DNA of 64,000 nt, from the NCBI RefSeq assembly GCF_014202905.1, contig NZ_JACHHY010000022.1, forward strand, positions 1-64,000, given 5' to 3'. The position numbers and the translations under genes are program-made. Source of the DNA: Chitinivorax tropicus (GTDB lineage: Bacteria; Pseudomonadota; Gammaproteobacteria; Burkholderiales; SCOH01). The notes beneath the pieces are model-generated. The model worked only from the letters and a program-made list of their open reading frames with translations. It was not told the origin of the DNA and made no database searches. This document shows positions 1-64,000 of the stretch, piece after piece (the first letter of the stretch is position 1; each line of letters starts with the position of its first letter).

Positions 1-2
1 AG

Positions 3-167
3 CGGTTAAACGCCGATCTAAAACATGCCATGGGCAAGCGTGCACTGATACGTACCAAAGTAAAATTGCGCGAAGCAGCCAATGAACACATGACGTAGCT
101 GGAGCAATCCCCGGAGCGCGTCCGAGCCTATTTTCAGGACCCGGTAGTCAAGTATGCGGCGGGTTAA
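3..167 (+). pseudogene. IS630-family transposase C-terminal remnant
   Basis: The frame opening at position 3 reads as the C-terminal tail of an IS630-type DDE transposase: RLNADLKHAMGKR, then RTKVKLREAANEHMT, then SPERVRAYFQDP and KYAAG before a TAA at 165-167. These match, from memory, the usual end of that family (ERLNADLKHA, then PERVRAYFQ and YAA). A TAG at 96-98 interrupts the frame, so the copy is dead even if it continues beyond the left edge. No terminal inverted repeat could be placed. The remnant sits beside the unusual ALAS gene and marks this side of the window as a site of past mobile-element activity. Confidence 0.6.
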
Positions 168-663
168 AACATCAAAGGGCCGGATCAATAACTTGTGCTA
201 ATTGACTACGCAGGTCCGCAGGCCGGTCTCACCGCACCCCACTTGCTTAAATAAAGGGACAGGCCAATCCAATGTCCAATCTTCACCCTGACTGCGCAAC
301 CATTCTGCATCACACGTTTTGCTCAAATACAAAGCACCACAAATTCAATACCTTAGGATTACGATTTCGCCCCACCCACCCGCCTTTAGCAAAGTAATTA
401 TTGCTTACCCAATCAATTAAATATTTATTAATATATACATACGCATTTTATTAATTAAACAAATTAAGCATATAAACCATTGCTCATCACATATCAACAC
501 TGTAGAATATTTTTCACTTAATAATTACAACCAAAATCCAATGGCAATTAATAAGCATAAATTTTCCGATAGATTTGGAAAAACCACTCCCATCACCTGA
601 CTTCTTTTTTAAAGAGCATGATCTAAATCATGATTAATCAAACTCACTTTCAATAAAGCTAAT
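168..663. other. AT-rich gene-free stretch upstream of ALAS gene
   Basis: I see no coding frame here. From about 300 onward the sequence is clearly AT-rich, with runs such as those around 411-460, unlike the GC-rich genes downstream. The last 60 bases contain short dyads, listed separately, that may control the ALAS gene. Confidence 0.5.
617..632 (+). promoter_or_regulatory. FNR/CRP-type dyad upstream of ALAS gene
   Basis: CATGAT-CTAA-ATCATG is a perfect 6-4-6 dyad. Its core TGAT-N4-ATCA matches the FNR/Anr consensus TTGAT-N4-ATCAA except for one outer base on each side. A second palindrome, TGATTAATCA, abuts it at 631-640. The dyad centre is about 40 bases from the ATG at 664, so a class II activator site (-41.5) would put the transcript start on the start codon. 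Repression, or a different regulator, is therefore as likely as activation. Confidence 0.35.
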
Positions 664-1884
664 ATGTACTCAGAAATATTACTGCAGAAACTATCAGATC
701 TCAAAAAAAGTAAAGCATACCGCGAATTTGTCACTATCAATCGTATTCAAGGTAGATACCCCCTGGCGTACCTAGACGGGAATTCATCAGATGAGTCGCC
801 CGTTGTCGTTTGGTGTAGTAATGACTATCTGGGCATGTCGCAGCATCCAGGGGTAATTCAGTCCATGCTGAGTGCAATCCGTGACTTTGGCGCTGGATCA
901 GGTGGGTCGCGAAATATTGGCGGCAGCCACTTCCAGTACGCTGAATTGGAATCAGAATTAGCAGAATGGCATCACAAAGAAGCAGGGCTGGTTTTTCCAA
1001 CTGGCTATAGCTCAAATGATGCCACATTGCAGTGCCTTTTAAGGGTCTTCGAAAACTGTATCGTCTTTTCAGATGAGAAAAATCACGCCTCTATAATCAA
1101 TGGAATTCGTAGTGTTCCCACAGAGCGACAAATATTCAGGCACAATGATGTATATCATTTAGAAAGTTTGCTAAAACAGTATCCATTTGACCGTCCGAAA
1201 ATTATTGTATTTGAATCTATTTATTCAATGGATGGTGATGTTGGTCCAATTGCCGAGATCATTGATCTTGCAAAAAAGTACAATGCTTTGACTTTTCTGG
1301 ATGAGGTACATGCGATCGGCATGTATGGACCAAGAGGGGCGGGCATAGCAGCGGCACTAGGGCTGGCTGACCAGATTGATATCATTCAAGGCACAATGGC
1401 TAAAGCAATTGGTGTGATCGGCGGATACATCACAGGAACAGCTTCAATGATTGACGTCATTCGCTCTCTCGCATCCGGCTTCATATTTACCACATCCTTG
1501 CCACCTTCCATCGTTGCCGCTTGCTTGGCATCAGTCCGCCACCTGAAGGAGAGCGAAGAGGAGAGGTGTTTGCTACACGCCAAAACTGAACAACTGCGGC
1601 ACATGCTCGAAGTACGTGGTATTCAGATCATGCCCAGCAGCACAACACATGTACTGCCTGTATTGGTCGGTGATGCCAACAAATGTAAAACTGCTGCCGC
1701 AGAGCTATTACACAAACATCGTGTCTATCTTCAACCGATCAATTCACCAACGGTGCCGGTTGGGACCGAGCGATTCCGGATCAATGTCACCCCCAACCAT
1801 ACTGATGCACATATTGCACATCTCTGTGAGTCGCTGTGTACCGTATTCGACCAGCTCAACATTCGACCGACATTGGCATCCTGA
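664..1884 (+). CDS. hemA: 5-aminolevulinate synthase (ALAS)
   Basis: A PLP enzyme of the alpha-oxoamine synthase family, 406 residues, the usual length for bacterial ALAS. ALAS condenses glycine with succinyl-CoA to 5-aminolevulinate, the first step of the Shemin route to heme. Visible features are the N-terminal YREFVTINR block, the CSNDYLGM motif (residues 51-58), the glycine-rich [12 protein letters not shown] (76-87), the cofactor-binding FLDEVHAIG (211-219) and the Schiff-base lysine K247 in GTMAKAIG. The N-terminus aligns from its first residue with the Rhodobacter enzymes, so the ATG start is sound although the ribosome-binding site is poor. Betaproteobacteria normally make ALA from glutamyl-tRNA, so this gene may be acquired, redundant, or used to make ALA for a C5N-type natural product. 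No partner acyl-CoA ligase or amide synthetase is visible. A related synthase such as KBL or AONS is less likely because of the motif set. Confidence 0.85.
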
Positions 1885-1895
1885 CAGTTAGCCAC

Positions 1896-1925
1896 GGAAA
1901 TTGGCACCTAGAGGTGCCAATTTCC
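1896..1925 (+). terminator. 14-bp perfect hairpin after ALAS gene
   Basis: GGAAATTGGCACCT pairs perfectly with AGGTGCCAATTTCC across a two-base AG centre, 12 bases after the stop codon. No T-run follows, so it is terminator-like or transcript-stabilising rather than a classical intrinsic terminator. The rest of the gap to 2180 shows no gene. Confidence 0.5.
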
Positions 1926-2180
1926 ATTCAGTTCGCACTCGTCAAGGGAGGCAACCTTCAGGTTGAACGATACAATCCATATGCCGGCGACTACTTGCCC
2001 TACCAGCCCCAGCAAATCATTAAATGCGCAAAATCAGATCTTCTATTTTGTACAGCTATAGAAGTCTAATTGTGTTAATTTGGAAACCAATGTCTGCATT
2101 GATGTGGAATTTAGAATATTTCGACACCTGATCTACAACACTCCCTTGCATCTCACCCAAGGCCACGCAACTCCCCCTGA

Positions 2181-3116
2181 ATGATTCAACCGAACCCATC
2201 TGCCATGACCGTTTTCATGTATGTCTTTTGCCTGCTGGCGTGGGGCCTGAATTTCATTGCCATTCGTCTACAAGGCCACGCGGTGCCAGTTGAATGGTCA
2301 TTGGTCTACCGGCTGGCGATCGGCGCTGTCCTATTCTGTTGTCTGATCGCCTGGATGCAGCCGAAAAGCAGACTGAAGCGGCACGATATCTCGTCGGTAC
2401 TGGCTTTCGGCTTTTTCAATTTCGCGGCGAGCTATCTGGCGCTCTACCATGCCACCAAGCTGATCTCAGCGCCGCTCGTTACGCTGATCTTTTCCATGAA
2501 GACCATCAGCACGCCGATTTTTCTACGTATATTTTTGAAACAGCGCTTACATAAAGCGTTGTTGATTGGTGGGTTGATTGGCGTGGCGGGGGTGGGCGTG
2601 CTGATCTACCCGATGTTATCGCAAGGCGCTTCTGCATCGGCATTACCAGGTATGTTCTATGCGGTGTCCGGCACCCTGCTTACATCGATGGGGGACGTCT
2701 ATTCAGCACGAAATGCAAAAAACGAGGTCAACCCAGTCCAGGCCAATGCACTTGGCCTGTGCTTTGCCTCGGCATTGGTGGCGCTCTATGCATACAGCCA
2801 GGGCCTGACACCTACATTCGCCCACACCCCTTCCTATATTGGTGCGCTGCTGTATTTGACCGTGATTGCAACCTGCGCCGCCTGGCTATTTTATCTCCAG
2901 TTGGTGGCGCGCCTGGGTGCCGCGCAAAGCGGCTATATGGTTGCCTTTTTCCCTGTCATTGGCGGTGTGGCATCTGTTTTGATTGGTGAAAGCACCCTGA
3001 CAGCCCATCTGGTATTCAGCTGCATTCTGACCTGCACCGGCGCACTGGTCGCCCTGTCTGGCGGCAGCTCAGGTAGCCGGAAAATGGCTACCCAGCCAGA
3101 TCAATTGAGCAGGTGA
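2181..3116 (+). CDS. EamA/DMT-family transporter
   Basis: A 311-residue hydrophobic protein with about ten membrane segments arranged as two EamA repeats, the architecture of drug/metabolite exporters. The first repeat carries FCLLAWGLNFIAIR near residue 20. The second includes GALLYLTVIATCAAWLFYLQ and a conserved GGVASVLIGESTL near the C-terminus, typical of the family. It would sit in the inner membrane and export small metabolites or amino acids; the substrate cannot be read from sequence. The first ATG is at 2181; an in-frame ATG at 2205 is an alternative. The gene stands alone between the ALAS gene and the convergent KAP-NACHT pair. Confidence 0.85.
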   Translation: MIQPNPSAMTVFMYVFCLLAWGLNFIAIRLQGHAVPVEWSLVYRLAIGAVLFCCLIAWMQPKSRLKRHDISSVLAFGFFNFAASYLALYHATKLISAPLVTLIFSMKTISTPIFLRIFLKQRLHKALLIGGLIGVAGVGVLIYPMLSQGASASALPGMFYAVSGTLLTSMGDVYSARNAKNEVNPVQANALGLCFASALVALYAYSQGLTPTFAHTPSYIGALLYLTVIATCAAWLFYLQLVARLGAAQSGYMVAFFPVIGGVASVLIGESTLTAHLVFSCILTCTGALVALSGGSSGSRKMATQPDQLSR

Positions 3117-3235
3117 GATCACCATTGGCATGATCAGCACAAGGCCAAATCGCGGGCAACCATGGCGCCCCGTCATTTCCCGCATCCACTTCACGCGGGG
3201 CATCAGGCAAACCGTGCTGGCTGGCGTATGAAATG

Positions 3236-3262
3236 AACCAGCCCGGCTAAGCCGGGCTGGTT
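3236..3262. terminator. Convergent hairpin between EamA and NACHT genes
   Basis: AACCAGCCCGGC-TAA-GCCGGGCTGGTT forms a 12-bp perfect stem between the convergent EamA (+) and NACHT (-) genes. Neither side carries a strong T-run, so termination would rest on stem stability. It could serve both strands. Confidence 0.6.
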
Positions 3263-3295
3263 GTGGGGGGGCGGTTGATTGAGCAGAGTTGTTGC

Positions 3296-5956
3296 TCAGG
3301 GCTGTTGGGTGCGGCGTTTCCGGGGCGTGGCGGGGGTGCTGGGCGTGGGGTTGGGATAAATAATCAGGCTGGGTAACCTCCGCTCGCCCCATTCGCATCT
3401 GCGGCCTTGCAATGCCAAAGCCGCTGCAAATGCGGCTTCGTCCTGAAGCTGGGCAGGATGAACATAAATGGATTCCAATTTGGCCAAAGCAGCCAGGGGC
3501 GCAATGGATAATGCGACGTCATCATCCATCTGATGCAGCCAGATCTGTTTCAGATTGCTTAGCGAAGCGATGGAACGCATATCTATTGCCGCTCCACAAA
3601 CCAATAGCTGGGTGATACCACTATTGCCTGACAACCAGCGCATATCTTCAGCTCCATCTATTGCCAGACCTCTCAGAGATGAACAACTATTTATTACCGA
3701 GAAATCTTCAATATCATTACTACGAATAGCGATTTTATTCAATCGATTAAAATTTCTAATGAACTCTATATTCCTCAAACCACAGCCATCTAAATATAGT
3801 GCTCTAAGTTCAGAATAAGGTTTCACCCAACATAAATCACTGATTTCATTGAATGAAATATCCAAAGAAAGTAATTCTGGCAAATTGGATAAATCTGGAA
3901 ATTTATGTAGATCGCAATTTATCAGAGCCAGTAATTTAAGTTGGCCAAACTCCTGCGCAAGCCAGTCAACATGCTGTAATCGCACGCTCGCTAGATATAG
4001 CTCAGTTGGTCGGCGCACCCGTAATACGGCAAGGGTGTGCGCATGCCAATCGGCATCTACCATTAAATGACCAATACAAATTTCATTGTTGTACGGAAAA
4101 TTCATATCTCTCATAAACAGGTCTACCAGCAATTCAACAGCCTGTGCCTTGGCCGTGTGCGCCAAGCCGGAATGCGGGTTGATCACCAGCCGCTCCAGCA
4201 GCCAAGCCATTTGGTGCATGTCCCTTGCATTTTTCGGCCAGCCAGGTGATTTCTGCTTGCTGCGTTTATCCAGATAGGTTTGAATGACCTTGAACTGCTC
4301 GCCAAACAACTCGATCAGCAGCGCATTCGCCCAGCTCGCCTCTTGCGAAAACAGCTCAAACAGAAACACCAGCACCTCGCGCCACAGCTGCTGGCTGGCC
4401 CAGCCCTGTAACGATTTGGTCGTCACCTCACCGGCCTGACGCCGGCTGGCGAAGAAGTGGGGGTGTTGCACCTGCTCGCGGATGAATACCGCTGCGAAAT
4501 ACTCCTGAAATGTCAGGTGCAGAAAGGCGAATTGATCCTCGCCCCTGGGCAATAGCAGGCCGCTGCGTTGCACCACGAAGCGCAGGTAATCTTCAGCAAA
4601 GGCACGGTCTGCCTGATAGGCCGAGGACTGCATGGCTTGTTCGATCCAGCCCAGTACCTCGTCGCGGCTGGCCAGCAGGTGCCGATCTATGCCAGTCTGA
4701 TCAGGGGTGGCTGTCGTGGCGGGCCGTCGGCACTGCATTTCAAAGGCAATGCGGGCCAGCCAGCGCTTTTTCTGCTCCAGAGGATATTGGTCCTTTGCCA
4801 GCCCTCGGTATTGGTCGATGTCTTCCAGATAGGCCTGGGCAATGTCGTTGTACAGCAGCGCCCGGCCCTCCGGCAGGCGGGCCCTGACGCGGAACACCAG
4901 CGCCATCATGGTCAGCAGCTGCGGGCTGCGGGCCAGGCGCCAGGTGGCCTTGTCTTTGACGATCTGCTGAATGAAATCGCCCGCGTCTTTGTTGGCCTTA
5001 TCTGGGTGGTCGCGCAGCGCATACCAGTTGTATGCGAAGGCACGGATGCGGACATCGTCGAAGGGAACGACATGGTAGTGCGGCACCGATTGCACCGTGC
5101 CCGCCCCCCCTGCGTGTTTCCTGCCCCCCCACAGGCTCTGATCCAGCTCGTCATAGCGCCGCGTCCGGCCTTCGTGCAGCTTGGCCAGCTCATCACGCAG
5201 CAGCTCATCGGGCACTGCCGGAGCAAGCCCGTGCATGGCCTCGGCAGTGGGGAGGTCACCATCCAGCCGGCATTCGTCGTAACCGACGATCCGCGAGGTG
5301 ATCAGCCAGCGCGTATCAGGGTGCGCCCGCCAGCCATCCCACACGGCAGCCCGCACCCGTTGGCGCCCATCCAGGCTCAGCTCGTCGAAGCCATCCAGCA
5401 TCAACACCACTTTGCCAGCGGCCAGATAGGTGTCGAACAAGGGCCGGGCCTCGTCCGTATTCAGCAGCAGGCCCAGGGGCGTGGCCAGCAGCGCCGCCAG
5501 AAGGCGTTGAAAGGCCTCGCCAGGCGCGGCGGTTTCCGCTTCTGTCTTTGACAAGAGGGTGTCCAGCGGCAGCTCGCGCAGCACAAATACCAAAGGAATG
5601 GTGCCATCGATGCCATCTGGCAGGCGTGCCACCATGCTGGCGGCAATGCGCCAGGCCAGCCAGCTGAGCAGGGTCGATTTGCCACTGCCAGGGTCGCCCA
5701 GCAGCACCAGCCGTGGCTCGCGCGCCAGGCAATCGAGCATGCTGTCACAGTCTGGCCAGTCGTCGAGTGGTAAATCGGGTGAGACCCAGGATTTCGACAA
5801 CTGCGGCTTGACAAACAGCTGATCGATGGCGGTATTGCCCCGGTCTTGCAGGGTGGGCATGGCGATAAAACGGATCAGGCCGTATTGCCTTTGCACCTCG
5901 CCCAGGTATCGGCGGAGGGGCAGGTGGTGAGCAGCAGGCAGTAATGAAGTCATCAT
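3296..5956 (-). CDS. NACHT NTPase with C-terminal leucine-rich repeats (bacterial NLR-like)
   Basis: An 886-residue STAND-type ATPase. A short N-terminal segment (1-85) is followed by the NACHT core: Walker A GDPGSGKST (87-95), Walker B VVLMLDGFDEL (183-193), a sensor-like SRIVGY (221-226), and the FLHLTFQEYFAA block (about 478-489) typical of the end of bacterial NACHT modules. Residues 670-830 are leucine-rich repeats (LLSLDISFNEISDL, LRALYLDGCGLRNIEFI). Such proteins are known as antiphage sensors (bNACHT, Avs-like). Here no nuclease or other effector is fused at the N-terminus, so an effector in trans is likely. The ATG at 5956 overlaps the TGA of the upstream KAP gene as ATGA, and no Shine-Dalgarno precedes it, which implies translational coupling. 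The repeat-encoding part is far more AT-rich than the ATPase part. The antiviral role is inferred. Confidence 0.85.
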   Translation of the reverse strand: MMTSLLPAAHHLPLRRYLGEVQRQYGLIRFIAMPTLQDRGNTAIDQLFVKPQLSKSWVSPDLPLDDWPDCDSMLDCLAREPRLVLLGDPGSGKSTLLSWLAWRIAASMVARLPDGIDGTIPLVFVLRELPLDTLLSKTEAETAAPGEAFQRLLAALLATPLGLLLNTDEARPLFDTYLAAGKVVLMLDGFDELSLDGRQRVRAAVWDGWRAHPDTRWLITSRIVGYDECRLDGDLPTAEAMHGLAPAVPDELLRDELAKLHEGRTRRYDELDQSLWGGRKHAGGAGTVQSVPHYHVVPFDDVRIRAFAYNWYALRDHPDKANKDAGDFIQQIVKDKATWRLARSPQLLTMMALVFRVRARLPEGRALLYNDIAQAYLEDIDQYRGLAKDQYPLEQKKRWLARIAFEMQCRRPATTATPDQTGIDRHLLASRDEVLGWIEQAMQSSAYQADRAFAEDYLRFVVQRSGLLLPRGEDQFAFLHLTFQEYFAAVFIREQVQHPHFFASRRQAGEVTTKSLQGWASQQLWREVLVFLFELFSQEASWANALLIELFGEQFKVIQTYLDKRSKQKSPGWPKNARDMHQMAWLLERLVINPHSGLAHTAKAQAVELLVDLFMRDMNFPYNNEICIGHLMVDADWHAHTLAVLRVRRPTELYLASVRLQHVDWLAQEFGQLKLLALINCDLHKFPDLSNLPELLSLDISFNEISDLCWVKPYSELRALYLDGCGLRNIEFIRNFNRLNKIAIRSNDIEDFSVINSCSSLRGLAIDGAEDMRWLSGNSGITQLLVCGAAIDMRSIASLSNLKQIWLHQMDDDVALSIAPLAALAKLESIYVHPAQLQDEAAFAAALALQGRRCEWGERRLPSLIIYPNPTPSTPATPRKRRTQQP

Positions 5957-7428
5957 GGGGCAATGTTCAGAAATGCGTTGAAGGTACTAGGCAGAAAATC
6001 ATAACGATTCAACAATGGAGCAATCCAAAAAATCTCTACCGAGCTAGGATTGGGGTGCGCTTCCATATAAGGCAGCCGGGACGCCACTTCAACGCTCTCT
6101 GACATGAATATTTTCAAGGGTTTCAGCCATTCAGGCATCGCCTGATTCTCTGCAACGCCCAGCTGGCCAGTCACCCACTTTTGCAGAACGGCACTCCAGA
6201 GATCCGGCTGGTAATGCCAGCGCTCATATATTCCACCATGGAACTGGTAAACATACGCAACCACCAGCAAATGCAGTGCAGTATCTTCATCCAATCTGGG
6301 CAATAGCTTATCACTATTGTCACGTCTGGGATTCGCCAGCTCATACTCGACAGCCATGCGCCGCATCAGGTTGGCCAGCGCCTTCAGTCGGCGCGGGTTG
6401 GGCGGCAGAAAAGGAATGTCCCCGAGCTTTTTCTGGTCATTGGCGTTCTGATCCTGTGTCTTGGCGTCCCGACCCAGTGCCTTCTTCAACCGGATGTGTA
6501 GATTCTCCAAGATTTCATTGGTTTTATCACTTCCCCTATTCTGCTGATCCCACACCCAGGCCAGCAGATCTTGCTCCCGATTGCGCGGCAAGGGCAGGCG
6601 CCAGATGTTGGTGCAAAGCTTTTCCAGGTAGGCTTCGCCACGGATGCGGGCGCTGTCGGTCACACCTGTGTCGTGTTGTAGTGATTTATCCAGGTTGGCG
6701 GCAATCACCTGCTGATTCATGCCCAGCACAAACACACAGTTGGGCAACGACAGATAGATTTTCAGCCCCTCCAACAGTCGAAAGGCCGATTCTGGCGAGC
6801 AGCGGTCAAGGTCGTCGATGAAAACCACCAGTCGCGGCGATGGTAGTTTATTTGACTTTTTTGGTAGCAACTTGCTCAGCGCATCGGACAACATGTCCCG
6901 CACCAGATCAGGGGGCAGGCGCTCTGCCAAGTGTTCTTTCTCCCAAGCCACGCCTAATGCCTGGATTTTCTCCGCATTGGGTACCAGCCCTTCCAGCTTG
7001 ATGGTCTTTGCTGCGTCATGTATCTGATTCAACACACCACGAAACGCGATCTCACCGATTTTTTTGATTTGCGCACCCATTTTGTCAGGCGTGCTCAACG
7101 CCCTGCGCATCGCTTGCAGCAAGGCCACTACCGGCACTGGTTCGTGTTGATAGCGCCAAGCCTCGAACCAGACCGTCACAATGTGTTCGTCGTAGATGGC
7201 AACTTTTTCTGTGTCATTACGCTGGTCTTTGCCTGTATCGTGCTCGCCCGTCAGATAACGTCGGATCTGTTTCAGCATACTGGTCTTGCCCGCTCCCCAG
7301 TCGCCATGCACGCCCAGCACCATGGGTGGTGTGCAATGGGCAATCTGTTCTGCAATGGCTTTGACCAGCGGTTTCCGATCTAGTTTGTCATCAAGTGTGG
7401 GTTCATCATTCAGCGCGGGAATCGACAT
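5953..7428 (-). CDS. KAP-family P-loop ATPase
   Basis: A 491-residue KAP NTPase. Counted from the ATG at 7428, Walker A is GDWGAGKTS (42-50), the family block WFEAWRYQHEP lies at about 87-97, Walker B is RLVVFIDDLDRCSP (about 199-212), and FVLGMNQQVIAANL (about 233-246) follows as the sensor region. The membrane-spanning insert of animal Kidins220 and some bacterial KAP proteins is absent, so this member looks soluble. GGAG about 7 bases upstream favours the ATG at 7428; the GTG at 7440 overlaps that site. KAP proteins include the phage-excluding PifA of plasmid F. The stop codon overlaps the start of the NACHT gene, so the two are made together and probably act together. Whether KAP is effector, switch or regulator cannot be told. 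Confidence 0.85.
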   Translation of the reverse strand: MSIPALNDEPTLDDKLDRKPLVKAIAEQIAHCTPPMVLGVHGDWGAGKTSMLKQIRRYLTGEHDTGKDQRNDTEKVAIYDEHIVTVWFEAWRYQHEPVPVVALLQAMRRALSTPDKMGAQIKKIGEIAFRGVLNQIHDAAKTIKLEGLVPNAEKIQALGVAWEKEHLAERLPPDLVRDMLSDALSKLLPKKSNKLPSPRLVVFIDDLDRCSPESAFRLLEGLKIYLSLPNCVFVLGMNQQVIAANLDKSLQHDTGVTDSARIRGEAYLEKLCTNIWRLPLPRNREQDLLAWVWDQQNRGSDKTNEILENLHIRLKKALGRDAKTQDQNANDQKKLGDIPFLPPNPRRLKALANLMRRMAVEYELANPRRDNSDKLLPRLDEDTALHLLVVAYVYQFHGGIYERWHYQPDLWSAVLQKWVTGQLGVAENQAMPEWLKPLKIFMSESVEVASRLPYMEAHPNPSSVEIFWIAPLLNRYDFLPSTFNAFLNIAP

Positions 7429-7816
7429 ATTCTGCTCCACTTAAATACGAGCTGGTTATTTCATGATTTACTTATATGCTCCTGCAATTTACCGTTATTG
7501 AAAATCACACCGATCAGATACAGATCATAAATACACAATTAAGATATTGTTATACATGGAAAAAATAAAAAATTCCAATCAAGACGAGATAAATGGCATG
7601 CCATATATTGATCAACATCAAGCCAGACTTACAAATGTCATATGCCGACTGCGTATATTGCATTTCGCACCGCACAAATGTTTCAATCAGTGGTATAGTG
7701 GCGCCGCCGTAAACGTTTCGATCTCTTTTTTGACAAGCCTTGTGCTGACACCCTGATCAATCCATCACCCAGATGGCGGATGTAGCGTTTGTTGATTATT
7801 GTTTGAGGGGGAAATC
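7429..7816. other. Divergent intergenic region, KAP operon and small gene
   Basis: An AT-rich gap between the minus-strand KAP gene and a plus-strand small gene. It should hold the promoters for both. No clear -35/-10 pair or operator stands out, and the short open frames in it look non-coding. Confidence 0.4.
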
Positions 7817-8017
7817 ATGCATAACCAAGACCAGTCTTTTGACGATGTCGTTACCGAGCTTCGTCGCCTTTCCTTGGCTTATCGCCAATCCAACGAGTGG
7901 GCGCTTGCCGCCAAGGTGGATGTGATTCTGGCAAAGTGGGAGTCTCATATCGATGAGCCTATCCACCACCTCCCGGCATTTCAGTTGAAGCCACAACTGG
8001 CCAAGGTCGTTTGCTGA
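7817..8017 (+). CDS. Small hypothetical protein, 66 residues
   Basis: A 66-residue soluble protein of unknown function that I do not recognise. The ATG at 7817 follows a strong purine-rich GAGGGGGAAATC, so translation is credible. The N-terminal half (DDVVTELRRLSLAYRQSNEWALAAKVDVILAKWESH) should form two amphipathic helices and the tail is proline- and lysine-containing. There is no signal peptide or membrane segment. A 10-bp inverted repeat lies just downstream, consistent with a single-gene transcript. It sits between the KAP-NACHT unit and the exported-protein operon, and a link to either is not demonstrable. Confidence 0.55.
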   Translation: MHNQDQSFDDVVTELRRLSLAYRQSNEWALAAKVDVILAKWESHIDEPIHHLPAFQLKPQLAKVVC

Positions 8018-8381
8018 TCCACTCCAGCAATCATTGAATGCGGTGCCAAACCATACTGGGTGCAGCGTGCCCATTCCCCGCCAGGCCCGCATTCAAGTCG
8101 TAATGGCTGCCACCTGACTGATCAGGCAGATTGGGAACGACTCTCCGGCACATCGCCCTCCCCTTGCCGCCCCTTTTCAATCGTAGAAGAAACCGCTGCC
8201 ATCGATGGCTTTGCGGAGAAGCCGATCATCCGTTCACTTGTCTTAATCAACTGATAGATCACAGCTATTCAGTTGTATTGAATGGATTGTGATTGCTATT
8301 GGCTCTGTCGCTTTTCAGCCGCTAAAACGAATCCTGCATCTTCATTTTGTGTTGGTATTGCTAGGCTGAAAAGGAGTACAC
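8018..8381. other. Gene-free stretch with 10-bp inverted repeat
   Basis: No credible gene is visible. TTGAATGCGG (8034-8043) and its exact complement CCGCATTCAA (8087-8096) flank 43 bases and could close a large stem downstream of the small gene. The remainder should carry the promoter of the lipoprotein operon. Confidence 0.4.
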
Positions 8382-8564
8382 ATGAAGCACAGCGCATATC
8401 GCCGGGTGTTCCCATTACTTGCCGGTGCCATTTTGCTGCACGCCATCACCAGCTGTGGCGGTGGTGGCAGCGATTCGACTGCTACCACGCCGACGCCCCC
8501 TGCCGACACGACAGTAGCCGGGCTGAAAGTAGCCGAGCAAGTCAGTGTTGTCGATGCGAAATGA
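8382..8564 (+). CDS. Short lipoprotein or split leader of next gene
   Basis: The 60-codon frame begins at an ATG preceded by AAAAGGAGTACAC, a good ribosome-binding site. Residues 1-24 form a lipoprotein signal peptide ending in HAITSC, where C25 would be lipidated, followed by GGGGS and a Pro/Thr linker. The frame then ends at TGA 8562-8564. The next gene starts in the same frame at 8577, only four sense codons later, and itself has only a weak export signal. The two may be one lipoprotein gene interrupted by a stop codon (mutation, leaky TGA or base error). Alternatively they are a true small lipoprotein followed by a separately initiated protein. Confidence 0.6.
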   Translation: MKHSAYRRVFPLLAGAILLHAITSCGGGGSDSTATTPTPPADTTVAGLKVAEQVSVVDAK

Positions 8565-8576
8565 CAGGGGGAAGCC

Positions 8577-10793
8577 ATGCGCCACGATCCTATCCAAGTC
8601 GTACCCGCTTTGGTGTCCAGTCTGTTTGCCACATCCGGCGTGCTTGTGGCGGCGGTTCCTGCCGATTCGGATTTCAATAAAGATGAAGCCCGCCGCTATG
8701 TCCATGAGCGCTCAGCCGAGACGTTTTCCATGGCCAATCAGATTCTCTGTTATTTCAACCAGACCAAGTACCCAAGCTTTGTGAACAAGGGGCCTTACAA
8801 GGCATTGGTCGATCAGAAGTTGTGCAATGCCAATCGAGACGATGCCAGCAACAGCACGAACGGCGAAAGCACAGCTGACAATTCGCCACATTACATGGAC
8901 TGGATCGTAGACGTTACCCGTGCCAACAGCACCGCACCCCAGCTTGCCAAGTTCTGGGTGACCGACATCGGCAGGGCAGATAAGCCGGGGATGAAAATCC
9001 TGGTTTCGATGACGGCCACCGAATCGGCCACGAGCACCAATCCTTATGGCCTGTTCAAGCTGGATTTCATTGGCTATCCCTTGATCAACGGGCAGGTGCA
9101 GACGGCGCAGCCACAGATGAAAGGCTACATCGAGGTTGCCAAAGATGGCACGGGTGCCCCACAGCTGTCTTTCTTTCAGGAGGAGCTGGATCGCCAGAAT
9201 GGCCAGCCAAGAACGGACGCTGCAGTGATTCAACGCACTGCGGATGGAGGAGCCGGATCAGGCAAGACATTGGAAAAAGACAAGGGTTTTGCGTTCGCAT
9301 TCAATAGCAGCTTGTTCCTGCGCTCATCGGACTCCGGCAATGCCTGTTTCAGCCGCGACCAGACCGAAGACACGTCCTGGCGCTATGCACTATATGACAG
9401 TGTGACCGGTGCCAGGCTGGAGGTGTCGTCCGGGTTTCCCATTCGCGTCACGCAAGGCAGCAAGAGCTATCAGGGCTGGGTGGGATACTGGGGGCTGCAT
9501 TTCCCAGAAAGCGTCGTGCTGAATCATGGCGACACGGTGTTCAAACAGTCTTTTGGCAACAACAGCACCACCACTGCGTACACCTTGCTGAAGGCTGGCG
9601 GGCGTTTACAGCAGCATGTGCGCAAGACCCTGACACTGGCCGATATGGCTGGTGTACTGCTGGATTGGCAAACTGTCGGTGGCACCACCCGTTATCAGAT
9701 CAAGTGGGAAAAAAGCCAAGGCAAATTCTTCAAGGTTAAATCCATGCCAGCCCAGCAGCATAGCGGCCCGCCCCAGTGGACTGAGATCGATCCACCTGTC
9801 GCGCTGACCAGCAGCGATCTACAAAACGAGTTTGACCTGAATGCCTGGTCCCAGGCCCTTGGCGGCTCGATCCGTATCGCCATCAAGGAGCCCGACCCGA
9901 GCAAACCTGGCGGTGCCAGGGTCAAATCTTTGAGCAACGATTCAGAAGCAACCATCATGGTACAGACCCCAGTTGCGCCAGGTGATGCCGTCCCTGCCAC
10001 GCTGGCATGCTACGAGCGCTGCCCCGACCCCAGCAAATTCGGGCAGGCTGGGCAACAGCCCTATAAAGCCTTCAACTCGGGGCGCCATGATTACAGCTTT
10101 GACAGCACAGCCATGGTTTTGAAGGAGGGTACGACACCTGTGGTGTTGACAGCGGCGGTCGATGGTACGCGCGATGTGCGAAGCGGGGCATTGTTTGAGC
10201 CCTCGCCTGGCAATCTTGCCAAACTGGCCTGTGATTGGAACCCTGCGGAAACCTGCTCGTGGAAAGCCTGGCAAGCATTGGATGTCTTCTACTCGTGGCA
10301 GACCGGAGTCGATAACTGGAATCAACTGGCCTTGTTGAAGGACGCACAGGGGAATGTGCTCAAATTCGACCCACCGAAACTGGTTACATTGGCTTATACC
10401 AATGCCGCGTTGGGCTTCAATGAAACCAAATTTCAATTGGAGTATGGCGGATTTGGCGATCTGCACGGGATACCCGGCGATTGCCTTGACCCGGAAACCA
10501 ATCTGAAAGCCGCCTGCGGGCCAAGCAAACGCTTTGTGCCGCTGTTCTCGATCGCCACCGGAACCGAGGTGGCAGACGCCGCGCCCAATAGCCTGAAGAC
10601 CTATCTGGTCAAAGCACTGGAAACCGAGCAGCGCCTGAAGAAGATCGACCTGGGCCAGTGCAGCACGCTGAGTTTGCCAGGTGCCAGCATGGTGCTTCCG
10701 ACCAGTGCACGCTTCGTCACGCCTGCCATCGGTGATGAGCCTTCGGTAGCTGGCGGGGCCTCGGTTGTGGGCGGGGTCATCAAGGCACAGTAA
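8577..10793 (+). CDS. Large exported protein of unknown function (738 residues)
   Basis: I do not recognise a characterised domain. The ATG at 8577 follows AGGGGGAAGCC, so independent initiation is possible. Residues 8-25 (VVPALVSSLFATSGVLVA) are hydrophobic and could be a weak signal, but the in-frame lipoprotein leader just upstream is a better one. The mature part begins PADSDFNKDEARRYVHERSAETF and NQILCYFNQTKYPSFVNKGPYKALVD, is hydrophilic, has scattered cysteines and many aromatic residues, and reads like a secreted or outer-membrane-attached protein. The stop overlaps the next start as TAATG, so it is coupled to the TonB-like gene and probably to the C13 peptidase. I recall similar two-part proteins in gammaproteobacteria, but this is not checked. 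Confidence 0.6.
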   Translation: MRHDPIQVVPALVSSLFATSGVLVAAVPADSDFNKDEARRYVHERSAETFSMANQILCYFNQTKYPSFVNKGPYKALVDQKLCNANRDDASNSTNGESTADNSPHYMDWIVDVTRANSTAPQLAKFWVTDIGRADKPGMKILVSMTATESATSTNPYGLFKLDFIGYPLINGQVQTAQPQMKGYIEVAKDGTGAPQLSFFQEELDRQNGQPRTDAAVIQRTADGGAGSGKTLEKDKGFAFAFNSSLFLRSSDSGNACFSRDQTEDTSWRYALYDSVTGARLEVSSGFPIRVTQGSKSYQGWVGYWGLHFPESVVLNHGDTVFKQSFGNNSTTTAYTLLKAGGRLQQHVRKTLTLADMAGVLLDWQTVGGTTRYQIKWEKSQGKFFKVKSMPAQQHSGPPQWTEIDPPVALTSSDLQNEFDLNAWSQALGGSIRIAIKEPDPSKPGGARVKSLSNDSEATIMVQTPVAPGDAVPATLACYERCPDPSKFGQAGQQPYKAFNSGRHDYSFDSTAMVLKEGTTPVVLTAAVDGTRDVRSGALFEPSPGNLAKLACDWNPAETCSWKAWQALDVFYSWQTGVDNWNQLALLKDAQGNVLKFDPPKLVTLAYTNAALGFNETKFQLEYGGFGDLHGIPGDCLDPETNLKAACGPSKRFVPLFSIATGTEVADAAPNSLKTYLVKALETEQRLKKIDLGQCSTLSLPGASMVLPTSARFVTPAIGDEPSVAGGASVVGGVIKAQ

Positions 10794-11515
10794 TGATGTC
10801 AGGTCAGGCGGCCCCTCTGCCATGTCGTTACAGTTCGTCCGACATGAGAAGGTGGGTGCTGCCTGTTGCGCTGGCTCTGTTGCTCCACGCCTTGCTGTTC
10901 AGCCTCTGGCAGGCCCCCAAGCCGCAGCTGCGACGCCCGCATTTCAGCTTATGGGTCACACTGGCCAGACCTGAAATCGCTGCGCCCAAGACAATGCACA
11001 ATCAAGTCGAGGTATTTCACGACCAGCGCACCGCCACACCCTCTCTGCCCCAGGCCACCCCACCGGCATTGACAGCCAACGCCCCCCTGCCCGCCAGAGC
11101 GCTTGCTTCAGCTGAAGTGGACATCGACCCGCCCACAGCCAACCAGCCCTTGGCTTGGCCCCACCAGCCGACCACATCAGCACCGCCGTCGAGACATCCC
11201 TTCATTGAGCAGCAGTGGATCGATCAATTAGGCCATCAACTCGCATCGCGGATCGCCACCCTGCAATTCGCCTTTCAGGGCCAGCTGCCCAGGCTGAGCT
11301 GCCGCGTCGTGTTGCAGGCTGGTGCTGCCGAACAGCTCGACTGCACCGACCCTGCTGACGCACGTTGGTTGGCGCAGTTCTTTACTCCCCATCTGTTGCC
11401 ACAACCACCCTCTGCCTTGGCCGGACAGCAGTACACCATCGTATTGGATTGGCAGACCCCAGGCAGCTTCCAGATTAGCACCAGCCCAGCCTCTGCCTTG
11501 GCTGAAACGGAATAG
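10793..11515 (+). CDS. TonB-like membrane-anchored periplasmic protein
   Basis: A 240-residue protein with one membrane segment (about residues 20-40, RRWVLPVALALLLHALLFSLW), a Pro/Ala/Thr-rich linker (about 60-135) and a compact C-terminal domain with two cysteines (about 140-225). This layout matches TonB/TolA-type envelope-spanning proteins, though the C-terminal domain is not clearly the TonB fold. The start at 10793 overlaps the previous stop as TAATG; ATGs at 10796 and 10844 are alternatives, the last giving a signal-anchor beginning right at the membrane segment. Co-translation with the exported protein suggests envelope attachment or transport of that protein. Function is inferred from layout only. 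Confidence 0.5.
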   Translation: MMSGQAAPLPCRYSSSDMRRWVLPVALALLLHALLFSLWQAPKPQLRRPHFSLWVTLARPEIAAPKTMHNQVEVFHDQRTATPSLPQATPPALTANAPLPARALASAEVDIDPPTANQPLAWPHQPTTSAPPSRHPFIEQQWIDQLGHQLASRIATLQFAFQGQLPRLSCRVVLQAGAAEQLDCTDPADARWLAQFFTPHLLPQPPSALAGQQYTIVLDWQTPGSFQISTSPASALAETE

Positions 11516-11623
11516 TCATCACCAACCCGGTGCAACGGCAAGCACTGACCAAGGTACGCTTTGAAATAGAAAAACACCACAGGCCCGATATAATCCCCAC
11601 AGTCCCTATTGAGCACATTTGTA

Positions 11624-13033
11624 ATGAAAGCCCTGTGGCGATCTTTTTCCCGTAATCTGTGGGCCGGGCTGCGGCTGTTGATGTTGCAACCCGTGGCCGT
11701 GCGTGACTTCCGCAGCCGCCCGGAGCAGCTGACCCTATTGATACTGACCGGGGCCGTGCTTGAAATCCTGCTCTGCCAAGCCGAATTTGGCGGTGAGGGT
11801 GATATCAATTGGGTCACCTTACCCAATTTCCTTTCGCTGACCATGAAGGACTTGGCGCTGGGCATGGTGTTGGCCTGGTTTTTTCGCAATCGTCGGCTAT
11901 TACTATGGTGGCCTGTCCTGGTGTTATCGGCGGACATCTGGCTTTCTGTGCTCTGCTGGCCATTGGTGAAATGGGCTGGGCTGCGGTTACACAGCCCTGA
12001 CCTGGCTAATTCATCCCTCATCAGCGGCGTGATGATGGGGCTGATGCTGTGGTATTTGATGACGATTCTGCTGGCGCTCAAACGGACACTGGCCATCTCA
12101 CTCCGCAGCACCTTGCTGATTGGCGCGGCGCTGATACCACTGCAGTTTGTCGCCTCCACATTCTATGACGACCCACTTTGGCTCCCCACGCCAGCCGAGG
12201 CACAAACTGGCGCCCAGAGCTGGCCCGAGCCTGCCCCGCCCCGCTTGCTGGATGAATCATTCCTTTACAACGAGCAAGCCAGGCTGACGGCACAGCTATC
12301 AGCGGTCGAACCTAGCCGAGAGGGGGTCGTCGATACCTATTTACTGGCCGTGGCGGGCGATGCATCCCAGCGGGTGTTCAAGCACGAGGTACAGGCGATC
12401 CAACAGTTGTTCGATAGCCGGTTTGGCACCCGTGGCCGGTCAATCACGCTGGTCAACAGCCAGGACACCGCCGGGACATTGCCATTGGCTACACGATCCA
12501 GTATCGACACGGCCATCCAGCATATCGCCCACCAGATGGATCGACATGAGGACATGCTGGTTCTCTACCTGACATCACATGGCAGCAAGCAACACGAGTT
12601 TCAGTTGAGCTTCGATCCGCTGGACTTGCCCCCCGTCACGCCCGACTGGCTGAAAGAGGCATTGGATCGGGCAGGCATCCGTTGGCGGGCAATCGCCGTG
12701 TCTGCGTGCTATTCAGGTGGCTTCATTCCACCACTGGCCAATGACACCACCTTGATTGTCACCGCCGCCGACGCCCAGCATCCCTCATTCGGTTGTGAAG
12801 ACCGTGAGCAATTCACCTATTTTGGGCAGGCCATGTTCAACGAAGCACTGCGCAAGACAGATGACTGGCAACACGCCTTTCAAATGGCTCAGGCGGCGAT
12901 TCTGCAACGTGAAAAACAAGAGGGGTATGATCCATCCAACCCACAGATTTCGATCGGGCGCGCTTTTAGCGAACATTGGATGGGGGCGCTGGCGGGACGT
13001 CAAGCCGATAGCGGCGTCATGCCAAACAAATAA
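11624..13033 (+). CDS. Membrane-anchored C13 (legumain-like) cysteine peptidase
   Basis: A 469-residue protein with several N-terminal membrane segments (about residues 25-185) and a C-terminal clan CD caspase-like domain. The catalytic pair is visible: His in YLTSHGS (H319) and Cys in VSACYSGG (C362), each after a hydrophobic strand, the signature of family C13. This family includes plant legumains and the GPI-transamidase subunit, and bacterial members often sit next to exported proteins. The ATG at 11624 is preferred over a TTG at 11609. It follows the exported protein and TonB-like gene after about 100 bases, so it may process the large exported protein. That pairing is inference. Confidence 0.8.
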   Translation: MKALWRSFSRNLWAGLRLLMLQPVAVRDFRSRPEQLTLLILTGAVLEILLCQAEFGGEGDINWVTLPNFLSLTMKDLALGMVLAWFFRNRRLLLWWPVLVLSADIWLSVLCWPLVKWAGLRLHSPDLANSSLISGVMMGLMLWYLMTILLALKRTLAISLRSTLLIGAALIPLQFVASTFYDDPLWLPTPAEAQTGAQSWPEPAPPRLLDESFLYNEQARLTAQLSAVEPSREGVVDTYLLAVAGDASQRVFKHEVQAIQQLFDSRFGTRGRSITLVNSQDTAGTLPLATRSSIDTAIQHIAHQMDRHEDMLVLYLTSHGSKQHEFQLSFDPLDLPPVTPDWLKEALDRAGIRWRAIAVSACYSGGFIPPLANDTTLIVTAADAQHPSFGCEDREQFTYFGQAMFNEALRKTDDWQHAFQMAQAAILQREKQEGYDPSNPQISIGRAFSEHWMGALAGRQADSGVMPNK

Positions 13034-13086
13034 TGACGACCACCTGATGGATCAGGCTAAAATGGGCGTTTTACCAGGGAGAGAAC

Positions 13087-13689
13087 ATGGGAATCGTAGA
13101 CATGTGGGCCTTTATCGTGGCCTCTATTTTGCTGATCATTTCGCCTGGCCCTGGCACATTGAACATTCTCGGCTGGTCCATCCGCTCCCGTCGTAGCGGA
13201 TTCATGGCACTGGCTGGCACCAGTGCAGGTGATGCAACCCTCATGGCCTTGGCTGCGCTGGGCGTATCTGCCCTGTTGAACAACTACCCGATGGCGTTCC
13301 AGGTGGTGAAATACGCAGGTGGTGCCTATCTGGTCTGGCTGGGCATCGAAGCATGGCGTGCCAGGGAAGGTGGAGTCATCGCCCTGCCGCCGACGGATGG
13401 CGACGCATTCAAGCGAGGGCTGATGGTCACTTTATCCAATCCCAAAGCCATCGTCTTCTTTATGGCTTTTTTCCCGCAGTTTGTCACCGCCGACGCAGGC
13501 GCAATGGCGTTCCTGATCCTGGGTGGTGCATTTTTGTCGATGAATTGCCTCTATCAGACCATTCTGATCTGTAGTGCTGCCAAAATTGGCCAACATCTGT
13601 CTTCTGCGCCCAAATTCACCAAACTGTTGAATCGGATGGTGGGCACAGTTTTTGTCGCTTTCGGTATCCGTCTGGCTGTTGGGAATTAA
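13087..13689 (+). CDS. LysE/RhtB-family amino-acid exporter
   Basis: A 200-residue inner-membrane protein with about six hydrophobic segments and the N-terminal LLIISPGPGTLNILG signature of the LysE/RhtB family. The central GAYLVWLGIEAWR and LVTLSNPKAIVFFMAFFPQF-type region (VTLSNPKAIVFFMAFFPQF) are also typical. Members export amino acids such as homoserine, threonine or lysine; the substrate here is unknown. AGGGAGAGAAC precedes the ATG. It is a single gene. Confidence 0.88.
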   Translation: MGIVDMWAFIVASILLIISPGPGTLNILGWSIRSRRSGFMALAGTSAGDATLMALAALGVSALLNNYPMAFQVVKYAGGAYLVWLGIEAWRAREGGVIALPPTDGDAFKRGLMVTLSNPKAIVFFMAFFPQFVTADAGAMAFLILGGAFLSMNCLYQTILICSAAKIGQHLSSAPKFTKLLNRMVGTVFVAFGIRLAVGN

Positions 13690-13765
13690 CACTGCTCAAG
13701 GCGGTCAGACGCTCTACTTCCGTTCACCCCCCGATTTTCTTCTCTTAGTGCGCTAAACATTACCC

Positions 13766-14590
13766 ATGGATCTTCTCATACTACTCAAGGCCCTGATTCT
13801 CGGGGTGGTCGAAGGCTTGACCGAATTTCTGCCCATCTCCAGCACTGGCCACCTGATCTTGGCTGGATCATTACTGAACTTCAACGATGAAAAAGGAAAA
13901 GTCTTCGAGGTCGTCATCCAGCTCGCCGCCATCTTGGCTGTGTGTTGGGAATACCGCGTCAAATTGATCAATGTCTCCAAAGGGCTGACTCACGACCCAC
14001 AATCCCAACGATTCGTGGTGAATGTGCTGGTCGCCTTTCTGCCCGCTGCCGTGTTGGGTTTCCTGTTTGTCAAAGCCATCAAAATGTATCTGTTCAACGC
14101 AATCTGCGTGGCAACCGCTTTCATTGTCGGCGGATTCATCATCCTGTGGGCTGAGCGGCGAGCGCCAAGGCATGCGCGGGTGCAATCCATCGATGACATG
14201 AGCGCCTTGGATGCGTTCAAGGTGGGCGTGGCCCAGTGCTTCGCCATGATTCCTGGCACCTCGCGTTCAGGGGCCACCATCATCGGGGGCATGTTGTTTG
14301 GTCTCTCACGCCGCACAGCAGCGGAGTTCTCGTTCTTTCTGGCGATTCCAACGATGTTTGCCGCCACGGTCTATGATGTCTACAAACACTGGAATCTGTT
14401 TGCGCTGTCAGACCTGCCCGTCTTTGTCGTCGGATCGGTCGCCTCTTTCCTGTCGGCATTCTTTGCCGTGCGCGCCCTGCTGCGTTTCATCTCGAATCAT
14501 ACCTTCGAGGTGTTTGCTTGGTATCGCATTGCCTTTGGCGTAGTGATCCTGTTGACGCATTACTTCGGAATTGTCAGCTGGGCGAACTGA
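13766..14590 (+). CDS. uppP: Undecaprenyl-diphosphatase
   Basis: A 274-residue integral membrane phosphatase of the BacA/UppP family. It dephosphorylates undecaprenyl pyrophosphate so the lipid carrier can be reused in peptidoglycan and O-antigen synthesis, and overexpression gives bacitracin resistance. The first catalytic motif [14 protein letters not shown] (residues 16-29) and the second [11 protein letters not shown] (about 164-174) are intact. Length and hydrophobic profile are normal. No strong ribosome-binding site precedes the ATG. It appears monocistronic, between the LysE gene and a chemoreceptor. Confidence 0.95.
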
Positions 14591-14783
14591 CGCGCATCCT
14601 CTTTCATCCAATCAGCCCTGTCCGGCGTGATCTCCCACTCGCCAGGCAGGGCCACCCCACCGCTTCTCCGTCCTTCCGTTTCTGGCAAATCTCACGCCTG
14701 TCAACTAAGCTGGAACCTGAATAAACCGCAAAGGCACCTGCTTTTGCGCCTTACCTGTTCATTCCGTTTCTGGGGAGAGTCGC

Positions 14784-16307
14784 ATGTCTTGGAACGTCGG
14801 GACTCGTCTGACGGTCGTTCTGATCATTGTCGCCACCGTCCTGCTCGCCATTTCGGGCATCTATGGTTCGTGGAAGACCAAAACACAGCTGGAAAGCCGA
14901 TTGGAAGCTGAGGTATCAGGCGTCAGCTTGCGCCTGCAGGGTAGCCTGCCCTCTATGTTGTGGAATTTCGACAAGGCACAGATCGGGAAGACCATCGCTG
15001 CCGAGATGCATTCCAAAGCCATTGTCGGCCTGCTGGTCTCGGCTGATCAAGGTATCGTGGCAGGTGTGTTCAAAGGCGCAGACGACAAAGTGCAACAGAC
15101 CACCACGGCCCCTCAATTCGAAGGCAGGACAGCCGAGGTTGATCTGACCTTCTCTGAAGAAGGGAAAAACCAGAAGGTCGGTAAGGTCAAGGTGCTGATT
15201 TCCACCAGCGAGATGGACACGATTCTTCAGCAAAACATGATTGCAACGATCGTGCAGATCATCGTGCTGGATGTGCTACTGATCGTTGCATTGTCCTGGG
15301 CTGTGAATCGGGTAGTGCTACGACCACTCAAACAAGCCCGCGATGCACTGAAGAACATTGCCAGCGGGGACGCCGATCTGACGCGGCGCCTGGATGAATC
15401 ACGCAAAGATGAGTTTGGTGAGTTGTCGCATTGGTTCAACGTCTTTGTCGAACGCATCCGCATGGTCGTCAATGATGTATCGGATAGCGCACTCCGGCTA
15501 GCCGCAGCCGCCGACCAAACCAGCCGCACCAGTGAGCAGGCTTCGGCAAATGCGTCCCGTCAGGTGTCAGAAGCAGAAAACATGCTGCAGCATATCCGGA
15601 ACGTACTGCATCAGCTTGAGCTGGTTGCTGACAGCACCGGTACCGCCCAGCAGATGGTTACCTCCACGGTGTCCCAAGCTGAACAAGGCAAGAACATCAT
15701 TCGAGAAACCGGTTACGTGATCAACCAGCTGTCGCAGGATGTGGTCAGCGCAGCCAACGTGATCATGCAATTGGATACCGAAGCGCAACGTATCAAGACG
15801 GTATTGCAGGTGATTGAAGAAATAGCAGGCCAGACCAACCTGCTGGCGCTCAATGCAGCCATCGAGGCAGCCAGAGCGGGCGAGCAAGGACGCGGTTTTG
15901 CAGTGGTGGCCGATGAGGTACGCAAGCTGGCCAATCGAACTGCCGTATCAACCGGCGAGATACAGGAAGTCATCAAGCGGTTGTTGGATGGGTCGCGCAA
16001 CGCAGTCCAGGTCATGAGCAGCTCTCGTGAATTGGCTGATGCCGGATCGGAACAGACCAAGCGTGCGGAAGGAGCCATGGAAACGATCGTGGATGCCATT
16101 GCAGAGGTCAGGGAAGTGAACGATTCGATTTATTCCATGACCAACGAGCAGAAGACATTGGTGCACGAGGTGGAGGGCAGGGTGACCAATATGCAAAACA
16201 CCATTCACGACAGCTCAACCGCTGCAGTAGAGACTGCGGCAGCAAGCCACGAACAGGCCAAGCTGGCGGAAGGCCTGCAAGCGCTGGTGGCGCGATTCCG
16301 CATTTGA
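14784..16307 (+). CDS. Methyl-accepting chemotaxis protein
   Basis: A 507-residue chemoreceptor. A membrane segment (about 8-27) leads to a small periplasmic sensor (about 28-150), a second membrane segment (about 153-175), a HAMP domain (about 175-230, with [23 protein letters not shown]) and the cytoplasmic signalling coiled coil. The hairpin tip is intact as [39 protein letters not shown]-type sequence (around 350-385). It would pass ligand signals to CheA through CheW. The sensor domain is too short for a dCache and its ligand is unknown. GGGGAGAG precedes the ATG and a strong terminator follows the stop. Confidence 0.93.
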
Positions 16308-16370
16308 AGCCAATTAACCACCAATTCAAATCTGATTATTGAATTAATTTTTATACAATTTAAATAAAAT

Positions 16371-16396
16371 AAAAGGGCAGATTATTCTGCCCTTTT
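16371..16396. terminator. Bidirectional intrinsic terminator
   Basis: AAAAGGGCAG-ATTATT-CTGCCCTTTT is a 10-bp stem flanked by A-rich and T-rich sequence on the two sides. It lies between the chemoreceptor (+) and the Lys/Ala/Glu-rich protein (-) and can end both transcripts. Confidence 0.85.
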
Positions 16397-16420
16397 AACA
16401 TTCATCTCAATTCACCAGAA

Positions 16421-16735
16421 TTAAGATTTCTTTTCTTCGACTTTCTTCACTTCAGGCTTTGTTTCATTCACTTTTTCAGTGGCTTCTTTCTTCTCTGCCT
16501 TCTTTACATGCTTGGTAGCATGCTTCTCGGTATGCTTCTCAGCCTTCTTCTCAACAGCGGGTTTGGCTTCCGGCTTCGCCTCATGCTTGGCTTCAGCTTG
16601 CTTGGCGTCTGCCTTGGCTTCAACAGCAGGCTTGGCCTCAGGCGCCTTTGTTTCGGTGGCAGGGGTTGCTGCAACAGCACTGAAGGAAACAGCAGCAACA
16701 GCAGAAGCAATCAGAGTAGCGATCAGTTTATTCAT
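16421..16735 (-). CDS. Exported Lys/Ala/Glu-rich low-complexity protein
   Basis: A 104-residue protein with a clear Sec signal peptide (MNKLIATLIASAVAAVSFSAVAA, cut about residue 23). The mature part is almost entirely Ala, Lys, Glu, Pro, His and Thr in irregular repeats (EAKPAVEAKADAKQ, EKKAEKHTEKHATKHVKK). It is probably disordered or helical and highly charged in the periplasm. It resembles acid-shock-type proteins in composition only; no function can be assigned. It shares a terminator with the chemoreceptor and is transcribed alone. Confidence 0.65.
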   Translation of the reverse strand: MNKLIATLIASAVAAVSFSAVAATPATETKAPEAKPAVEAKADAKQAEAKHEAKPEAKPAVEKKAEKHTEKHATKHVKKAEKKEATEKVNETKPEVKKVEEKKS

Positions 16736-17051
16736 TTTAAAACTCCATTCAGTTTAGGTTCAGTATTTACTGTTTCATCCGGGTTTTGTTTTGCTCCCGG
16801 CATGGCTCACACATTAACGCCAGCGAGATGAACGAAAACTGAATTAAAAATGGATAAAATATCGGTAACGTTTCAATCAATTCAAAATCAACTATACATT
16901 CAAGCTTCATCAGCATGCCCGACTACCCATGCCGATGCCGGCTTACAAGCATATCGCGGTAGGGGCAGCTATCGGCACAGTGCATGGCTTGACACCTATT
17001 TGGCTTTACGCAACCATTCAAGCAAACGATCGTTTGAATTGAGATGCCGTC
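16736..17051. promoter_or_regulatory. Divergent promoter region for exported protein and thioesterase
   Basis: On the plus strand a perfect -35 TTGACA (16989-16994) is followed after 17 bases by a weak -10 AACCAT (17012-17017). The expected transcript start then falls on the palindrome described separately, just before the thioesterase ATG at 17052. The minus-strand promoter was not resolved, and there is no gene in the gap. Confidence 0.4.
17023..17036 (+). promoter_or_regulatory. PsrA-like palindrome upstream of thioesterase
   Basis: CAAACGATCGTTTG is a perfect 14-base palindrome. It fits the (G/C)AAAC-N2-4-GTTT(G/C) motif bound by PsrA-type TetR regulators of fatty-acid metabolism in pseudomonads. 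Its place over the predicted transcript start suggests repression of the downstream hotdog protein. The regulator itself is not in the window. Confidence 0.45.
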
Positions 17052-17504
17052 ATGTCACCACGCAAGATGAAATGGTTGATCAACCTGTGGCCTCCCTATC
17101 TGGGGGCTGGTATCAAGGTGGAGCATATTGCGCCGGACTATCGGCGGGTTGAGGTCAGCCTGCGCATGCGTTGGTACAACCGCAATTATGTAGGCACGCA
17201 CTTTGGCGGCTCGCTGTTCGCCATGGCCGATCCGTTCTACATGCTGATGTTGATGCAGATTCTGGGGCGGGATTACTACGTGTGGGACAAATCAGCACAC
17301 ATCGACTTTGTCTCGCCCGGCAAAGGCAAGGTGACCGCGCTGTTTTTGGTGACCGACGAGGTGATCGAGGCGATTCAACAGGCAACGGCCAGCGGCGACA
17401 AATATCTGCCCGAATTACTGGTGCTGATTCATGATGAACAGGGCAATCTGGTTGCGCGCGTCTCCAAGCAGCTCTATATCAAGCGCAAGCCACCCAAAGC
17501 TTGA
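17052..17504 (+). CDS. DUF4442 hotdog-fold thioesterase-like protein
   Basis: A 150-residue hotdog-fold protein of the DUF4442 type. The core includes LRMRWYNRNYVGTHFGGSLFAMADPFYMLMLMQIL (about residues 38-75), where the GTHFGGSLFAMAD stretch corresponds to the long hotdog helix, and HIDFVSPGKGKVTA in the next strands. Members are thought to hydrolyse or bind acyl-CoA, but the substrate is unknown. No signal peptide is present, so it is cytosolic. The fatty-acid-regulator-like palindrome just upstream fits an acyl-CoA role. It converges on parE with a short gap. Confidence 0.75.
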   Translation: MSPRKMKWLINLWPPYLGAGIKVEHIAPDYRRVEVSLRMRWYNRNYVGTHFGGSLFAMADPFYMLMLMQILGRDYYVWDKSAHIDFVSPGKGKVTALFLVTDEVIEAIQQATASGDKYLPELLVLIHDEQGNLVARVSKQLYIKRKPPKA

Positions 17505-17595
17505 AGACTGCTGCGGCTCATGTGCAGAATAGCGAGCATGCCGCCATGTGATAGCGCTGGCAACCTTGGCAAGCTGGTTGCCAGCGGGGGCTTGA

Positions 17596-19566
17596 TCAGA
17601 TATCCCCTTCAGCGGCATTGCCGTGCTTTTCGAGCCATTGACGGCGGCTGGACGCCTCACCCTTGCCCATCAGCATGTTCATGATGCGGCGAGTGTCAGC
17701 TGCGATTTCTTCAATACTGACCTTGAGTGTACGACGGGTGTCGGGGCTCATGGTGGTTTCAAACAGCTGCTCGGCATTCATCTCGCCCAGGCCCTTGAAA
17801 CGGGAGATCTGCCAGCTGCCTTCACGCACCTTTTCCAGGCGCAGCTTATCGAGAATCACTTCCTGTTCGCCGGCATCCAATGCGTAATACTTGCGCGGTG
17901 GTTTGTTCTTGCCTTGGCCTGGCACGTCGATCCGGTACAGCGGCGGCTGGGCAATATATACATGGCCATGTTTGATCAGCTGCGGGAAATGGCGGTAGAA
18001 CAAGGTCAGCAGCAGCACCTGGATGTGCGAGCCGTCCACGTCTGCATCCGACATGATCAGAATCTTGCCATAGCGCAAACCGGACAGATCAACCTGCTCA
18101 TCCAGCGTGTGGGGATCGACGCCAATGGCTACCGCGATATCATGGACCTCGTTGTTGGCGAACAACTCATTACGATCGACCTCCCAGGTATTCAGCACCT
18201 TGCCGCGCAAAGGCAGGATCGCCTGGAAGTCCTTATCGCGCCCTTGCTTGGCCGAACCGCCAGCGGAGTCCCCCTCGACCAGGAACAGCTCGGTGCGCGA
18301 TGCGTCGTCAGAAGTGCAATCCGTCAGCTTGCCCGGTAACACAGCCACGCCAGACGACTTTTTCTTGACGACCTTCTGAGCGGCCTTCATACGGCTTTGT
18401 GCCTGCCGGATGGCCAACTCAGCGAGCTTTTTACCGTACTCGATATGTTCGTTCAGCCAAAGCTCGAACGGGTCTTTCAACATGGCAGACACCAGGCGCA
18501 CTGCGTCGCGACTGCTCAAGCGCTCTTTGGTCTGGCCCTGGAATTGAGGATCGAGCACTTTGGCTGACAGCACAAATGAGGCCCGTGCGAATACGTCTTC
18601 CGGCAACAGCTTGACCCCTTTGGGTAGTAAGCTGTGCATATCGACGAAATTCTTGATTGCGTTGAATACCCCATCACGCAGCCCGGTTTCATGTGTACCG
18701 CCTGACGGGGTCGGGATCAAGTTGACATAGGATTCGCGTGCCGTGCCACCTTCTTCTGTCCAGGTGATCACCCATGCGGCGCCCTCCCCCTGTGCGAACG
18801 ATTCCGACTCCTCCGACACGTATTTCTCACCCTTGAACAAGGGCACGGCCAGCTCCTGCTCAGCCAGCATCTCGGACAGATAACCCGCCAAGCCATCCGG
18901 ATAGCACCACTGTTTGGCGTCTTCCGTCCCATCCCGCTTTTCGATGGTGAGACTGACGGTGATACCCGGCAACAGCACCGCCTTGGAGCGCAGAATATGT
19001 TCCAGCTCACCCATCGGAATGGTGGGGGAGTCGAAATACTTGGCATCTGGCCACGCCCTGACAAACGTGCCGGTATTCTTCTTGCCAACCTCGCGCAACT
19101 GCGCCAAGGGCTCTTTGACAAAGCCGTCGCCAAAGACCAGACGGTGCTCGGCGCCCTCGCGTCGGACAATCACCTCCAGCTTGGTGGACAAGGCATTGGT
19201 GACACTGACCCCTACGCCATGTAAACCGCCCGAGAAGCTGTAGGCACCGCCATCTTTCTTGTTGAATTTACCGCCCGCATGCAGCTGGGTGAACACCACC
19301 TCGACCGTGGGCACCCCCATTTCAGGATGCAGGCCGACTGGAATCCCTCGGCCATCGTCCTGCACCGAGATCGAGCCATCACTATGCACACGCACGGCAA
19401 TGGCTTTGCAAAAGCCAGCCAGGGCTTCATCAGCGGCATTGTCGATGACTTCTTGAATGATGTGCAGCGGGTTTTCCGTGCGGGTATACATACCGGGCCG
19501 ATGCTTGACCGGCTCCAGGCCCTTGAGTACTTTGACAGAGGATTCGTCGTATTGCTGAACTGCCAT
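17596..19566 (-). CDS. parE: DNA topoisomerase IV subunit B
   Basis: A 656-residue type IIA topoisomerase ATPase subunit. It begins with the ParE-typical YDESSVKVLKGLEPVKHRPGMYTRTENPLHIIQEVIDNAADEA-type GHKL region, with the ATP lid GGLHGVGVSVTNAL near residue 115. The TOPRIM domain shows VEGDSAGGSAKQGRDKDFQAILPLRGK and DADVDGSHI. The absence of the roughly 170-residue insert of proteobacterial GyrB and the LEPVKHRPGMYT sequence support ParE over GyrB. With ParC it decatenates daughter chromosomes. The ATG at 19566 gives the family's usual start; an upstream ATG at 19605 would add 13 residues. parC is not adjacent. Confidence 0.93.
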   Translation of the reverse strand: MAVQQYDESSVKVLKGLEPVKHRPGMYTRTENPLHIIQEVIDNAADEALAGFCKAIAVRVHSDGSISVQDDGRGIPVGLHPEMGVPTVEVVFTQLHAGGKFNKKDGGAYSFSGGLHGVGVSVTNALSTKLEVIVRREGAEHRLVFGDGFVKEPLAQLREVGKKNTGTFVRAWPDAKYFDSPTIPMGELEHILRSKAVLLPGITVSLTIEKRDGTEDAKQWCYPDGLAGYLSEMLAEQELAVPLFKGEKYVSEESESFAQGEGAAWVITWTEEGGTARESYVNLIPTPSGGTHETGLRDGVFNAIKNFVDMHSLLPKGVKLLPEDVFARASFVLSAKVLDPQFQGQTKERLSSRDAVRLVSAMLKDPFELWLNEHIEYGKKLAELAIRQAQSRMKAAQKVVKKKSSGVAVLPGKLTDCTSDDASRTELFLVEGDSAGGSAKQGRDKDFQAILPLRGKVLNTWEVDRNELFANNEVHDIAVAIGVDPHTLDEQVDLSGLRYGKILIMSDADVDGSHIQVLLLTLFYRHFPQLIKHGHVYIAQPPLYRIDVPGQGKNKPPRKYYALDAGEQEVILDKLRLEKVREGSWQISRFKGLGEMNAEQLFETTMSPDTRRTLKVSIEEIAADTRRIMNMLMGKGEASSRRQWLEKHGNAAEGDI

Positions 19567-19664
19567 GGCGGATAGTCTGGGAAGGATGTTTTCGCGGCGC
19601 AGCATAGCACGCTGACGCGCCGATCAAAAGCATCAAACCACTGTATATCTGCGAAAAGACAGCA

Positions 19665-19689
19665 TAAAAAAAGGGCGCTCATCGCGCCC
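19665..19689 (-). terminator. Intrinsic terminator of glnK-amtB
   Basis: Read on the minus strand, GGGCGC-GATGA-GCGCCC is followed at once by seven T residues, a classical rho-independent terminator. It lies just after the amtB stop and insulates parE. Confidence 0.88.
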
Positions 19690-19726
19690 CCAGTTCAAGC
19701 ATGTTTTTATTTAATTGCTTGATTGA

Positions 19727-21241
19727 TCATATGTTATAGGCCTTCTCGCCGTGCGAGGTGACATCCAGCCCTTCTCTCTCTTCTTCTTCCGGTACACGCA
19801 GCCCGATCAGGATATCCACCAGCTTATAGGCAATGACAGATACCACAGTAGACCAGATCAGCGTCGCCCCCACTCCAATTGCTTGAATCTGCACTTGTGT
19901 CACGATGGAATAACCATCTGCCACCTTATTGGCAACATAATCCCAAACACCCGCACCGCCCAATGCCGGATCAGCAAAAACACCTGTCAGCAGGGCACCC
20001 AGAATCCCCCCGACACCATGCACGCCGAATACATCCAGTGCATCGTCCGCGCCCAGCAGGCGTTTCAGGCCATGCACACCCCACAGGCAGATCACCCCTG
20101 CCAGCAGGCCCATGACAATTGCACCGCCCACCCCGACAAAACCGCACGCCGGGGTGATGGCCACCAAACCCGCCACCGCACCAGATGCCGCACCCAGCAT
20201 GGAAGGCTTGCCTTTCAGCAACCACTCCGCTAACAACCAAGCCACAGCGGCGGCGGCAGTTGCCGCCCAGGTATTGACGAAGGCCAAGGCCGCCACGCCA
20301 TTTGCCTCCAGAGCGGAGCCTGCATTGAAGCCAAACCAACCGAACCACAGCAGGCTTGCTCCGATCATGGTCATGGTCAAGCTGTGCGGGGTCATGGCTT
20401 CACGTCCATAACCTACCCGCTTACCTACCATATAGGCCCCGATCAGACCCGCCACAGCGGCATTGATATGCACAACGGTACCACCGGCGAAGTCCAGTGC
20501 GCCCTTTTGAAACAGGAAACCAGCCGTTGCCGTTGCCGCCTCTGCTGCAGCTTGCGAGGTATACGCATCCGGGCCAGACCAGTACCACACCATATGGGCC
20601 ATCGGCAGATAGGAGAAGGTGAACCAGATCACGCAAAATGCCAGCACCGCTGAAAACTTTACCCGCTCAGCAAACGCGCCGACGATCAGGCCGCAGGTGA
20701 TGGCCGCAAACGCACCCTGAAACACCACATAGATCAGCTCTGAGACAACCACCCCTTTCGAAAAGGTCGCCGCCACGGAGTCCGGGGTCACGCCTTTGAG
20801 GAATAGTTTATTCAGCCCACCCAGAAATGCGTTGTATTTGGTAAAGGCCACGCTATAGCCATAGACAACCCACAATAGCGAGATCAGCGAAAAGACCGAG
20901 AAAACTTGCATCAACACCGACAGCATGTTCTTGGCACGCACCAAACCACCATAAAACAGTGCCAAGCCAGGAATGGACATCAAAATGACCAGCGCAGTGG
21001 CCATGAACATCCAAGCATTGTCGCCCCGATTGGGCACCAGCACCGGGGCGGGCGTAGCGATACTCACAGCAGCAGGTGTTACCGTATTCGTTTCCTTCAT
21101 CAATACCACAGGTGCAGGTACTGGTGCCGTATCGGCAACCACCACAGCAGAGCTGGGGTCAGCCGACTTTGCGTCTTCTGCCCAAACTGGGGCGGCCAGC
21201 ATGGTGCCAAGCAGCGCCAAGGTCGCAAGCAGTTTTTTCAT
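19727..21241 (-). CDS. amtB: Ammonium transporter AmtB
   Basis: A 504-residue Amt/Rh-family channel. It has a Sec signal peptide (MKKLLATLALLGTMLAAPVWA), a Pro/Val/Ala-rich linker of about 50 residues, and eleven membrane segments. Conserved features are LALFYGGLVRAKN near the first segment, the pore histidine in PMAHMVWYW, and the second pore histidine in FGVHGVGGILGALLTG. It conducts ammonia into the cell under nitrogen limitation. GGAG seven bases before the ATG at 21241 favours that start. It lies 15 bases after glnK, whose product plugs the channel when nitrogen is plentiful. The cytoplasmic tail ends EEEEREGLDVTSHGEKAYNI. Confidence 0.95.
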   Translation of the reverse strand: MKKLLATLALLGTMLAAPVWAEDAKSADPSSAVVVADTAPVPAPVVLMKETNTVTPAAVSIATPAPVLVPNRGDNAWMFMATALVILMSIPGLALFYGGLVRAKNMLSVLMQVFSVFSLISLLWVVYGYSVAFTKYNAFLGGLNKLFLKGVTPDSVAATFSKGVVVSELIYVVFQGAFAAITCGLIVGAFAERVKFSAVLAFCVIWFTFSYLPMAHMVWYWSGPDAYTSQAAAEAATATAGFLFQKGALDFAGGTVVHINAAVAGLIGAYMVGKRVGYGREAMTPHSLTMTMIGASLLWFGWFGFNAGSALEANGVAALAFVNTWAATAAAAVAWLLAEWLLKGKPSMLGAASGAVAGLVAITPACGFVGVGGAIVMGLLAGVICLWGVHGLKRLLGADDALDVFGVHGVGGILGALLTGVFADPALGGAGVWDYVANKVADGYSIVTQVQIQAIGVGATLIWSTVVSVIAYKLVDILIGLRVPEEEEREGLDVTSHGEKAYNI

Positions 21242-21256
21242 TGTGTTCTCCAATGA

Positions 21257-21640
<384 letters not shown>

Positions 21641-21682
21641 TTATGAATATCCTGGTGGCAAGATGCCACTCACAGCATTCAT

Positions 21683-21698
21683 AGCACATAGTGTGCCA
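21683..21698 (-). promoter_or_regulatory. Sigma-54 promoter of glnK-amtB
   Basis: On the minus strand TGGCACACTATGTGC matches the sigma-54 consensus TGGCACG-N4-TTGC. The invariant GG and GC are exactly ten bases apart and one base of the -12 element differs. Initiation would fall near 21672, giving a leader of about 77 bases before the glnK ATG. Confidence 0.6.
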
Positions 21699-21791
21699 AC
21701 ACATTTAGTATTTTATAATCAATGACTAACTAATCCAGCAATCACAGCCGGCCTTCAACTCGCACCACAGGTGCGCGTATGCCAAATCGCA

Positions 21792-21808
21792 TGCACCAAT
21801 TTAGTGCG
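21792..21808 (-). promoter_or_regulatory. NtrC-type enhancer site for glnK-amtB
   Basis: TGCACCAATTTAGTGCG contains GCAC-N7-GTGC, the core of NtrC boxes (compare TGCACCAACATGGTGCT at E. coli glnA). It lies about 125 bases upstream of the predicted sigma-54 start, a normal enhancer distance. An overlapping dyad TTAGTGC-G-GCACTAA spans 21801-21815. Confidence 0.5.
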
Positions 21809-21894
21809 GCACTAAGCCAAGCGATGATCAACCGCCCGCGTGAGGCCACTTTTTGTTAGACTTGCCACCAATGCGAACCAACCGGAGCCCAACC

Positions 21895-22158
21895 ATGCTT
21901 CGTCAGAAAATTTTTGAAGATATCAGCGCCAAGATCGGCGAAACCCTGGCAAACAGCCCAGCCAAAGACATGGAAAAAAACATGAAGGCCATGCTGGGTA
22001 CGGCCTTTTCCAAGCTGGATCTGGTCACCCGCGAGGAATTCGACATCCAGCAGGATGTCCTGAAGCGCACGCGCGAAAAGTTGACTCAGCTTGAAATCCG
22101 CCTGGCGGAGCTGGAAAAAGCTGCCAAGGCTCAGGCAGAGCCCGCCAAGCCTGATTGA
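21895..22158 (+). CDS. ubiK: Ubiquinone biosynthesis accessory factor UbiK (BMFP/YqiC)
   Basis: An 87-residue coiled-coil protein of the YqiC/UbiK family. UbiK helps aerobic ubiquinone biosynthesis by binding UbiJ and lipids, and family members show membrane-fusogenic activity in vitro. The sequence runs FEDISAKIGETLANSPAKDMEKNMKAMLGTAFSKLDLVTREEFD, then a heptad-rich C-terminal helix QQDVLKRTREKLTQLEIRLAELEK. GGAG eight bases before the ATG at 21895 supports the start. It is monocistronic with a bidirectional terminator after it. Confidence 0.88.
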   Translation: MLRQKIFEDISAKIGETLANSPAKDMEKNMKAMLGTAFSKLDLVTREEFDIQQDVLKRTREKLTQLEIRLAELEKAAKAQAEPAKPD

Positions 22159-22181
22159 GCGGCGCGGGTAGCCCAACCAAC

Positions 22182-22210
22182 AAAAACGGCGACATCCAGT
22201 CGCCGTTTTT
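22182..22210. terminator. Bidirectional intrinsic terminator
   Basis: AAAAACGGCGAC-ATCCA-GTCGCCGTTTTT forms a 12-bp stem with A- and T-tracts at its base. It ends ubiK (+) and the convergent aminopropyltransferase-like gene (-). Confidence 0.88.
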
Positions 22211-22226
22211 TACATAGCCGCGATAC

Positions 22227-23738
22227 TCAGCGGATCACTTGCGCCCAATCCTTCTCAAAATAGTGCACCAATGATTGGTTGTTGAGCCGATTGGGCTCTA
22301 CCTCAATACGTTGCATATCAGGTGGAAAGCTGAACATCAGCTTGGTGCTGTCACCATCCAGAAACCGCATCGGTAGCCGATAGCGGCTTGGTGGCACAAA
22401 TCCTTCATGTTTGGCGGCAATGATGAAACCCCACTCCCCGAAGCTGGGTACATAGGCGTGATAGGGCCAGGTCTTGAAACCCGCCTCACGCAAGGTGGCA
22501 TCAATGCACCAATAGGAACGCGCTGCGTAGAAAGGCGAGGTGGACTGGATCACCATCAGGCCCCGCTCAGCCAGGTGGCGCGACATCAAGCGATAGATCG
22601 GTACCGAATAGAGCTTACCCAAGCCAAAGTTGGAGGGGTCGGGAAAATCCACAATGATGGCGTCAAACTGGTCGGTATTGGTTTCCAGCCACTGTCCAGC
22701 ATCTGCATTGATGACGGCCAACCGCTTGTCGGTCAACGAGCCTCTATTCAACGCCACCAACGGCCCTGCTTGAGCAAATAGCTTGGTCATGGCCGGATCG
22801 AGATCCACCAAGGTGATGTGTTCGATGTTTGGGTAGCGCAGTACCTCTCTTGCTGCCAACCCATCCCCCCCGCCCAGGATCAGTACCTTCTTGGCAGCGG
22901 GCAATGATTCCAGCACCGGATGAACCAATGCTTCGTGGTAGCGGTGCTCATCGCGAGAGGAGAATTGCAGATTACCGTTGATATACAAACGTAAATCGTC
23001 TTTCCACTTGGTCACCACCAATCGCTGATAGGGCGAGGTTTCCGCGTGGATCACCTCATCACCGAACATGACCTTCTCCGACCACCGGGTCAACTGATCT
23101 GATGCAACAAAACCCAATATCAAGATGCCGAGCACCATGCCTGCACGGAAGGTCTGTGCGTGGAAGCTTTTCAATTCGCTCCGGAAAATATAAGCCGTGT
23201 AAAGCGCCACACCAGCATTCAACATGCCGAATACAAGGCCGGTTCGCGACAACCCAAGCTTGGGCGCCAACACCAGCGGGAACAGCAGTGATACGGCCAA
23301 TGCGCCAAGATAGTCAAATGTCAGCACCCGACTGACCAGCTCTTTGAAACCCGCTTGACGTGCATTCAATACCCGCATGACCAGCGGGATCTCCATGCCC
23401 ACCAACATGCCGATCACAAACACCATTGCATACAACACGGTACGAAACGGCGCAGACAGCCAAGCAAATATCATGAACAGCACTGCTGCGGACAAGCCCC
23501 CGACCAACCCCACCAGCAATTCGATCTCGATGAATCGCGCCAGCGTGTCTTCATCTTTCACATATTGCGAAAGATGTGACCCGACACCCATCGCAAACAG
23601 GTAACATCCGATGATGGAGGAGAACTGCAGTACGGAATCCCCCAGTAGATAGCTACTGAGTGAAGCCGCGATCAACTCATAGGCCAATCCGCATGATGCG
23701 ACGATGAAAACGGACAAAACAAGAACGCGATTGAGCAT
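22227..23738 (-). CDS. Membrane-bound spermidine-synthase-like aminopropyltransferase
   Basis: A 503-residue protein. The N-terminal 210 residues hold about six to seven membrane segments (from LSVFIVASCGLAYELIAASLSSYLLGDSV). The C-terminal half is a class I methyltransferase-like spermidine synthase domain with SPYQRLVVTKW, VLILGGGDGLAAREVLRYPNIEHITLVDLDP and DAIIVDFPDPSNFGLGKLYS. Spermidine synthases transfer aminopropyl from decarboxylated AdoMet to putrescine. Members with this membrane half are of uncertain substrate and may modify something at the membrane. The ATG at 23738 is preferred to a TTG at 23747. It is divergent from the DUF350 gene, a pairing also known elsewhere in proteobacteria. 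Confidence 0.82.
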   Translation of the reverse strand: MLNRVLVLSVFIVASCGLAYELIAASLSSYLLGDSVLQFSSIIGCYLFAMGVGSHLSQYVKDEDTLARFIEIELLVGLVGGLSAAVLFMIFAWLSAPFRTVLYAMVFVIGMLVGMEIPLVMRVLNARQAGFKELVSRVLTFDYLGALAVSLLFPLVLAPKLGLSRTGLVFGMLNAGVALYTAYIFRSELKSFHAQTFRAGMVLGILILGFVASDQLTRWSEKVMFGDEVIHAETSPYQRLVVTKWKDDLRLYINGNLQFSSRDEHRYHEALVHPVLESLPAAKKVLILGGGDGLAAREVLRYPNIEHITLVDLDPAMTKLFAQAGPLVALNRGSLTDKRLAVINADAGQWLETNTDQFDAIIVDFPDPSNFGLGKLYSVPIYRLMSRHLAERGLMVIQSTSPFYAARSYWCIDATLREAGFKTWPYHAYVPSFGEWGFIIAAKHEGFVPPSRYRLPMRFLDGDSTKLMFSFPPDMQRIEVEPNRLNNQSLVHYFEKDWAQVIR

Positions 23739-23837
23739 AATTGGCAAGGCGACGCAGGTGATCGTTCACGAATACGAAGAAGCACTCTAGAATACAATCT
23801 AAACCTGCGCTGTTACCAATACTGACTAAGGCTCACG

Positions 23838-24224
23838 ATGGAACTTGCATACAATTACTTGATTCATGTCCTATCTGCTTTCGCCCTATTGGCTCTGTTT
23901 GCCGGTATTTACATCAAATTCACTCCATTCAATGAGCTGTCCCTGATCCGTGATGGTCACTTGGCACCAGCCTTGAGCTTTGGCGGTGCGCTGGTCGGTT
24001 TTTCCATGACACTTGCTTCCAGCATCATGCACAACCCCAGTTGGTTAGCATTTCTGACCTGGGCGGCAACAGGTATGATCGTACAATTGGTTGCCTATGT
24101 GCTGACCAGCCGCATGCTGCCGCATATGAATGAATCACTGCAGCAGGATAATGTTGGCATGGGTGCCTTGATGGGCTCGATCTCGCTGTCTGTCGGGTTG
24201 ATCAACGCCGGCTGCATGTCCTGA
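23838..24224 (+). CDS. DUF350 membrane protein (YjfL-like)
   Basis: A 128-residue inner-membrane protein with four hydrophobic segments (about 8-28, 45-66, 70-92 and 108-126) and the DUF350 pattern: FTPFNELSLIRDGHLAPALSFGGALVGF followed by MGALMGSISLSVGLINAGCMS. DUF350 proteins resemble E. coli YjfL and have no firm function. They recur next to aminopropyltransferase-like, PspA-like and glutathionylspermidine-synthase genes. Here the gene is divergent from the aminopropyltransferase-like gene across 99 bases that must contain both promoters. Confidence 0.8.
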   Translation: MELAYNYLIHVLSAFALLALFAGIYIKFTPFNELSLIRDGHLAPALSFGGALVGFSMTLASSIMHNPSWLAFLTWAATGMIVQLVAYVLTSRMLPHMNESLQQDNVGMGALMGSISLSVGLINAGCMS

Positions 24225-24677
24225 GCCAAGCAGGAAGGCGCAACGCAAGTTGCATTGGCAAGCTGTGATATCAATATCTATAACTGCTTTGGCCGATTTG
24301 ATCGAATGATCAACCTGTACAGTAATATTGTCTTTTGGAATGAATACGTCAGCGATGAAAGACTCATTCATGAAATGGGTTGAGCGGTCTTGCCATTGGT
24401 TGCGCAAACGGCAGCCCCCTTGCCATTTGCAGCTTGATGGCCGGGCGCTGGTACGCTGACATCATGTACTGCCGGGTATTGGCGATGTATTGACCAGCCG
24501 ATGCCCTCAAGTTCTACTGGCGAGATCTTATGGATACGTCAGCAGCACTCGACCCTACAGGGCCAATCCGTTTTTTGCTTTGCTGGCGGGTTGATTTGCC
24601 AATGGATCGACAAAAGCTAAGCAACCAATTGGATACCACACCCCTCGTTGTGGTACGCCTAGTTTGAAGGAGTAATC
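24225..24677. other. Gene-free stretch upstream of SPFH gene, with leader dyad
   Basis: No gene is visible. TACCACA (24634-24640) and TGTGGTA (24649-24655) form a 7-bp dyad with an 8-base loop, placed 23 bases before the SPFH start, as an operator or leader hairpin. Confidence 0.35.
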
Positions 24678-25718
24678 ATGGGTATTGGCTCATTTATCAA
24701 GAAACAGTTCATAGACATCCTGCATTGGACAGAAGAAGACGATGGCGTCCTGGCCTATCGCTTCCCAATGCAGGATATGGAAATCCAGAACGGCGCCAGC
24801 CTGACCGTACGTGACTCGCAGATGGCTGTGTTCGTCAACGAGGGCAAGGTCGCGGATGTATTCGGCCCCGGTCAGTACAAACTCACCACCCAGACGCTGC
24901 CGGTACTCACCTACCTGAAAAACTGGGACAAGCTGTTCGAATCACCATTCAAGAGCGACCTGTACTTCTTCAGCACCCGCATCCAGCTGGGTCGCAAATG
25001 GGGCACGCCACAGCCGATCACAATCCGTGATCAGGATTTCGGCATGGTGCGCCTACGTGCTTTCGGCATGTATTCCTACAAGCTGGTTGACCCCAAGCTC
25101 TTTTACACAGAGGTCAGCGGCACCCGTGAAATCTATACGCGGGACGATCTCGAAGTGCAGTTACGCAACCTGGTCGTAGCCACCATGACCTCAACCCTGG
25201 GCGGGGGGGGCGTACCATTCCTCGATATGGCGGCCAACCAGCTGTTGATGGCCGACAAGATGAAAGAGGCTCTGGCCGACGCCTTTGCCAAATATGGCTT
25301 GGCGCTCGATAACTTTGCGGTCGAGAACATTTCCCTGCCGGAAGAGCTGCAAAAAGCCATCGACACCCGCATCTCGATGGGCATGATCGGTAATATGCAG
25401 ACCTACACCCAATACCAGACGGCCAATGCCATTCCACTGGCCGCCCAAAACGAAGGAGGTCTGGCTGGTATCGGTGCTGGCTTGGGGGCAGGGGTACAGA
25501 TCGGCCAGGTGATGGCGCAGACTATGGGGCAAGCCACCGCCGCACCAGCAGCCCCTGTTGCGCCAGTGGCGTCCGCAGCCGTTGCCCCGGCAGCACCCAC
25601 GGAAGATGCCCCTGAAGCACGGCTGGAAAAGCTGAAAGGATTGCTGGATAAGGGACTGATCTCACAGGCAGATTTCGACAATGCAAAAGCCGAAATCCTC
25701 AAGAAACTGATTGGATAA
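24678..25718 (+). CDS. SPFH-domain protein with C-terminal SHOCT domain
   Basis: A 346-residue protein of the virion-core-like SPFH family. The SPFH/band-7 region spans about residues 30-250 (SLTVRDSQMAVFVNEGKVADVFGPGQYKLTTQTLPVLTYLKNW; later AFGMYSYKLVDPKLFY). A Gly/Ala-rich and Pro/Ala-rich linker (about 260-312) leads to a SHOCT domain ending RLEKLKGLLDKGLISQADFDNAKAEILKKL. SHOCT modules occur at the ends of many membrane-associated proteins. There is no membrane segment, so it is probably peripheral and oligomeric. GAAGGAG precedes the ATG. The next gene (DUF4178) follows after 111 bases, a common pairing. Confidence 0.82.
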   Translation: MGIGSFIKKQFIDILHWTEEDDGVLAYRFPMQDMEIQNGASLTVRDSQMAVFVNEGKVADVFGPGQYKLTTQTLPVLTYLKNWDKLFESPFKSDLYFFSTRIQLGRKWGTPQPITIRDQDFGMVRLRAFGMYSYKLVDPKLFYTEVSGTREIYTRDDLEVQLRNLVVATMTSTLGGGGVPFLDMAANQLLMADKMKEALADAFAKYGLALDNFAVENISLPEELQKAIDTRISMGMIGNMQTYTQYQTANAIPLAAQNEGGLAGIGAGLGAGVQIGQVMAQTMGQATAAPAAPVAPVASAAVAPAAPTEDAPEARLEKLKGLLDKGLISQADFDNAKAEILKKLIG

Positions 25719-25829
25719 GTCGTTCGCGTCCAATGACAGCATCAGCCTGCATTGCCGGCCAGCTCGGTGGCTGGTCGGCCTCATTGATTGATCAGCGGGT
25801 GTCCAAGACACCGCAGAATACCCAAACGC

Positions 25830-27347
25830 ATGTATAAAGTTGCCTGCCCCGCGTGTGGCGCCGAAGTCCAGTTCCGTTCCGCCATGTCTGTCATGGCGGT
25901 ATGTGAATATTGCCAATCCACCTTGATGCGCGACGCGGAATCCGTCAAGGACATGGGTAAGATGTCAGCGGTGATCGAGGACTTTTCACCGATCCAGATC
26001 AATACCACCGGCATTTACCAGGGCAAGGCATTTGGCGTGGTGGGTCGCATCCAATTGCGGTATGACGCAGGCTTCTGGAACGAATGGTATGTATTGTTCG
26101 ATGATGGCAGCCCTGGCTGGTTGTCAGATGCCTCTGGCAAATATGTCATGACCCTGCCGCTGGCAGCGCCGGCGAAAATGCCCGCCTTTGACCAGATCAA
26201 ACCGGGTAACACCATCACGCTCGATAAAGCCAGCTTTACCGCCTGCGACGTACGTACCGCACAATGCACTGGCGGGCAGGGCGAGCTGCCTTTCCGCGTC
26301 GGAGAGGGCTGGCAAGCGCGTGTTGCCGATTTCCGCACCAAAGACCGTTTTGTCACACTGGATTTCTCAGATGACAGCACCCCCGCCGCTTATCTGGGCA
26401 ACGTTGTCACATTAGACAGTCTGCAATGCCAACTATTACGGACTGAAGACCAGATTACTCAGAGAGCGGGCAAGCTGAGCGGCAAGATGATGACGCTGGA
26501 GTGCCCCAGCTGCGGCAGCCCGCTCAAATACCGTGCCGGGGCGGCCATGCAGGTCACCTGCCCAGCCTGCCATGCCGATGTCGATTGCACGGGCGATAAA
26601 GCCATTGTGCTGCAAAAGCACAGTGAGTTGGCGCAAATCACCCCCTCCATTGCACTTGGCTCGATCGCAACGATCGATGGCATTCGCTGGAACGCCATTG
26701 GTTTCATGCGCTGTCGCGAGACCCGAGACCCCACGGAGTGGACAGAATACCTGTTCTTCCACCCATTGAAGGGCTTCATGTGGCTGGTCGAAACCGATGA
26801 TGGCTGGGACAAAGTCGAGGTGCTGGACACTTGGCCAGACCAATTTTCTGCCAGCGCCGCACGGCTAGGTCAGATCAGTTACATCAAGTATGTCGAATAC
26901 GGTAGTGAGGTGATATACGCTGCCGGGGCATTCAACTGGCGGGTATCCGTTGGCGACAAAACCTGGATCACCGATTACCGGCAGAACGGCCAGAAACTGA
27001 CACAGGAGCGATCCAGCAACGAGATCAGCTGGTCACGTTCCGAATCGGTCAGCGCCGAACAGATCGCAAGCTGGTTGGGGAAGCCCCACAAACAAATCCC
27101 CAGCAAGGCCATTGACCGCGACGACGATGACGAAGTCTCACCCTTGAAAGGTACAGCCAAGGCGCTCACCTGGATGCTGCTGATTCTCAACATCCCGATC
27201 TTGTTTGGCAGTGGCTTTGCAGGGGTCATGATCATCCTGTCTGGGCTGTTGGCGCTCTGGTGGCCGATTCTAAAAAATAAAGACGATGGTGACGGCGACT
27301 ATGGCAGTGGTGGCGACGGGGATGGTGGCGGTGGTGGAGGTGACTGA
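25830..27347 (+). CDS. Zinc-ribbon DUF4178 membrane protein
   Basis: A 505-residue protein with two DUF4178 units, each headed by a zinc ribbon: CPACGAEV then CEYC at residues about 5-28, and CPSCGSPL then CPAC at about 220-245. Each DUF4178 part has the IQLRYDAGFWNEWYVLFDDGSPGWL or RETRDPTEWTEYLFFHPLKGFMWLVETDDGW pattern. Two hydrophobic segments (about 445-485) anchor the C-terminus, followed by an Asp/Gly-only tail. The ATG at 25830 puts the first ribbon at the N-terminus, where it belongs. Such proteins recur with SPFH, DUF350 and spermidine-synthase-like genes; the function is not established. Confidence 0.8.
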   Translation: MYKVACPACGAEVQFRSAMSVMAVCEYCQSTLMRDAESVKDMGKMSAVIEDFSPIQINTTGIYQGKAFGVVGRIQLRYDAGFWNEWYVLFDDGSPGWLSDASGKYVMTLPLAAPAKMPAFDQIKPGNTITLDKASFTACDVRTAQCTGGQGELPFRVGEGWQARVADFRTKDRFVTLDFSDDSTPAAYLGNVVTLDSLQCQLLRTEDQITQRAGKLSGKMMTLECPSCGSPLKYRAGAAMQVTCPACHADVDCTGDKAIVLQKHSELAQITPSIALGSIATIDGIRWNAIGFMRCRETRDPTEWTEYLFFHPLKGFMWLVETDDGWDKVEVLDTWPDQFSASAARLGQISYIKYVEYGSEVIYAAGAFNWRVSVGDKTWITDYRQNGQKLTQERSSNEISWSRSESVSAEQIASWLGKPHKQIPSKAIDRDDDDEVSPLKGTAKALTWMLLILNIPILFGSGFAGVMIILSGLLALWWPILKNKDDGDGDYGSGGDGDGGGGGGD

Positions 27348-27844
27348 GTCCTGTTGCATCGACCATGATGGCGGCCCATGTTGACCACATGGCTATGTTG
27401 TCATGGATTCAAGCCCAACAAGCCTCTCATCACAATACTCGGAGGGCTGCCCCACTCACCAAGCAATGACAATGGCAATATTAACTCGAAAATACGTAAC
27501 TCATATGCCATTTGTTGATCCAAGCCGTGTTACACTCACATCGTCCATTTATTCCAATGGATGCATGTTGGATCGCCATCAAAACAGTGTGAGTCATCAG
27601 GCTAATCACCAAACCCAACATGCCGGGGAAACGGAAATATTCATCATTCATGATATTCTGTCATGCAGCCAAGCTGATTGTTCAGTGACATATTGATTGC
27701 ATGGCATGAGATACATGCACCAATGGGTATTCCAAATGTGATCAATCACCAGGCTGGTGTGTAATCCGCCTGGAAAGACCACATCAATTAGCTGATCGCA
27801 CCAGCGCCAGCTGACCGGTGTTTGGTTTTGTTGGACAACATGGC
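27348..27844. other. Gene-free stretch before metallopeptidase
   Basis: About 500 bases, AT-richer than the flanking genes, with no credible reading frame or strong hairpin. It presumably contains the metallopeptidase promoter, which I could not locate. Confidence 0.35.
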
Positions 27845-28894
27845 ATGATTCGCTTTATCCGATCGCTCGCACAGCGCTTTCAATCCCAGTCAACCACGAC
27901 ACCCTGCGTGCTGGACAATCGCACAGCACCTGAACAGATCACATCCGTAGATCAACCTGCCCTGGCATGGTCGTCGGTACTCAGCACCCGGCAGGGCTAC
28001 CCGTTTGCTGATTGGCAGGCCATCACCAAATGGCTCGGCACAATCAAAGGTGAGCGCGCCCAGGAGCTCACCTGGATGACCTGCCAGCAAGGTTGGTTAC
28101 TGCATCTGAAACAAGCGCTCGGCCCCCAATTTCACCTGCAGGAAAGCGGCAAAGCCATGCTGCTCTCGTCACTGGCCCCCAATGTTGCCAAAGCCACACT
28201 GGACTACATCGAGCAGACACGGCGACGGTTGTTCGGCCTGCTGGAAAGCATCGCCAGACCTGACTCACCAGGCAAGGTATTGATGGTCGTGTTCGATGAC
28301 GCTGACCAGTATTACCGTTACGTCTGTCAGTACTACCCGGACAAAGGCAAGTTCGCACTCAGCAGCGGAATGTATATCTATCATGGCTGTGGACACTTTG
28401 TGACCACCAAAGCCGATCTGGCGATGATCGAACCGATCATCGTGCATGAAATGGCTCATAGTGTGCTGTCTTACCTACCACTACCCGTCTGGCTGAACGA
28501 AGGCATCGCCGTCAGCAGCGAACGACGGCTTGCCGGGGTATCAGCCCCAAAGGCGGATCTTAGGGAACAGCACCGACAGATCTGGAACGACCAGACCATT
28601 CAACAATTCTGGTCGGGCGATGCATTCATGGCCAGCGAGCTCAGTCTGCTGGCCTATGACCTGGCTCAAACGGTTGTCGAGCAACTTGCCAGAGATTGGC
28701 ATGGATTCAGGCGCTTTGTCGCCGCCGCCCACCGAGATAACGCTGGACAGATCGCCGCCGCCGATATCCTGGGTATCGACCTAGGCAGGTTTGTCGCATT
28801 GATCATGACCAAAGACGAAGACACCGACTGGTCACCTCAACCACATCGCTGGGCCACCAGCACCAACAAACCTGAGTTGGTGGCCGTGATCTAA
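27845..28894 (+). CDS. Peptidase MA-like zinc metallopeptidase
   Basis: A 349-residue gluzincin-type protease. The zinc motif is HEMAH (H201-H205) with the third ligand E219 in WLNEGIAVSSE, the spacing of the peptidase MA superfamily. An N-terminal region of unknown fold (1-130) precedes it, and no signal peptide is visible, so the location is uncertain. The ATG at 27845 is chosen over a GTG at 27818 because neither has a good ribosome-binding site and the ATG is standard. It lies downstream of the SPFH/DUF4178 pair, but a 500-base gap makes a shared transcript doubtful. The substrate is unknown. Confidence 0.75.
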   Translation: MIRFIRSLAQRFQSQSTTTPCVLDNRTAPEQITSVDQPALAWSSVLSTRQGYPFADWQAITKWLGTIKGERAQELTWMTCQQGWLLHLKQALGPQFHLQESGKAMLLSSLAPNVAKATLDYIEQTRRRLFGLLESIARPDSPGKVLMVVFDDADQYYRYVCQYYPDKGKFALSSGMYIYHGCGHFVTTKADLAMIEPIIVHEMAHSVLSYLPLPVWLNEGIAVSSERRLAGVSAPKADLREQHRQIWNDQTIQQFWSGDAFMASELSLLAYDLAQTVVEQLARDWHGFRRFVAAAHRDNAGQIAAADILGIDLGRFVALIMTKDEDTDWSPQPHRWATSTNKPELVAVI

Positions 28895-29366
28895 TCATCA
28901 ACCAAGCCTGGGCAACCAGTTCTTCCTTGTTTTCTCAAGCCGTCAAAGACGCCCTGCAGCCTAGGCCGCCACTGCCTGACCATCCCCATGGCGCCTGCAG
29001 GTCGCGAATTCAGGGCTGGTTGATGATCAATCCATACACCGACACAGCCATGTGATCATGTCGACCACTTCATCCTCCGGTGTTCGGATGGGTTGAGTTG
29101 AAGGTATCGAGTGACTGGGCGGCATCCGCTACAATTCCCTATTGTTGCAGTCATCCTGATCTGAACATCCAGTGCTACTGGCTCGGTCTTTTGCACCCAT
29201 TGATCTGCTTTAGGTTCTACGCTGTCGTTGCGAATCAGACGCATAGATCACCCAAGGGCATGTTTTCCCTGGGCGTATGTCAAACGCCGAGTGATGAACC
29301 CATGTCAACAGAACTTGGCTGGATGACGGGTTGATTTTCTGTCTTTTTGAGCCTCAAACACCTTTC
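28895..29366. other. Gene-free stretch before flavoprotein gene
   Basis: I find no convincing gene, RNA or repeat. The short open frames have no family resemblance and no ribosome-binding site. Confidence 0.35.
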
Positions 29367-30608
29367 ATGTCTTCCTTTTCAATCGTTACAAAACGTGCCG
29401 TCGTGGTCGGCGGTGGCCCAGCCGGACTGATGGCGGCAGAGGTACTGGCAGAATCGGGTATATCGGTTCATGTCTTTGATGCCATGCCGTCTGTTGGCCG
29501 GAAATTCCTGTTGGCTGGTATTGGCGGGATGAACATCACCCATTCCGAGCCAATGGCACCATTTCTACAGCGCTACACAGGTCGAGTATCGGAGATGACG
29601 CCCTTACTTCAGGCATTCGGCCCGGATGCGCTACAAGACTGGATTCACGCATTGGGAATCCAAACTTTCGTTGGAAGTTCCGGCCGTGTTTTTCCAACCG
29701 ATATGAAGGCAGCACCATTGCTGCGAGCGTGGTTGGCCCGATTGCGTGAGCAAGGGGTGCAGCTGCATGTTCGACACCGCTGGCAAGGATGGGATGCGGA
29801 GGGTCGTCTGATCTTTACCACACCCGATGAAAAGCTGCATATTGAGGCGGAAGTGACCGTGTTGGCCCTAGGTGGTGCCAGCTGGGCGAAACTGGGCTCA
29901 AATGGTGCGTGGGTACCCTGGCTGGCCCAGCGGGGAGTCCCTGTCAGACAGCTAAAGCCAGCCAACTGCGGCTTTGACGTAGGCTGGGGCGAGCATTTCC
30001 AGACGAAATTTGCTGGCGAGCCGCTCAAGACCGTGGCAATCCGCTTGGCAGGTGATCAGCACTTCAAACCTGGGGAATGCGTAGTAACCCAGACCGGCCT
30101 GGAGGGCAGCCTGATTTATGCATTGTCGAGTCGAATACGGGACACCATCTTGTCAGCCGATGGGGCGACCATCGAGATCGATCTGATGCCAGGGTGGGAT
30201 ATGGCACGCATCCAGCAAGCCGTCCACCACCCTCGTGGTGCGCGCTCCTGGTCAAGTCATCTGCAGAGCAGGCTGGGCCTGAAGGGCGTCAAAGTCGGAC
30301 TGTTGCGGGAGTGCCTGAGCAAAGACGCTTTTCAAGACCCAGAGCAGCTTGCCACAGCCATCAAAGCGCTGCCCATTCGCCTGATTGCCGCACGCCCAAT
30401 CGACGAAGCCATCAGCAGCGCCGGTGGCGTGGCATTTGAGGCGCTGGACACGCAGCTGATGTTACGCTGCCTGCCCGGCGTATTTTGTGCGGGTGAAATG
30501 TTGGATTGGGAAGCACCGACCGGTGGTTATTTATTGACGGGATGCTTCGCGACAGGCCGTGCTGCGGGTCTGGGTGCCGTCAATTGGATTGAGCTGAACA
30601 GAAAATGA
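29367..30608 (+). CDS. HI0933/BaiN-like FAD-dependent flavoprotein (TIGR03862 type)
   Basis: A 413-residue Rossmann-fold flavoprotein. The dinucleotide-binding VVVGGGPAGLMAAEVLAESG lies near the N-terminus (about 12-31). It is followed by the family's GRKFLLAGIGGMNITHSEP, a central GSSGRVFPTDMKAAPLLRAWL, and the C-terminal FCAGEMLDWEAPTGGYLLTGCFATGRAAG that closes the FAD site. Relatives include E. coli YhiN and clostridial BaiN, where some members reduce bile acids, but the role in proteobacteria is not known. The ATG at 29367 is preferred; upstream codons give an atypical N-terminal extension. It is a single gene. Confidence 0.85.
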   Translation: MSSFSIVTKRAVVVGGGPAGLMAAEVLAESGISVHVFDAMPSVGRKFLLAGIGGMNITHSEPMAPFLQRYTGRVSEMTPLLQAFGPDALQDWIHALGIQTFVGSSGRVFPTDMKAAPLLRAWLARLREQGVQLHVRHRWQGWDAEGRLIFTTPDEKLHIEAEVTVLALGGASWAKLGSNGAWVPWLAQRGVPVRQLKPANCGFDVGWGEHFQTKFAGEPLKTVAIRLAGDQHFKPGECVVTQTGLEGSLIYALSSRIRDTILSADGATIEIDLMPGWDMARIQQAVHHPRGARSWSSHLQSRLGLKGVKVGLLRECLSKDAFQDPEQLATAIKALPIRLIAARPIDEAISSAGGVAFEALDTQLMLRCLPGVFCAGEMLDWEAPTGGYLLTGCFATGRAAGLGAVNWIELNRK

Positions 30609-30719
30609 AAATATGACAAATACCCTTTCATATTGACATCTAAAGTGGTTGACAGCCTATTTATGGGCGATGCATGATTATCACCATCATTTATTGCTGA
30701 TTTTCTCAGGAACCCCACC

Positions 30720-30872
30720 ATGAGTTTCGCTCACCTATCCACTCAGATTGGCGCTCAGGCACACCAAGCCTTGCCCCTGTATGGCCTGCCAGAGGCCAAT
30801 GGGCGCGACCAGGTTGGTGAGCGCATATCCAATGGAGCCGGGTTGATCATTGACGCTGAATTGCGTTGGTGA
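30720..30872 (+). CDS. Small 50-residue protein of unknown function
   Basis: A short gene with its own signals. AGGAA lies ten bases before the ATG at 30720, a 50-codon frame ends at 30872, and a strong intrinsic terminator begins 25 bases later. The peptide (starting MSFAHLSTQIGAQAHQ and ending GAGLIIDAELRW) is hydrophilic with a mildly amphipathic N-terminal half and no cysteines or signal peptide. Two TTGACA boxes (about 30631 and 30648) lie upstream as possible -35 elements. It could be a small regulatory protein, a peptide precursor, or the coding part of a dual-function small RNA. I do not recognise it. Confidence 0.45.
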   Translation: MSFAHLSTQIGAQAHQALPLYGLPEANGRDQVGERISNGAGLIIDAELRW

Positions 30873-30897
30873 ACTGATCAGACGCAACAGTCGATCC

Positions 30898-30930
30898 AAA
30901 ACCCGGGCATACAACCCGGGTTTTTATTTT
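30898..30930 (+). terminator. Intrinsic terminator after small gene
   Basis: AAAACCCGGG-CATACAA-CCCGGGTTTT is a 10-bp perfect stem followed by a T-rich tail (TATTTTT). It is a textbook rho-independent terminator, so the small unit just upstream is really transcribed. Confidence 0.88.
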
Positions 30931-31140
30931 TCAAAAATCTGAATTCATAAATTGGATTGATATTTGCTGACATTTTAAATGTCTGGCAGGGCATCTTTTA
31001 CCTGAAATTTCTGCAATTGATGTTCTGATATTTATTTTCATGCCGTCATAGGTCGGATAAATGTAGCCCATGTTGGCCATGGGCTATCCAGTTGGCTTAT
31101 GCAAAGAATCGGTAACAACCATCCATAAGGGAGTCAAATA

Positions 31141-32193
31141 GTGAACGCAAGAAAGCTTGTCACCATCAGAAGAATCGAGGCCATTCGACCGATCCCTGGC
31201 GCGGATACGATTGAGTGCGCAACGGTTGGAGGGTGGCAAGTTGTTGTCAAAAAGGGCGAATTCAGGCCAGGTGAGAGCGGCGTCTATTTTGAGATCGACG
31301 CTTTCCTGCCTGTTGCAGATGATCGATTTGCATTCCTGGCTAAGCATCAGATGACCTGGCGGGACAAACAGGGTGTTCGCCTGCACACCATGAATTTGTG
31401 TGGCCACATCTTCCAAGGGCTGATTCTGCCGATCGGGCGCTTTCCAGAGATAGTGAGCCGCATTGCAGGTAAGTCAGTCGAAGTGGTACGTGAAATGGAT
31501 TTCTCCACGTTGCTCGGTGTAGAGAAATGGGAGGCAGCTGCTCCAGCCTCATTTTCTGGCGAGGTGGTAGGGCCGTTTCCGAGCTGGATGCGCAAGACTG
31601 AGCTGGAGCGCGTACAAAATCTGCTCCCAGCGTTGCATACCCAAGCAGATGAATTGTTCGAGGTATCAGTGAAGCTCAACGGCACAAACATGACCGTGTT
31701 TCATCGCAATGGTGAGCTGGGGGTTTGTGGTCGTGACTGGCAGCTGGCCGAGAGCCAAGCCTGCGCACCGTGGCAAGTAGCCAAGGCATTGAGGCTGACC
31801 GACGCCTTGACCACTTTGGGCCGCAATATCGCCTTACAGGGTGAGATCGTCGGAGAGGGTATACAAGGCAATCCAGAACATCTGTGCGGGCAGCGCTTCT
31901 ATGTTTTCGATGTGTTTGATATCGATCGGGGAACCTATCTGGGCCGCGAACAGCGCGGAATGGTGCTTGACGCATTACGACAATCCGGTGCACAGATCGA
32001 AATGGTGCCGGTCATCGGCATCATGGATCTACGACGTTTCAGAGGGTGTGTCGAGTCGGTGTTGGATTTTGCTGAAGGGCCATCCATGAACCCGCGGGTA
32101 GCGCGTGAAGGGGTGGTGTTCAAGCGGCTGGATGGGCGGTTTTCATTCAAGGCCGTTGCCAACAGCTATTTGTTGAAACACCAGGAGCGTTGA
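31141..32193 (+). CDS. RNA ligase, DraRnl/Rnl5 type (TIGR02306)
   Basis: A 350-residue ATP-dependent RNA ligase. The N-terminal OB-fold region (1-100: KLVTIRRIEAIRPIPGADTIECATVGGWQVVVKKG, GVYFEIDAFLP) is followed by the nucleotidyltransferase domain. Its adenylated lysine is K178 in SVKLNGTNMT, with later motifs GELGVCGRDW, LQGEIVGEGIQGN and EGVVFKRLDG. This order matches the Deinococcus DraRnl family, which seals nicked RNA. The start is GTG at 31141 with AGGGAG upstream; no in-frame ATG lies near. It converges on a macrodomain gene with a 22-base gap. The physiological substrate (cleaved tRNA or other damaged RNA) is not known. Confidence 0.88.
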   Translation: MNARKLVTIRRIEAIRPIPGADTIECATVGGWQVVVKKGEFRPGESGVYFEIDAFLPVADDRFAFLAKHQMTWRDKQGVRLHTMNLCGHIFQGLILPIGRFPEIVSRIAGKSVEVVREMDFSTLLGVEKWEAAAPASFSGEVVGPFPSWMRKTELERVQNLLPALHTQADELFEVSVKLNGTNMTVFHRNGELGVCGRDWQLAESQACAPWQVAKALRLTDALTTLGRNIALQGEIVGEGIQGNPEHLCGQRFYVFDVFDIDRGTYLGREQRGMVLDALRQSGAQIEMVPVIGIMDLRRFRGCVESVLDFAEGPSMNPRVAREGVVFKRLDGRFSFKAVANSYLLKHQER

Positions 32194-32215
32194 AGGGTGC
32201 CAGTCGATATGACAC

Positions 32216-32728
32216 CTATGGCTGATCAAGTGCCTGTGCCAAAGCATCAGCCATGCTTTGGCCAAACGCCACAAACCAGACCGACTCCAAGCTGGTAGTG
32301 CGTGATACAGCGTCCCTTACCGTTGCCACGGCAATCTGGCAGGCCGCCTCGACTGGGTAGCCATAGACGCCACAACTGATCGCAGGGAAGGCAATGGTTT
32401 TCAGCTCGTATTCCATGGCAAGCCGCAGGCTCTCTCTGTAACAAGAAGCCAACAAGGCAGCCTCATCATTTTGGCCCCCCCGCCACACCGGCCCAACGGT
32501 GTGGATGACGAAGCGGGCCGTAAGATTGAAGCCTGATGTGATTTTGGCCTGACCGGTCTTGCAGCCGTTCAGCAATCGACAGGCCTGCACCAGCGCTGGC
32601 CCAGCTGCACGATGAATGGCTCCATCAACCCCGCCGCCACCTAACAGGCTACTGTTGGCAGCGTTGACGATAGCATCGACATCGAGCAAGGTGATATCAC
32701 CTTGATGAAGGTGTAATCGTGTAGGCAT
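32216..32728 (-). CDS. Macrodomain protein (MacroD/YmdB-like ADP-ribose hydrolase)
   Basis: A 170-residue single macrodomain. The ADP-ribose-binding signature is intact: [35 protein letters not shown] at residues 9-43, plus VIHTVGPVW and [19 protein letters not shown]. Related enzymes remove ADP-ribose from proteins or nucleic acids, deacetylate O-acetyl-ADP-ribose, or process ADP-ribose-1''-phosphate from RNA-repair phosphotransfer. The ATG at 32728 gives the usual N-terminus ([12 protein letters not shown]); longer upstream reading adds atypical sequence. It converges on the RNA ligase gene, an arrangement that may reflect a shared role in RNA repair. Confidence 0.9.
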
Positions 32729-32907
32729 GATGTAGTCTGTGAAGTGGTGGTGATCACCCATTGTCACTCGAGCCGAATGATCTGCATACCTTCCCCGCCC
32801 CGTTTTTAAATGCATCCAGCCAGCAGGATGCGGTGAATTTGCATAGACTGCCGAGGATGGGCTACGCCCAGCCCACAACACAATGCCAAATCTGAACATG
32901 TAATTGA

Positions 32908-32943
32908 ATAAAAAGAAGAAGCCGCGTCAAGCGCGGCTTCTTC
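32908..32943 (-). terminator. Intrinsic terminator of solute-binding protein gene
   Basis: GAAGAAGCCGCG pairs with CGCGGCTTCTTC over a five-base loop (32915-32943), and on the minus strand the stem is followed by TTTTTATTC. It ends the minus-strand gene that stops at 33039. Confidence 0.85.
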
Positions 32944-33038
32944 CGATCCCAGAGAGCTATTTTTTTGTAGTGACTTTGTAGTCAGCCCGGAGTTTAACCG
33001 CGAAGTGGATTGAGGGCAACTCCGCACTCAGGATTCCA

Positions 33039-33812
33039 TCAGGGATGTACCTTGGTCTTCCCGTTGATTTCTTGTTGCAATTCGCCCAACCTGCCGGATG
33101 CGCTGAGTTTCCGCAGCCCTTCGTTGAATTGCTTCAGGAGCATAGGACTCTTAGCATTTTGACGCCCAAACATCAGTGCATAGTGCTCAACTTTGTATGG
33201 CTTGGGGTGGATCGTCAGCAGGGCACGCTCTTCGCTGTTCAGCTCGGTTTGCATCAGTGTCTGTCCGACAGGCAGGGCAATAGGGAAGATGTCGATGATA
33301 CCTTTGCCGAGCATACGGATATTCCGCTCGTCATTATCGCTTTCCACGACATGCAGCTTGCCGCTACGGATGGCCTGATCCATTTCAGCCCCATAGGTAT
33401 AACCCCGCGTGATGCCAATCTTGTAAGGCGCCAGATCACTGATCTGCTGCCATTGGAAGTCGTTCCCCAATCGATGCAGGAAGACACTCGGCAGAGAAAA
33501 TACGTTGTCTGAGATCAGAAAGTCTTTTTCCCGCTCAGGTGTGCGCGTCCAGAATGGAGTGACATCCCATTTCCCTGTTTTAGCCAGCTCGTAAGAGCGG
33601 CGCCATGGAAAGAATCCATACTCAACCTTGACACCCATCTCGGTGTAGGCTTCGGTGATGATTTTGGTAGCCGGGCCATGGCCAGGTAGGTGCTGCGACA
33701 AAATAGGGGGCCACTCGCCATTGGCGACACGAACGACATCAAACGATTCAGCCGCTGCGTTCACATGGACTAACAATGACAGGCAAAGCCCGATAAGGCG
33801 ATGTGACAGCAT
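33039..33812 (-). CDS. Family-3 extracellular solute-binding protein
   Basis: A 257-residue periplasmic protein with a Sec signal (MLSHRLIGLCLSLLVHVNAAAES, cut about residue 21). The mature part is a SBP_bac_3 fold: VVRVANGEWPPILSQHLPGHGPATKIITEAYTEMGVKVEY at the start, then PFWTRTPEREKDFLIS and YKIGITRGYTYGAEMD. No ABC permease or kinase is next to it, so it may be an orphan binding protein or an environmental sensor of the type seen in many aquatic bacteria. GGAG upstream supports the ATG at 33812. The ligand cannot be assigned. Confidence 0.8.
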   Translation of the reverse strand: MLSHRLIGLCLSLLVHVNAAAESFDVVRVANGEWPPILSQHLPGHGPATKIITEAYTEMGVKVEYGFFPWRRSYELAKTGKWDVTPFWTRTPEREKDFLISDNVFSLPSVFLHRLGNDFQWQQISDLAPYKIGITRGYTYGAEMDQAIRSGKLHVVESDNDERNIRMLGKGIIDIFPIALPVGQTLMQTELNSEERALLTIHPKPYKVEHYALMFGRQNAKSPMLLKQFNEGLRKLSASGRLGELQQEINGKTKVHP

Positions 33813-33986
33813 GTTGTGGGCTCCTGATAGGGTGGACACAAAACATGGTTGTTGCGTTCCAGACCTCGACCGACTTGTGGTGCAGCTTTGGTGATGGCGC
33901 TCCCACGGCATGATGGCTTGGGTGCCAAAGGTGGATGCTTTTCATTGTAATACTGGAATCGCGTGGCGGTGCATACTTGACCATTG

Positions 33987-34017
33987 AGCGGCCCGCTCCG
34001 CTTGGCAGCGGGCCGCT
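33987..34017. terminator. GC-rich hairpin after pntB
   Basis: AGCGGCCCGCT and AGCGGGCCGCT are perfect complements around a nine-base loop. It lies just past the pntB stop. There is no T-run, so it is terminator-like. Confidence 0.5.
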
Positions 34018-34048
34018 GGAAGGGAGCAGGCGAAGCGCTAAGGCCAGA

Positions 34049-35428
34049 TCAGTGCAGCCCTTTCACCATGTCTTCCACTACTTTCTTGGCATCACCGAAT
34101 ACCATCATGGTTTTGTCCATATAGAACAGATCATTGTCCAGCCCGGCATAGCCTGCATTCATCGAGCGCTTCACCACGATGATGGTACGCGCTTTGTGCG
34201 CATCCAGAATCGGCATGCCGTAGATGGGGCTGGCCGGATCTTTTTGTGCTGCTGGGTTCACCACATCGTTGGCGCCAATCACCAACACCACGTCAGTATT
34301 GGAGAAGTCTGTGTTGATCTCTTCCATCTCCAACACTTTGTCGTAGGGTACTTCCGCCTCGGCCAGCAACACGTTCATATGGCCTGGCATGCGGCCTGCG
34401 ACAGGATGAATGGCGTAGCGCACGTTCACGCCTTTTTCGGCCAGCAGCGTGGCAAATTCTTGTAGCGCATGCTGCGCACGAGATACAGCCAAGCCGTAGC
34501 CAGGTACGATGATGACGCTGTCGGCATTGCCCATCAGGAAAGATGCGTCTTCAGCCGAGCCTGATTTATAACTCTTCTGGACTCCGCTGTCGCCGCCACT
34601 GGCAGCGTTGTCGCCAGTGCCCATGCCACCGAAGATGACATTCATCAACGAGCGGTTCATCGCCTTGCACATGATGTATGACAGGATGGCACCCGATGAG
34701 CCGACCAGCGAGCCAGCAATGATCAATACCGAATTGTTCAACGTGAAACCGATACCCGCCGCCGCCCAGCCTGAGTAGGAGTTCAGCATGGACACCACCA
34801 CCGGCATATCACCGCCGCCGATCGGTGCAATCAGGAAGTAACCCAGCACCAGGGCAATGGCAGTCATAGCCAGAAAGGCCTGTAGATTTTCCGTGATGAA
34901 ATAAGCCCCACCCAAACCGGCCATGGCCAATGCCAACAATAGCTGAACTGGTTTGACCCACCCCCCCTTGAGCGGCTTGGAGCCAGCCTTGCCAGACAGC
35001 TTCAGATAGGCCACCACCGAGGCTGTGAAGGTGATTGCGCCAATGAAACAGCCAATGAACAACTCAAAGCGATGTACGCCATCATGGTGCTGGTTGGTAT
35101 TGAACACAGCCGCGATGGCGATCAACACCGCAGCCAAACCCACCAAAGAGTGCATCAGCGCGACGGTTTCCGGCATCTGTGTCATCTGCACCGTCTTGGC
35201 GCGATAGCCCCCGATGACGGCACCCGCGATGATGGCTGACACAATCAACGCAAAGTTTGGGTTAGGGGCCACGGCAAAAGTGATCAAGATGGACAAGGCC
35301 ATGCCGATCATGCCGTAGGTATTCCCCATACGAGCACCCACAGGGCTCGACAACCCTTTCAGTGCCAGAATGAATAAAATGGCCGCGACCAGGTAGACCC
35401 AGTCCGCATAAGGCGTCAGAAATTGCAT
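34049..35428 (-). CDS. pntB: NAD(P) transhydrogenase subunit beta
   Basis: The 459-residue beta subunit of the proton-translocating transhydrogenase. The N-terminal half has about nine membrane segments forming domain II with PntAB. The C-terminal 180 residues are the NADP-binding domain III, with SVIIVPGYGLAVSRAQHALQEFATLLAEKGVNVRYAIHPVAGRMPGHMNVLLAEAEVPY-type sequence and NDVVNPAAQKDPASPIYGMPILDAHKA. The complex transfers hydride from NADH to NADP+ using proton-motive force and supplies NADPH. It follows pntAB by 12 bases in the same operon. Confidence 0.96.
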   Translation of the reverse strand: MQFLTPYADWVYLVAAILFILALKGLSSPVGARMGNTYGMIGMALSILITFAVAPNPNFALIVSAIIAGAVIGGYRAKTVQMTQMPETVALMHSLVGLAAVLIAIAAVFNTNQHHDGVHRFELFIGCFIGAITFTASVVAYLKLSGKAGSKPLKGGWVKPVQLLLALAMAGLGGAYFITENLQAFLAMTAIALVLGYFLIAPIGGGDMPVVVSMLNSYSGWAAAGIGFTLNNSVLIIAGSLVGSSGAILSYIMCKAMNRSLMNVIFGGMGTGDNAASGGDSGVQKSYKSGSAEDASFLMGNADSVIIVPGYGLAVSRAQHALQEFATLLAEKGVNVRYAIHPVAGRMPGHMNVLLAEAEVPYDKVLEMEEINTDFSNTDVVLVIGANDVVNPAAQKDPASPIYGMPILDAHKARTIIVVKRSMNAGYAGLDNDLFYMDKTMMVFGDAKKVVEDMVKGLH

Positions 35429-35440
35429 GTTGCGGCTCCC

Positions 35441-35812
35441 TTATTTCTTCTTCTTGAACATTTCCAGCATGCGCTGGGTCACCATGAAGCCACCAAAGAT
35501 ATTGATGCTGGCCAGGAAGACAGCGATTGCACCCAGCACCGATGTCAGGGTGATTGCCTCGCCGCCGATATACACCACCTGTAGCATGGCCCCCACGACG
35601 ATGATGCCCGATACCGCGTTGGTGACCGCCATCAACGGGGTGTGCAGTGCCGGGGTGACGTTCCACACCACGTGGTAGCCGACAAAGATGGCCAATACGA
35701 AAATGGTGAAGCTTGCAGTGAACGGGTCCATGGTGTGGGCGGCATGGGCGGCCTGTTGCGCAGCCTGGGTGATGACTTCTGCAGCCTGAGTGGTGGTTTG
35801 TTGTGCATCCAT
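35441..35812 (-). CDS. pntAB: NAD(P) transhydrogenase subunit alpha part 2
   Basis: The 123-residue membrane part of the split alpha subunit, with three hydrophobic segments (about 30-115) such as [38 protein letters not shown]. It corresponds to the C-terminal membrane piece of E. coli PntA and forms domain II with PntB. The N-terminal 28 residues are Gln/Ala/Thr-rich. The ATG at 35812 has GGGAGGGG upstream and is preferred to a TTG at 35830. It lies between pntAA and pntB. Confidence 0.93.
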
Positions 35813-35826
35813 GTGTGTCCCCTCCC

Positions 35827-36945
35827 TCAATTCGCTTTGAACAACACCTGACCATCACCGGTGATGCGAGTTTTGGCGATGATTTCGTTGTCCATGTTGA
35901 TATCCAACGCTGTCGCATCTTTCTTGAGCATCTCGCCCAGAAAGGTCAGCAGATTGCGGGCGTAGAGTGATGATGCATCCTGCGCAACATGGCCCGCCAG
36001 ATTGGTGGTGCCGACCAGCGTGACGCCGTTCTCGGTCTGGAACACCTCACCAGCACGCGTCAGCTTGCAGTTGCCGCCAGCCTCAGCAGCCAGATCCACA
36101 ATCACCGAGCCGGGTTTCATACTGCTGACGACCTCTGGCTTGATCAGCTCAGGAGCAGGCTTGCCGGGAATCAATGCGGTCGTGATGACGATGTCCGCCG
36201 CCGCCGCGTGCTTGGCCACCAGCTCGCCTTGCCGACGTTTGTAATCCTCGGACATCTCCTTGGCGTACACGCCATCATTGGCTTTTTTCTCCTCATCGCT
36301 CATCGGTACTTCCACAAATTTCGCACCGAGCGATTCCACTTGCTCTTTGGTCGATGGCCGCACATCAAATGCTTCGACCACCGCCCCCAGCCGTTTCGCA
36401 GTGGCAATGGCCTGCAGACCGGCAACACCCACACCCAGAATCAACACCCGCGCAGGTTTGACCGTCCCAGCGGCGGTCATCAACATCGGCATGAATTTGG
36501 GGTAGTACTGGGTGGCCAGCAACACCGCCTTGTAACCGGCAATATTGGCCTGAGAGGACAGCACATCCATCGACTGGGCACGGGTGATACGAGGCAACAG
36601 CTCCATGGCGAAACAATTGAGCTGCCGCGAGGCCAGGTCTGGCAGAGTGGTGTTGTGATGCACCCCGAACAGGCTGATGACCGCCGCCCCGGGTTTGATC
36701 AGTGGGATTTCGTCGATTTGTGGCGCACGCACCTTGAAAATGATGTCGCTGGCGAAGGCCTCGTCACCATTGACGATCCTGGCGCCCACAGTGCTGTAGG
36801 CCTCGTCGGTAATCGCGGACAACTTGCCCGCCCCGGCTTGCACGACCACGGTCTGCCCAAGCCCGATCAGCTTCTTGACGGTTTCCGGAGTCGCCGCCAC
36901 CCGTGTCTCGCCGGGCAGGGTCTCCGCAGGGATTCCTATTTGCAT
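35827..36945 (-). CDS. pntAA: NAD(P) transhydrogenase subunit alpha part 1
   Basis: The 372-residue soluble NAD-binding domain I of transhydrogenase, similar to alanine dehydrogenase. It begins [23 protein letters not shown], a family signature, and contains [10 protein letters not shown] and the NAD-binding [29 protein letters not shown] (about 170-198). It ends just before the membrane part, which here is a separate gene as in many alpha- and betaproteobacteria. The long upstream region probably carries the operon promoter. Confidence 0.96.
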
Positions 36946-37655
36946 GATTGTTGTCTACCTGTTGTCACTCGACTCGTGGGCAGCTGACAGCCTGGCTGGG
37001 AGCCAGTCAGACCATCGGATTGCCCGCTGCGTTGCTGATTCGGTACGCCACCTCGAAGGCACAAGCGAAATCACGAATCCTGAAAGCTAAAAAGTAAACC
37101 TGTCGTGTTGCCGCATGATGTATGCGGTACTGCTGATTGCTGACGGGGGCTGGATTGCGTGGTAGCGCGGGCCGTCGTCAGCGACTGGGATCTGCCAGCC
37201 GACACCCCTTGTGGTGTAGTCGGCAAGGCCGTGCGATTGACGCTGGACAGTGCCGCTTACACACCGGAATGTGCGGTTTGTATCTTGATGGAATAGCGCG
37301 TTGCCAAATGGTTGATTGGCAACCGATCAAACGCTCGTATGAAACGCCTGATCGGAGTGTGTGATAGAAGCGAACAGCTTGTCAAGCGAGTTTGACACAT
37401 TCGGCTGACCACCAGTCAATGCGGGGTTTCCCGAGATTGCTGCGGCGCAGCATCCATTGCGGGATTCGCGTAATTCCGCATGTTTTCATGAAGTTCCCGG
37501 ACAGGGGCCAACCCGCCCACCAAACTGACCCATCGTTGATGAGGACGAGCGATCTTCACCAACAACCGCAGCGCGGCCATCGTAAACTGACATGGCGCAA
37601 TCCGGTAGGTATGCGCTAAAGTCCTGCCTTTTCCCTTTGGACGGGTGTGGTATCA
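36946..37655. other. 710-base divergent intergenic region
   Basis: It separates pntAA (-) and the TSUP exporter (+). I find no tRNA, strong hairpin or family-related protein. A GTG-started 45-codon frame from 37159 is open but has no ribosome-binding site. The stretch is long for this window and probably holds both promoters, perhaps with decayed coding sequence. Confidence 0.4.
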
Positions 37656-38456
37656 ATGGATGAGTTGAATCTGCTTTCGCTGGTATTCCTGGTGGCCATG
37701 GCATTCATTGCCGGCCTGGTGGATGCCGCAGTGGGCGGCGGCGGGTTGATCCAGACGCCAGCGCTGTTCAGCGCATTGCCACATCACATGCCTGCCACAC
37801 TGTTTGGCACCAACAAGCTGTCATCGATTTTTGGTACGGCATCGGCGGCGTTCCGTTACGCCAGAACTGTACGCATCCATTGGCCAGTGGCACTGCCTGC
37901 GGCCATTGCAGCGTTGGTGGCTTCTTTCATTGGCGCAAGGCTTGTGGCTTGGCTGCCCGTGCAATATGTCAAGCCGCTGGTGCTGGTGATGCTGGTTCTG
38001 ATTGCGCTGTATACCATGAAGAAAAAAGATCTTGGGAATGTTCATGCGCCCAAGCATTCAAAAACCATGGAGCGTTGGTTGGCGGTGGCAACAGGTATAG
38101 TGATTGGATTCTATGATGGTTTTTTTGGCCCTGGCACGGGTAGTTTCCTGACCTTTGCATTCGTCCGTTTCTTCGGTTTCGATTTCCTACGTGCCGCTGC
38201 AACGACCAAGGTAGTCAATTGCGCTACCAATCTGGCCGCATTGGCCTATTTCATTCCCTCAGGCAATGTGTTGTTCGCCGTCGGCATTCCGATGGCCATC
38301 GCCAATATAGCTGGGGCGCAGGTCGGCACCCATGTGGCCATGAAAGGTGGCACCCAATTGGTACGTAAACTTTTTCTGGTGCTGTGCTGGGTGTTGATTG
38401 CCAAGTTCGCGTGGGATATGGTGCGTCAATTCCAATTTGAACAGGTCATACCATGA
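37656..38456 (+). CDS. TSUP (TauE/SafE) family membrane protein
   Basis: A 266-residue inner-membrane protein with about eight hydrophobic segments and the TSUP pattern at both repeats: AFIAGLVDAAVGGGGLIQTPALF near residues 16-40, with FGTNKLSSIFGTASAAFRY following, and GFYDGFFGPGTGSFL in the second half, with AATTKVVNCATNLAALAYF. The family exports sulfite, sulfoacetate or related anions; the substrate here is unknown. The ATG at 37656 is preferred to a GTG at 37647. The stop overlaps the next start as ATGA. Confidence 0.87.
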   Translation: MDELNLLSLVFLVAMAFIAGLVDAAVGGGGLIQTPALFSALPHHMPATLFGTNKLSSIFGTASAAFRYARTVRIHWPVALPAAIAALVASFIGARLVAWLPVQYVKPLVLVMLVLIALYTMKKKDLGNVHAPKHSKTMERWLAVATGIVIGFYDGFFGPGTGSFLTFAFVRFFGFDFLRAAATTKVVNCATNLAALAYFIPSGNVLFAVGIPMAIANIAGAQVGTHVAMKGGTQLVRKLFLVLCWVLIAKFAWDMVRQFQFEQVIP

Positions 38457-39241
38457 GCGTCGATCAGTTTCTCCAGCATATTCGCCATAACGACAGCTAT
38501 TGCCTGCCGGACGATTGGATGCAAGGCCGTACTGTGTATGGCGGAATTGCAGCCTCGCTGCTATTGGAAGTGCTATTGAAAATCGTGCCAGCGGATCGCC
38601 AGCCGCGCACACTGACAGCATCTTTCATTGGCCCTGCAGTGCCAGGGCCCGTCACCGTCAGGACAGAGCTGTATCGTTCAGGGAAGTATGTGACACAGGC
38701 CCAGGCTTGGCTTGAACAGAACGGCGAGGTCGTTACCACTTTGCTGGTGGGCTTTGGCGCGGCGCGTGATTCTGTATTGCAGAAGGCGGCAGCACAACCG
38801 CCGCAGATGCCGTCATCGCAGAGCCTGACCGACATGCCATTCATTCCAGGGGTGATGCCGGAATTTGTCAAACATCTGCAGTTCCGCTGGGCATTGGATG
38901 AAGCGCCTTTTTCCGGCAAGGGCAGTGGCCACATCGGTGGCTGGCAGCGCCTGCGAGAGTCCGGCGACAGCTTCGGGCCCGCCCATATATTGATGCTGCT
39001 TGACGCATGGCCGGTTGCAGCGCTGCCATTGTTCCCCAAGCCGGCGCCATTCAGCACATTGAATTGGACGGTTGAATTCCTGTGTGACTGGCCCATCCAG
39101 ACACCGGCGGAGGGCTGGTGGCAGTTCCATGATCACACAGACTTCATCGGAGAAGGCTATGCCCACACTCAAGCACAGCTATGGTCGCCAGCTGGGCTGC
39201 CGGTGGCCTTGAGTCGCCAGACTGTATCGATTTTCCTGTAA
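38453..39241 (+). CDS. Double-hotdog acyl-CoA thioesterase
   Basis: A 262-residue protein with two tandem hotdog folds, as in TesB-type acyl-CoA thioesterases. The first half carries GRTVYGGIAASLLLEVLLKIVP and TLTASFIGPAVPGPVTVRTELYRSGKYVTQAQAWLEQ, and the second half HILMLLDAWPVAALPLFPKPAPFSTLNWTVEFL and GYAHTQAQLWSPAGLPVALSRQTVSIF. The layout supports hydrolysis of acyl-CoA in the cytosol, though substrate length is unknown. It overlaps the TSUP gene by four bases and is translated with it. Confidence 0.82.
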   Translation: MSVDQFLQHIRHNDSYCLPDDWMQGRTVYGGIAASLLLEVLLKIVPADRQPRTLTASFIGPAVPGPVTVRTELYRSGKYVTQAQAWLEQNGEVVTTLLVGFGAARDSVLQKAAAQPPQMPSSQSLTDMPFIPGVMPEFVKHLQFRWALDEAPFSGKGSGHIGGWQRLRESGDSFGPAHILMLLDAWPVAALPLFPKPAPFSTLNWTVEFLCDWPIQTPAEGWWQFHDHTDFIGEGYAHTQAQLWSPAGLPVALSRQTVSIFL

Positions 39242-39318
39242 AACCCGCTACGTTCCTCACCGTATCGCACTGTGGAACCATGTCGTGGTATACAAGTCTG
39301 ATCCGCCTTGCAGATAGT

Positions 39319-39346
39319 TTGGATCGATACCATAAGCGCGTACAAT
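39319..39346 (+). promoter_or_regulatory. Sigma-70-type promoter
   Basis: TTGGAT (39319-39324) and TACAAT (39341-39346) are 16 bases apart and lie about 40 bases before the start of the small coupled pair. Confidence 0.5.
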
Positions 39347-39385
39347 CGCGCGCAATTTAATAATCTGCTCAGAATTGGTAAAAAC

Positions 39386-39664
39386 ATGAAACGTGTCGAA
39401 CTTGAAAAGCATCGTGGTCTGAAAATCAATGATCGATTGGCAAAATCGGTGGTACCTGATCGATTTGGCAATGGCGTGACCACCATGGTGGATCGCCGTG
39501 AGCAACGCCGTCTTGATCAAGCAGCGGGCCTGGTCCCCTTTGCCGTCAAGTTGCCTGTCGAGCTGGTCAAGCAATTGCAGACACTGGCCGCCACCAAACA
39601 GATCCCCCTTCATGAGCTGGTCGCCAACCTGTTGAATAAGCAGTTGAGCGACGAGGCTGAGTGA
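39386..39664 (+). CDS. Conserved-looking small protein, possible ribbon-helix-helix
   Basis: A 92-residue basic protein I cannot name. The first half (KRVELEKHRGLKINDRLAKSVVPDRFGNGV, DRREQRRLDQAAGL) is charged. The C-terminal part VPFAVKLPVELVKQLQTLAATKQIPLHELVANLLNKQL has the strand-helix-helix rhythm of ribbon-helix-helix DNA-binding proteins. The stop overlaps the next start as TGATG, so the two genes are co-translated, an arrangement seen in toxin-antitoxin pairs but also elsewhere. A good sigma-70 promoter precedes it. Confidence 0.6.
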   Translation: MKRVELEKHRGLKINDRLAKSVVPDRFGNGVTTMVDRREQRRLDQAAGLVPFAVKLPVELVKQLQTLAATKQIPLHELVANLLNKQLSDEAE

Positions 39665-39933
39665 TGGCGGGTCTTTTTGAATGTCGCTTTGCTGAGGCTC
39701 AAGGGGACGGTCGATCAGTCATCGTAAGAGGACAGGTCAAATCCGGCAGGCTGGCCGATGGGTTACAGCTACAGATCGTTCTCAATAGCGGGTTTGCCGT
39801 GCAGCTCCCGATCTCCGCGATTCAGGGAGATGACCTGTTGGTGGTGGATTGCGACGACCAGGAAGGGGTGGACATGTTCATGGATCTTGCCATCGCCGGT
39901 GAATGCTTCGAGCTGGTCAAAGAGGCAGGTTGA
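39664..39933 (+). CDS. Hypothetical protein, 89 residues
   Basis: An 89-residue acidic protein of unknown function, mostly predicted strands (GLFECRFAEAQGDGRSVIVRGQVKSGRLADGLQLQIVLNSGFAVQLPISAIQGDDLLVVDCDDQEG). That pattern suggests a small beta-barrel, like domain 2 of translation factors, followed by a helix. It has no signal peptide. It begins at the ATG that overlaps the previous stop codon, and it probably works with the basic partner. Confidence 0.5.
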   Translation: MAGLFECRFAEAQGDGRSVIVRGQVKSGRLADGLQLQIVLNSGFAVQLPISAIQGDDLLVVDCDDQEGVDMFMDLAIAGECFELVKEAG

Positions 39934-39990
39934 CGAGTCTGCCTGGTCTGGCCACTTCCAGTCCAGCCCATCCGCCTGCATGGTGCGAAA

Positions 39991-40680
39991 TCACCAGCGA
40001 TATCTGTCCTGTCGGGCACCCAATGGGACAACGAATCGCCACAAGCTCTGCCCTGACACATGGTATTTACGCTCAAAAGGGGTCAGAAAGCTTTCGGGCC
40101 ACCATTGCTCGATATGGCCTTGCAAACCCGTCAGCAGATTGGTGGCCTGCGACAGCTCCTCTATATATATCTTCCAGTTACTTCGGCATTCCAGCGTGCC
40201 GCCCAGGCTCAACAAGGTCGGCCACACCGGGTGGCCATGCCAGCGGCGGCCCAGGTGCTCGGCCTTGGGCCATGGGTTCTGATACAGCAGGTAATGGCGG
40301 GCCAAGGGCAGGGCCGCTTCCTCCCATAAGCGCCAGAAATCGACCAGATCCGCACGGACACAGGTGAAGTTATCTGGCAGCACCTCCCCCATTTCGGTCT
40401 TTTGGCGGGCAATCCGATCTGCCGATTGATCAACCCCGATCACCCAATGATCTGGAAATGCCCGCGCCAACTGAATGGTTGACCAACCTACTCCGCAGCC
40501 CGCATCCAATATGAGCGGGGCCTGATGATCCCACCCGGCCAGGCTGTCGCGGAAGGCCTGCCGATTGAAGTCGGTGATGGGTTTCAGGAAACGGTGCTGC
40601 GCGTGGCGTAGCACCTGATCAGTCAATTTCTCATGCGGGCCAGTCTGATTGCTGGTAACAGGGCGGGAAAGTTGTTGCAT
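39991..40680 (-). CDS. TrmB-like SAM-dependent methyltransferase (divergent paralog)
   Basis: A 229-residue class I methyltransferase. The SAM site is LILDAGCGVGWSTIQLARAFPDHWVIGVDQS (about 57-87). The TrmB signature region survives as YQNPWPKAEHLGRRWHGHPVWPTLL, and the C-terminus has FLTPFERKYH. TrmB makes 7-methylguanosine 46 in tRNA. Several positions differ from the canonical NPWPKKRHHKRRL and the C-terminal motif, so this is probably a paralog with another RNA substrate rather than the main TrmB. The ATG at 40680 is preferred to a GTG at 40707. Confidence 0.72.
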   Translation of the reverse strand: MQQLSRPVTSNQTGPHEKLTDQVLRHAQHRFLKPITDFNRQAFRDSLAGWDHQAPLILDAGCGVGWSTIQLARAFPDHWVIGVDQSADRIARQKTEMGEVLPDNFTCVRADLVDFWRLWEEAALPLARHYLLYQNPWPKAEHLGRRWHGHPVWPTLLSLGGTLECRSNWKIYIEELSQATNLLTGLQGHIEQWWPESFLTPFERKYHVSGQSLWRFVVPLGARQDRYRW

Positions 40681-40920
40681 CGTCTTTGAGCTCGAAAATC
40701 CGCTCACATTTTAGGCTCTGTCGGCAGGGTTTCATAGCACTCATCCGGCCCAACCAAGGGGCACCGCCCAACTGCTTTCTGCCGATCATAGCCGCACAAG
40801 CAGTGGCCTGTCAGATGACATCGATATGATTCAGCCTGGGTTCAGTATGCAAGCGCCATACTCCGCCCAGATAGCAACGCCACGGCAAGGTTTGTGGCTG
40901 GTTTCGCCGAGGAGGACATG

Positions 40921-41385
40921 ATGCAGTTCATCAAATTCAGCTTGATCGGGTTGGGAATGGTCATGGCGCTGGGCACGCCCAGTGCGCATGCAGACCAATT
41001 TGATGGCAGGGCGGTGCTGGGCGCCACCTTGGGCGGAGCCATAGGCGCGGCGATCGGTGACCGGGTGGATGGCCGTCAAGGTGCAATCGTTGGCGCCGCA
41101 ATCGGCGGGGCCACTGGTGCGGCAATCGGCTCACAGGAGACCCGCCGCCGTGAGGTGATCCGTGAACGTGAAGTGATCTATGTCGATCGACCTGTCCACC
41201 ACTATTACCCACAGCCTCGTGAGCGTGTGGTGGTCGTGCAGGAGCCTACCCGAAACGTCTGGCTGGTCGATGATCGTGGCCGCCCCTATGACGATCGCGT
41301 CTATTACAGCCAACCAGGCTGCAGGCATGGCCATGGTCATGGCAGAGGTCACTGGAAACATCATCGACATGATTGGGATGACTGA
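40921..41385 (+). CDS. Exported glycine-zipper protein
   Basis: A 154-residue protein with a Sec signal (MQFIKFSLIGLGMVMALGTPSAHA) and a mature glycine-zipper repeat: GRAVLGATLGGAIGAAIGDRVDGRQGAIVGAAIGGATGAAIGSQE, which packs as a membrane-active or outer-membrane-associated hairpin. The tail is Arg/Tyr/His-rich and ends HGHGHGRGHWKHHRHDWDD, which could bind metal. GGAGG is five bases before the ATG at 40921. Similar small proteins recur in gram-negative envelopes without a firm function. Confidence 0.75.
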   Translation: MQFIKFSLIGLGMVMALGTPSAHADQFDGRAVLGATLGGAIGAAIGDRVDGRQGAIVGAAIGGATGAAIGSQETRRREVIREREVIYVDRPVHHYYPQPRERVVVVQEPTRNVWLVDDRGRPYDDRVYYSQPGCRHGHGHGRGHWKHHRHDWDD

Positions 41386-41557
41386 TATACCCAATCATGT
41401 GGATTCCTGAAAACAGGTTTGTCCGCCTGGGTAGATTGCATCACAAGTCCGCAGTGATGTGATTTGCCGAATGGGCCCGGCGCGTTTTTGTCTCCGTCCA
41501 CAGTTTGGCAGCCTTAAGCTGGTTGTGGATTTGCGCCGGTTGCTTCCTCCCATTTTG

Positions 41558-41582
41558 GGCCGGCTCATGCCGGCCTTTTTCT
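41558..41582 (+). terminator. Intrinsic terminator
   Basis: GGCCGGC-TCAT-GCCGGCC is followed by TTTTTCTT on the plus strand. It lies 170 bases past the glycine-zipper gene, just before the convergent chemoreceptor stop. Confidence 0.8.
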
Positions 41583-41590
41583 TGTGACGA

Positions 41591-43534
41591 TCACACGATC
41601 TTGAAAAAATGCACGGTGCGCTTCAAGCGCTCTGCCAAGTCTCGCAGCGCATCAGCAGAGACAACGGTGTGCTGTACGACGGTGGTATTGTCGTCCGCCA
41701 TGCTGGCAATGGTGTTGATATGTTGAGCAACCGTCGCGCTGGCGGTATGTTGCTCGTGTAAAGTATCCACCACGTTCGAGATCATTTGCGCAGACCGGGA
41801 CGAAATCGCCCGAATGGCCGCAATCGCCTCTCCAGCCTTGGCTGCCTGGGCCACACCCTGGTTCACCTCCTCAACGCCATGTCCCATGCAATCGGAAACC
41901 TGTTTGGTTCCCTGCTGGATTTCACCGACCATCCGTTTGATATCGGTGGTGGCCAGGGTGGTCCGTTCGGCCAATTTACGCACTTCATCTGCAACCACTG
42001 CAAACCCCCTACCCGCTTCACCAGCGCGGGCGGCCTCAATGGCGGCATTGAGCGCCAACAGATTGGTCTGATCTGCCACTTCGCGAATGATGCTGACCAT
42101 GCCATTGATCTGCTGCGCCTGCCCACTCAAGGCCATGATGGCCTGGTTGACCTGATTGACCTGACCAGCCACGGCCTGCATGGTGGTCACCGTGCTATTG
42201 ATCACTTGATCTCCGGTCAGGGACGCCTCCACCACCTCTTGGCTGAGGGTGCGCACCTGGCCCGAGAACGCCGCACTTTCCGCGCTGCGCGTTGCCAGCT
42301 GCTGCGTTGCCTGTGAGACGGTGGCGGCAGATTCACGCTGGTTTTGCGATGTAGTGGCAATCTGCTGGGTTGCAGTAAGCAGCTGATCTGCAGAGTCAGA
42401 TAAATGGTCGCTGGCCGACAACGTTTGGTTGACCACCTCCACCAGCCGATGTTGCATGCACTGCATGCTGGCCAAAAGACTGGTCTGGTCGTGAGGTTGC
42501 ACATGGATCGGGGTGTGCAGCTTACCCGCAGTAATGTCACTGACGATGGCAACCGCATAGGCTGGCTCGCCGCCCAGCTGGCCGAGCAAAGCCCGATATA
42601 GGGTGTAGAACAGAATCAAGGTGAAGAGGCTGGCCAGCATGCCAACACCCACATTGAAATTACGTTCCCACTTCAGCCGATTGATACGCTCCTCCAGCAG
42701 CGAATCCAGCGCCTGGTGGGTCAAGGTGGCCAGCTGCAAGGTCTGCTCTTGCAGCACGACCAAGCCACTCTGTAGTTGTTTCGGGTCCGCATTGACCAGC
42801 TCGCCGAGCACGCCAGCCTGGATGGCTTCATTCTGCGCGCTCTGCTGAGCGCTGATCTTCTCCAATCGCCCGGCGAAGCGGCTGCTCAGTGCTTTGTTAT
42901 AGACCAGCACCTTTCCCAGGTTGGTGCTGAGTGTGTCCAACGAATTTGCAATCAAGGGTTTAAGCTCGATCAGGCGGATGCGCACAGCGGGCGTCAGGTT
43001 TTTCGCAGCAATGGCCATACCAGCCAGTTTGACTTGCTCTGCAGATTGCGCGATCAAGGCAGGCAGCCTGCTGCACACATTGTCCATCAGGTAGTAGGAA
43101 TCGATATCCGGGTCTAGGGTGAGATTGGACTGATCGCAAGCCGTCCCCATCAGTGCCACTGCCTGATTGACCGGCTCGCCCTCAGCTGCCTTGCCTGGCC
43201 AGCTGGCTTGCAAGGCATTGAACTGGGTGGTGGTCTTCAATCCACCACCCAGCTGTCGATCCAGCTGCTGAAGTTGGTTGATACCCTGCGTGGCCTCTGC
43301 CTTTGCAGAGGAATGCTCAGGCAACTGGGCGTTGGCCAGATCCAATATCAGCTTTGGCAAGGTCACAATGTAGGCGGTGCCGACCCGCTCAGTCAGCGAA
43401 AAGTCGATATTGGTTTGCGCTGCGTGATACAGCGAAACAGTGATATACGATGTCGAGAACAGAATGAATGAGCCAACCAGTGTAAAGGTTCGGGATAATG
43501 GTTGTTTGCTCAACCACGTTTGCAGAAAGCGCAC
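41591..43534 (-). CDS. Methyl-accepting chemotaxis protein
   Basis: A 647-residue chemoreceptor. The first membrane segment (about 13-36) and a long helical periplasmic sensor (about 40-300) are followed by a second membrane segment (about 303-325). A short HAMP-like region ([16 protein letters not shown]) and a signalling coiled coil come next, with the tip [42 protein letters not shown]. The start is GTG at 43534, six bases after AGGAGACC, which places the first membrane segment at the N-terminus; upstream in-frame ATGs would add a cysteine-rich sequence unlike any receptor. It is monocistronic, with an unknown ligand. Confidence 0.92.
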
Positions 43535-44249
43535 ATTGGTCTCCTTGCATGATCTGGCGTGCTGCCATTTCAACTTCAAGCTGTTCGATTCCAAGCAACG
43601 GCAATCAACTGTATGGCGAGCCATCGCCGCTGGACGACCTATGGAGCCGGTGAGCAATGAGTGGCCGCCAGTGCAATGCGCATCTTTCACCATCCCGCAC
43701 AAAGGCATGGAAACCCACCACACTCTTCAATCCATCGCGCCTGGGCCAGGTGCACTCAATGCAGTGAACTTTCTCCTTTGGCAATTTGGTATAGCATGGT
43801 GAACCCAAGCAGATCAAACCAAGCCATGAAACTCTGCCAGCAAAGTCCAGTCATACCTGAAGGCCCAGAGCGGTGGCTTCCTTACTGAATGCGGGTTCAC
43901 GTCATTGTCGCAGGGGGCTTTGCACATACATGACCACGGAAACGATTTCAAATGAACCGGCAGTGGTCAGCCAGCTGAGCGCCATGCATAGGAACTGGAA
44001 TGCAGTGCGGCCCCCGCACCCAGTCCGGCTACACGGCCATGCAGCAAGCACTTCATTGATTGGATCGGCATTTCGAATGATTGGGATGGTTTGGTTGCCC
44101 ATTGGCAAGGCCTGGTTTGACGGCTTCCCGTCAGGTCAACACAATGTTGGCTTGATGGTTTTACGTGGAATGAAGCGTGCAACAGGTTATCGGTTGCTTC
44201 CGCTATAATTCTTTTTTTCTGCTTCGGCACTTACATTCAAACGTTGTCC
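43535..44249. other. 715-base divergent intergenic region
   Basis: It separates the chemoreceptor (-) and the D,D-carboxypeptidase (+). I find no family-related protein or RNA. A TATAAT at 44204-44209 fits the carboxypeptidase promoter. Confidence 0.4.
44204..44209 (+). promoter_or_regulatory. Consensus -10 box upstream of carboxypeptidase
   Basis: TATAAT lies 41 bases before the ATG at 44250. The -35 region is weak (GCAACA at about the right distance), so a sigma-70 promoter with poor -35 contacts is likely. Confidence 0.5.
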
Positions 44250-45395
44250 ATGAACGCATTCCAGAAAGTAGTCCTGGCATTTGCCTGCCTGGCGGGCGCT
44301 GCCAATATTGCCAGTGCGAATACCTTGTTGATTCCGCCGGTTCCCGAAATCGCCGCCAAAGCCTACCTGCTGACTGATTATTATAGTGGGCAGACCTTGG
44401 CATCCCTAGATGAGACCAAGCGGATCGAGCCTGCGAGCCTGACCAAGCTGATGACCGCCTATCTGACCTTCAAAGCGATCAAGCAAGGCTCGCTCAAGCT
44501 CGATCAAGTCGTGCCGGTTTCCAATGCGGCATACAAGAAAGAGGGGTCGGTGATGTTCATCGACCCGAAAATCCCCGTGACCGTGAATGAATTGATCCAC
44601 GGCATGATCATCCAATCCGGGAATGATGCCTGCATTGCGCTTTCTGAAGCCATTGCTGGCAGTGAGGACGTATTTGCGCAGCTGATGAACAAAGAAGCGC
44701 AACGGCTTGGCATGGCCAATACCCATTTCATGAATTCGACCGGCCTGCCCCATCCAGAGCATTACACCACGGCACGTGATCTGGGTATCCTGGCCCGAGC
44801 CATCATTCATGACTTCCCAGAGTTCTATCCGATCTATTCCCAGAAGGAATACACCTACAACAAGATCAAGCAGCCGAACCGCAATCTGTTGTTGTGGCGT
44901 GATCCAAACGTCGATGGCATGAAGACAGGGCACACCGACAGCGCGGGCTTTTGCCTGATTGCGTCCGCCAAACGGGATGGTCGTCGGGTGATTTCGGTGG
45001 TGCTGGGTGCGGCCAACGAAAATGTCCGGGCCACCGAGTCAGCCAAACTGTTGAATTGGGGGCTGCAATTCTACGAAACACCCAAGCTGTATGCCGCCAA
45101 TCAGCCTCTACAACAGATTCAAGTGTGGAAGGGTGAAACAGAAAAGGTCGGCGTGGGCTTCCGAGGTGACCTGTATATGTCACTGCCCAAGGGCGCGGCA
45201 AGCCGTATCAAAGCGACCATCACCACCCAGCAACCGCTGGTTGCGCCGTTATCAGCTGGGCAACGTGTCGGCAAGATCTCGCTGACACTCGATGGCAAAA
45301 CCATCGGGGAATATCCTGTTGTGGCATTGAGCAACGTACCACAAGCAGGATTTGTCGGTCGGACTTGGGACAGCCTTCGGCTGATGTTCAAGTAA
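44250..45395 (+). CDS. dacC: D-alanyl-D-alanine carboxypeptidase (PBP5/6 family)
   Basis: A 381-residue low-molecular-weight penicillin-binding protein with a Sec signal (about residues 1-23). The three active-site motifs are intact: S63-L-T-K66, SGN in MIIQSGNDACIALSEA, and KTG in VDGMKTGHTDSAGFCL. It trims the terminal D-Ala from peptidoglycan pentapeptides at the periplasmic face of the inner membrane. The C-terminal beta domain and a final amphipathic RTWDSLRLMFK-type membrane anchor are present. A -10 TATAAT lies upstream and a strong terminator follows. Symbol choice between dacA and dacC is not certain. Confidence 0.93.
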   Translation: MNAFQKVVLAFACLAGAANIASANTLLIPPVPEIAAKAYLLTDYYSGQTLASLDETKRIEPASLTKLMTAYLTFKAIKQGSLKLDQVVPVSNAAYKKEGSVMFIDPKIPVTVNELIHGMIIQSGNDACIALSEAIAGSEDVFAQLMNKEAQRLGMANTHFMNSTGLPHPEHYTTARDLGILARAIIHDFPEFYPIYSQKEYTYNKIKQPNRNLLLWRDPNVDGMKTGHTDSAGFCLIASAKRDGRRVISVVLGAANENVRATESAKLLNWGLQFYETPKLYAANQPLQQIQVWKGETEKVGVGFRGDLYMSLPKGAASRIKATITTQQPLVAPLSAGQRVGKISLTLDGKTIGEYPVVALSNVPQAGFVGRTWDSLRLMFK

Positions 45396-45410
45396 CCCAA
45401 TCTGCCACAC

Positions 45411-45446
45411 TGCCCCGTGCGACGCAGGCACGGGGCATTTGTTTTT
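45411..45446 (+). terminator. Intrinsic terminator of carboxypeptidase gene
   Basis: TGCCCCGTGC-GACGCAG-GCACGGGGCA is a 10-bp perfect stem followed by TTTGTTTTT. Confidence 0.88.
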
Positions 45447-45625
45447 CATGGGCAGATGCGACAGGACATTCCTTCGGTGATGCTGGTACGGCGGCATTTG
45501 CCGTGACGCTGGTTGGCATGATGGTCGGTAGTGGTCAGAACCCGCAAGGGGGCTGCTTTCGCAGTGTTCCATGCCAACAGCTGAATGTATTTGTCTGCAC
45601 AGCATATAAGTAAATACCAATTTTT

Positions 45626-45642
45626 ACCGCTAAAATAGCGGT
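45626..45642 (+). promoter_or_regulatory. Dyad over putative -10 box of RDD gene
   Basis: ACCGCTA-AAA-TAGCGGT is a 7-bp perfect dyad that contains a TAAAAT (45631-45636), a possible -10 box. A repressor bound here would block transcription of the RDD gene 31 bases downstream. The regulator is unknown. Confidence 0.4.
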
Positions 45643-45672
45643 CTATATCCTACTCCTGCAAAGGTATCCACC

Positions 45673-46182
45673 ATGCCTGCTCCAGAGCCGTTCAATCCCT
45701 ATGCCGCGCCCACGGCGCAAGTCCAGCACGGTACGCCTGCGGTGGAACAGCAGCTCGCCTCACTCAGCAAACGATTCGCTGGCGCACTGATTGACGGTGT
45801 GATCATGATGATCGTGGTCTGGGGTGCCATATTTGCCATGGTTGGCGTGACACCCGCTGATGCCGAGAGCCTGCCTTTTGCCACCATGCTGATGTTCGGC
45901 GCACTGGGCTTTGTGGTCTACATCGGCATCAACGGTTATTTTTTGCATCGCGACGGGCAAAGCCTAGGTAAAAAATTCGTCGGAACCCGCATCGTGCGCA
46001 CCAATGGCGAGCGGATTCCGTTATCGCGCATCATTCTGCTGCGCATATTGCCGATCCAGTTATTAGGGTTGATCCCGTTTGCGGGTAGCCTGGTCAGCTT
46101 GGTCGATTCGGTATTCATTTTCAGCAAATCACGTCAGACACTGCATGACCGCATTGCCGACACCAAGGTCATCACGATCTGA
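45673..46182 (+). CDS. RDD-family membrane protein
   Basis: A 169-residue inner-membrane protein with three to four hydrophobic segments. It shows the family hallmarks KRFAGALIDGVIMMIVVW (Arg then Asp), GQSLGKKFVGTRIVRTNGERIPLSRIILLRILPIQ, and the C-terminal KSRQTLHDRIADTKVI. RDD proteins are thought to carry small molecules or act as transporter accessories; no substrate is known. It lies 26 bases before the D-amino-acid aminotransferase gene, probably in the same operon as the lipoate genes. Confidence 0.85.
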   Translation: MPAPEPFNPYAAPTAQVQHGTPAVEQQLASLSKRFAGALIDGVIMMIVVWGAIFAMVGVTPADAESLPFATMLMFGALGFVVYIGINGYFLHRDGQSLGKKFVGTRIVRTNGERIPLSRIILLRILPIQLLGLIPFAGSLVSLVDSVFIFSKSRQTLHDRIADTKVITI

Positions 46183-46207
46183 CAACCGCTCACAAGGGCA
46201 ACCCCCT

Positions 46208-47068
46208 ATGATTTATCTCAATGGGCAATGGCAGTCTGTCGAGACTGCACAAATCGCAGTGTTGGATCGCGGTTTTTTGTTTGGGGATGGTATCTACGAG
46301 GTCATTCCAGTCTATTCGCGCCACCCTTTCCGTCTGGATGAGCACCTGGGCCGCCTGGAAGCAAGCTTGGCCTCTGTGAGGCTGACCAACCCGCACCCGC
46401 GTGAGACATGGCGGGAATTGGTGCTGGAGGCCATCTCCCGACATTCGTTCGATGACCAGTCCGTGTATTTACAAGTGACGCGCGGTGCAGGGCCCAATCG
46501 GGACTTCCCATTCCCCACCAGTGCTCAGCCCAGCGTCTTCATCTATCCCATGCCACTGACGACGCCAAGCGCCGAGACCAAGGCAAAAGGCGTCAGCGCC
46601 ATCACCAAAGCAGATATCCGCTGGCTGCGCTGCGATATCAAAGCCATTGCCTTACTGGCCAATGTCTTGTTGCGTAACGAAGCCCTTGCTGCGGGCTGTG
46701 CGGAATCCGTATTGCTGCGGGATGGCATGCTGACTGAGGGCGCTGCCAGCAATATTTTCGTCGTCAAGGATGGCTTGCTTCTGGCACCGCCCAAGTCACA
46801 TCTGATGCTATCTGGCATCACCTATGACCTGGTGTTGGAGCTGGCCAAGCAACATGGCGTACCACATGAGATCCGCCCTGTCAGCGAGGCAGAAATCCGC
46901 ACTGCGGACGAATTATGGATGACCTCATCCACCAAGGAAGTATTGGCCATCACCACATTGGATGGTTTCCCGGTCGGCACTGGTCGGCCAGGGCCGATGA
47001 ATGCGCAAATGGATGCGTATTATCAGACCTACAAAGACTCTGTTTTAAGGCAAGGAGGCGACACATGA
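46208..47068 (+). CDS. dat: D-amino acid aminotransferase
   Basis: A 286-residue class IV PLP aminotransferase. The Schiff-base lysine is K145 in RCDIKAIALLANVLLRNEA, which matches the K145 region of the Bacillus enzyme, and the N-terminus MIYLNGQWQSVETAQIAVLDRGFLFGDGIYEVIPVY-type block is typical. It interconverts D-alanine and D-glutamate and supplies D-amino acids for peptidoglycan. The ATG at 46208 aligns with relatives. The stop overlaps the next gene as ATGA. Genes of this class often sit next to ybeD-lipB-lipA in betaproteobacteria. Confidence 0.92.
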   Translation: MIYLNGQWQSVETAQIAVLDRGFLFGDGIYEVIPVYSRHPFRLDEHLGRLEASLASVRLTNPHPRETWRELVLEAISRHSFDDQSVYLQVTRGAGPNRDFPFPTSAQPSVFIYPMPLTTPSAETKAKGVSAITKADIRWLRCDIKAIALLANVLLRNEALAAGCAESVLLRDGMLTEGAASNIFVVKDGLLLAPPKSHLMLSGITYDLVLELAKQHGVPHEIRPVSEAEIRTADELWMTSSTKEVLAITTLDGFPVGTGRPGPMNAQMDAYYQTYKDSVLRQGGDT

Positions 47069-47334
47069 GTCAGCAACAGGAAACCCTGATTGAGTTTCCC
47101 TGTCGGTTTCCAATCAAGGTCATGGGTGTGCGCACCGAAGATTTTGCTCAGATCATCCACGATATCACTTTGCAGCATGCCCCTGATTTCACCGCATCAG
47201 ATCTTGAGATGAGGGTTAGCAAGAATGGCAACTATCTGTCTGTGACCGTTACCATTAACGCCGTATCAAAACAGCAGCTCGATACCCTTTATCTGGCCTT
47301 TACCGGCCACCCGGCTGTCAAGGTGGTGTTCTGA
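47065..47334 (+). CDS. ybeD: YbeD/DUF493 protein
   Basis: An 89-residue DUF493 protein with the ACT-like pattern IEFPCRFPIKVMGVRTEDFAQIIHDITLQHAPDFTASDLEMRVSKNGNYLSVTVTINA. Its role is uncertain; it is conserved upstream of lipB in proteobacteria and may regulate lipoate or D-amino-acid metabolism. GGAGG is eight bases before the ATG, which overlaps the dat stop as ATGA. The start and length match relatives. Confidence 0.9.
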   Translation: MSQQQETLIEFPCRFPIKVMGVRTEDFAQIIHDITLQHAPDFTASDLEMRVSKNGNYLSVTVTINAVSKQQLDTLYLAFTGHPAVKVVF

Positions 47335-47339
47335 GTACT

Positions 47340-47822
47340 TTGCCGTTCATCAGGCCAGCCACCCCCGCTGACGCAACAACGTTCAGCGAAGTGGCACAGG
47401 CTGCGAAAGCACATTGGGGCTACCCACAGCAATGGCTGCATGTCTGGCGCCCCCAGCTGACCATCAGCGCCGCGCAGATCACGCAAGACTGCTACCACGC
47501 GTTGCAACTGGGTGATCAGGTCATCGGCTTGGTTGGCATCTGTTTTGCCCATGGACAAGCCAACTTGGTCGATTGCTGGATTCTGCCGGCCTATATGGGC
47601 AAAGGTTGGGGACGGTTGCTGATTCGCGCGGCAGCTCAAAGCGTGCAAGCGCGTGGGCTGACGCACGTTCTGATTGAATCAGACCCCTATGCACGTGGCT
47701 TTTATGAGCATCTGGGTGCAACACTGCTGGGTTGGGTGGATCGCCCCGTATTGGGCGTGGATCGTAAATTACCTTTGTTGAGCCTTGATCTCAGCAAATT
47801 TGAAAAAGAGTCGAATCAATGA
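47340..47822 (+). CDS. GNAT-family N-acetyltransferase
   Basis: A 160-residue GNAT fold. The acetyl-CoA loop is YMGKGWGRLLIRAAAQSVQARG (about residues 84-105) and the C-terminal SDPYARGFYEHLGATLLG is typical. The best start is TTG at 47340, five bases after the DUF493 stop, with a weak ribosome-binding site. The acceptor is unknown. It overlaps lipB by four bases (ATGA), so it belongs to the lipoate operon, though no link to lipoate chemistry is evident. Confidence 0.8.
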   Translation: MPFIRPATPADATTFSEVAQAAKAHWGYPQQWLHVWRPQLTISAAQITQDCYHALQLGDQVIGLVGICFAHGQANLVDCWILPAYMGKGWGRLLIRAAAQSVQARGLTHVLIESDPYARGFYEHLGATLLGWVDRPVLGVDRKLPLLSLDLSKFEKESNQ

Positions 47823-48445
47823 CCTGGCTAGTCAAGCACCTGGGGTTGGCTCCATATGAGCCGACAGTGGCCGCCATGGAAACCCTGACCCTGAGCCGTC
47901 AACCCGATACGGAAGACGAGCTATGGCTGTTACAGCATCCGCCAACCTACACACTGGGCTTGGCGGGCAAACCTGAACACTTGCTTCAAACCACAGACAT
48001 TCCCGTGATCCGCACCGAACGAGGCGGGCAAATCACCTATCACGGGCCAGGCCAGCTGGTCGGTTATCTACTGTTGGATGTCCGCAGGCTGGGCTATGGC
48101 GTACGCGAGCTGGTAAGGCGGATGGAGCAATCGATCATCGACCTGCTCGCCGACCAAGGTATCAGCGCCTATGGCCGCGAAGATGCGCCGGGCGTCTATG
48201 TGGCGGGGGCAAAAATTGCCTCTTTGGGATTACGGATCAAAAACGGTTGTTGCTACCACGGCCTGGCGCTGAATGTAGACATGGATCTGACTCCCTTCAA
48301 CTGGATTAATCCATGCGGCTATGCCAACATGCCGATCTCCCAATTGAAAGACTTGGGGATTTCACTCCCCATTGATGAGGTGGCCCAACAGTTGGCGCGC
48401 CATCTCGAACGTAATATCGTGCTGAACGCACAGGAACCGCGATGA
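47819..48445 (+). CDS. lipB: Octanoyl-[acyl-carrier-protein]-protein N-octanoyltransferase
   Basis: A 208-residue LipB. It moves octanoate from ACP to lipoyl domains of 2-oxoacid dehydrogenases and the glycine cleavage system. Key features are [16 protein letters not shown] (68-83), the catalytic lysine K132 in [11 protein letters not shown], and the acyl-thioester cysteine C166 in INPCGYANM. It is coupled by ATGA overlaps to the GNAT gene upstream and lipA downstream. Confidence 0.96.
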
Positions 48446-49413
48446 CCGACCAGACTGAAAAAGTAAAACTGAAGGGCGCCGACAAAACAGCGCGCATCCC
48501 CATCAAAATCGTCCCACTTGAGCAGCGACTGCCCAAGCCGGACTGGATTCGCGTCCGGTCACCATCCAGCACGCGCTTTCATGAAATCAAACAGATCCTG
48601 CGTGATCAAAAACTCCACACGGTGTGTGAAGAGGCCAGCTGCCCGAACATCGGTGAATGCTTCGGCAAGGGCACCGCAACATTCATGATCATGGGCGACA
48701 TCTGTACCCGGCGTTGCCCATTCTGTGACGTGGGCCACGGTCGCCCACAGCCATTGGACCAAGACGAACCGCTGCACTTGGCCCAGACCATTGCCGCGCT
48801 GAAGCTCAATTACGTCGTGATCACCTCAGTTGATCGTGACGACCTACGTGATGGTGGCGCACAACACTTTGTCGATTGCATCAGCAAAACACGAGAACTC
48901 AGCCCGAAGACAACCATCGAAGTGCTTGTGCCCGACTTCCGTGGGCGTCTTGACACTGCCCTCGACATTTTCGGCAACGGCCTGCCAGACGTCATGAACC
49001 ACAACCTGGAAACCGTGCCGCGCCTATATAAAGCAGCCCGCCCCGGCTCAGACTACGCGCACTCGCTGAAACTGTTGCAGGAATTCAAGGCCCGCTACCC
49101 TGGTATCCCAACCAAATCCGGCATCATGGTTGGTTTAGGAGAAGAGGACGACGAAATTCTGCAGGTGATGCGGGACATGCGTGCGCACGACATCGATATG
49201 CTCACCTTGGGACAGTATCTGCAACCATCAAACGGTCACCTGCCGGTTTTACGGTATATGCACCCTGATCGGTTCAAATGGTTCGAAGAGCAAGCCTATG
49301 CCATGGGCTTCAAACATGCGGCAGTCGGTGCGATGGTCCGCAGTAGCTACCATGCTGACCAGCAGGCACATCAAGCTGGCGTGGGTGACACTTCCAACGC
49401 TAAAGGCGACTGA
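48442..49413 (+). CDS. lipA: Lipoyl synthase
   Basis: A 323-residue radical SAM enzyme that inserts two sulfurs into the octanoyl group. The auxiliary cluster cysteines are C62, C67 and C73 in [12 protein letters not shown], and the radical SAM cysteines are C88, C92 and C95 in CTRRCPFC. The C-terminal RSSYHADQQ carries the conserved serine of the RSSY motif. The ATGA overlap with lipB makes it the operon's last gene. Confidence 0.97.
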
Positions 49414-49754
49414 ACAACGTCAATTTGTACACCCTACACCGCCAAACGGGGTGGAGCGGTGAATGCAAAGGGCAATTCCAGGATCAAGGAATTGCCCGGC
49501 GATGGTCGCACTTGAAGAGCAGGCAAATCTGACGGCAAAGCCTGCAATCCTTTGATATATATGGATTTTTTCCATTCAGGCGTTTGCCGCGAAATGTATG
49601 CCTGCTGACCGACAAACAGGTCGTTCGGCACGCCATCATGCCCTGATTGGGTGATTTGTCAGCCTGTGCAGATGCTGGAAATGATGGATTGTGCGCCCTA
49701 CCCTCTGGGGCGACCTGCTTACGCAGGCCGCCAGCTTGGGTCTGAGGCCATCCA
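49414..49754. other. Gene-free stretch with a hairpin
   Basis: No gene is visible between convergent lipA and rapA. GGGCAATTCC and GGAATTGCCC (49470-49497) form a 10-bp stem with an eight-base loop and a short T-run (TTT) on the minus side. It may end both transcripts weakly. Confidence 0.45.
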
Positions 49755-52610
49755 TCAGGCTGCGATGATGACGCGGATGGCTTCCAGCCGCAATTGTGCG
49801 TTATCAATGGCGGTCTGTAGCTGTTGCTTCTCTTGTTGTAGATAATCGATTTCGATCTGAGGTACGCTTGGGTTGACTGCTCTGAGCGCTTTCATCCGGG
49901 CGATTTCACCCTCCTGGGCATGATTCAGCAAGGCTGTGGCCTGCTTGATCAGCTTTGGCAGCTCTGCTTCTGCTTTGCGTTCGCCCATTTCCAGAATCTG
50001 ACGGATCTGTGCTTGTTGCAGGCGCAGGATTTCGTTGATCACCTTACGTTCAACGCCAACACGTTCGCAGCCACGCAGTCGGATATCCAGCTCCATCTCA
50101 CGCCCTGTCGAGTCGGTGACATGGCGCAGCAGCATTGGCGGCAGGAAACGGCCTGCCCGCAGGTGCTTGGGTGCGGCACATTGCACGGTATGCAGGGTTT
50201 CGACCAAGACCGTACCGGCTTTGATCTTGGGCGACTGGATCACGCTGACGACGGCATTGCCGTGCTGGCTCTCCCGCATCCAATCCAGTGCGGCCCTGAC
50301 CATGGGGTGTTCCCAGGTCAAGAATTGGACATCTTCGCGTGACAACGCGGTGTCCCGATCAAAGGTCACCAGTGTGCCTTCGTCTTCCAGTGTCGGCAGG
50401 TGGGGGATCAACATGTTTTCGCCGGGTTCCAGCTTCAATACATGTCGTGAGTGTTCTTCCACATCCACCCCGATCGCGCCGAAGAAGGTCTCCATGAACG
50501 CATCGAGATGGCTCATGTCTTCCTCTTCCTGAATCCGCTCACACAGTTGATCGGCATCGGGCTGGCGGCAGGAATTCAGCTCCAGCAGGCGATCACGCCC
50601 TTGTTCCAGCTCTGAGGTTAGGTGCTGATTCAGCTTCTGGCTTTGCTCGATCAATTTGTCGATGGCATCCGTGCGAGTAGGTTCGAACAGAGCTGCCAGC
50701 AGCTTCTCCTCTACCACTTCGTATAGGGTATGGCCAGCCGGGCAGGTGGTGCGCAGCGCGTCGATCCCTTCGTGCATCCACCGTAGCAGTGCGTGCTGTG
50801 CTGTGTGCTCAAAATAGGGGACGTGCAGATTGATGGTTTCGGTCTGACCGATCCGATCCAGACGGCCAATCCGTTGCTCCAACAGATCGGGCGATAGGGG
50901 GATGTCGAACAGCACCAGATGATGTGCGAATTGGAAATTACGGCCCTCAGAGCCGATTTCCGAGCAGATCAAGGCCTGTGCACCCTCAACCGGGTCGGCA
51001 AAATAGGCCGACGCACGGTCACGATTGGTCAGGCTCATGCCTTCATGGAAGACCGAGGTACGCAAGCCTTCCAGTCGCAGCTTTTCTTCCAGGTCAATTG
51101 CCGTCAGTGCGCGATGACAGATGATCAACACCTTCTGCCCACGTAATGTGTCCTTGAGTAGCTTGACCAGCCAATTCACTCGGGGGTCGAATTTCAGCCA
51201 ATCCTCATCAGCCAGCATTTCCGGGTAGAGCAACGGGTTGATTTCTTCCAGCTCGACAAAACCCAGCTCGTATTTGATCGGCAGCGTCATCGGGTAGGTA
51301 TGCACTGCACGGCCCGGAAAGCCAGTCACGGTGGCACGGGTGTTGCGGAACAGCAACCGACCCGTACCATGACGGTCGATGAGGTTGCGCAATACGGTGT
51401 CCCGGGCCTGGGCGCGCTCTTCATCAGGCAACATCGGGTCAGCCAATTTATCGATCAGCGGCAGCTGGTCTTCATCGACAAAGTCAGCCAACTGACTGTG
51501 CCACTCTGCGGGCAACAGCTCATGATCGAGGATGGCTTGAGCGGCCTCGGCCAGTGGTACAAAATTGGCTTCTTCCTCCAGAAAGGCGGAGAAGTCATAA
51601 AAACGGTCTGGGTCCAGCAGCCGCAAACGGGCAAAGTGGCTGGCTTGCCCCAGCTGCTCCGGCGTGGCGGTCAGCAACAATACCGATGGTGTTTCATGGG
51701 CCAGTTTCTCGATGGCTGCATATTCTTTGCTGACATGATGCTCTTCCCATATCAGGTGATGCGCCTCATCGACGATCAACATATCCCAGCCCGCTGCCAA
51801 GGCTTGCTCCAGACGCTTGGGCTTTTTCGCCAGCAGGTTGATGGAAACCAGCACCAGGTTTTCCGCCGCAAAGGGGTTGTCATCGGTTTCGTCGAACTCG
51901 ATGCAACGCTCTTCATCAAACAACGATACATGCAGGTTGAAACGGCGTAGCATTTCCACCAGCCATTGGTGCTGCAGGGCTTCTGGCACGGCAATCAGCA
52001 CGCGGCTTACCCGCTCGGTCAGCAATTGTTGCGAGAGGATCAGCCCTGCTTCAATGGTCTTGCCCAGGCCGACTTCGTCCGCCAGCAGCACACGCGGCGC
52101 GGCACGATTGGCCACTTCACGGGCGATATACAGTTGGTGAGGGATCAGGCTGGTGCGTGGGCCACGCAGCCCCGTCAACGGTGATTGCTCCAGCTCGTGC
52201 AGGTGCTTCAGTGTTTCATAGCGTAGGTGAAACCACTTCTCGCGATCCAGCTGTCCGTTGAACAATCGCTGCTGCGGCTGGCTGAATTGCAGATAATGAT
52301 CCAGATCACCTTCGGGCAGCTCCACTGGCTTACCGGCCCGGGTGCCGACATAGGTCAGCAACCCCGCCACCTCAGAGACATCCTGGATGCTGATCTTCCA
52401 GCCAAAGCGGGTGCTGACGGTGTCGCCCGCATTGAAACGGACGCGGGTCAGCGGGGCATTGTTACGGGCATAGACGCGCGTTTCGTCTGAGGCAGGAAAG
52501 CCGATTCTGACCAGACGGAAATCACATTCAATGACAACACCGAGACCCAGCTCGGTTTCGGTGTCGCTGATCCAGCGTTGACCGGGGACGAAGGTTTGCA
52601 TGTTGGGCAT
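49755..52610 (-). CDS. rapA: RNA polymerase-associated ATPase RapA (HepA)
   Basis: A 951-residue SNF2/SWI2-family ATPase that recycles RNA polymerase after termination. The N-terminal Tudor-like domains run to about residue 110, followed by motif I LLADEVGLGKTIEAGLI, motif II LIVDEAHHL, motif III LLLTATPEQLGQASHFARL, and the second RecA lobe with SEIGSEGRNFQFAHHLVLFDIPLSPDLLEQRIGRLDRIGQTETINLHVPY. The C-terminal coiled-coil region is about 850-950. It is slightly shorter than the 968 residues of E. coli. The first ATG is at 52610; an ATG at 52601 is an alternative. It is monocistronic. Confidence 0.95.
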   Translation of the reverse strand: MPNMQTFVPGQRWISDTETELGLGVVIECDFRLVRIGFPASDETRVYARNNAPLTRVRFNAGDTVSTRFGWKISIQDVSEVAGLLTYVGTRAGKPVELPEGDLDHYLQFSQPQQRLFNGQLDREKWFHLRYETLKHLHELEQSPLTGLRGPRTSLIPHQLYIAREVANRAAPRVLLADEVGLGKTIEAGLILSQQLLTERVSRVLIAVPEALQHQWLVEMLRRFNLHVSLFDEERCIEFDETDDNPFAAENLVLVSINLLAKKPKRLEQALAAGWDMLIVDEAHHLIWEEHHVSKEYAAIEKLAHETPSVLLLTATPEQLGQASHFARLRLLDPDRFYDFSAFLEEEANFVPLAEAAQAILDHELLPAEWHSQLADFVDEDQLPLIDKLADPMLPDEERAQARDTVLRNLIDRHGTGRLLFRNTRATVTGFPGRAVHTYPMTLPIKYELGFVELEEINPLLYPEMLADEDWLKFDPRVNWLVKLLKDTLRGQKVLIICHRALTAIDLEEKLRLEGLRTSVFHEGMSLTNRDRASAYFADPVEGAQALICSEIGSEGRNFQFAHHLVLFDIPLSPDLLEQRIGRLDRIGQTETINLHVPYFEHTAQHALLRWMHEGIDALRTTCPAGHTLYEVVEEKLLAALFEPTRTDAIDKLIEQSQKLNQHLTSELEQGRDRLLELNSCRQPDADQLCERIQEEEDMSHLDAFMETFFGAIGVDVEEHSRHVLKLEPGENMLIPHLPTLEDEGTLVTFDRDTALSREDVQFLTWEHPMVRAALDWMRESQHGNAVVSVIQSPKIKAGTVLVETLHTVQCAAPKHLRAGRFLPPMLLRHVTDSTGREMELDIRLRGCERVGVERKVINEILRLQQAQIRQILEMGERKAEAELPKLIKQATALLNHAQEGEIARMKALRAVNPSVPQIEIDYLQQEKQQLQTAIDNAQLRLEAIRVIIAA

Positions 52611-52897
52611 GAGGAAAAGAATCTTGCGATGGTACTCAATCTGAGCGCTCTATTCATCAAAATGGGCCCACATGGCCAAAAATCAAGTCTGTTCAGCTGC
52701 TTGCATGATCAGACGATACCAAGTGGAAAGCCAGATTGATGACTGGAACACGATGGGAAAAATAGTGGCGTATTTTACACGGCATTGTTTGGGCAGGGTA
52801 ACAATACATTGTGCAGGAGGACGTTAGTCGATAGCCACTTGCCAATCAGCGCCGGTACGATGTGCCAGGTGTCGGACCAGCCACCAAGGGGAAATGA

Positions 52898-53497
52898 GTG
52901 GAGAATCATCAAACACAGGAAAACAATCATCCATTGAATGATCCATGGCTGAGTCAGGCACGCCCGGATGCGCAGGGGCGGGTATTGTGGCTGACGGGGC
53001 TGTCCGGCGCGGGTAAAACATCGGTGGCAAATGCGTTGACACGCACCCTGGCGGAACGACGGATTTCCTCCACCGTGCTGGATGGGGACCTGATCCGCGC
53101 CCGGCTGAATCGTGACCTGGGGTTTTCTGCGGCAGATCGCACGGAAAACATCCGGCGGATTGCCGAGGTGGCGCGCTTGATGGCGAACGCCGGATTGGTG
53201 GTGGTGGTTGCGACGATCTCACCCTTCGCACGCGATCGGCAGTTGGCCAAAGCATTGATCCATCCCTGCCGATTTCACGAGATCTACATCAATACGCCGC
53301 TCAGCGTCTGCGAGCAACGCGATGTCAAAGGCCTCTATGCCCGGGCACGTGGGGGAGAGATTGCACATTTCACCGGTATTGACAGCCCTTATGAACCGCC
53401 AGCGGCACCTGATCTCACAGTGGATTGTGGTGATTTACCAATCATGCAAGCCGTGCAGGTACTCATCGACTTCCTGCTGCTTCCTGATGTGGGCTGA
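52898..53497 (+). CDS. cysC: Adenylylsulfate (APS) kinase
   Basis: A 199-residue APS kinase that makes PAPS from APS and ATP. The P-loop is GLSGAGKTS (34-42), the lid and substrate-binding part GDLIRARLNRDLGFSAADRTENIRRIAEVARLM, and the ISPF serine S108. The start is GTG at 52898 preceded by AAGGGGAAAT. No cysD, cysN or cysH is adjacent; the sulfate importer lies 1.6 kb downstream, separated by two unrelated genes. PAPS may serve sulfation or assimilation. Confidence 0.9.
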   Translation: MENHQTQENNHPLNDPWLSQARPDAQGRVLWLTGLSGAGKTSVANALTRTLAERRISSTVLDGDLIRARLNRDLGFSAADRTENIRRIAEVARLMANAGLVVVVATISPFARDRQLAKALIHPCRFHEIYINTPLSVCEQRDVKGLYARARGGEIAHFTGIDSPYEPPAAPDLTVDCGDLPIMQAVQVLIDFLLLPDVG

Positions 53498-53643
53498 TCA
53501 AGTCAGTGACTGGTGGGCAGGCTGCATATTAATTTTTGGAATATAAAAATCATTATAAATAATTTTTAGTTATTTTCAGTGACTGGTAATGTATTTCCTC
53601 CCATATCATGATGATGCTTGGCCGCATCTGCTGAGGTAAATAC

Positions 53644-54417
53644 ATGCCCCCTGAACAGATCATCCGCCACCTCGAACAGCTCTATACCCAGCACTTCCTG
53701 CAATTCCCACCCTTCCGGTTGGAAGAAGGGCGAGTGGTAGGACGGTTTTTCAAATACCGGCTGACGAGTGTGTTTTATCCTGTGGTGTCCTTGATTGACC
53801 ATGAAATTGTTGGCTGGCGGGCCATATTGCAATCCACACTGCCAGATGGGCAATGGGTCGATCCATCCAGACTGTTTGCACTGGCATTTGATAACAGCGG
53901 CTTGGTCAATCTGGATCGACTGGTGCGAACCCTGCATGTGGCCAATGCCTTACTACAACGCCTGGACGGCGCATTGTTTCTGGATGTACATCCTCGCTTG
54001 CTGGGCATTGTCAAAGATGATCATGGGCGTTTTTTTGAGCAGGTGTTGCAACAATTCGAAGTATCTGCCTCCCATATCGTGATCCATCTACCAAGCGGCA
54101 CACAAAGCGATGCCACCTTGCTCGCCAAGTCCATTGCAAATTATCGGCAGCGGGGCTATCAGGTTGCGGCCAGTTCAGATCTACCGGCCTTGAGCAGGCT
54201 GGCATATTTTGCACCAGCCAACCGCCCCGAGCTGGTAACACTGACATTTGCGGGCACGGTTCCCCATGAGCTGGGTGCTTGGCGCAAGCAGGCCTCTTTA
54301 TCAGGCATGGCCACTTTGGTGTGGCATGTGGACAGCCACCAGCAATTGGCCGCCGCTCATGAAGCCCGGGTGGATTTCGCAACCGGACAAGCCGTGAAGG
54401 CGGTTGCAACATATTGA
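53644..54417 (+). CDS. Degenerate EAL-domain protein
   Basis: A 257-residue EAL-like fold (KYRLTSVFYPVVSLIDHEIVGWRAILQ, then LDRLVRTLHVANALLQRL, then ALFLDVHPRLLGIVKDDHGRFF). The catalytic EAL motif is replaced by EIVGWRA, and the metal-binding NVHP-type segment is DVHP, so diguanylate hydrolysis is unlikely. Such inactive EAL proteins bind c-di-GMP or other partners as regulators. No signal or membrane segment is visible. It lies between cysC and an RBBP9-like hydrolase, probably by chance. Confidence 0.72.
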   Translation: MPPEQIIRHLEQLYTQHFLQFPPFRLEEGRVVGRFFKYRLTSVFYPVVSLIDHEIVGWRAILQSTLPDGQWVDPSRLFALAFDNSGLVNLDRLVRTLHVANALLQRLDGALFLDVHPRLLGIVKDDHGRFFEQVLQQFEVSASHIVIHLPSGTQSDATLLAKSIANYRQRGYQVAASSDLPALSRLAYFAPANRPELVTLTFAGTVPHELGAWRKQASLSGMATLVWHVDSHQQLAAAHEARVDFATGQAVKAVATY

Positions 54418-54454
54418 TACTTCAAGCATGTAATTCAGCGAAAGAGGATGGAAG

Positions 54455-55018
54455 ATGGTAGCGGCAACCATTTTGATCGTACCGGGGCTATATGATTCAG
54501 GGCCGTTGCACTGGCAAACCCGCTGGGAGCAACGCCTGCCGCAGGTTGCAAGAGTGCGGCAACAGAGCTGGTCTGTACCGATCCAGGCGGATTGGGTTGC
54601 CACGCTGGCGGCCCAGCTGGCTGCCATTGATGGGCCGGTTGTGTTGGCGGCACATAGCCTGGGCTGTATCACTGCGGTGCATCTGGCCGCCGCACAGGGT
54701 GCAGGCCAAATCGTGGGTGCGCTGCTGGTCGCGCCAGCCGATGTCGAGCGTGACAATGCACCGCCGGTGATCCGGAATTTTGCGCCCATTCCCCGGGTGC
54801 CCCTGCCATTCACATCACTTGTGGTGGCGAGTGATGATGACCCATATTGCACCTTATCTCGCAGCCAAGCCTTTGCAAGTGACTGGGGGGCAAAGCTGAT
54901 CACTTTACCGGGGGCGGGTCACATCAATGGCGACTCAGGCCTGGGGGAATGGGAAGATGGCTTGGTGCTATTGAATGAGCTGGTGCATGAGGCACAGGCA
55001 AGGATAGCAGCAGGATGA
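54455..55018 (+). CDS. RBBP9/YdeN-family alpha/beta hydrolase
   Basis: A 187-residue serine hydrolase of the RBBP9/YdeN type. The nucleophile is in VLAAHSLGCITAVHLAAA (S68). The acidic residue lies in VASDDDPYC (about 125-127) and the histidine in GAGHING (about 153). The short lid region (DVERDNAPPVIRNFAPIPRVPLP) is typical. The substrate is unknown. It is 37 bases after the EAL gene, likely in the same operon. Confidence 0.83.
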   Translation: MVAATILIVPGLYDSGPLHWQTRWEQRLPQVARVRQQSWSVPIQADWVATLAAQLAAIDGPVVLAAHSLGCITAVHLAAAQGAGQIVGALLVAPADVERDNAPPVIRNFAPIPRVPLPFTSLVVASDDDPYCTLSRSQAFASDWGAKLITLPGAGHINGDSGLGEWEDGLVLLNELVHEAQARIAAG

Positions 55019-55134
55019 GCGGCCCACTTTCATATTCATATTTGATATAAACAATGCGTAAACCATTATTTATTGAATATAAGGCGCTTTGTTAGACTCT
55101 GCCTTCATTGATGAAACAGACTGGGAGATTGAAG

Positions 55135-56136
55135 ATGTTGCGCTTGGCGTCACGACTGTTGTGTACATTGTCTTTGGGGGTGGCGGCCATGGCCAACGCG
55201 GGCGAGCCCCTGCTGAATGTTTCTTATGATGTGATGCGCGACTTCTACAAAGATCTGAACCCTGCCTTTCTGAAAAGCCATAAGGCCAAGCAAGGCGAAG
55301 AGCTGCAGATCCAGATGTCGCATGGCGGCTCGACCAAGCAGGCGCGAGCGGTGATCGATGGGCTGGCTGCCGACGTCATCACCATGAACATGGCGACCGA
55401 TATCGACATCCTCGCGGAAAAGGGCAAACTGCTGCCAGACAATTGGGCCAGCCGTCTGCCCAATAATAGCGTGCCTTTCACCTCGGCCTCTGTATTCATT
55501 GTCCGCAAAGGCAATCCGAAGCAGATCAAGGATTGGAGTGATCTGGCCAAGGCAGGAACCCAAGTGGTGATCCCCAATCCGAAGCTATCCGGCAATGGCC
55601 GCTACACCTATCTGTCGGCCTGGGGCTATGCGCTGAAGCAGCCAGGTGGCACCGAGCAAAAGGCACGTGATTTTGTCGGCGGGCTGTTCAAGAACGTACC
55701 GGTGTTGGATTCGGGTGGTCGGGCGGCCACCACTACATTCATGCAGCGGCAGATTGGTGATGTACTGGTCACTTTTGAAAACGAAGCCGAGATGATTGCC
55801 CGTGAATTTGGCCGGGGGAATTTCGAAGTAGTCTATCCAACGGTTTCCATCCTGGTCGAACCACCTGTCGCGGTGGTGGACAAAGTGGTCGAGAAGAAAG
55901 GCACGCGCAAGGCAGCAGAGGCATATCTGACCTATCTGTGGAGCCCGGAGGCGCAGGAAATCGCCGCCCAGAACTACCTGCGCCCACGCAACCCTGATGT
56001 ACTCAAGAAGTATGCAGCACAGTTCCCCAAGATCAGCCTCTTTACCGTAGACGATACATTCGGCGGCTGGAAGAAGGCACAGAAGCAACACTTTGACGAT
56101 GGTGGTGTGTTCGACCAGATCTATCTGAAAAAGTAA
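55135..56136 (+). CDS. sbp: Sulfate ABC transporter substrate-binding protein
   Basis: A 333-residue periplasmic sulfate-binding protein with a Sec signal (MLRLASRLLCTLSLGVAAMANAG). The mature part starts LLNVSYDVMRDFYKDLNPAFL and contains SHGGSTKQARAVIDGLAADVITMNMATDID, which contacts sulfate, and GNGRYTYLSAWGYAL. GGGAG eight bases before the ATG at 55135 supports that start; ATGs at 55111 and a TTG at 55108 would lengthen the signal. The AT-rich upstream region may hold a CysB-type promoter, which I could not resolve. It heads the sbp-cysT-cysW-cysA operon. Confidence 0.93.
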   Translation: MLRLASRLLCTLSLGVAAMANAGEPLLNVSYDVMRDFYKDLNPAFLKSHKAKQGEELQIQMSHGGSTKQARAVIDGLAADVITMNMATDIDILAEKGKLLPDNWASRLPNNSVPFTSASVFIVRKGNPKQIKDWSDLAKAGTQVVIPNPKLSGNGRYTYLSAWGYALKQPGGTEQKARDFVGGLFKNVPVLDSGGRAATTTFMQRQIGDVLVTFENEAEMIAREFGRGNFEVVYPTVSILVEPPVAVVDKVVEKKGTRKAAEAYLTYLWSPEAQEIAAQNYLRPRNPDVLKKYAAQFPKISLFTVDDTFGGWKKAQKQHFDDGGVFDQIYLKK

Positions 56137-56139
56137 CCA

Positions 56140-56163
56140 AGTGGGGCGGTGTAGCGCCCTACT
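56140..56163 (+). terminator. Intercistronic hairpin between sbp and cysT
   Basis: AGTGGGGCG-GTGTAG-CGCCCTACT forms a 9-bp stem with one G-T pair just after the sbp stop, without a T-run. It may lower permease relative to binding-protein expression or protect the sbp end of the transcript. Confidence 0.4.
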
Positions 56164-56184
56164 CCATTTCTGTCTGGAACCACC

Positions 56185-57018
56185 ATGCAATTCAAGCAAC
56201 ATAGTGTGCTGCCAGGGTTTGGCATCGGGCTGGGCTACGCCATCTTCTGGCTATGTCTGATCGTGCTGATTCCGTTGTCAGCATTGATCCTCAAAACCGC
56301 CACCCTGACCTGGCCGCAATTCTGGGAGACGGTCACCGCACCTCGTGTACTGGCAGCCTACCGATTGACTTTCGGCGCATCGCTGATCGGGGCTGCCATC
56401 AATCTGACATTCGGCTTGCTGGTGGCATGGGTCTTGGTCAGGTATCGCTTCCCAGGCAAAAGACTGGTGGATGCTCTGGTCGATCTGCCCTTTGCCCTAC
56501 CCACAGCTGTTGCAGGGATTGCGCTGACCACGATCTATGCACCGAACGGCTGGGTGGGGCAATATCTGGAGCCCCTGGGTCTTAAGGTGGCATTCACTCC
56601 CCTCGGCATCGTGGTTGCGCTGACCTTCATCGGCCTGCCATTTGTGGTCAGAACCGTGCAACCTGTATTGCAGGATCTGGAGACAGAGCTGGAAGAAGCC
56701 GCCAGCAGCCTCGGTGCCAGCCGCTGGCAGGTATTTCGCCGCGTCATCATGCCGACCATCTGGCCAGCACTGTTGACGGGTTTCACCCTGGCATTTGCCC
56801 GGGCCATCGGTGAATACGGTTCGGTGATCTTTATTGCAGGCAATATTCCCATGGTGTCTGAAATCACGCCGCTGATCATCATCTCCAAGCTTGAGCAATA
56901 TGACTACACCGGCGCAACTGCCGTGGCAGTGGTGATGCTGGTGCTCAGTTTTGCGTTATTGCTGTTGATCAATCTCATGCAATGGTGGAGCACCCGCCGC
57001 ACCGGAGGACGCCGCTGA
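56185..57018 (+). CDS. cysT: Sulfate ABC transporter permease CysT
   Basis: A 277-residue permease with six membrane segments and the EAA-type loop [30 protein letters not shown] (about 172-200) that contacts Cys[16 protein letters not shown] and the leading [19 protein letters not shown] fit CysT (CysU). Its stop overlaps the cysW start as TGATG, so the pair is co-translated. Confidence 0.94.
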
Positions 57019-57890
57019 TGCAGACGAATACCGCACATCGTTCCGTGGTGACCACCGAAGCCCGCTGGGTGCAGTGGCTGCTGATCGGGCTGGCCATGGT
57101 GTTCCTGGCCATCTTTCTGGTGATGCCGCTGGCAGCCGTGTTTGTCGAAGCCCTGCGTAAAGGCTGGGGTGCCTATATCGCCGCGTTACAAGACCCAGAT
57201 GCCTTATCCGCAGTGAAGCTGACCTTGGTGACCGCCTTGATCGCAGTACCGCTGAATCTGGTGTTCGGCATTGCAGCGGCCTGGGCCATCGCCAAGTTTG
57301 AATTCAAAGGCAAAAGCCTGCTGACCACCCTGATCGACCTGCCCTTTTCAGTCTCACCGGTGGTGGCAGGCCTGATCTATGTGCTGCTGTTCGGCGCGCA
57401 AGGCTGGTTGGGCCCTTGGTTGCAGCAGCACGATCTGAAGATCATTTTCGCCGTGCCTGGCATCGTGTTGGCAACCGTGTTCGTCACCTTCCCTTTCGTC
57501 GCGCGTGAGCTGATTCCGCTGATGCAGGCACAGGGCTCAGAGGAGGAACAAGCCGCAATGGTCTTGGGTGCTTCGGGTTTCCAGACCTTTTGGCGGGTTA
57601 CGTTGCCGAACATCAAATGGGGCCTGTTGTACGGTGTGATCTTGTGCAATGCACGAGCCATGGGCGAGTTCGGTGCGGTCAGCGTGGTGTCTGGCCACAT
57701 TCGCGGCCTGACCAATACCGTCCCCTTGCATGTCGAGATTCTTTATAACGAATACAACTTTGTAGCGGCATTTGCCTGTGCCTCGATCCTGGCGTTGTTG
57801 GCGCTGGTGACCCTGGGCCTGAAAACCTGGGTGGAGTGGAAAGCAGAGCGGGATGTGGCTGAAGCCAAGCGTATGGCTTACGACGAGTAA
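57018..57890 (+). CDS. cysW: Sulfate ABC transporter permease CysW
   Basis: A 290-residue permease with six membrane segments and the EAA loop [31 protein letters not shown] (about 174-204). [25 protein letters not shown] and [32 protein letters not shown] identify CysW. The ATG at 57018 overlaps the cysT stop, and GGAGG lies seven bases upstream. It pairs with CysT to form the membrane channel. Confidence 0.94.
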
Positions 57891-57906
57891 TGGATTGAGG
57901 CATACC

Positions 57907-58968
57907 ATGAGCATTGAAATCAAAGGCATCAACAAACAATTCGGCACTTTCACCGCACTCAACCATATCAATCTGGACATCCAGACCGGTGAATTACTGG
58001 CGTTACTCGGGCCATCTGGCTGTGGCAAGACCACCCTGTTACGCATCATTGCGGGCCTGGAGACACCCGACAGTGGCCAGATCCTCTTTCATGGCGAGGA
58101 CACGACCGACACCCATGTCAGAGAGCGGCAGGTAGGGTTTGTCTTCCAGCACTATGCACTGTTTCGACACATGACTGTGTTCGAGAACGTTGCATTCGGC
58201 CTGCGGGTGCGGCCACGCAAAACCCGTCCCAGCGAAGCCGAAATCAAGCGCAAGGTGCACGAGCTGCTGGGCCTGGTACAGCTGGATTGGCTGGCGGATC
58301 GCTACCCAGCCCAGTTGTCAGGTGGACAGCGCCAACGCATCGCCCTCGCTCGTGCATTGGCGGTCGAGCCCAAAGTGCTGTTGCTGGATGAGCCTTTCGG
58401 GGCGCTGGACACCAAAGTACGTAAAGAACTACGCCGCTGGTTGCGCCGCTTGCACGACGAAATGCACATCACCTCCGTGTTCGTCACCCACGACCAGGAA
58501 GAGGCACTGGAGGTCGCTGACCGTGTAGTGGTGATGAATAAAGGCAAGATCGAACAGATCGGCAGCCCAGACACCGTGTATGACCAGCCGGCCAGCCAGT
58601 TTGTCTATCAATTCCTCGGCAATGTGAACCTATTCCATAGCCGTGTACAAGCCGGGTTTGCCGAGATTGGCGAAGCACGCTGGCCCGCACCGGACACCCA
58701 TGATGGTCAGGCGGTGGCTTTTGTCAGGCCGCATGACATCGATATCGATCGAACACAGGTTGGCAATGCTTTGCCAGTGGTGATCAACCATATACGGGCC
58801 ATTGGGCCGATGGTGCGGCTGGAGATGACCTTGCAGGACACCCAGGAGATCGTCGAAGCCGAAATGCCCAGAGACGCCTACGCAGGGCGCCAATTCAAGG
58901 AAGGCGAACGGGTGTTCATCCGCCCTCGCCAGGCCAAGGTGTTCGCAAAGGAGGACTACGCAATTTAA
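57907..58968 (+). CDS. cysA: Sulfate ABC transporter ATP-binding protein CysA
   Basis: A 353-residue ABC ATPase. Walker A is GPSGCGKTT (about 36-44), the Q-loop [14 protein letters not shown], the signature [15 protein letters not shown], Walker [13 protein letters not shown], and the H-loop [11 protein letters not shown]-terminal TOBE-like part ([12 protein letters not shown] and the rest) is typical of CysA. It energises sulfate uptake through CysT-CysW. It lies 16 bases after cysW and ends the operon. Confidence 0.95.
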
Positions 58969-59308
58969 GCCACGCGGGGCGGACAATCTGCTGATGGATG
59001 GGATGATAGGTCTGTTGAGACGGTTTCGCAGGTGGGGCCACTTTGACAGCAACTCAAGTAGCGGTATTGCAATGCTTGGTCAATCTGGCTTCAATACCCT
59101 GGGTCGGCAACTTTGCCGGGCTTTGTTGGTCGCATATTGGAATGATCCCGCCATGTCGCCGGAAGGTGCCACACAGCACGTCAGGAACATGGTGAGAGAT
59201 CGATATAGGCACCGCCCATCTTGTCTTGTCCGAATGGCCTAGGTTCTCCGCCATCGCCGTCCTGATCGGCCAATGTGGGTCATGGTGCTCAATTACGAGG
59301 AGCGCACC
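58969..59308. other. Gene-free stretch before GH5 gene
   Basis: No gene, repeat or strong hairpin is visible. It should contain the promoter of the GH5 gene. Confidence 0.35.
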
Positions 59309-61348
59309 ATGCATCAAGCACCACCCCTGTTTCAAGTCCATCCAGACCGGCACCACGTCTGGCCAATCATCCGGTTGCAGTTGATGGCGCTGGTGCTGTT
59401 GTTGATCAGCAGCCCATTATTTGCCGCAACACATGATCTGGAAACGATCGATCAATCCCCTGCTGCATCACAGATCCACACCGATACCAAACGTATTCTG
59501 ATTGCTGGCCGCCAATTCAATGATGCCATTTTCCGCGATGGGCTGGGCCGGGAGGCTGTATTCCGGGGCTGGAATGTCTCCGGCTCGACCAAACTGAATG
59601 AGAGCGGCTTCAAGCCATTCCGCTCAATAGCCGATGCCAATTCGGGCTTGGCCGATCTGCGAGCCAGAACAGGCGCCAATGTCATCCGCCTGCTGGTTGC
59701 CTGGGAAGCCATCCACCCTGCGCCCGATCAGATCAACACAGCCTATCTGGATGAGATCGCCCAGCAGATCGAGGCCGCTACGACCCGGGGGATGTACGTG
59801 TTGTTGGATTACCATCAAGACCTGTATTCCCGGCATCTGTTCAACCCCAACTCGTGGCACACCGGCAATGGCGCACCATTGTGGATCACTGCAGGCGGCA
59901 ATTACCCTGCGGAATACTGCGGCATCATCTGCGTCAGCTGGGCACAGCACAACCTGACCGATGAAGCGGTGCGGCGGGCATTCCGTCATTTCTGGAACAA
60001 TGCGCCGGTGAACACGCCCGTGGGCTGGCGGCGTGTGCAGGACAGCTTCATCTGGCAATTGACCGAAGCCATGCGCTATCTGCGTAACCGTCTACCCAGC
60101 ACGGTTTACGACAAAGTGCTGGGGCTTGATCCATTCAATGAGCCCGTGGATGGCGGCATGGAAGGCTTGTCCGCCAAGGAATGGGACAACCGTAAACTAT
60201 GGCCCTTCTATGAGCGGGTTCGCCAGGCCATGGATGTTGCGGGCTGGCAAGACAAGCCGGTGTTTGCCGAGCCTCTGGTGTTCTGGAATACCTCAGTGGG
60301 GATCGTGGCCCCAGCAACCGGTGGGCGACACCTGCAAACACCACCAGGCGGTCGCTTTGTGTTCAACACCCATTTCTACGATGCGGGGCGGCAAGGCACA
60401 GACCTACGAGCGGTCAACAACGGAGCCTACCTGACCCACTTTGAGGAGATCCGCGAGGAGTCCCGTTTCTGGCAGTCCCCGCCCTTTGTCAGTGAATTTG
60501 GCATGGGCAACGGCAAACGTGGCCATCAAGACACCAATCGGATCATCAAGGCCATGTACCAGGGGCTGGAGACAACCACCTATGGACACAACAAAGACCG
60601 GTTCATCGATGTCTATGCGCCAGTCTTGTCCGGCACACAATGGCAATGGGATCGGTACTACAACCAACACAAAGAAATCATGAACGGCAACCCGGCCAAG
60701 CTGCTGACCACCGCTGACGCATGGAATGACGAAGACTACTCCGTAGTACGGTATCAAAATGGCCAACTTGCCTACAACATCGACGCAGCAAATATCGAGC
60801 GCATCTACCCACGCCGCACCCAGGGCGATATGGTGCAATTCCACTTCAATGCCATTCCGCGCGATGCGGCGGGCAAGCCCCTGCAATGGAGCATGCTGAA
60901 GCTGGATGGGAAGGCCTGGCTGGCAGACCGTGAATTTGCGTTGCTGGTCTGGCAGGGTCGCCGTAGCGATGCCCCGACGGAAGTGTTTCTCCCCCCGCGT
61001 TTCGACCCAGCTCGCACCATTGCTGTGACCGATATGGAGATCCGCAACGGTCTGACCGTCGCGACCCGCCCGACACAAGCCCGTAACGAGATCCTGCTGA
61101 CCGCTGATGTCGGCATCCAGGCAGGGAGTGGCGGGCATCGCGTATTGGTGTGGGACGACGCCGACAACCACGAGACGACCGATAGTTGGCATTTCCTGCT
61201 GTTGGTGCCACAACTGGCGGGCGAGGCGATTCCGCCAGCGGTATTGGCCGAATGGCAACGTGAGTTGAATCGTTTGTTGGTCAACGGAAAACAGAGCGTT
61301 GTCTATTTGACCGGCAGCATGACCGATGGCGGCTACCCATCGAGATGA
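59309..61348 (+). CDS. GH5 endoglycoceramidase-like glycoside hydrolase
   Basis: A 679-residue secreted enzyme with a long N-region signal peptide (hydrophobic part about residues 26-45, LMALVLLLISSPLFA). The catalytic barrel carries FRGWNVSGSTKLNESGFKPF, NVIRLLVAWEAIHPAPDQIN and MYVLLDYHQDLYS, with acid/base E278 in DPFNEPVDGG and nucleophile E396 in FVSEFGMGNG, as in GH5. The layout, including a C-terminal domain (about 510-600) with DMVQFHFNAIPRDAAGKPL, resembles endoglycoceramidases, which cut the glycan from glycosphingolipids; the exact substrate is not certain. AGGAG seven bases before the ATG at 59309 fixes the start. It is a single gene followed by a hairpin. Confidence 0.82.
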   Translation: MHQAPPLFQVHPDRHHVWPIIRLQLMALVLLLISSPLFAATHDLETIDQSPAASQIHTDTKRILIAGRQFNDAIFRDGLGREAVFRGWNVSGSTKLNESGFKPFRSIADANSGLADLRARTGANVIRLLVAWEAIHPAPDQINTAYLDEIAQQIEAATTRGMYVLLDYHQDLYSRHLFNPNSWHTGNGAPLWITAGGNYPAEYCGIICVSWAQHNLTDEAVRRAFRHFWNNAPVNTPVGWRRVQDSFIWQLTEAMRYLRNRLPSTVYDKVLGLDPFNEPVDGGMEGLSAKEWDNRKLWPFYERVRQAMDVAGWQDKPVFAEPLVFWNTSVGIVAPATGGRHLQTPPGGRFVFNTHFYDAGRQGTDLRAVNNGAYLTHFEEIREESRFWQSPPFVSEFGMGNGKRGHQDTNRIIKAMYQGLETTTYGHNKDRFIDVYAPVLSGTQWQWDRYYNQHKEIMNGNPAKLLTTADAWNDEDYSVVRYQNGQLAYNIDAANIERIYPRRTQGDMVQFHFNAIPRDAAGKPLQWSMLKLDGKAWLADREFALLVWQGRRSDAPTEVFLPPRFDPARTIAVTDMEIRNGLTVATRPTQARNEILLTADVGIQAGSGGHRVLVWDDADNHETTDSWHFLLLVPQLAGEAIPPAVLAEWQRELNRLLVNGKQSVVYLTGSMTDGGYPSR

Positions 61349-61355
61349 CGCAGCG

Positions 61356-61380
61356 CCGGCGTGGATGATGCCCACGCCGG
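61356..61380 (+). terminator. Hairpin after GH5 gene
   Basis: CCGGCGTGG-ATGATGC-CCACGCCGG is a 9-bp perfect stem seven bases past the stop, without a T-run. Confidence 0.5.
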
Positions 61381-61520
61381 ATTGGTTGGCATGGGCTCAT
61401 CGCGTGCGATCGGGCTGGCCGATGCGGGTGATGAAACCGTGTTCAACCAGCCCGTCATTGCTCCCGAGTGGGCAGCGCCGGCAAGGATTATCCACTCAGG
61501 AACACGCAGTGTTCACGTTG

Positions 61521-61542
61521 AATCAGCCCAATCGGGCTGATT
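61521..61542 (+). promoter_or_regulatory. Dyad upstream of hscC
   Basis: AATCAGCCC-AATC-GGGCTGATT is a perfect 9-bp dyad about 78 bases before the hscC ATG. It is not a CIRCE element. It may be an operator, leader hairpin or weak terminator. Confidence 0.35.
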
Positions 61543-61619
61543 GGTATAAACGAATGGATGCCATCTTGCGCGTAGCAACGTAAAATGAATCGTTTCATTG
61601 CCTGATTTTGCTTTGACCC

Positions 61620-63329
61620 ATGATTATCGGTATCGACCTTGGCACCACCAACAGCCTATGCGCCGTCTGGCGCGATGGGCAGGCGGTCATGATTCCCAAC
61701 GCATTGGGCCACAACCTGACCCCGTCGGTAGTGGGCCTGGATGACAATGGCGATGTGCTGGTTGGCCTGCCAGCACGTGACCGGCTGATTACCCACCCGC
61801 ATCTGACCACTGCGCTGTTCAAGCGCTATATGGGTTCAGATCGCGTTGTCCAGCTGGGTCGCCAGCGGTTCCGGCCCGAAGAGCTGTCGGCGCTGGTGCT
61901 CAAATCCATCAAGGAAGACGCAGAGCGCTTTCTGGGCGAAACGGTGACAGAAGCCATCATCACCGTGCCAGCCTATTTTTCGGATGCGCAACGAAAAGCC
62001 ACCAAAATCGCCGGACAGCTGGCCGGGTTGAAAGTTGAGCGCCTGCTCAACGAGCCGACTGCGGCAGCTTTGGCCTATGGCTTGAACCAGAGCGAGCTGG
62101 AAAGCCGCTTTCTGGTATTTGACCTGGGTGGCGGCACCTTCGATGTATCCATTCTGGAGCTGTTCGAAGGCGTGATGGAAGTGCGCGCCAGCGCGGGCGA
62201 CAACCTGCTGGGTGGTGAAGATTTTGTCGAAGCCCTGATCGATCAGTTCATCGAAAAGGTCGGCAAACCTGCTGGGCTGACCGATAAAAAGGCTGATGCT
62301 TACCTTTATCAATCACTACGCAAGGAAGGCGAACGGGTCAAGCGTGCGCTGAGCAGCAGCGACCGCGTGGAATTCACGATCGAATACCAGAACCAGCCGC
62401 TGACCTGGGTCGTCACCGAAGCCGAATTCACCAAAATCGCGGAGCCCTTGCTGAAACGTCTGCGCGAGCCGATCGAGCGTGCATTGCGTGACGCACGTAT
62501 CCGGGCGCATGAATTGAATCAGATCGTCTTGGCCGGTGGGGCAACCCGCAAGCCCATCATCAAAAAACTGGTGGCCAAGATGTTTGGCCGCCTGCCCGCC
62601 ATGCACCTGAACCCAGACGAAGTCATCGCCCAGGGGGCCGCCGTGCAGGCTGGCTTGAAGATGCGCGATGCGGCACTCGACGAAATCGTGATGACCGACG
62701 TCTGCCCATACACACTTGGCGTGGAAATCAGCGAACAGATCGCGCCGGGCCGTTATCAGGCGGGGTTTTTCCTCCCTATCATCGAGCGCAACTCGGTGGT
62801 GCCTGTATCGCGGGAGCAAACGGTATCCACAGTGTTCGACAATCAGGCTGCCGTGATGGTCAGAATCTATCAGGGCGAGAGCCGGCTGATCCGGGACAAT
62901 ATCTTCCTGGGCGAGCTACACGTGCCTGTGCCCCCCAAGCCAGCAGGCGATGTCAGCGTATCCATCCGCTTCACCTACGATGTCAACGGGCTGCTGGAAG
63001 CCGAAACAACCGTGGACGAAACCGGCGAGAAGCGGCAGCTGTTGATCGAAGAAAACCCCGGCGTGCTGAAGCCAGAGGAAGTCAAACAGCGCCTGGCTGA
63101 GCTGGCGAAGCTGAAAATCCACCCGCGCGAACAACTGGTCAACACGGCGATCCTGGCGCGAGCAGATCGCCTGTATCAACAGACCCGTGGCGAAGAGCGC
63201 CTGTTCATCGGCCATGAAACCGCACGCTTCCAAGCAGCGCTGGAGTCACAAGATCAGGATCTGATCCAGGCGGCGCGTGAAGAGCTGAAAACCGCGCTGG
63301 ATCAAGTGGAAGGCGAAACCTGGCTGTAA
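61620..63329 (+). CDS. hscC: Hsp70-family chaperone HscC
   Basis: A 569-residue Hsp70 paralog of the HscC type. The ATPase domain shows IIGIDLGTTNSLCAVW, EAIITVPAYFSDAQRKATKIAGQLAGLKVERLLNEPTAAALAYGL, FLVFDLGGGTFDVSILELFEGVMEV, and VLAGGATRKPIIKKLV. The substrate-binding part (about 385-500) and a helical lid follow, but the protein lacks the EEVD-like tail and is shorter than DnaK (about 638). No J-domain partner is adjacent. It probably handles specific clients rather than general folding. Confidence 0.9.
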   Translation: MIIGIDLGTTNSLCAVWRDGQAVMIPNALGHNLTPSVVGLDDNGDVLVGLPARDRLITHPHLTTALFKRYMGSDRVVQLGRQRFRPEELSALVLKSIKEDAERFLGETVTEAIITVPAYFSDAQRKATKIAGQLAGLKVERLLNEPTAAALAYGLNQSELESRFLVFDLGGGTFDVSILELFEGVMEVRASAGDNLLGGEDFVEALIDQFIEKVGKPAGLTDKKADAYLYQSLRKEGERVKRALSSSDRVEFTIEYQNQPLTWVVTEAEFTKIAEPLLKRLREPIERALRDARIRAHELNQIVLAGGATRKPIIKKLVAKMFGRLPAMHLNPDEVIAQGAAVQAGLKMRDAALDEIVMTDVCPYTLGVEISEQIAPGRYQAGFFLPIIERNSVVPVSREQTVSTVFDNQAAVMVRIYQGESRLIRDNIFLGELHVPVPPKPAGDVSVSIRFTYDVNGLLEAETTVDETGEKRQLLIEENPGVLKPEEVKQRLAELAKLKIHPREQLVNTAILARADRLYQQTRGEERLFIGHETARFQAALESQDQDLIQAAREELKTALDQVEGETWL

Positions 63330-63363
63330 TCAGGGAACGCCAGCCCGCCCTCGCACCCCAGGT

Positions 63364-63395
63364 CGGACAAGCTACGTTACAGCGTGGCTTGTCCG
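63364..63395. terminator. Convergent hairpin after hscC
   Basis: CGGACAAGCTACG and CGTGGCTTGTCCG form a 13-bp stem with one G-T pair around a six-base loop, between hscC (+) and the muramidase gene (-). There is no T-run on either side. Confidence 0.55.
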
Positions 63396-63409
63396 TTGGT
63401 ATGGGGTGG

Positions 63410-64000
63410 CTATTTCAGCTTGTTGTAGGCGTGATCCAACTTCTGGTCGTAACGGTTTTTCGCATAGGCGGGGCCATTGTACAAACGGGCAAAAGTCGCC
63501 CAGTCGCGTTCTTTCAATGCCTCCACCATCTTGCCTTTGCGTTCGGTTTGAATGAACTGACACCACAGATCGAGCTGAGTTTTTTCGTCTGCAGACATCT
63601 GGCTGACAAAGGCGGCCACATCTGCCGCCCCACACGCCTTGAAATTCATCCCCAGTATCTGGAACATGCCCCACGAGGTGGCCAATGCGGGGATCTCTGC
63701 CGCTGTCAGTGTTCCGTAAGGCGTGATTGGAATGGGGCGGCCAGCCAATTGGGCAGCTAGGAAACTGCAGGCTTTTAGATAACGATCCCATTCTTTATCA
63801 CCCACTTGGTTGAAGCGCACGTCCCAGCTGGGGTTCAAATAGGTATAGGGCTGACCTGTTTGCTGGTTGGCCAGCGTTTCGGGGTCAAGCCCTAGTTCAC
63901 GTAACACTTTCCAGAGAATATGCCCCTCCAGCCGGACAATGGGTTTGCCATTTGTTGGGTAAAACCCCCGCCCGGATGATTCCACCGCCACCACTGCTTG
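63410..64000 (-). CDS. N-acetylmuramidase (DUF3380-type), 5' end beyond window
   Basis: At least 197 residues of a peptidoglycan hydrolase whose reading frame stays open to the right edge, so the N-terminus is missing. The visible part starts QAVVAVESSGRGFYPTNGKPIVRLEGHILWKVL, the catalytic core with the active-site glutamate in VESSGRGF, and ends in a helical PYGTLTAAEIPALATSWGMFQILGMNFKACG segment typical of phage-type N-acetylmuramidases. An N-terminal peptidoglycan-binding domain may lie outside. It could belong to a prophage or to a secretion-associated lytic enzyme; the context on the right is not seen. Confidence 0.8.
   Translation of the reverse strand, partial: QAVVAVESSGRGFYPTNGKPIVRLEGHILWKVLRELGLDPETLANQQTGQPYTYLNPSWDVRFNQVGDKEWDRYLKACSFLAAQLAGRPIPITPYGTLTAAEIPALATSWGMFQILGMNFKACGAADVAAFVSQMSADEKTQLDLWCQFIQTERKGKMVEALKERDWATFARLYNGPAYAKNRYDQKLDHAYNKLK

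Follow-up and report, generated by a model that had tools for sequence, protein, structure and literature searches.

A conserved gene cluster for probable membrane aminopropyl transfer in Chitinivorax tropicus and its dispersed partner genes

Four neighbouring genes of Chitinivorax tropicus, encoding a membrane-fused SpeE-like enzyme (7TM-SpeE), a DUF350 protein, an SPFH-SHOCT protein and a DUF4178 protein, probably (we would say at roughly 60%) form the centre of a membrane aminopropylation system with six parts, two of which, SpeD and a flavin amine oxidase, are unlinked. In this reading the acceptor is not putrescine, and the SPFH, DUF350 and DUF4178 proteins form an assembly. What we infer of acceptor, product, scaffold role and physiological purpose can be laid out as a series of steps. 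SpeD would produce decarboxylated AdoMet; 7TM-SpeE would transfer its aminopropyl group to an acceptor other than putrescine, probably a component of the envelope; a Tat-type amine oxidase would act on the product or by-products on the periplasmic side; and the SPFH-SHOCT, DUF350 and zinc-ribbon DUF4178 proteins would keep the enzyme in a membrane assembly, with SPFH in the role of the PspA-CesT pair of related clusters.

Relation to described systems

Li et al. reportedly described, in Biochem J in 2019, an AdoMet decarboxylase together with an MFS-spermidine-synthase fusion and DUF350; the locus resembles that system in its membrane-fused SpeE-like enzyme, its DUF350 neighbour and the presence of SpeD in the genome. 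The system is also in print in mSystems (2024; PMC11237479), and the Chitinivorax locus is a new member of it. That paper describes clusters with a 7TM-fused spermidine-synthase-like domain, DUF350, DUF4178 and either a PspA-CesT dyad or a band-7-SHOCT protein instead; the band-7-SHOCT variant includes an AdoMet decarboxylase and a polyamine oxidase, with two membrane helices separating band-7 from SHOCT, while a third group carries an ATP-grasp ligase related to glutathionylspermidine synthetase. The window (the whole 64,000-nucleotide stretch of DNA that was analysed) has the 7TM-SpeE fusion, the DUF350 and DUF4178 neighbours and SPFH-SHOCT in place of PspA-CesT, and SpeD and a putative polyamine oxidase, as in the band-7-SHOCT variant, are both in the genome. 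Unlike the clusters as described, SpeD and the oxidase are unlinked here and the locus has no PspA; an ATP-grasp of the GSP_synth family (PF03738), as in the third group, was not found in the whole genome. Such a helix pair does not stand out clearly in the window SPFH protein, the best 19-residue hydropathy being only 1.2-1.5 in six sequences, which are Gly/Ala-rich there. Polyamine-type chemistry at the inner membrane, suggested in the initial annotation, is also the published reading, and related clusters do carry PspA-like genes, as it had supposed (PMC11237479 for both).

The locus

All five genes initially named are present as open reading frames at the coordinates given, in the following layout.

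ORF 22227-23747, minus strand: 7TM-SpeE, 506 aa; likely start ATG 23738 by alignment, giving a gene at 22227..23738
About 23064-23738, minus strand: N-terminal seven helices of 7TM-SpeE, residues 1-225
About 22230-23063, minus strand: C-terminal aminopropyltransferase domain of 7TM-SpeE, residues 226-503
23739..23837, no strand: intergenic region shared by the divergent 7TM-SpeE and DUF350 genes, from sequence; 99 bp between likely starts
23838..24224, plus strand: DUF350 (YjfL-like) protein; PF03994 1.5e-33; four hydrophobic helices by hydropathy
24550..24631, plus strand: probable SnoaL-like gene relic, inside the DUF350-SPFH gap 24225-24677
24678..25718, plus strand: SPFH (Band_7_1) protein with C-terminal SHOCT; PF13421 2.4e-76, PF09851 1.2e-7
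ORF 25788-27347, plus strand: DUF4178 protein, likely start ATG 25830; PF13785 5.2e-25, two DUF4178 stretches
ORF 27818-28894, plus strand, listed as 27845..28894: HExxH metallopeptidase-like protein; sub-threshold Peptidase_MA_2

The wide gaps remarked on earlier are there, with 453 bp between DUF350 and SPFH and about 500 bp between DUF4178 and the metallopeptidase. To judge by sequence similarity, the first probably holds a decayed SnoaL-like gene: the relic has 87% DNA identity over 82 nt to the locus L037, from the same genus, and a tblastn E of 0.002 against the L038 protein; L037 and L038 both have a SnoaL_2 match, and genomes of the same family carry a SnoaL-like gene between DUF350 and SPFH. 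Promoter-like sites (5, shuffle mean 5.3) and terminator-like sites (7, shuffle mean 6.0) in the region are not above shuffles; one weak promoter-like match lies at 23765-23793, within the 7TM-SpeE/DUF350 intergenic region. A reading as a defence system was set aside, PADLOC matches being weak or restricted to the portion of SpeE with the transferase fold (mad2 1.6e-15, residues 282-424).

The label of the metallopeptidase is weak, consisting of a HEMAH motif seen by eye and a Peptidase_MA_2 match of 8e-4 (19.7 bits against a cut-off of 32.4). That it belongs with the other four in a five-gene unit, as first proposed, is very hard to sustain: it lies beside the cluster at just two of 96 loci, those of the window and L037, goes undetected in the stretches compared for the other 94, and is preceded by a gap of about 500 bp.

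A conserved cluster with dispersed members

By neighbourhood comparison, 7TM-SpeE, DUF350, SPFH-SHOCT and DUF4178 belong to a conserved cluster, with SpeD and the flavin amine oxidase as two further usual members. The expectation that these families recur together is thereby confirmed for the four, whose conservation extends beyond pairs. Within a sample of 250 genomes of the order, DUF4178 occurs in 42, and 7TM-SpeE exceeds its cut-off in exactly those 42; the oxidase occurs in 41 of them plus one fragmented genome (G159), and SpeD in 41 of the 42 against 48 of the 208 others, profile statistics that ignore phylogeny. The co-occurrence persists where the genes lie far apart (G201, G231). The stretch around DUF4178 in the 42 genomes (window included) contains DUF350 in 41, 7TM-SpeE in 36, the oxidase in 34, SPFH in 30 and SpeD in 26, and all six genes are found at 54 of 95 loci, four of them on one strand; the 42-genome and 95-locus samples overlap by a few loci. 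Some observations count against the six-part reading. SPFH, which in the window is 60-80% identical to five homologues, is absent at 12 of the 42 loci, for 11 genomes with only a more distant paralogue elsewhere, and one genome (G010) has an SPFH orthologue without DUF4178, 7TM-SpeE or the oxidase. Membrane-fused SpeE enzymes are widespread, and of 349 genomes sampled from the phylum 39 have one; in this sample, the oxidase accompanies 3 of 33 loci and none of the 17 PspA loci.

The initial annotation regarded the locus as a possible minimal form that lacks AdoMet decarboxylase. The decarboxylase is indeed absent at the locus, but the genome has its own SpeD on another contig (C2:168036; TIGR03330 equivalog, 121.8 bits, cut-off 75.65), and its own flavin amine oxidase lies on that contig too (C2:248174; 52% identity): the locus is a dispersed form rather than a minimal one. 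In relatives both genes are linked to the cluster, and L037 retains SpeD at the locus. The oxidase passes Pfam Amino_oxidase (2.2e-8), but amine oxidases of solved structure are only distantly similar to it (best PDB E 6.1e-7); its export via Tat is predicted, a Tat-like motif being present in 58 of 64 oxidases scored.

The enzyme and its acceptor

7TM-SpeE scores 689 bits against NF002956 (cut-off 472), a model that NCBIfam names polyamine aminopropyltransferase, and its AlphaFold model (pLDDT 88.8) has seven long helices, the number also given by hydropathy. The C-terminal domain has the same fold as 1uir and 3anx (Thermus) and 6bq2, matching the Thermus polyamine aminopropyltransferase 1uir with Z 35.4 (rmsd 2.9, 278 aligned) and the plant thermospermine synthase 6bq2 with Z 33.8 (rmsd 2.2, 262 aligned); these structures cover about residues 215-499 only, whereas the 7TM-SpeE domain is additionally joined to seven helices. 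Catalytic Asp364 and Asp367 are present in 50 of 50 7TM-SpeE sequences and in 18 of 18 soluble enzymes, and the GGGDG site is kept along with the Asp pair in all 50. Other residues are specific to the family: Thr400 (50/50 against 0/18) and His427 (50/50 against 1/18), in comparison with a diverse set of 18 hand-picked soluble enzymes of the order, 4 of which have Glu at the Thr400 position.

The fold, the catalytic Asp residues and the NCBIfam name would also suit an ordinary spermidine synthase, tethered to the membrane by chance, with the set just supplying spermidine. The genome's only other PF01564 matches score far lower (56.6 and 24.8 bits, with 131.6 for 7TM-SpeE), and the one that comes second to 7TM-SpeE (C2:111698, E 5.8e-15) is without the GGGDG motif by eye. 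Since 36 of 42 genomes have no second SpeE match of 130-200 bits among the candidates scored, at most five per genome, 7TM-SpeE is the likely consumer of decarboxylated AdoMet. Nonetheless we consider a plain spermidine synthase improbable: the family-specific residues are unlike those of the 18 soluble enzymes, and such an enzyme gives no reason for the company of a Tat-type oxidase, DUF350 and DUF4178. In the 2019 Biochem J paper, moreover, the membrane-fused SpeE-like enzyme is said to have failed to complement a speE deletion. Production of putrescine and 2-hydroxyputrescine has been reported for Ralstonia pickettii (PMC7857480), yet all six genes are present at two loci of this species (L093 and L105), whose strains may differ from the polyamine-typed one. 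Given that 7TM-SpeE retains the catalytic residues but departs from soluble SpeE at other invariant positions, and that a species reported with putrescine and 2-hydroxyputrescine carries all six genes, its acceptor is probably not putrescine. Among the literature matches listed, none was recognised to report the acceptor of 7TM-SpeE or its topology.

Predicted topology of 7TM-SpeE

Unexpectedly, loop charges indicate an inside N-terminus for each of 83 SpeE homologues, and seven helices are scored in 79 of them (46/50 in a first set, 33/33 in a further one); the automatic count gives six helices in 4 of the 50, one of those four being scored N-out, and of its controls LacY came out right (12, N-in) and AmtB unclear (13 segments called). 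With an inside N-terminus and seven helices, the aminopropyltransferase domain would face the periplasm, as would the Tat-type oxidase, an orientation predicted from sequence. We tentatively propose, at less than even odds, that across the family the domain lies outside the cytoplasm, where decarboxylated AdoMet passed through the membrane helices would reach a periplasmic active site, an envelope molecule would be aminopropylated and the new amine oxidised by the Tat-exported flavin oxidase; SPFH or PspA scaffolds on the inner side would organise this two-step extracytoplasmic amine chemistry.

Another possible arrangement, likewise short of probable, is MprF-like: a cytosolic domain would aminopropylate an inner-leaflet lipid or small molecule, the helices would flip the product outward to the oxidase, and helix 7 would be peripheral. 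Decarboxylated AdoMet is expected to be cytosolic, the genome's own SpeD having no evident signal sequence by eye, and with a helix 7 that stays on one side of the membrane the charges of the remaining loops would fit equally well. Against this, helix 7 is consistently hydrophobic (its best 17-residue Kyte-Doolittle mean is 2.02 for the first 50 sequences and 2.38 for the 33 further ones, lowest 1.45), and the seven-helix calls were made in both sets.

Two other candidate markers of topology were dropped. Conservation of outer against inner loops is mixed across sequence sets: 0.81 against 0.65 in the first 50 (7 of 10000 permutations as large), 0.51 against 0.50 in the 33 further sequences (3886 of 10000) and, weakly, 0.60 against 0.51 in all 83 (353 of 10000). 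Low cysteine content (0.16% in the catalytic domain, 0.90% in soluble SpeE) does not discriminate, with SPFH at 0.10% and the oxidase at 1.05%.

Putative scaffolds and envelope stress

The initial annotation listed PspA among the missing partners. No PspA match was found at the window locus; PspA looks like an alternative partner rather than a lost one, because SPFH and PspA-CesT share none of 128 loci. The DUF4178 protein has four CxxC pairs (zinc ribbons), all eight cysteines of which are invariant in 45 sequences, and C-terminal hydrophobic helices. In structure searches with its model (pLDDT 85) the top PDB chain reached Z 4.7 (rmsd 2.8, 59 aligned) and the listed Foldseek TM-scores were low, mostly about 0.1; these matches are uninformative and give no evidence of a new fold.

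The initial annotation also suggested that the set could survey the inner membrane with polyamine chemistry. The corresponding reading, a PSP-like module for surveillance of envelope stress with polyamine or aminopropylation state as the signal, is proposed as well in PMC11237479. It would be in keeping with the replacement of PspA-CesT by SPFH in otherwise similar clusters and with a PspA homologue elsewhere in the genome (C3:20752, over the PF04012 cut-off). We find it rather unlikely. The PSP system proper has PspA at the locus, the unlinked homologue scores far below the cut-off of the phage-shock PspA model (29.8 against 242.95 bits), and no conserved regulator is seen among 96 loci, since, leaving aside the six families and a short form of DUF350, each gene cluster is confined to 11 or fewer of them.

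Neighbouring systems overlap with the cluster in part. E. coli yjfIJKLMC shares DUF350 (YjfL) and, by record annotation, has the PspA-family YjfJ and YjfC, named peptide-spermidine ligase; its stretch has DUF2170, DUF2491 and DUF1190 proteins and no annotated 7TM-SpeE, SPFH or DUF4178. In B. subtilis, the ydj operon, with pspA, zinc-ribbon, TPM and band-7 genes, sets a band-7 protein beside a zinc-ribbon membrane protein; the passage on it in PMC11237479 names no SpeE, DUF350 or DUF4178.

Implications

Genomes in which these genes are scattered should not be taken as short of parts. The order-wide co-occurrence of 7TM-SpeE, DUF4178 and the Tat-type oxidase defines a set for reconstitution. To our knowledge no AdoMet-family transferase works outside the cytoplasm; if the catalytic domain of 7TM-SpeE is periplasmic, as predicted, it would be an AdoMet-family transferase active there.

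Gene content and layout of the locus

The five genes reported by the initial annotation are present between positions 22227 and 28894: 7TM-SpeE on the minus strand and, on the plus strand, genes for DUF350, SPFH-SHOCT, DUF4178 and HEMAH metallopeptidase-like proteins. In family scans, 7TM-SpeE matches NF002956 with 689 bits (cut-off 472), the DUF350 gene its family at 1.5e-33, the SPFH gene both SPFH (2.4e-76) and SHOCT (1.2e-7), and the zinc-ribbon protein, with two DUF4178 domains, that family at 5.2e-25; the HEMAH protein gave a sub-threshold peptidase match only. Comparison with relatives yields three likely start codons and a probable gene relic at a site where relatives carry a SnoaL-like gene.

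23738, minus strand: ATG, likely start of 7TM-SpeE
24550-24631, plus strand: probable SnoaL-like gene relic between DUF350 and SPFH, sharing 87% identity across 82 nt with the equivalent place in the same-genus locus L037
25830, plus strand: ATG, likely start of the DUF4178 gene
27845, plus strand: ATG, likely start of the HEMAH metallopeptidase-like gene

Between SPFH and DUF4178, L037 carries a PGAP1-like alpha/beta hydrolase gene (L037:10023-11234); the window has merely 111 bp there.

For the order sample, up to about 20 kb was fetched around DUF4178 in 41 other DUF4178-bearing genomes, giving 42 with the window. Within these stretches, some of which stop at contig ends, DUF350 is found in 41/42, 7TM-SpeE in 36/42, a flavin amine oxidase in 34/42, SPFH in 30/42 and the AdoMet decarboxylase SpeD in 26/42; the commonest layout (11/42) has oxidase and SpeE leftward and DUF350, SPFH, DUF4178 and SpeD rightward. 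A further 53 named loci, retrieved in a similarity search with the DUF4178 protein of the window, partly overlap this set (the Andreprevotia locus is both L051 and L082). Exclusion of L047, a second, weaker DUF4178 match of genome G061 with no DUF4178-cluster gene found and yet with SpeD, leaves 95 loci. All six genes occur at 54 of the 95, on a single strand in four (L076, L118, L127 and L128), and the metallopeptidase at 2/96, the window and L037. In some loci (e.g. L053, L061, L177) a half-length DUF350 of ~71 aa before SpeE replaces the full form before SPFH; clustering finds it at 20/96 loci, plus L177. One cluster, in G231, has two DUF4178 genes with SpeD in between (L074:7610-9325 and 10630-12150).

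Partners elsewhere in the genome

The locus had been read as perhaps a minimal form without its AdoMet decarboxylase, PspA-like and ATP-grasp partners. That reading is not borne out, as SpeD and the oxidase are both encoded on another contig, C2. The genome's one AdoMet decarboxylase match (C2:168036) lies above the curated TIGR03330 cut-off, and its one close oxidase homologue (C2:248174-249760) is 52% identical to the Andreprevotia protein and bears, by eye, an N-terminal twin-arginine motif and a lipobox-like LTGC. Two large chitinase-like genes, also recognised by eye (L137:1984-6767), lie near the relocated oxidase gene. In L037, SpeD adjoins the metallopeptidase gene, and beyond them lies a solute-binding-protein-like gene; since a similar gene (by eye) lies near SpeD on C2, this suggests that a rearrangement split SpeD from the cluster. 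No GSP_synth ATP-grasp gene was found in this genome, and its one PspA homologue is unlinked to the locus.

Co-occurrence across the order

Among 250 genomes of the order, DUF4178 and above-cut-off 7TM-SpeE each occur in 42, and the two sets are identical. The oxidase also occurs in 42, namely 41 of these and G159. Of the two discordant genomes, G120 is in 680 contigs and G159, 86% complete, in 440; both belong to one genus, and assembly gaps may therefore explain them. SpeD is present in 41/42 genomes with DUF4178 versus 48/208 others. An SPFH orthologue is present in 31/42 and a more distant paralogue in the remaining 11; outside the set, one or the other occurs in 20/208. This co-occurrence, in counts that ignore phylogeny, is more than linkage, because the match persists where the genes lie far apart (G201, G231).

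One genome in which DUF4178, the oxidase and above-cut-off 7TM-SpeE gave no match has an SPFH orthologue (G010:C113:15543-16550, 2.7e-169). In G195, congeneric with the carrier G121, the SPFH match is short and contains two stops (C24:36439-36633), SpeD is matched only in part (C12:75154-75372), and DUF4178, 7TM-SpeE and the oxidase gave no match, a pattern resembling loss of the system as a unit.

SPFH and PspA modules beyond the order

In the phylum sample, 39/349 genomes have 7TM-SpeE above the cut-off. Of 33 additional loci examined there, none among the earlier ones and 32 outside the order, 17 have PspA with CesT, four SPFH, none both and 12 neither; the oxidase is at 3/4 SPFH loci and 0/17 PspA loci. 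Among the 95 DUF4178-anchored loci, 83 have SPFH, 76 the oxidase and none PspA. Because they share none of these loci and the oxidase is absent from the 17 PspA loci, the SPFH and PspA-CesT modules are alternatives around one core, with the caveat that lineage is confounded with module and that a few loci contribute to both samples. Two 7TM-SpeE genes, each on its own contig, occur in genome G571 (L171, L172; family profile 2e-161 and 2e-89).

PMC11237479 describes clusters of both kinds, among them a band-7-SHOCT variant that shares operons with genes for AdoMet decarboxylase and polyamine oxidase. The window locus is of that band-7-SHOCT kind, but its genes are dispersed; it adds a new, scattered representative to a system that is already in print, though still unexplained.

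The 7TM-SpeE enzyme and its acceptor

The predicted 7TM-SpeE model (pLDDT 88.8) begins with seven long helices and ends in a domain of aminopropyltransferase fold, best matched by 1uir (Z 35.4, rmsd 2.9, 278 aligned). Tyr267, His268, Asp314, Asp346, Asp364 and Asp367 are kept in 50/50 family members and in 18/18 contrast proteins; these are SpeE-like, were picked by hand in 17 stretches, and have a match to the family profile that does not begin before position 219. Arg266, Arg297, Thr400, His427 and Phe433 are invariant in the 50 members versus 0, 3, 0, 1 and 3 of the 18; 33 further sequences (32 from outside the order) have Phe433 in 33 and Thr400 in 27. In a 2019 Biochem J paper the fusion reportedly fails to complement a speE deletion, spermidine being absent. 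PMC7857480 reports putrescine and 2-hydroxyputrescine as polyamines of Ralstonia pickettii, and loci L093 and L105 of this species have all six genes, in strains that may differ from those analysed for polyamines. Together with the family-specific residues, this argues against putrescine as the acceptor.

Proposed mechanism and membrane topology

In the likeliest mechanism SpeD, by family membership, would supply decarboxylated AdoMet, and 7TM-SpeE, given its fold and catalytic residues, would transfer the aminopropyl group to an acceptor probably other than putrescine. The oxidase, with predicted Tat export (a Tat-like motif in 58 of 64 scored, among 68 members), would then use as substrate either what 7TM-SpeE makes or amine by-products of that reaction, and SPFH, DUF350 and DUF4178 would organise the complex at the inner membrane, as their families and co-conservation suggest.

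Hydropathy gives seven helices in 46/50 sequences and six in 4/50, and seven in 33/33 further sequences. Lys + Arg counts in fixed loops place the N-terminus inside in 50/50 (mean 9.8 vs 2.3) and in 33/33 further sequences; an automatic loop-charge count, correct for the control LacY and unclear for AmtB, agrees in 49/50. An odd helix number with the N-terminus inside would put the catalytic domain outside. We give a periplasmic domain, predicted from sequence, about one chance in three, because a cytosolic cofactor would need transport and helix 7 could be peripheral; the prediction is sharp, testable and possibly surprising.
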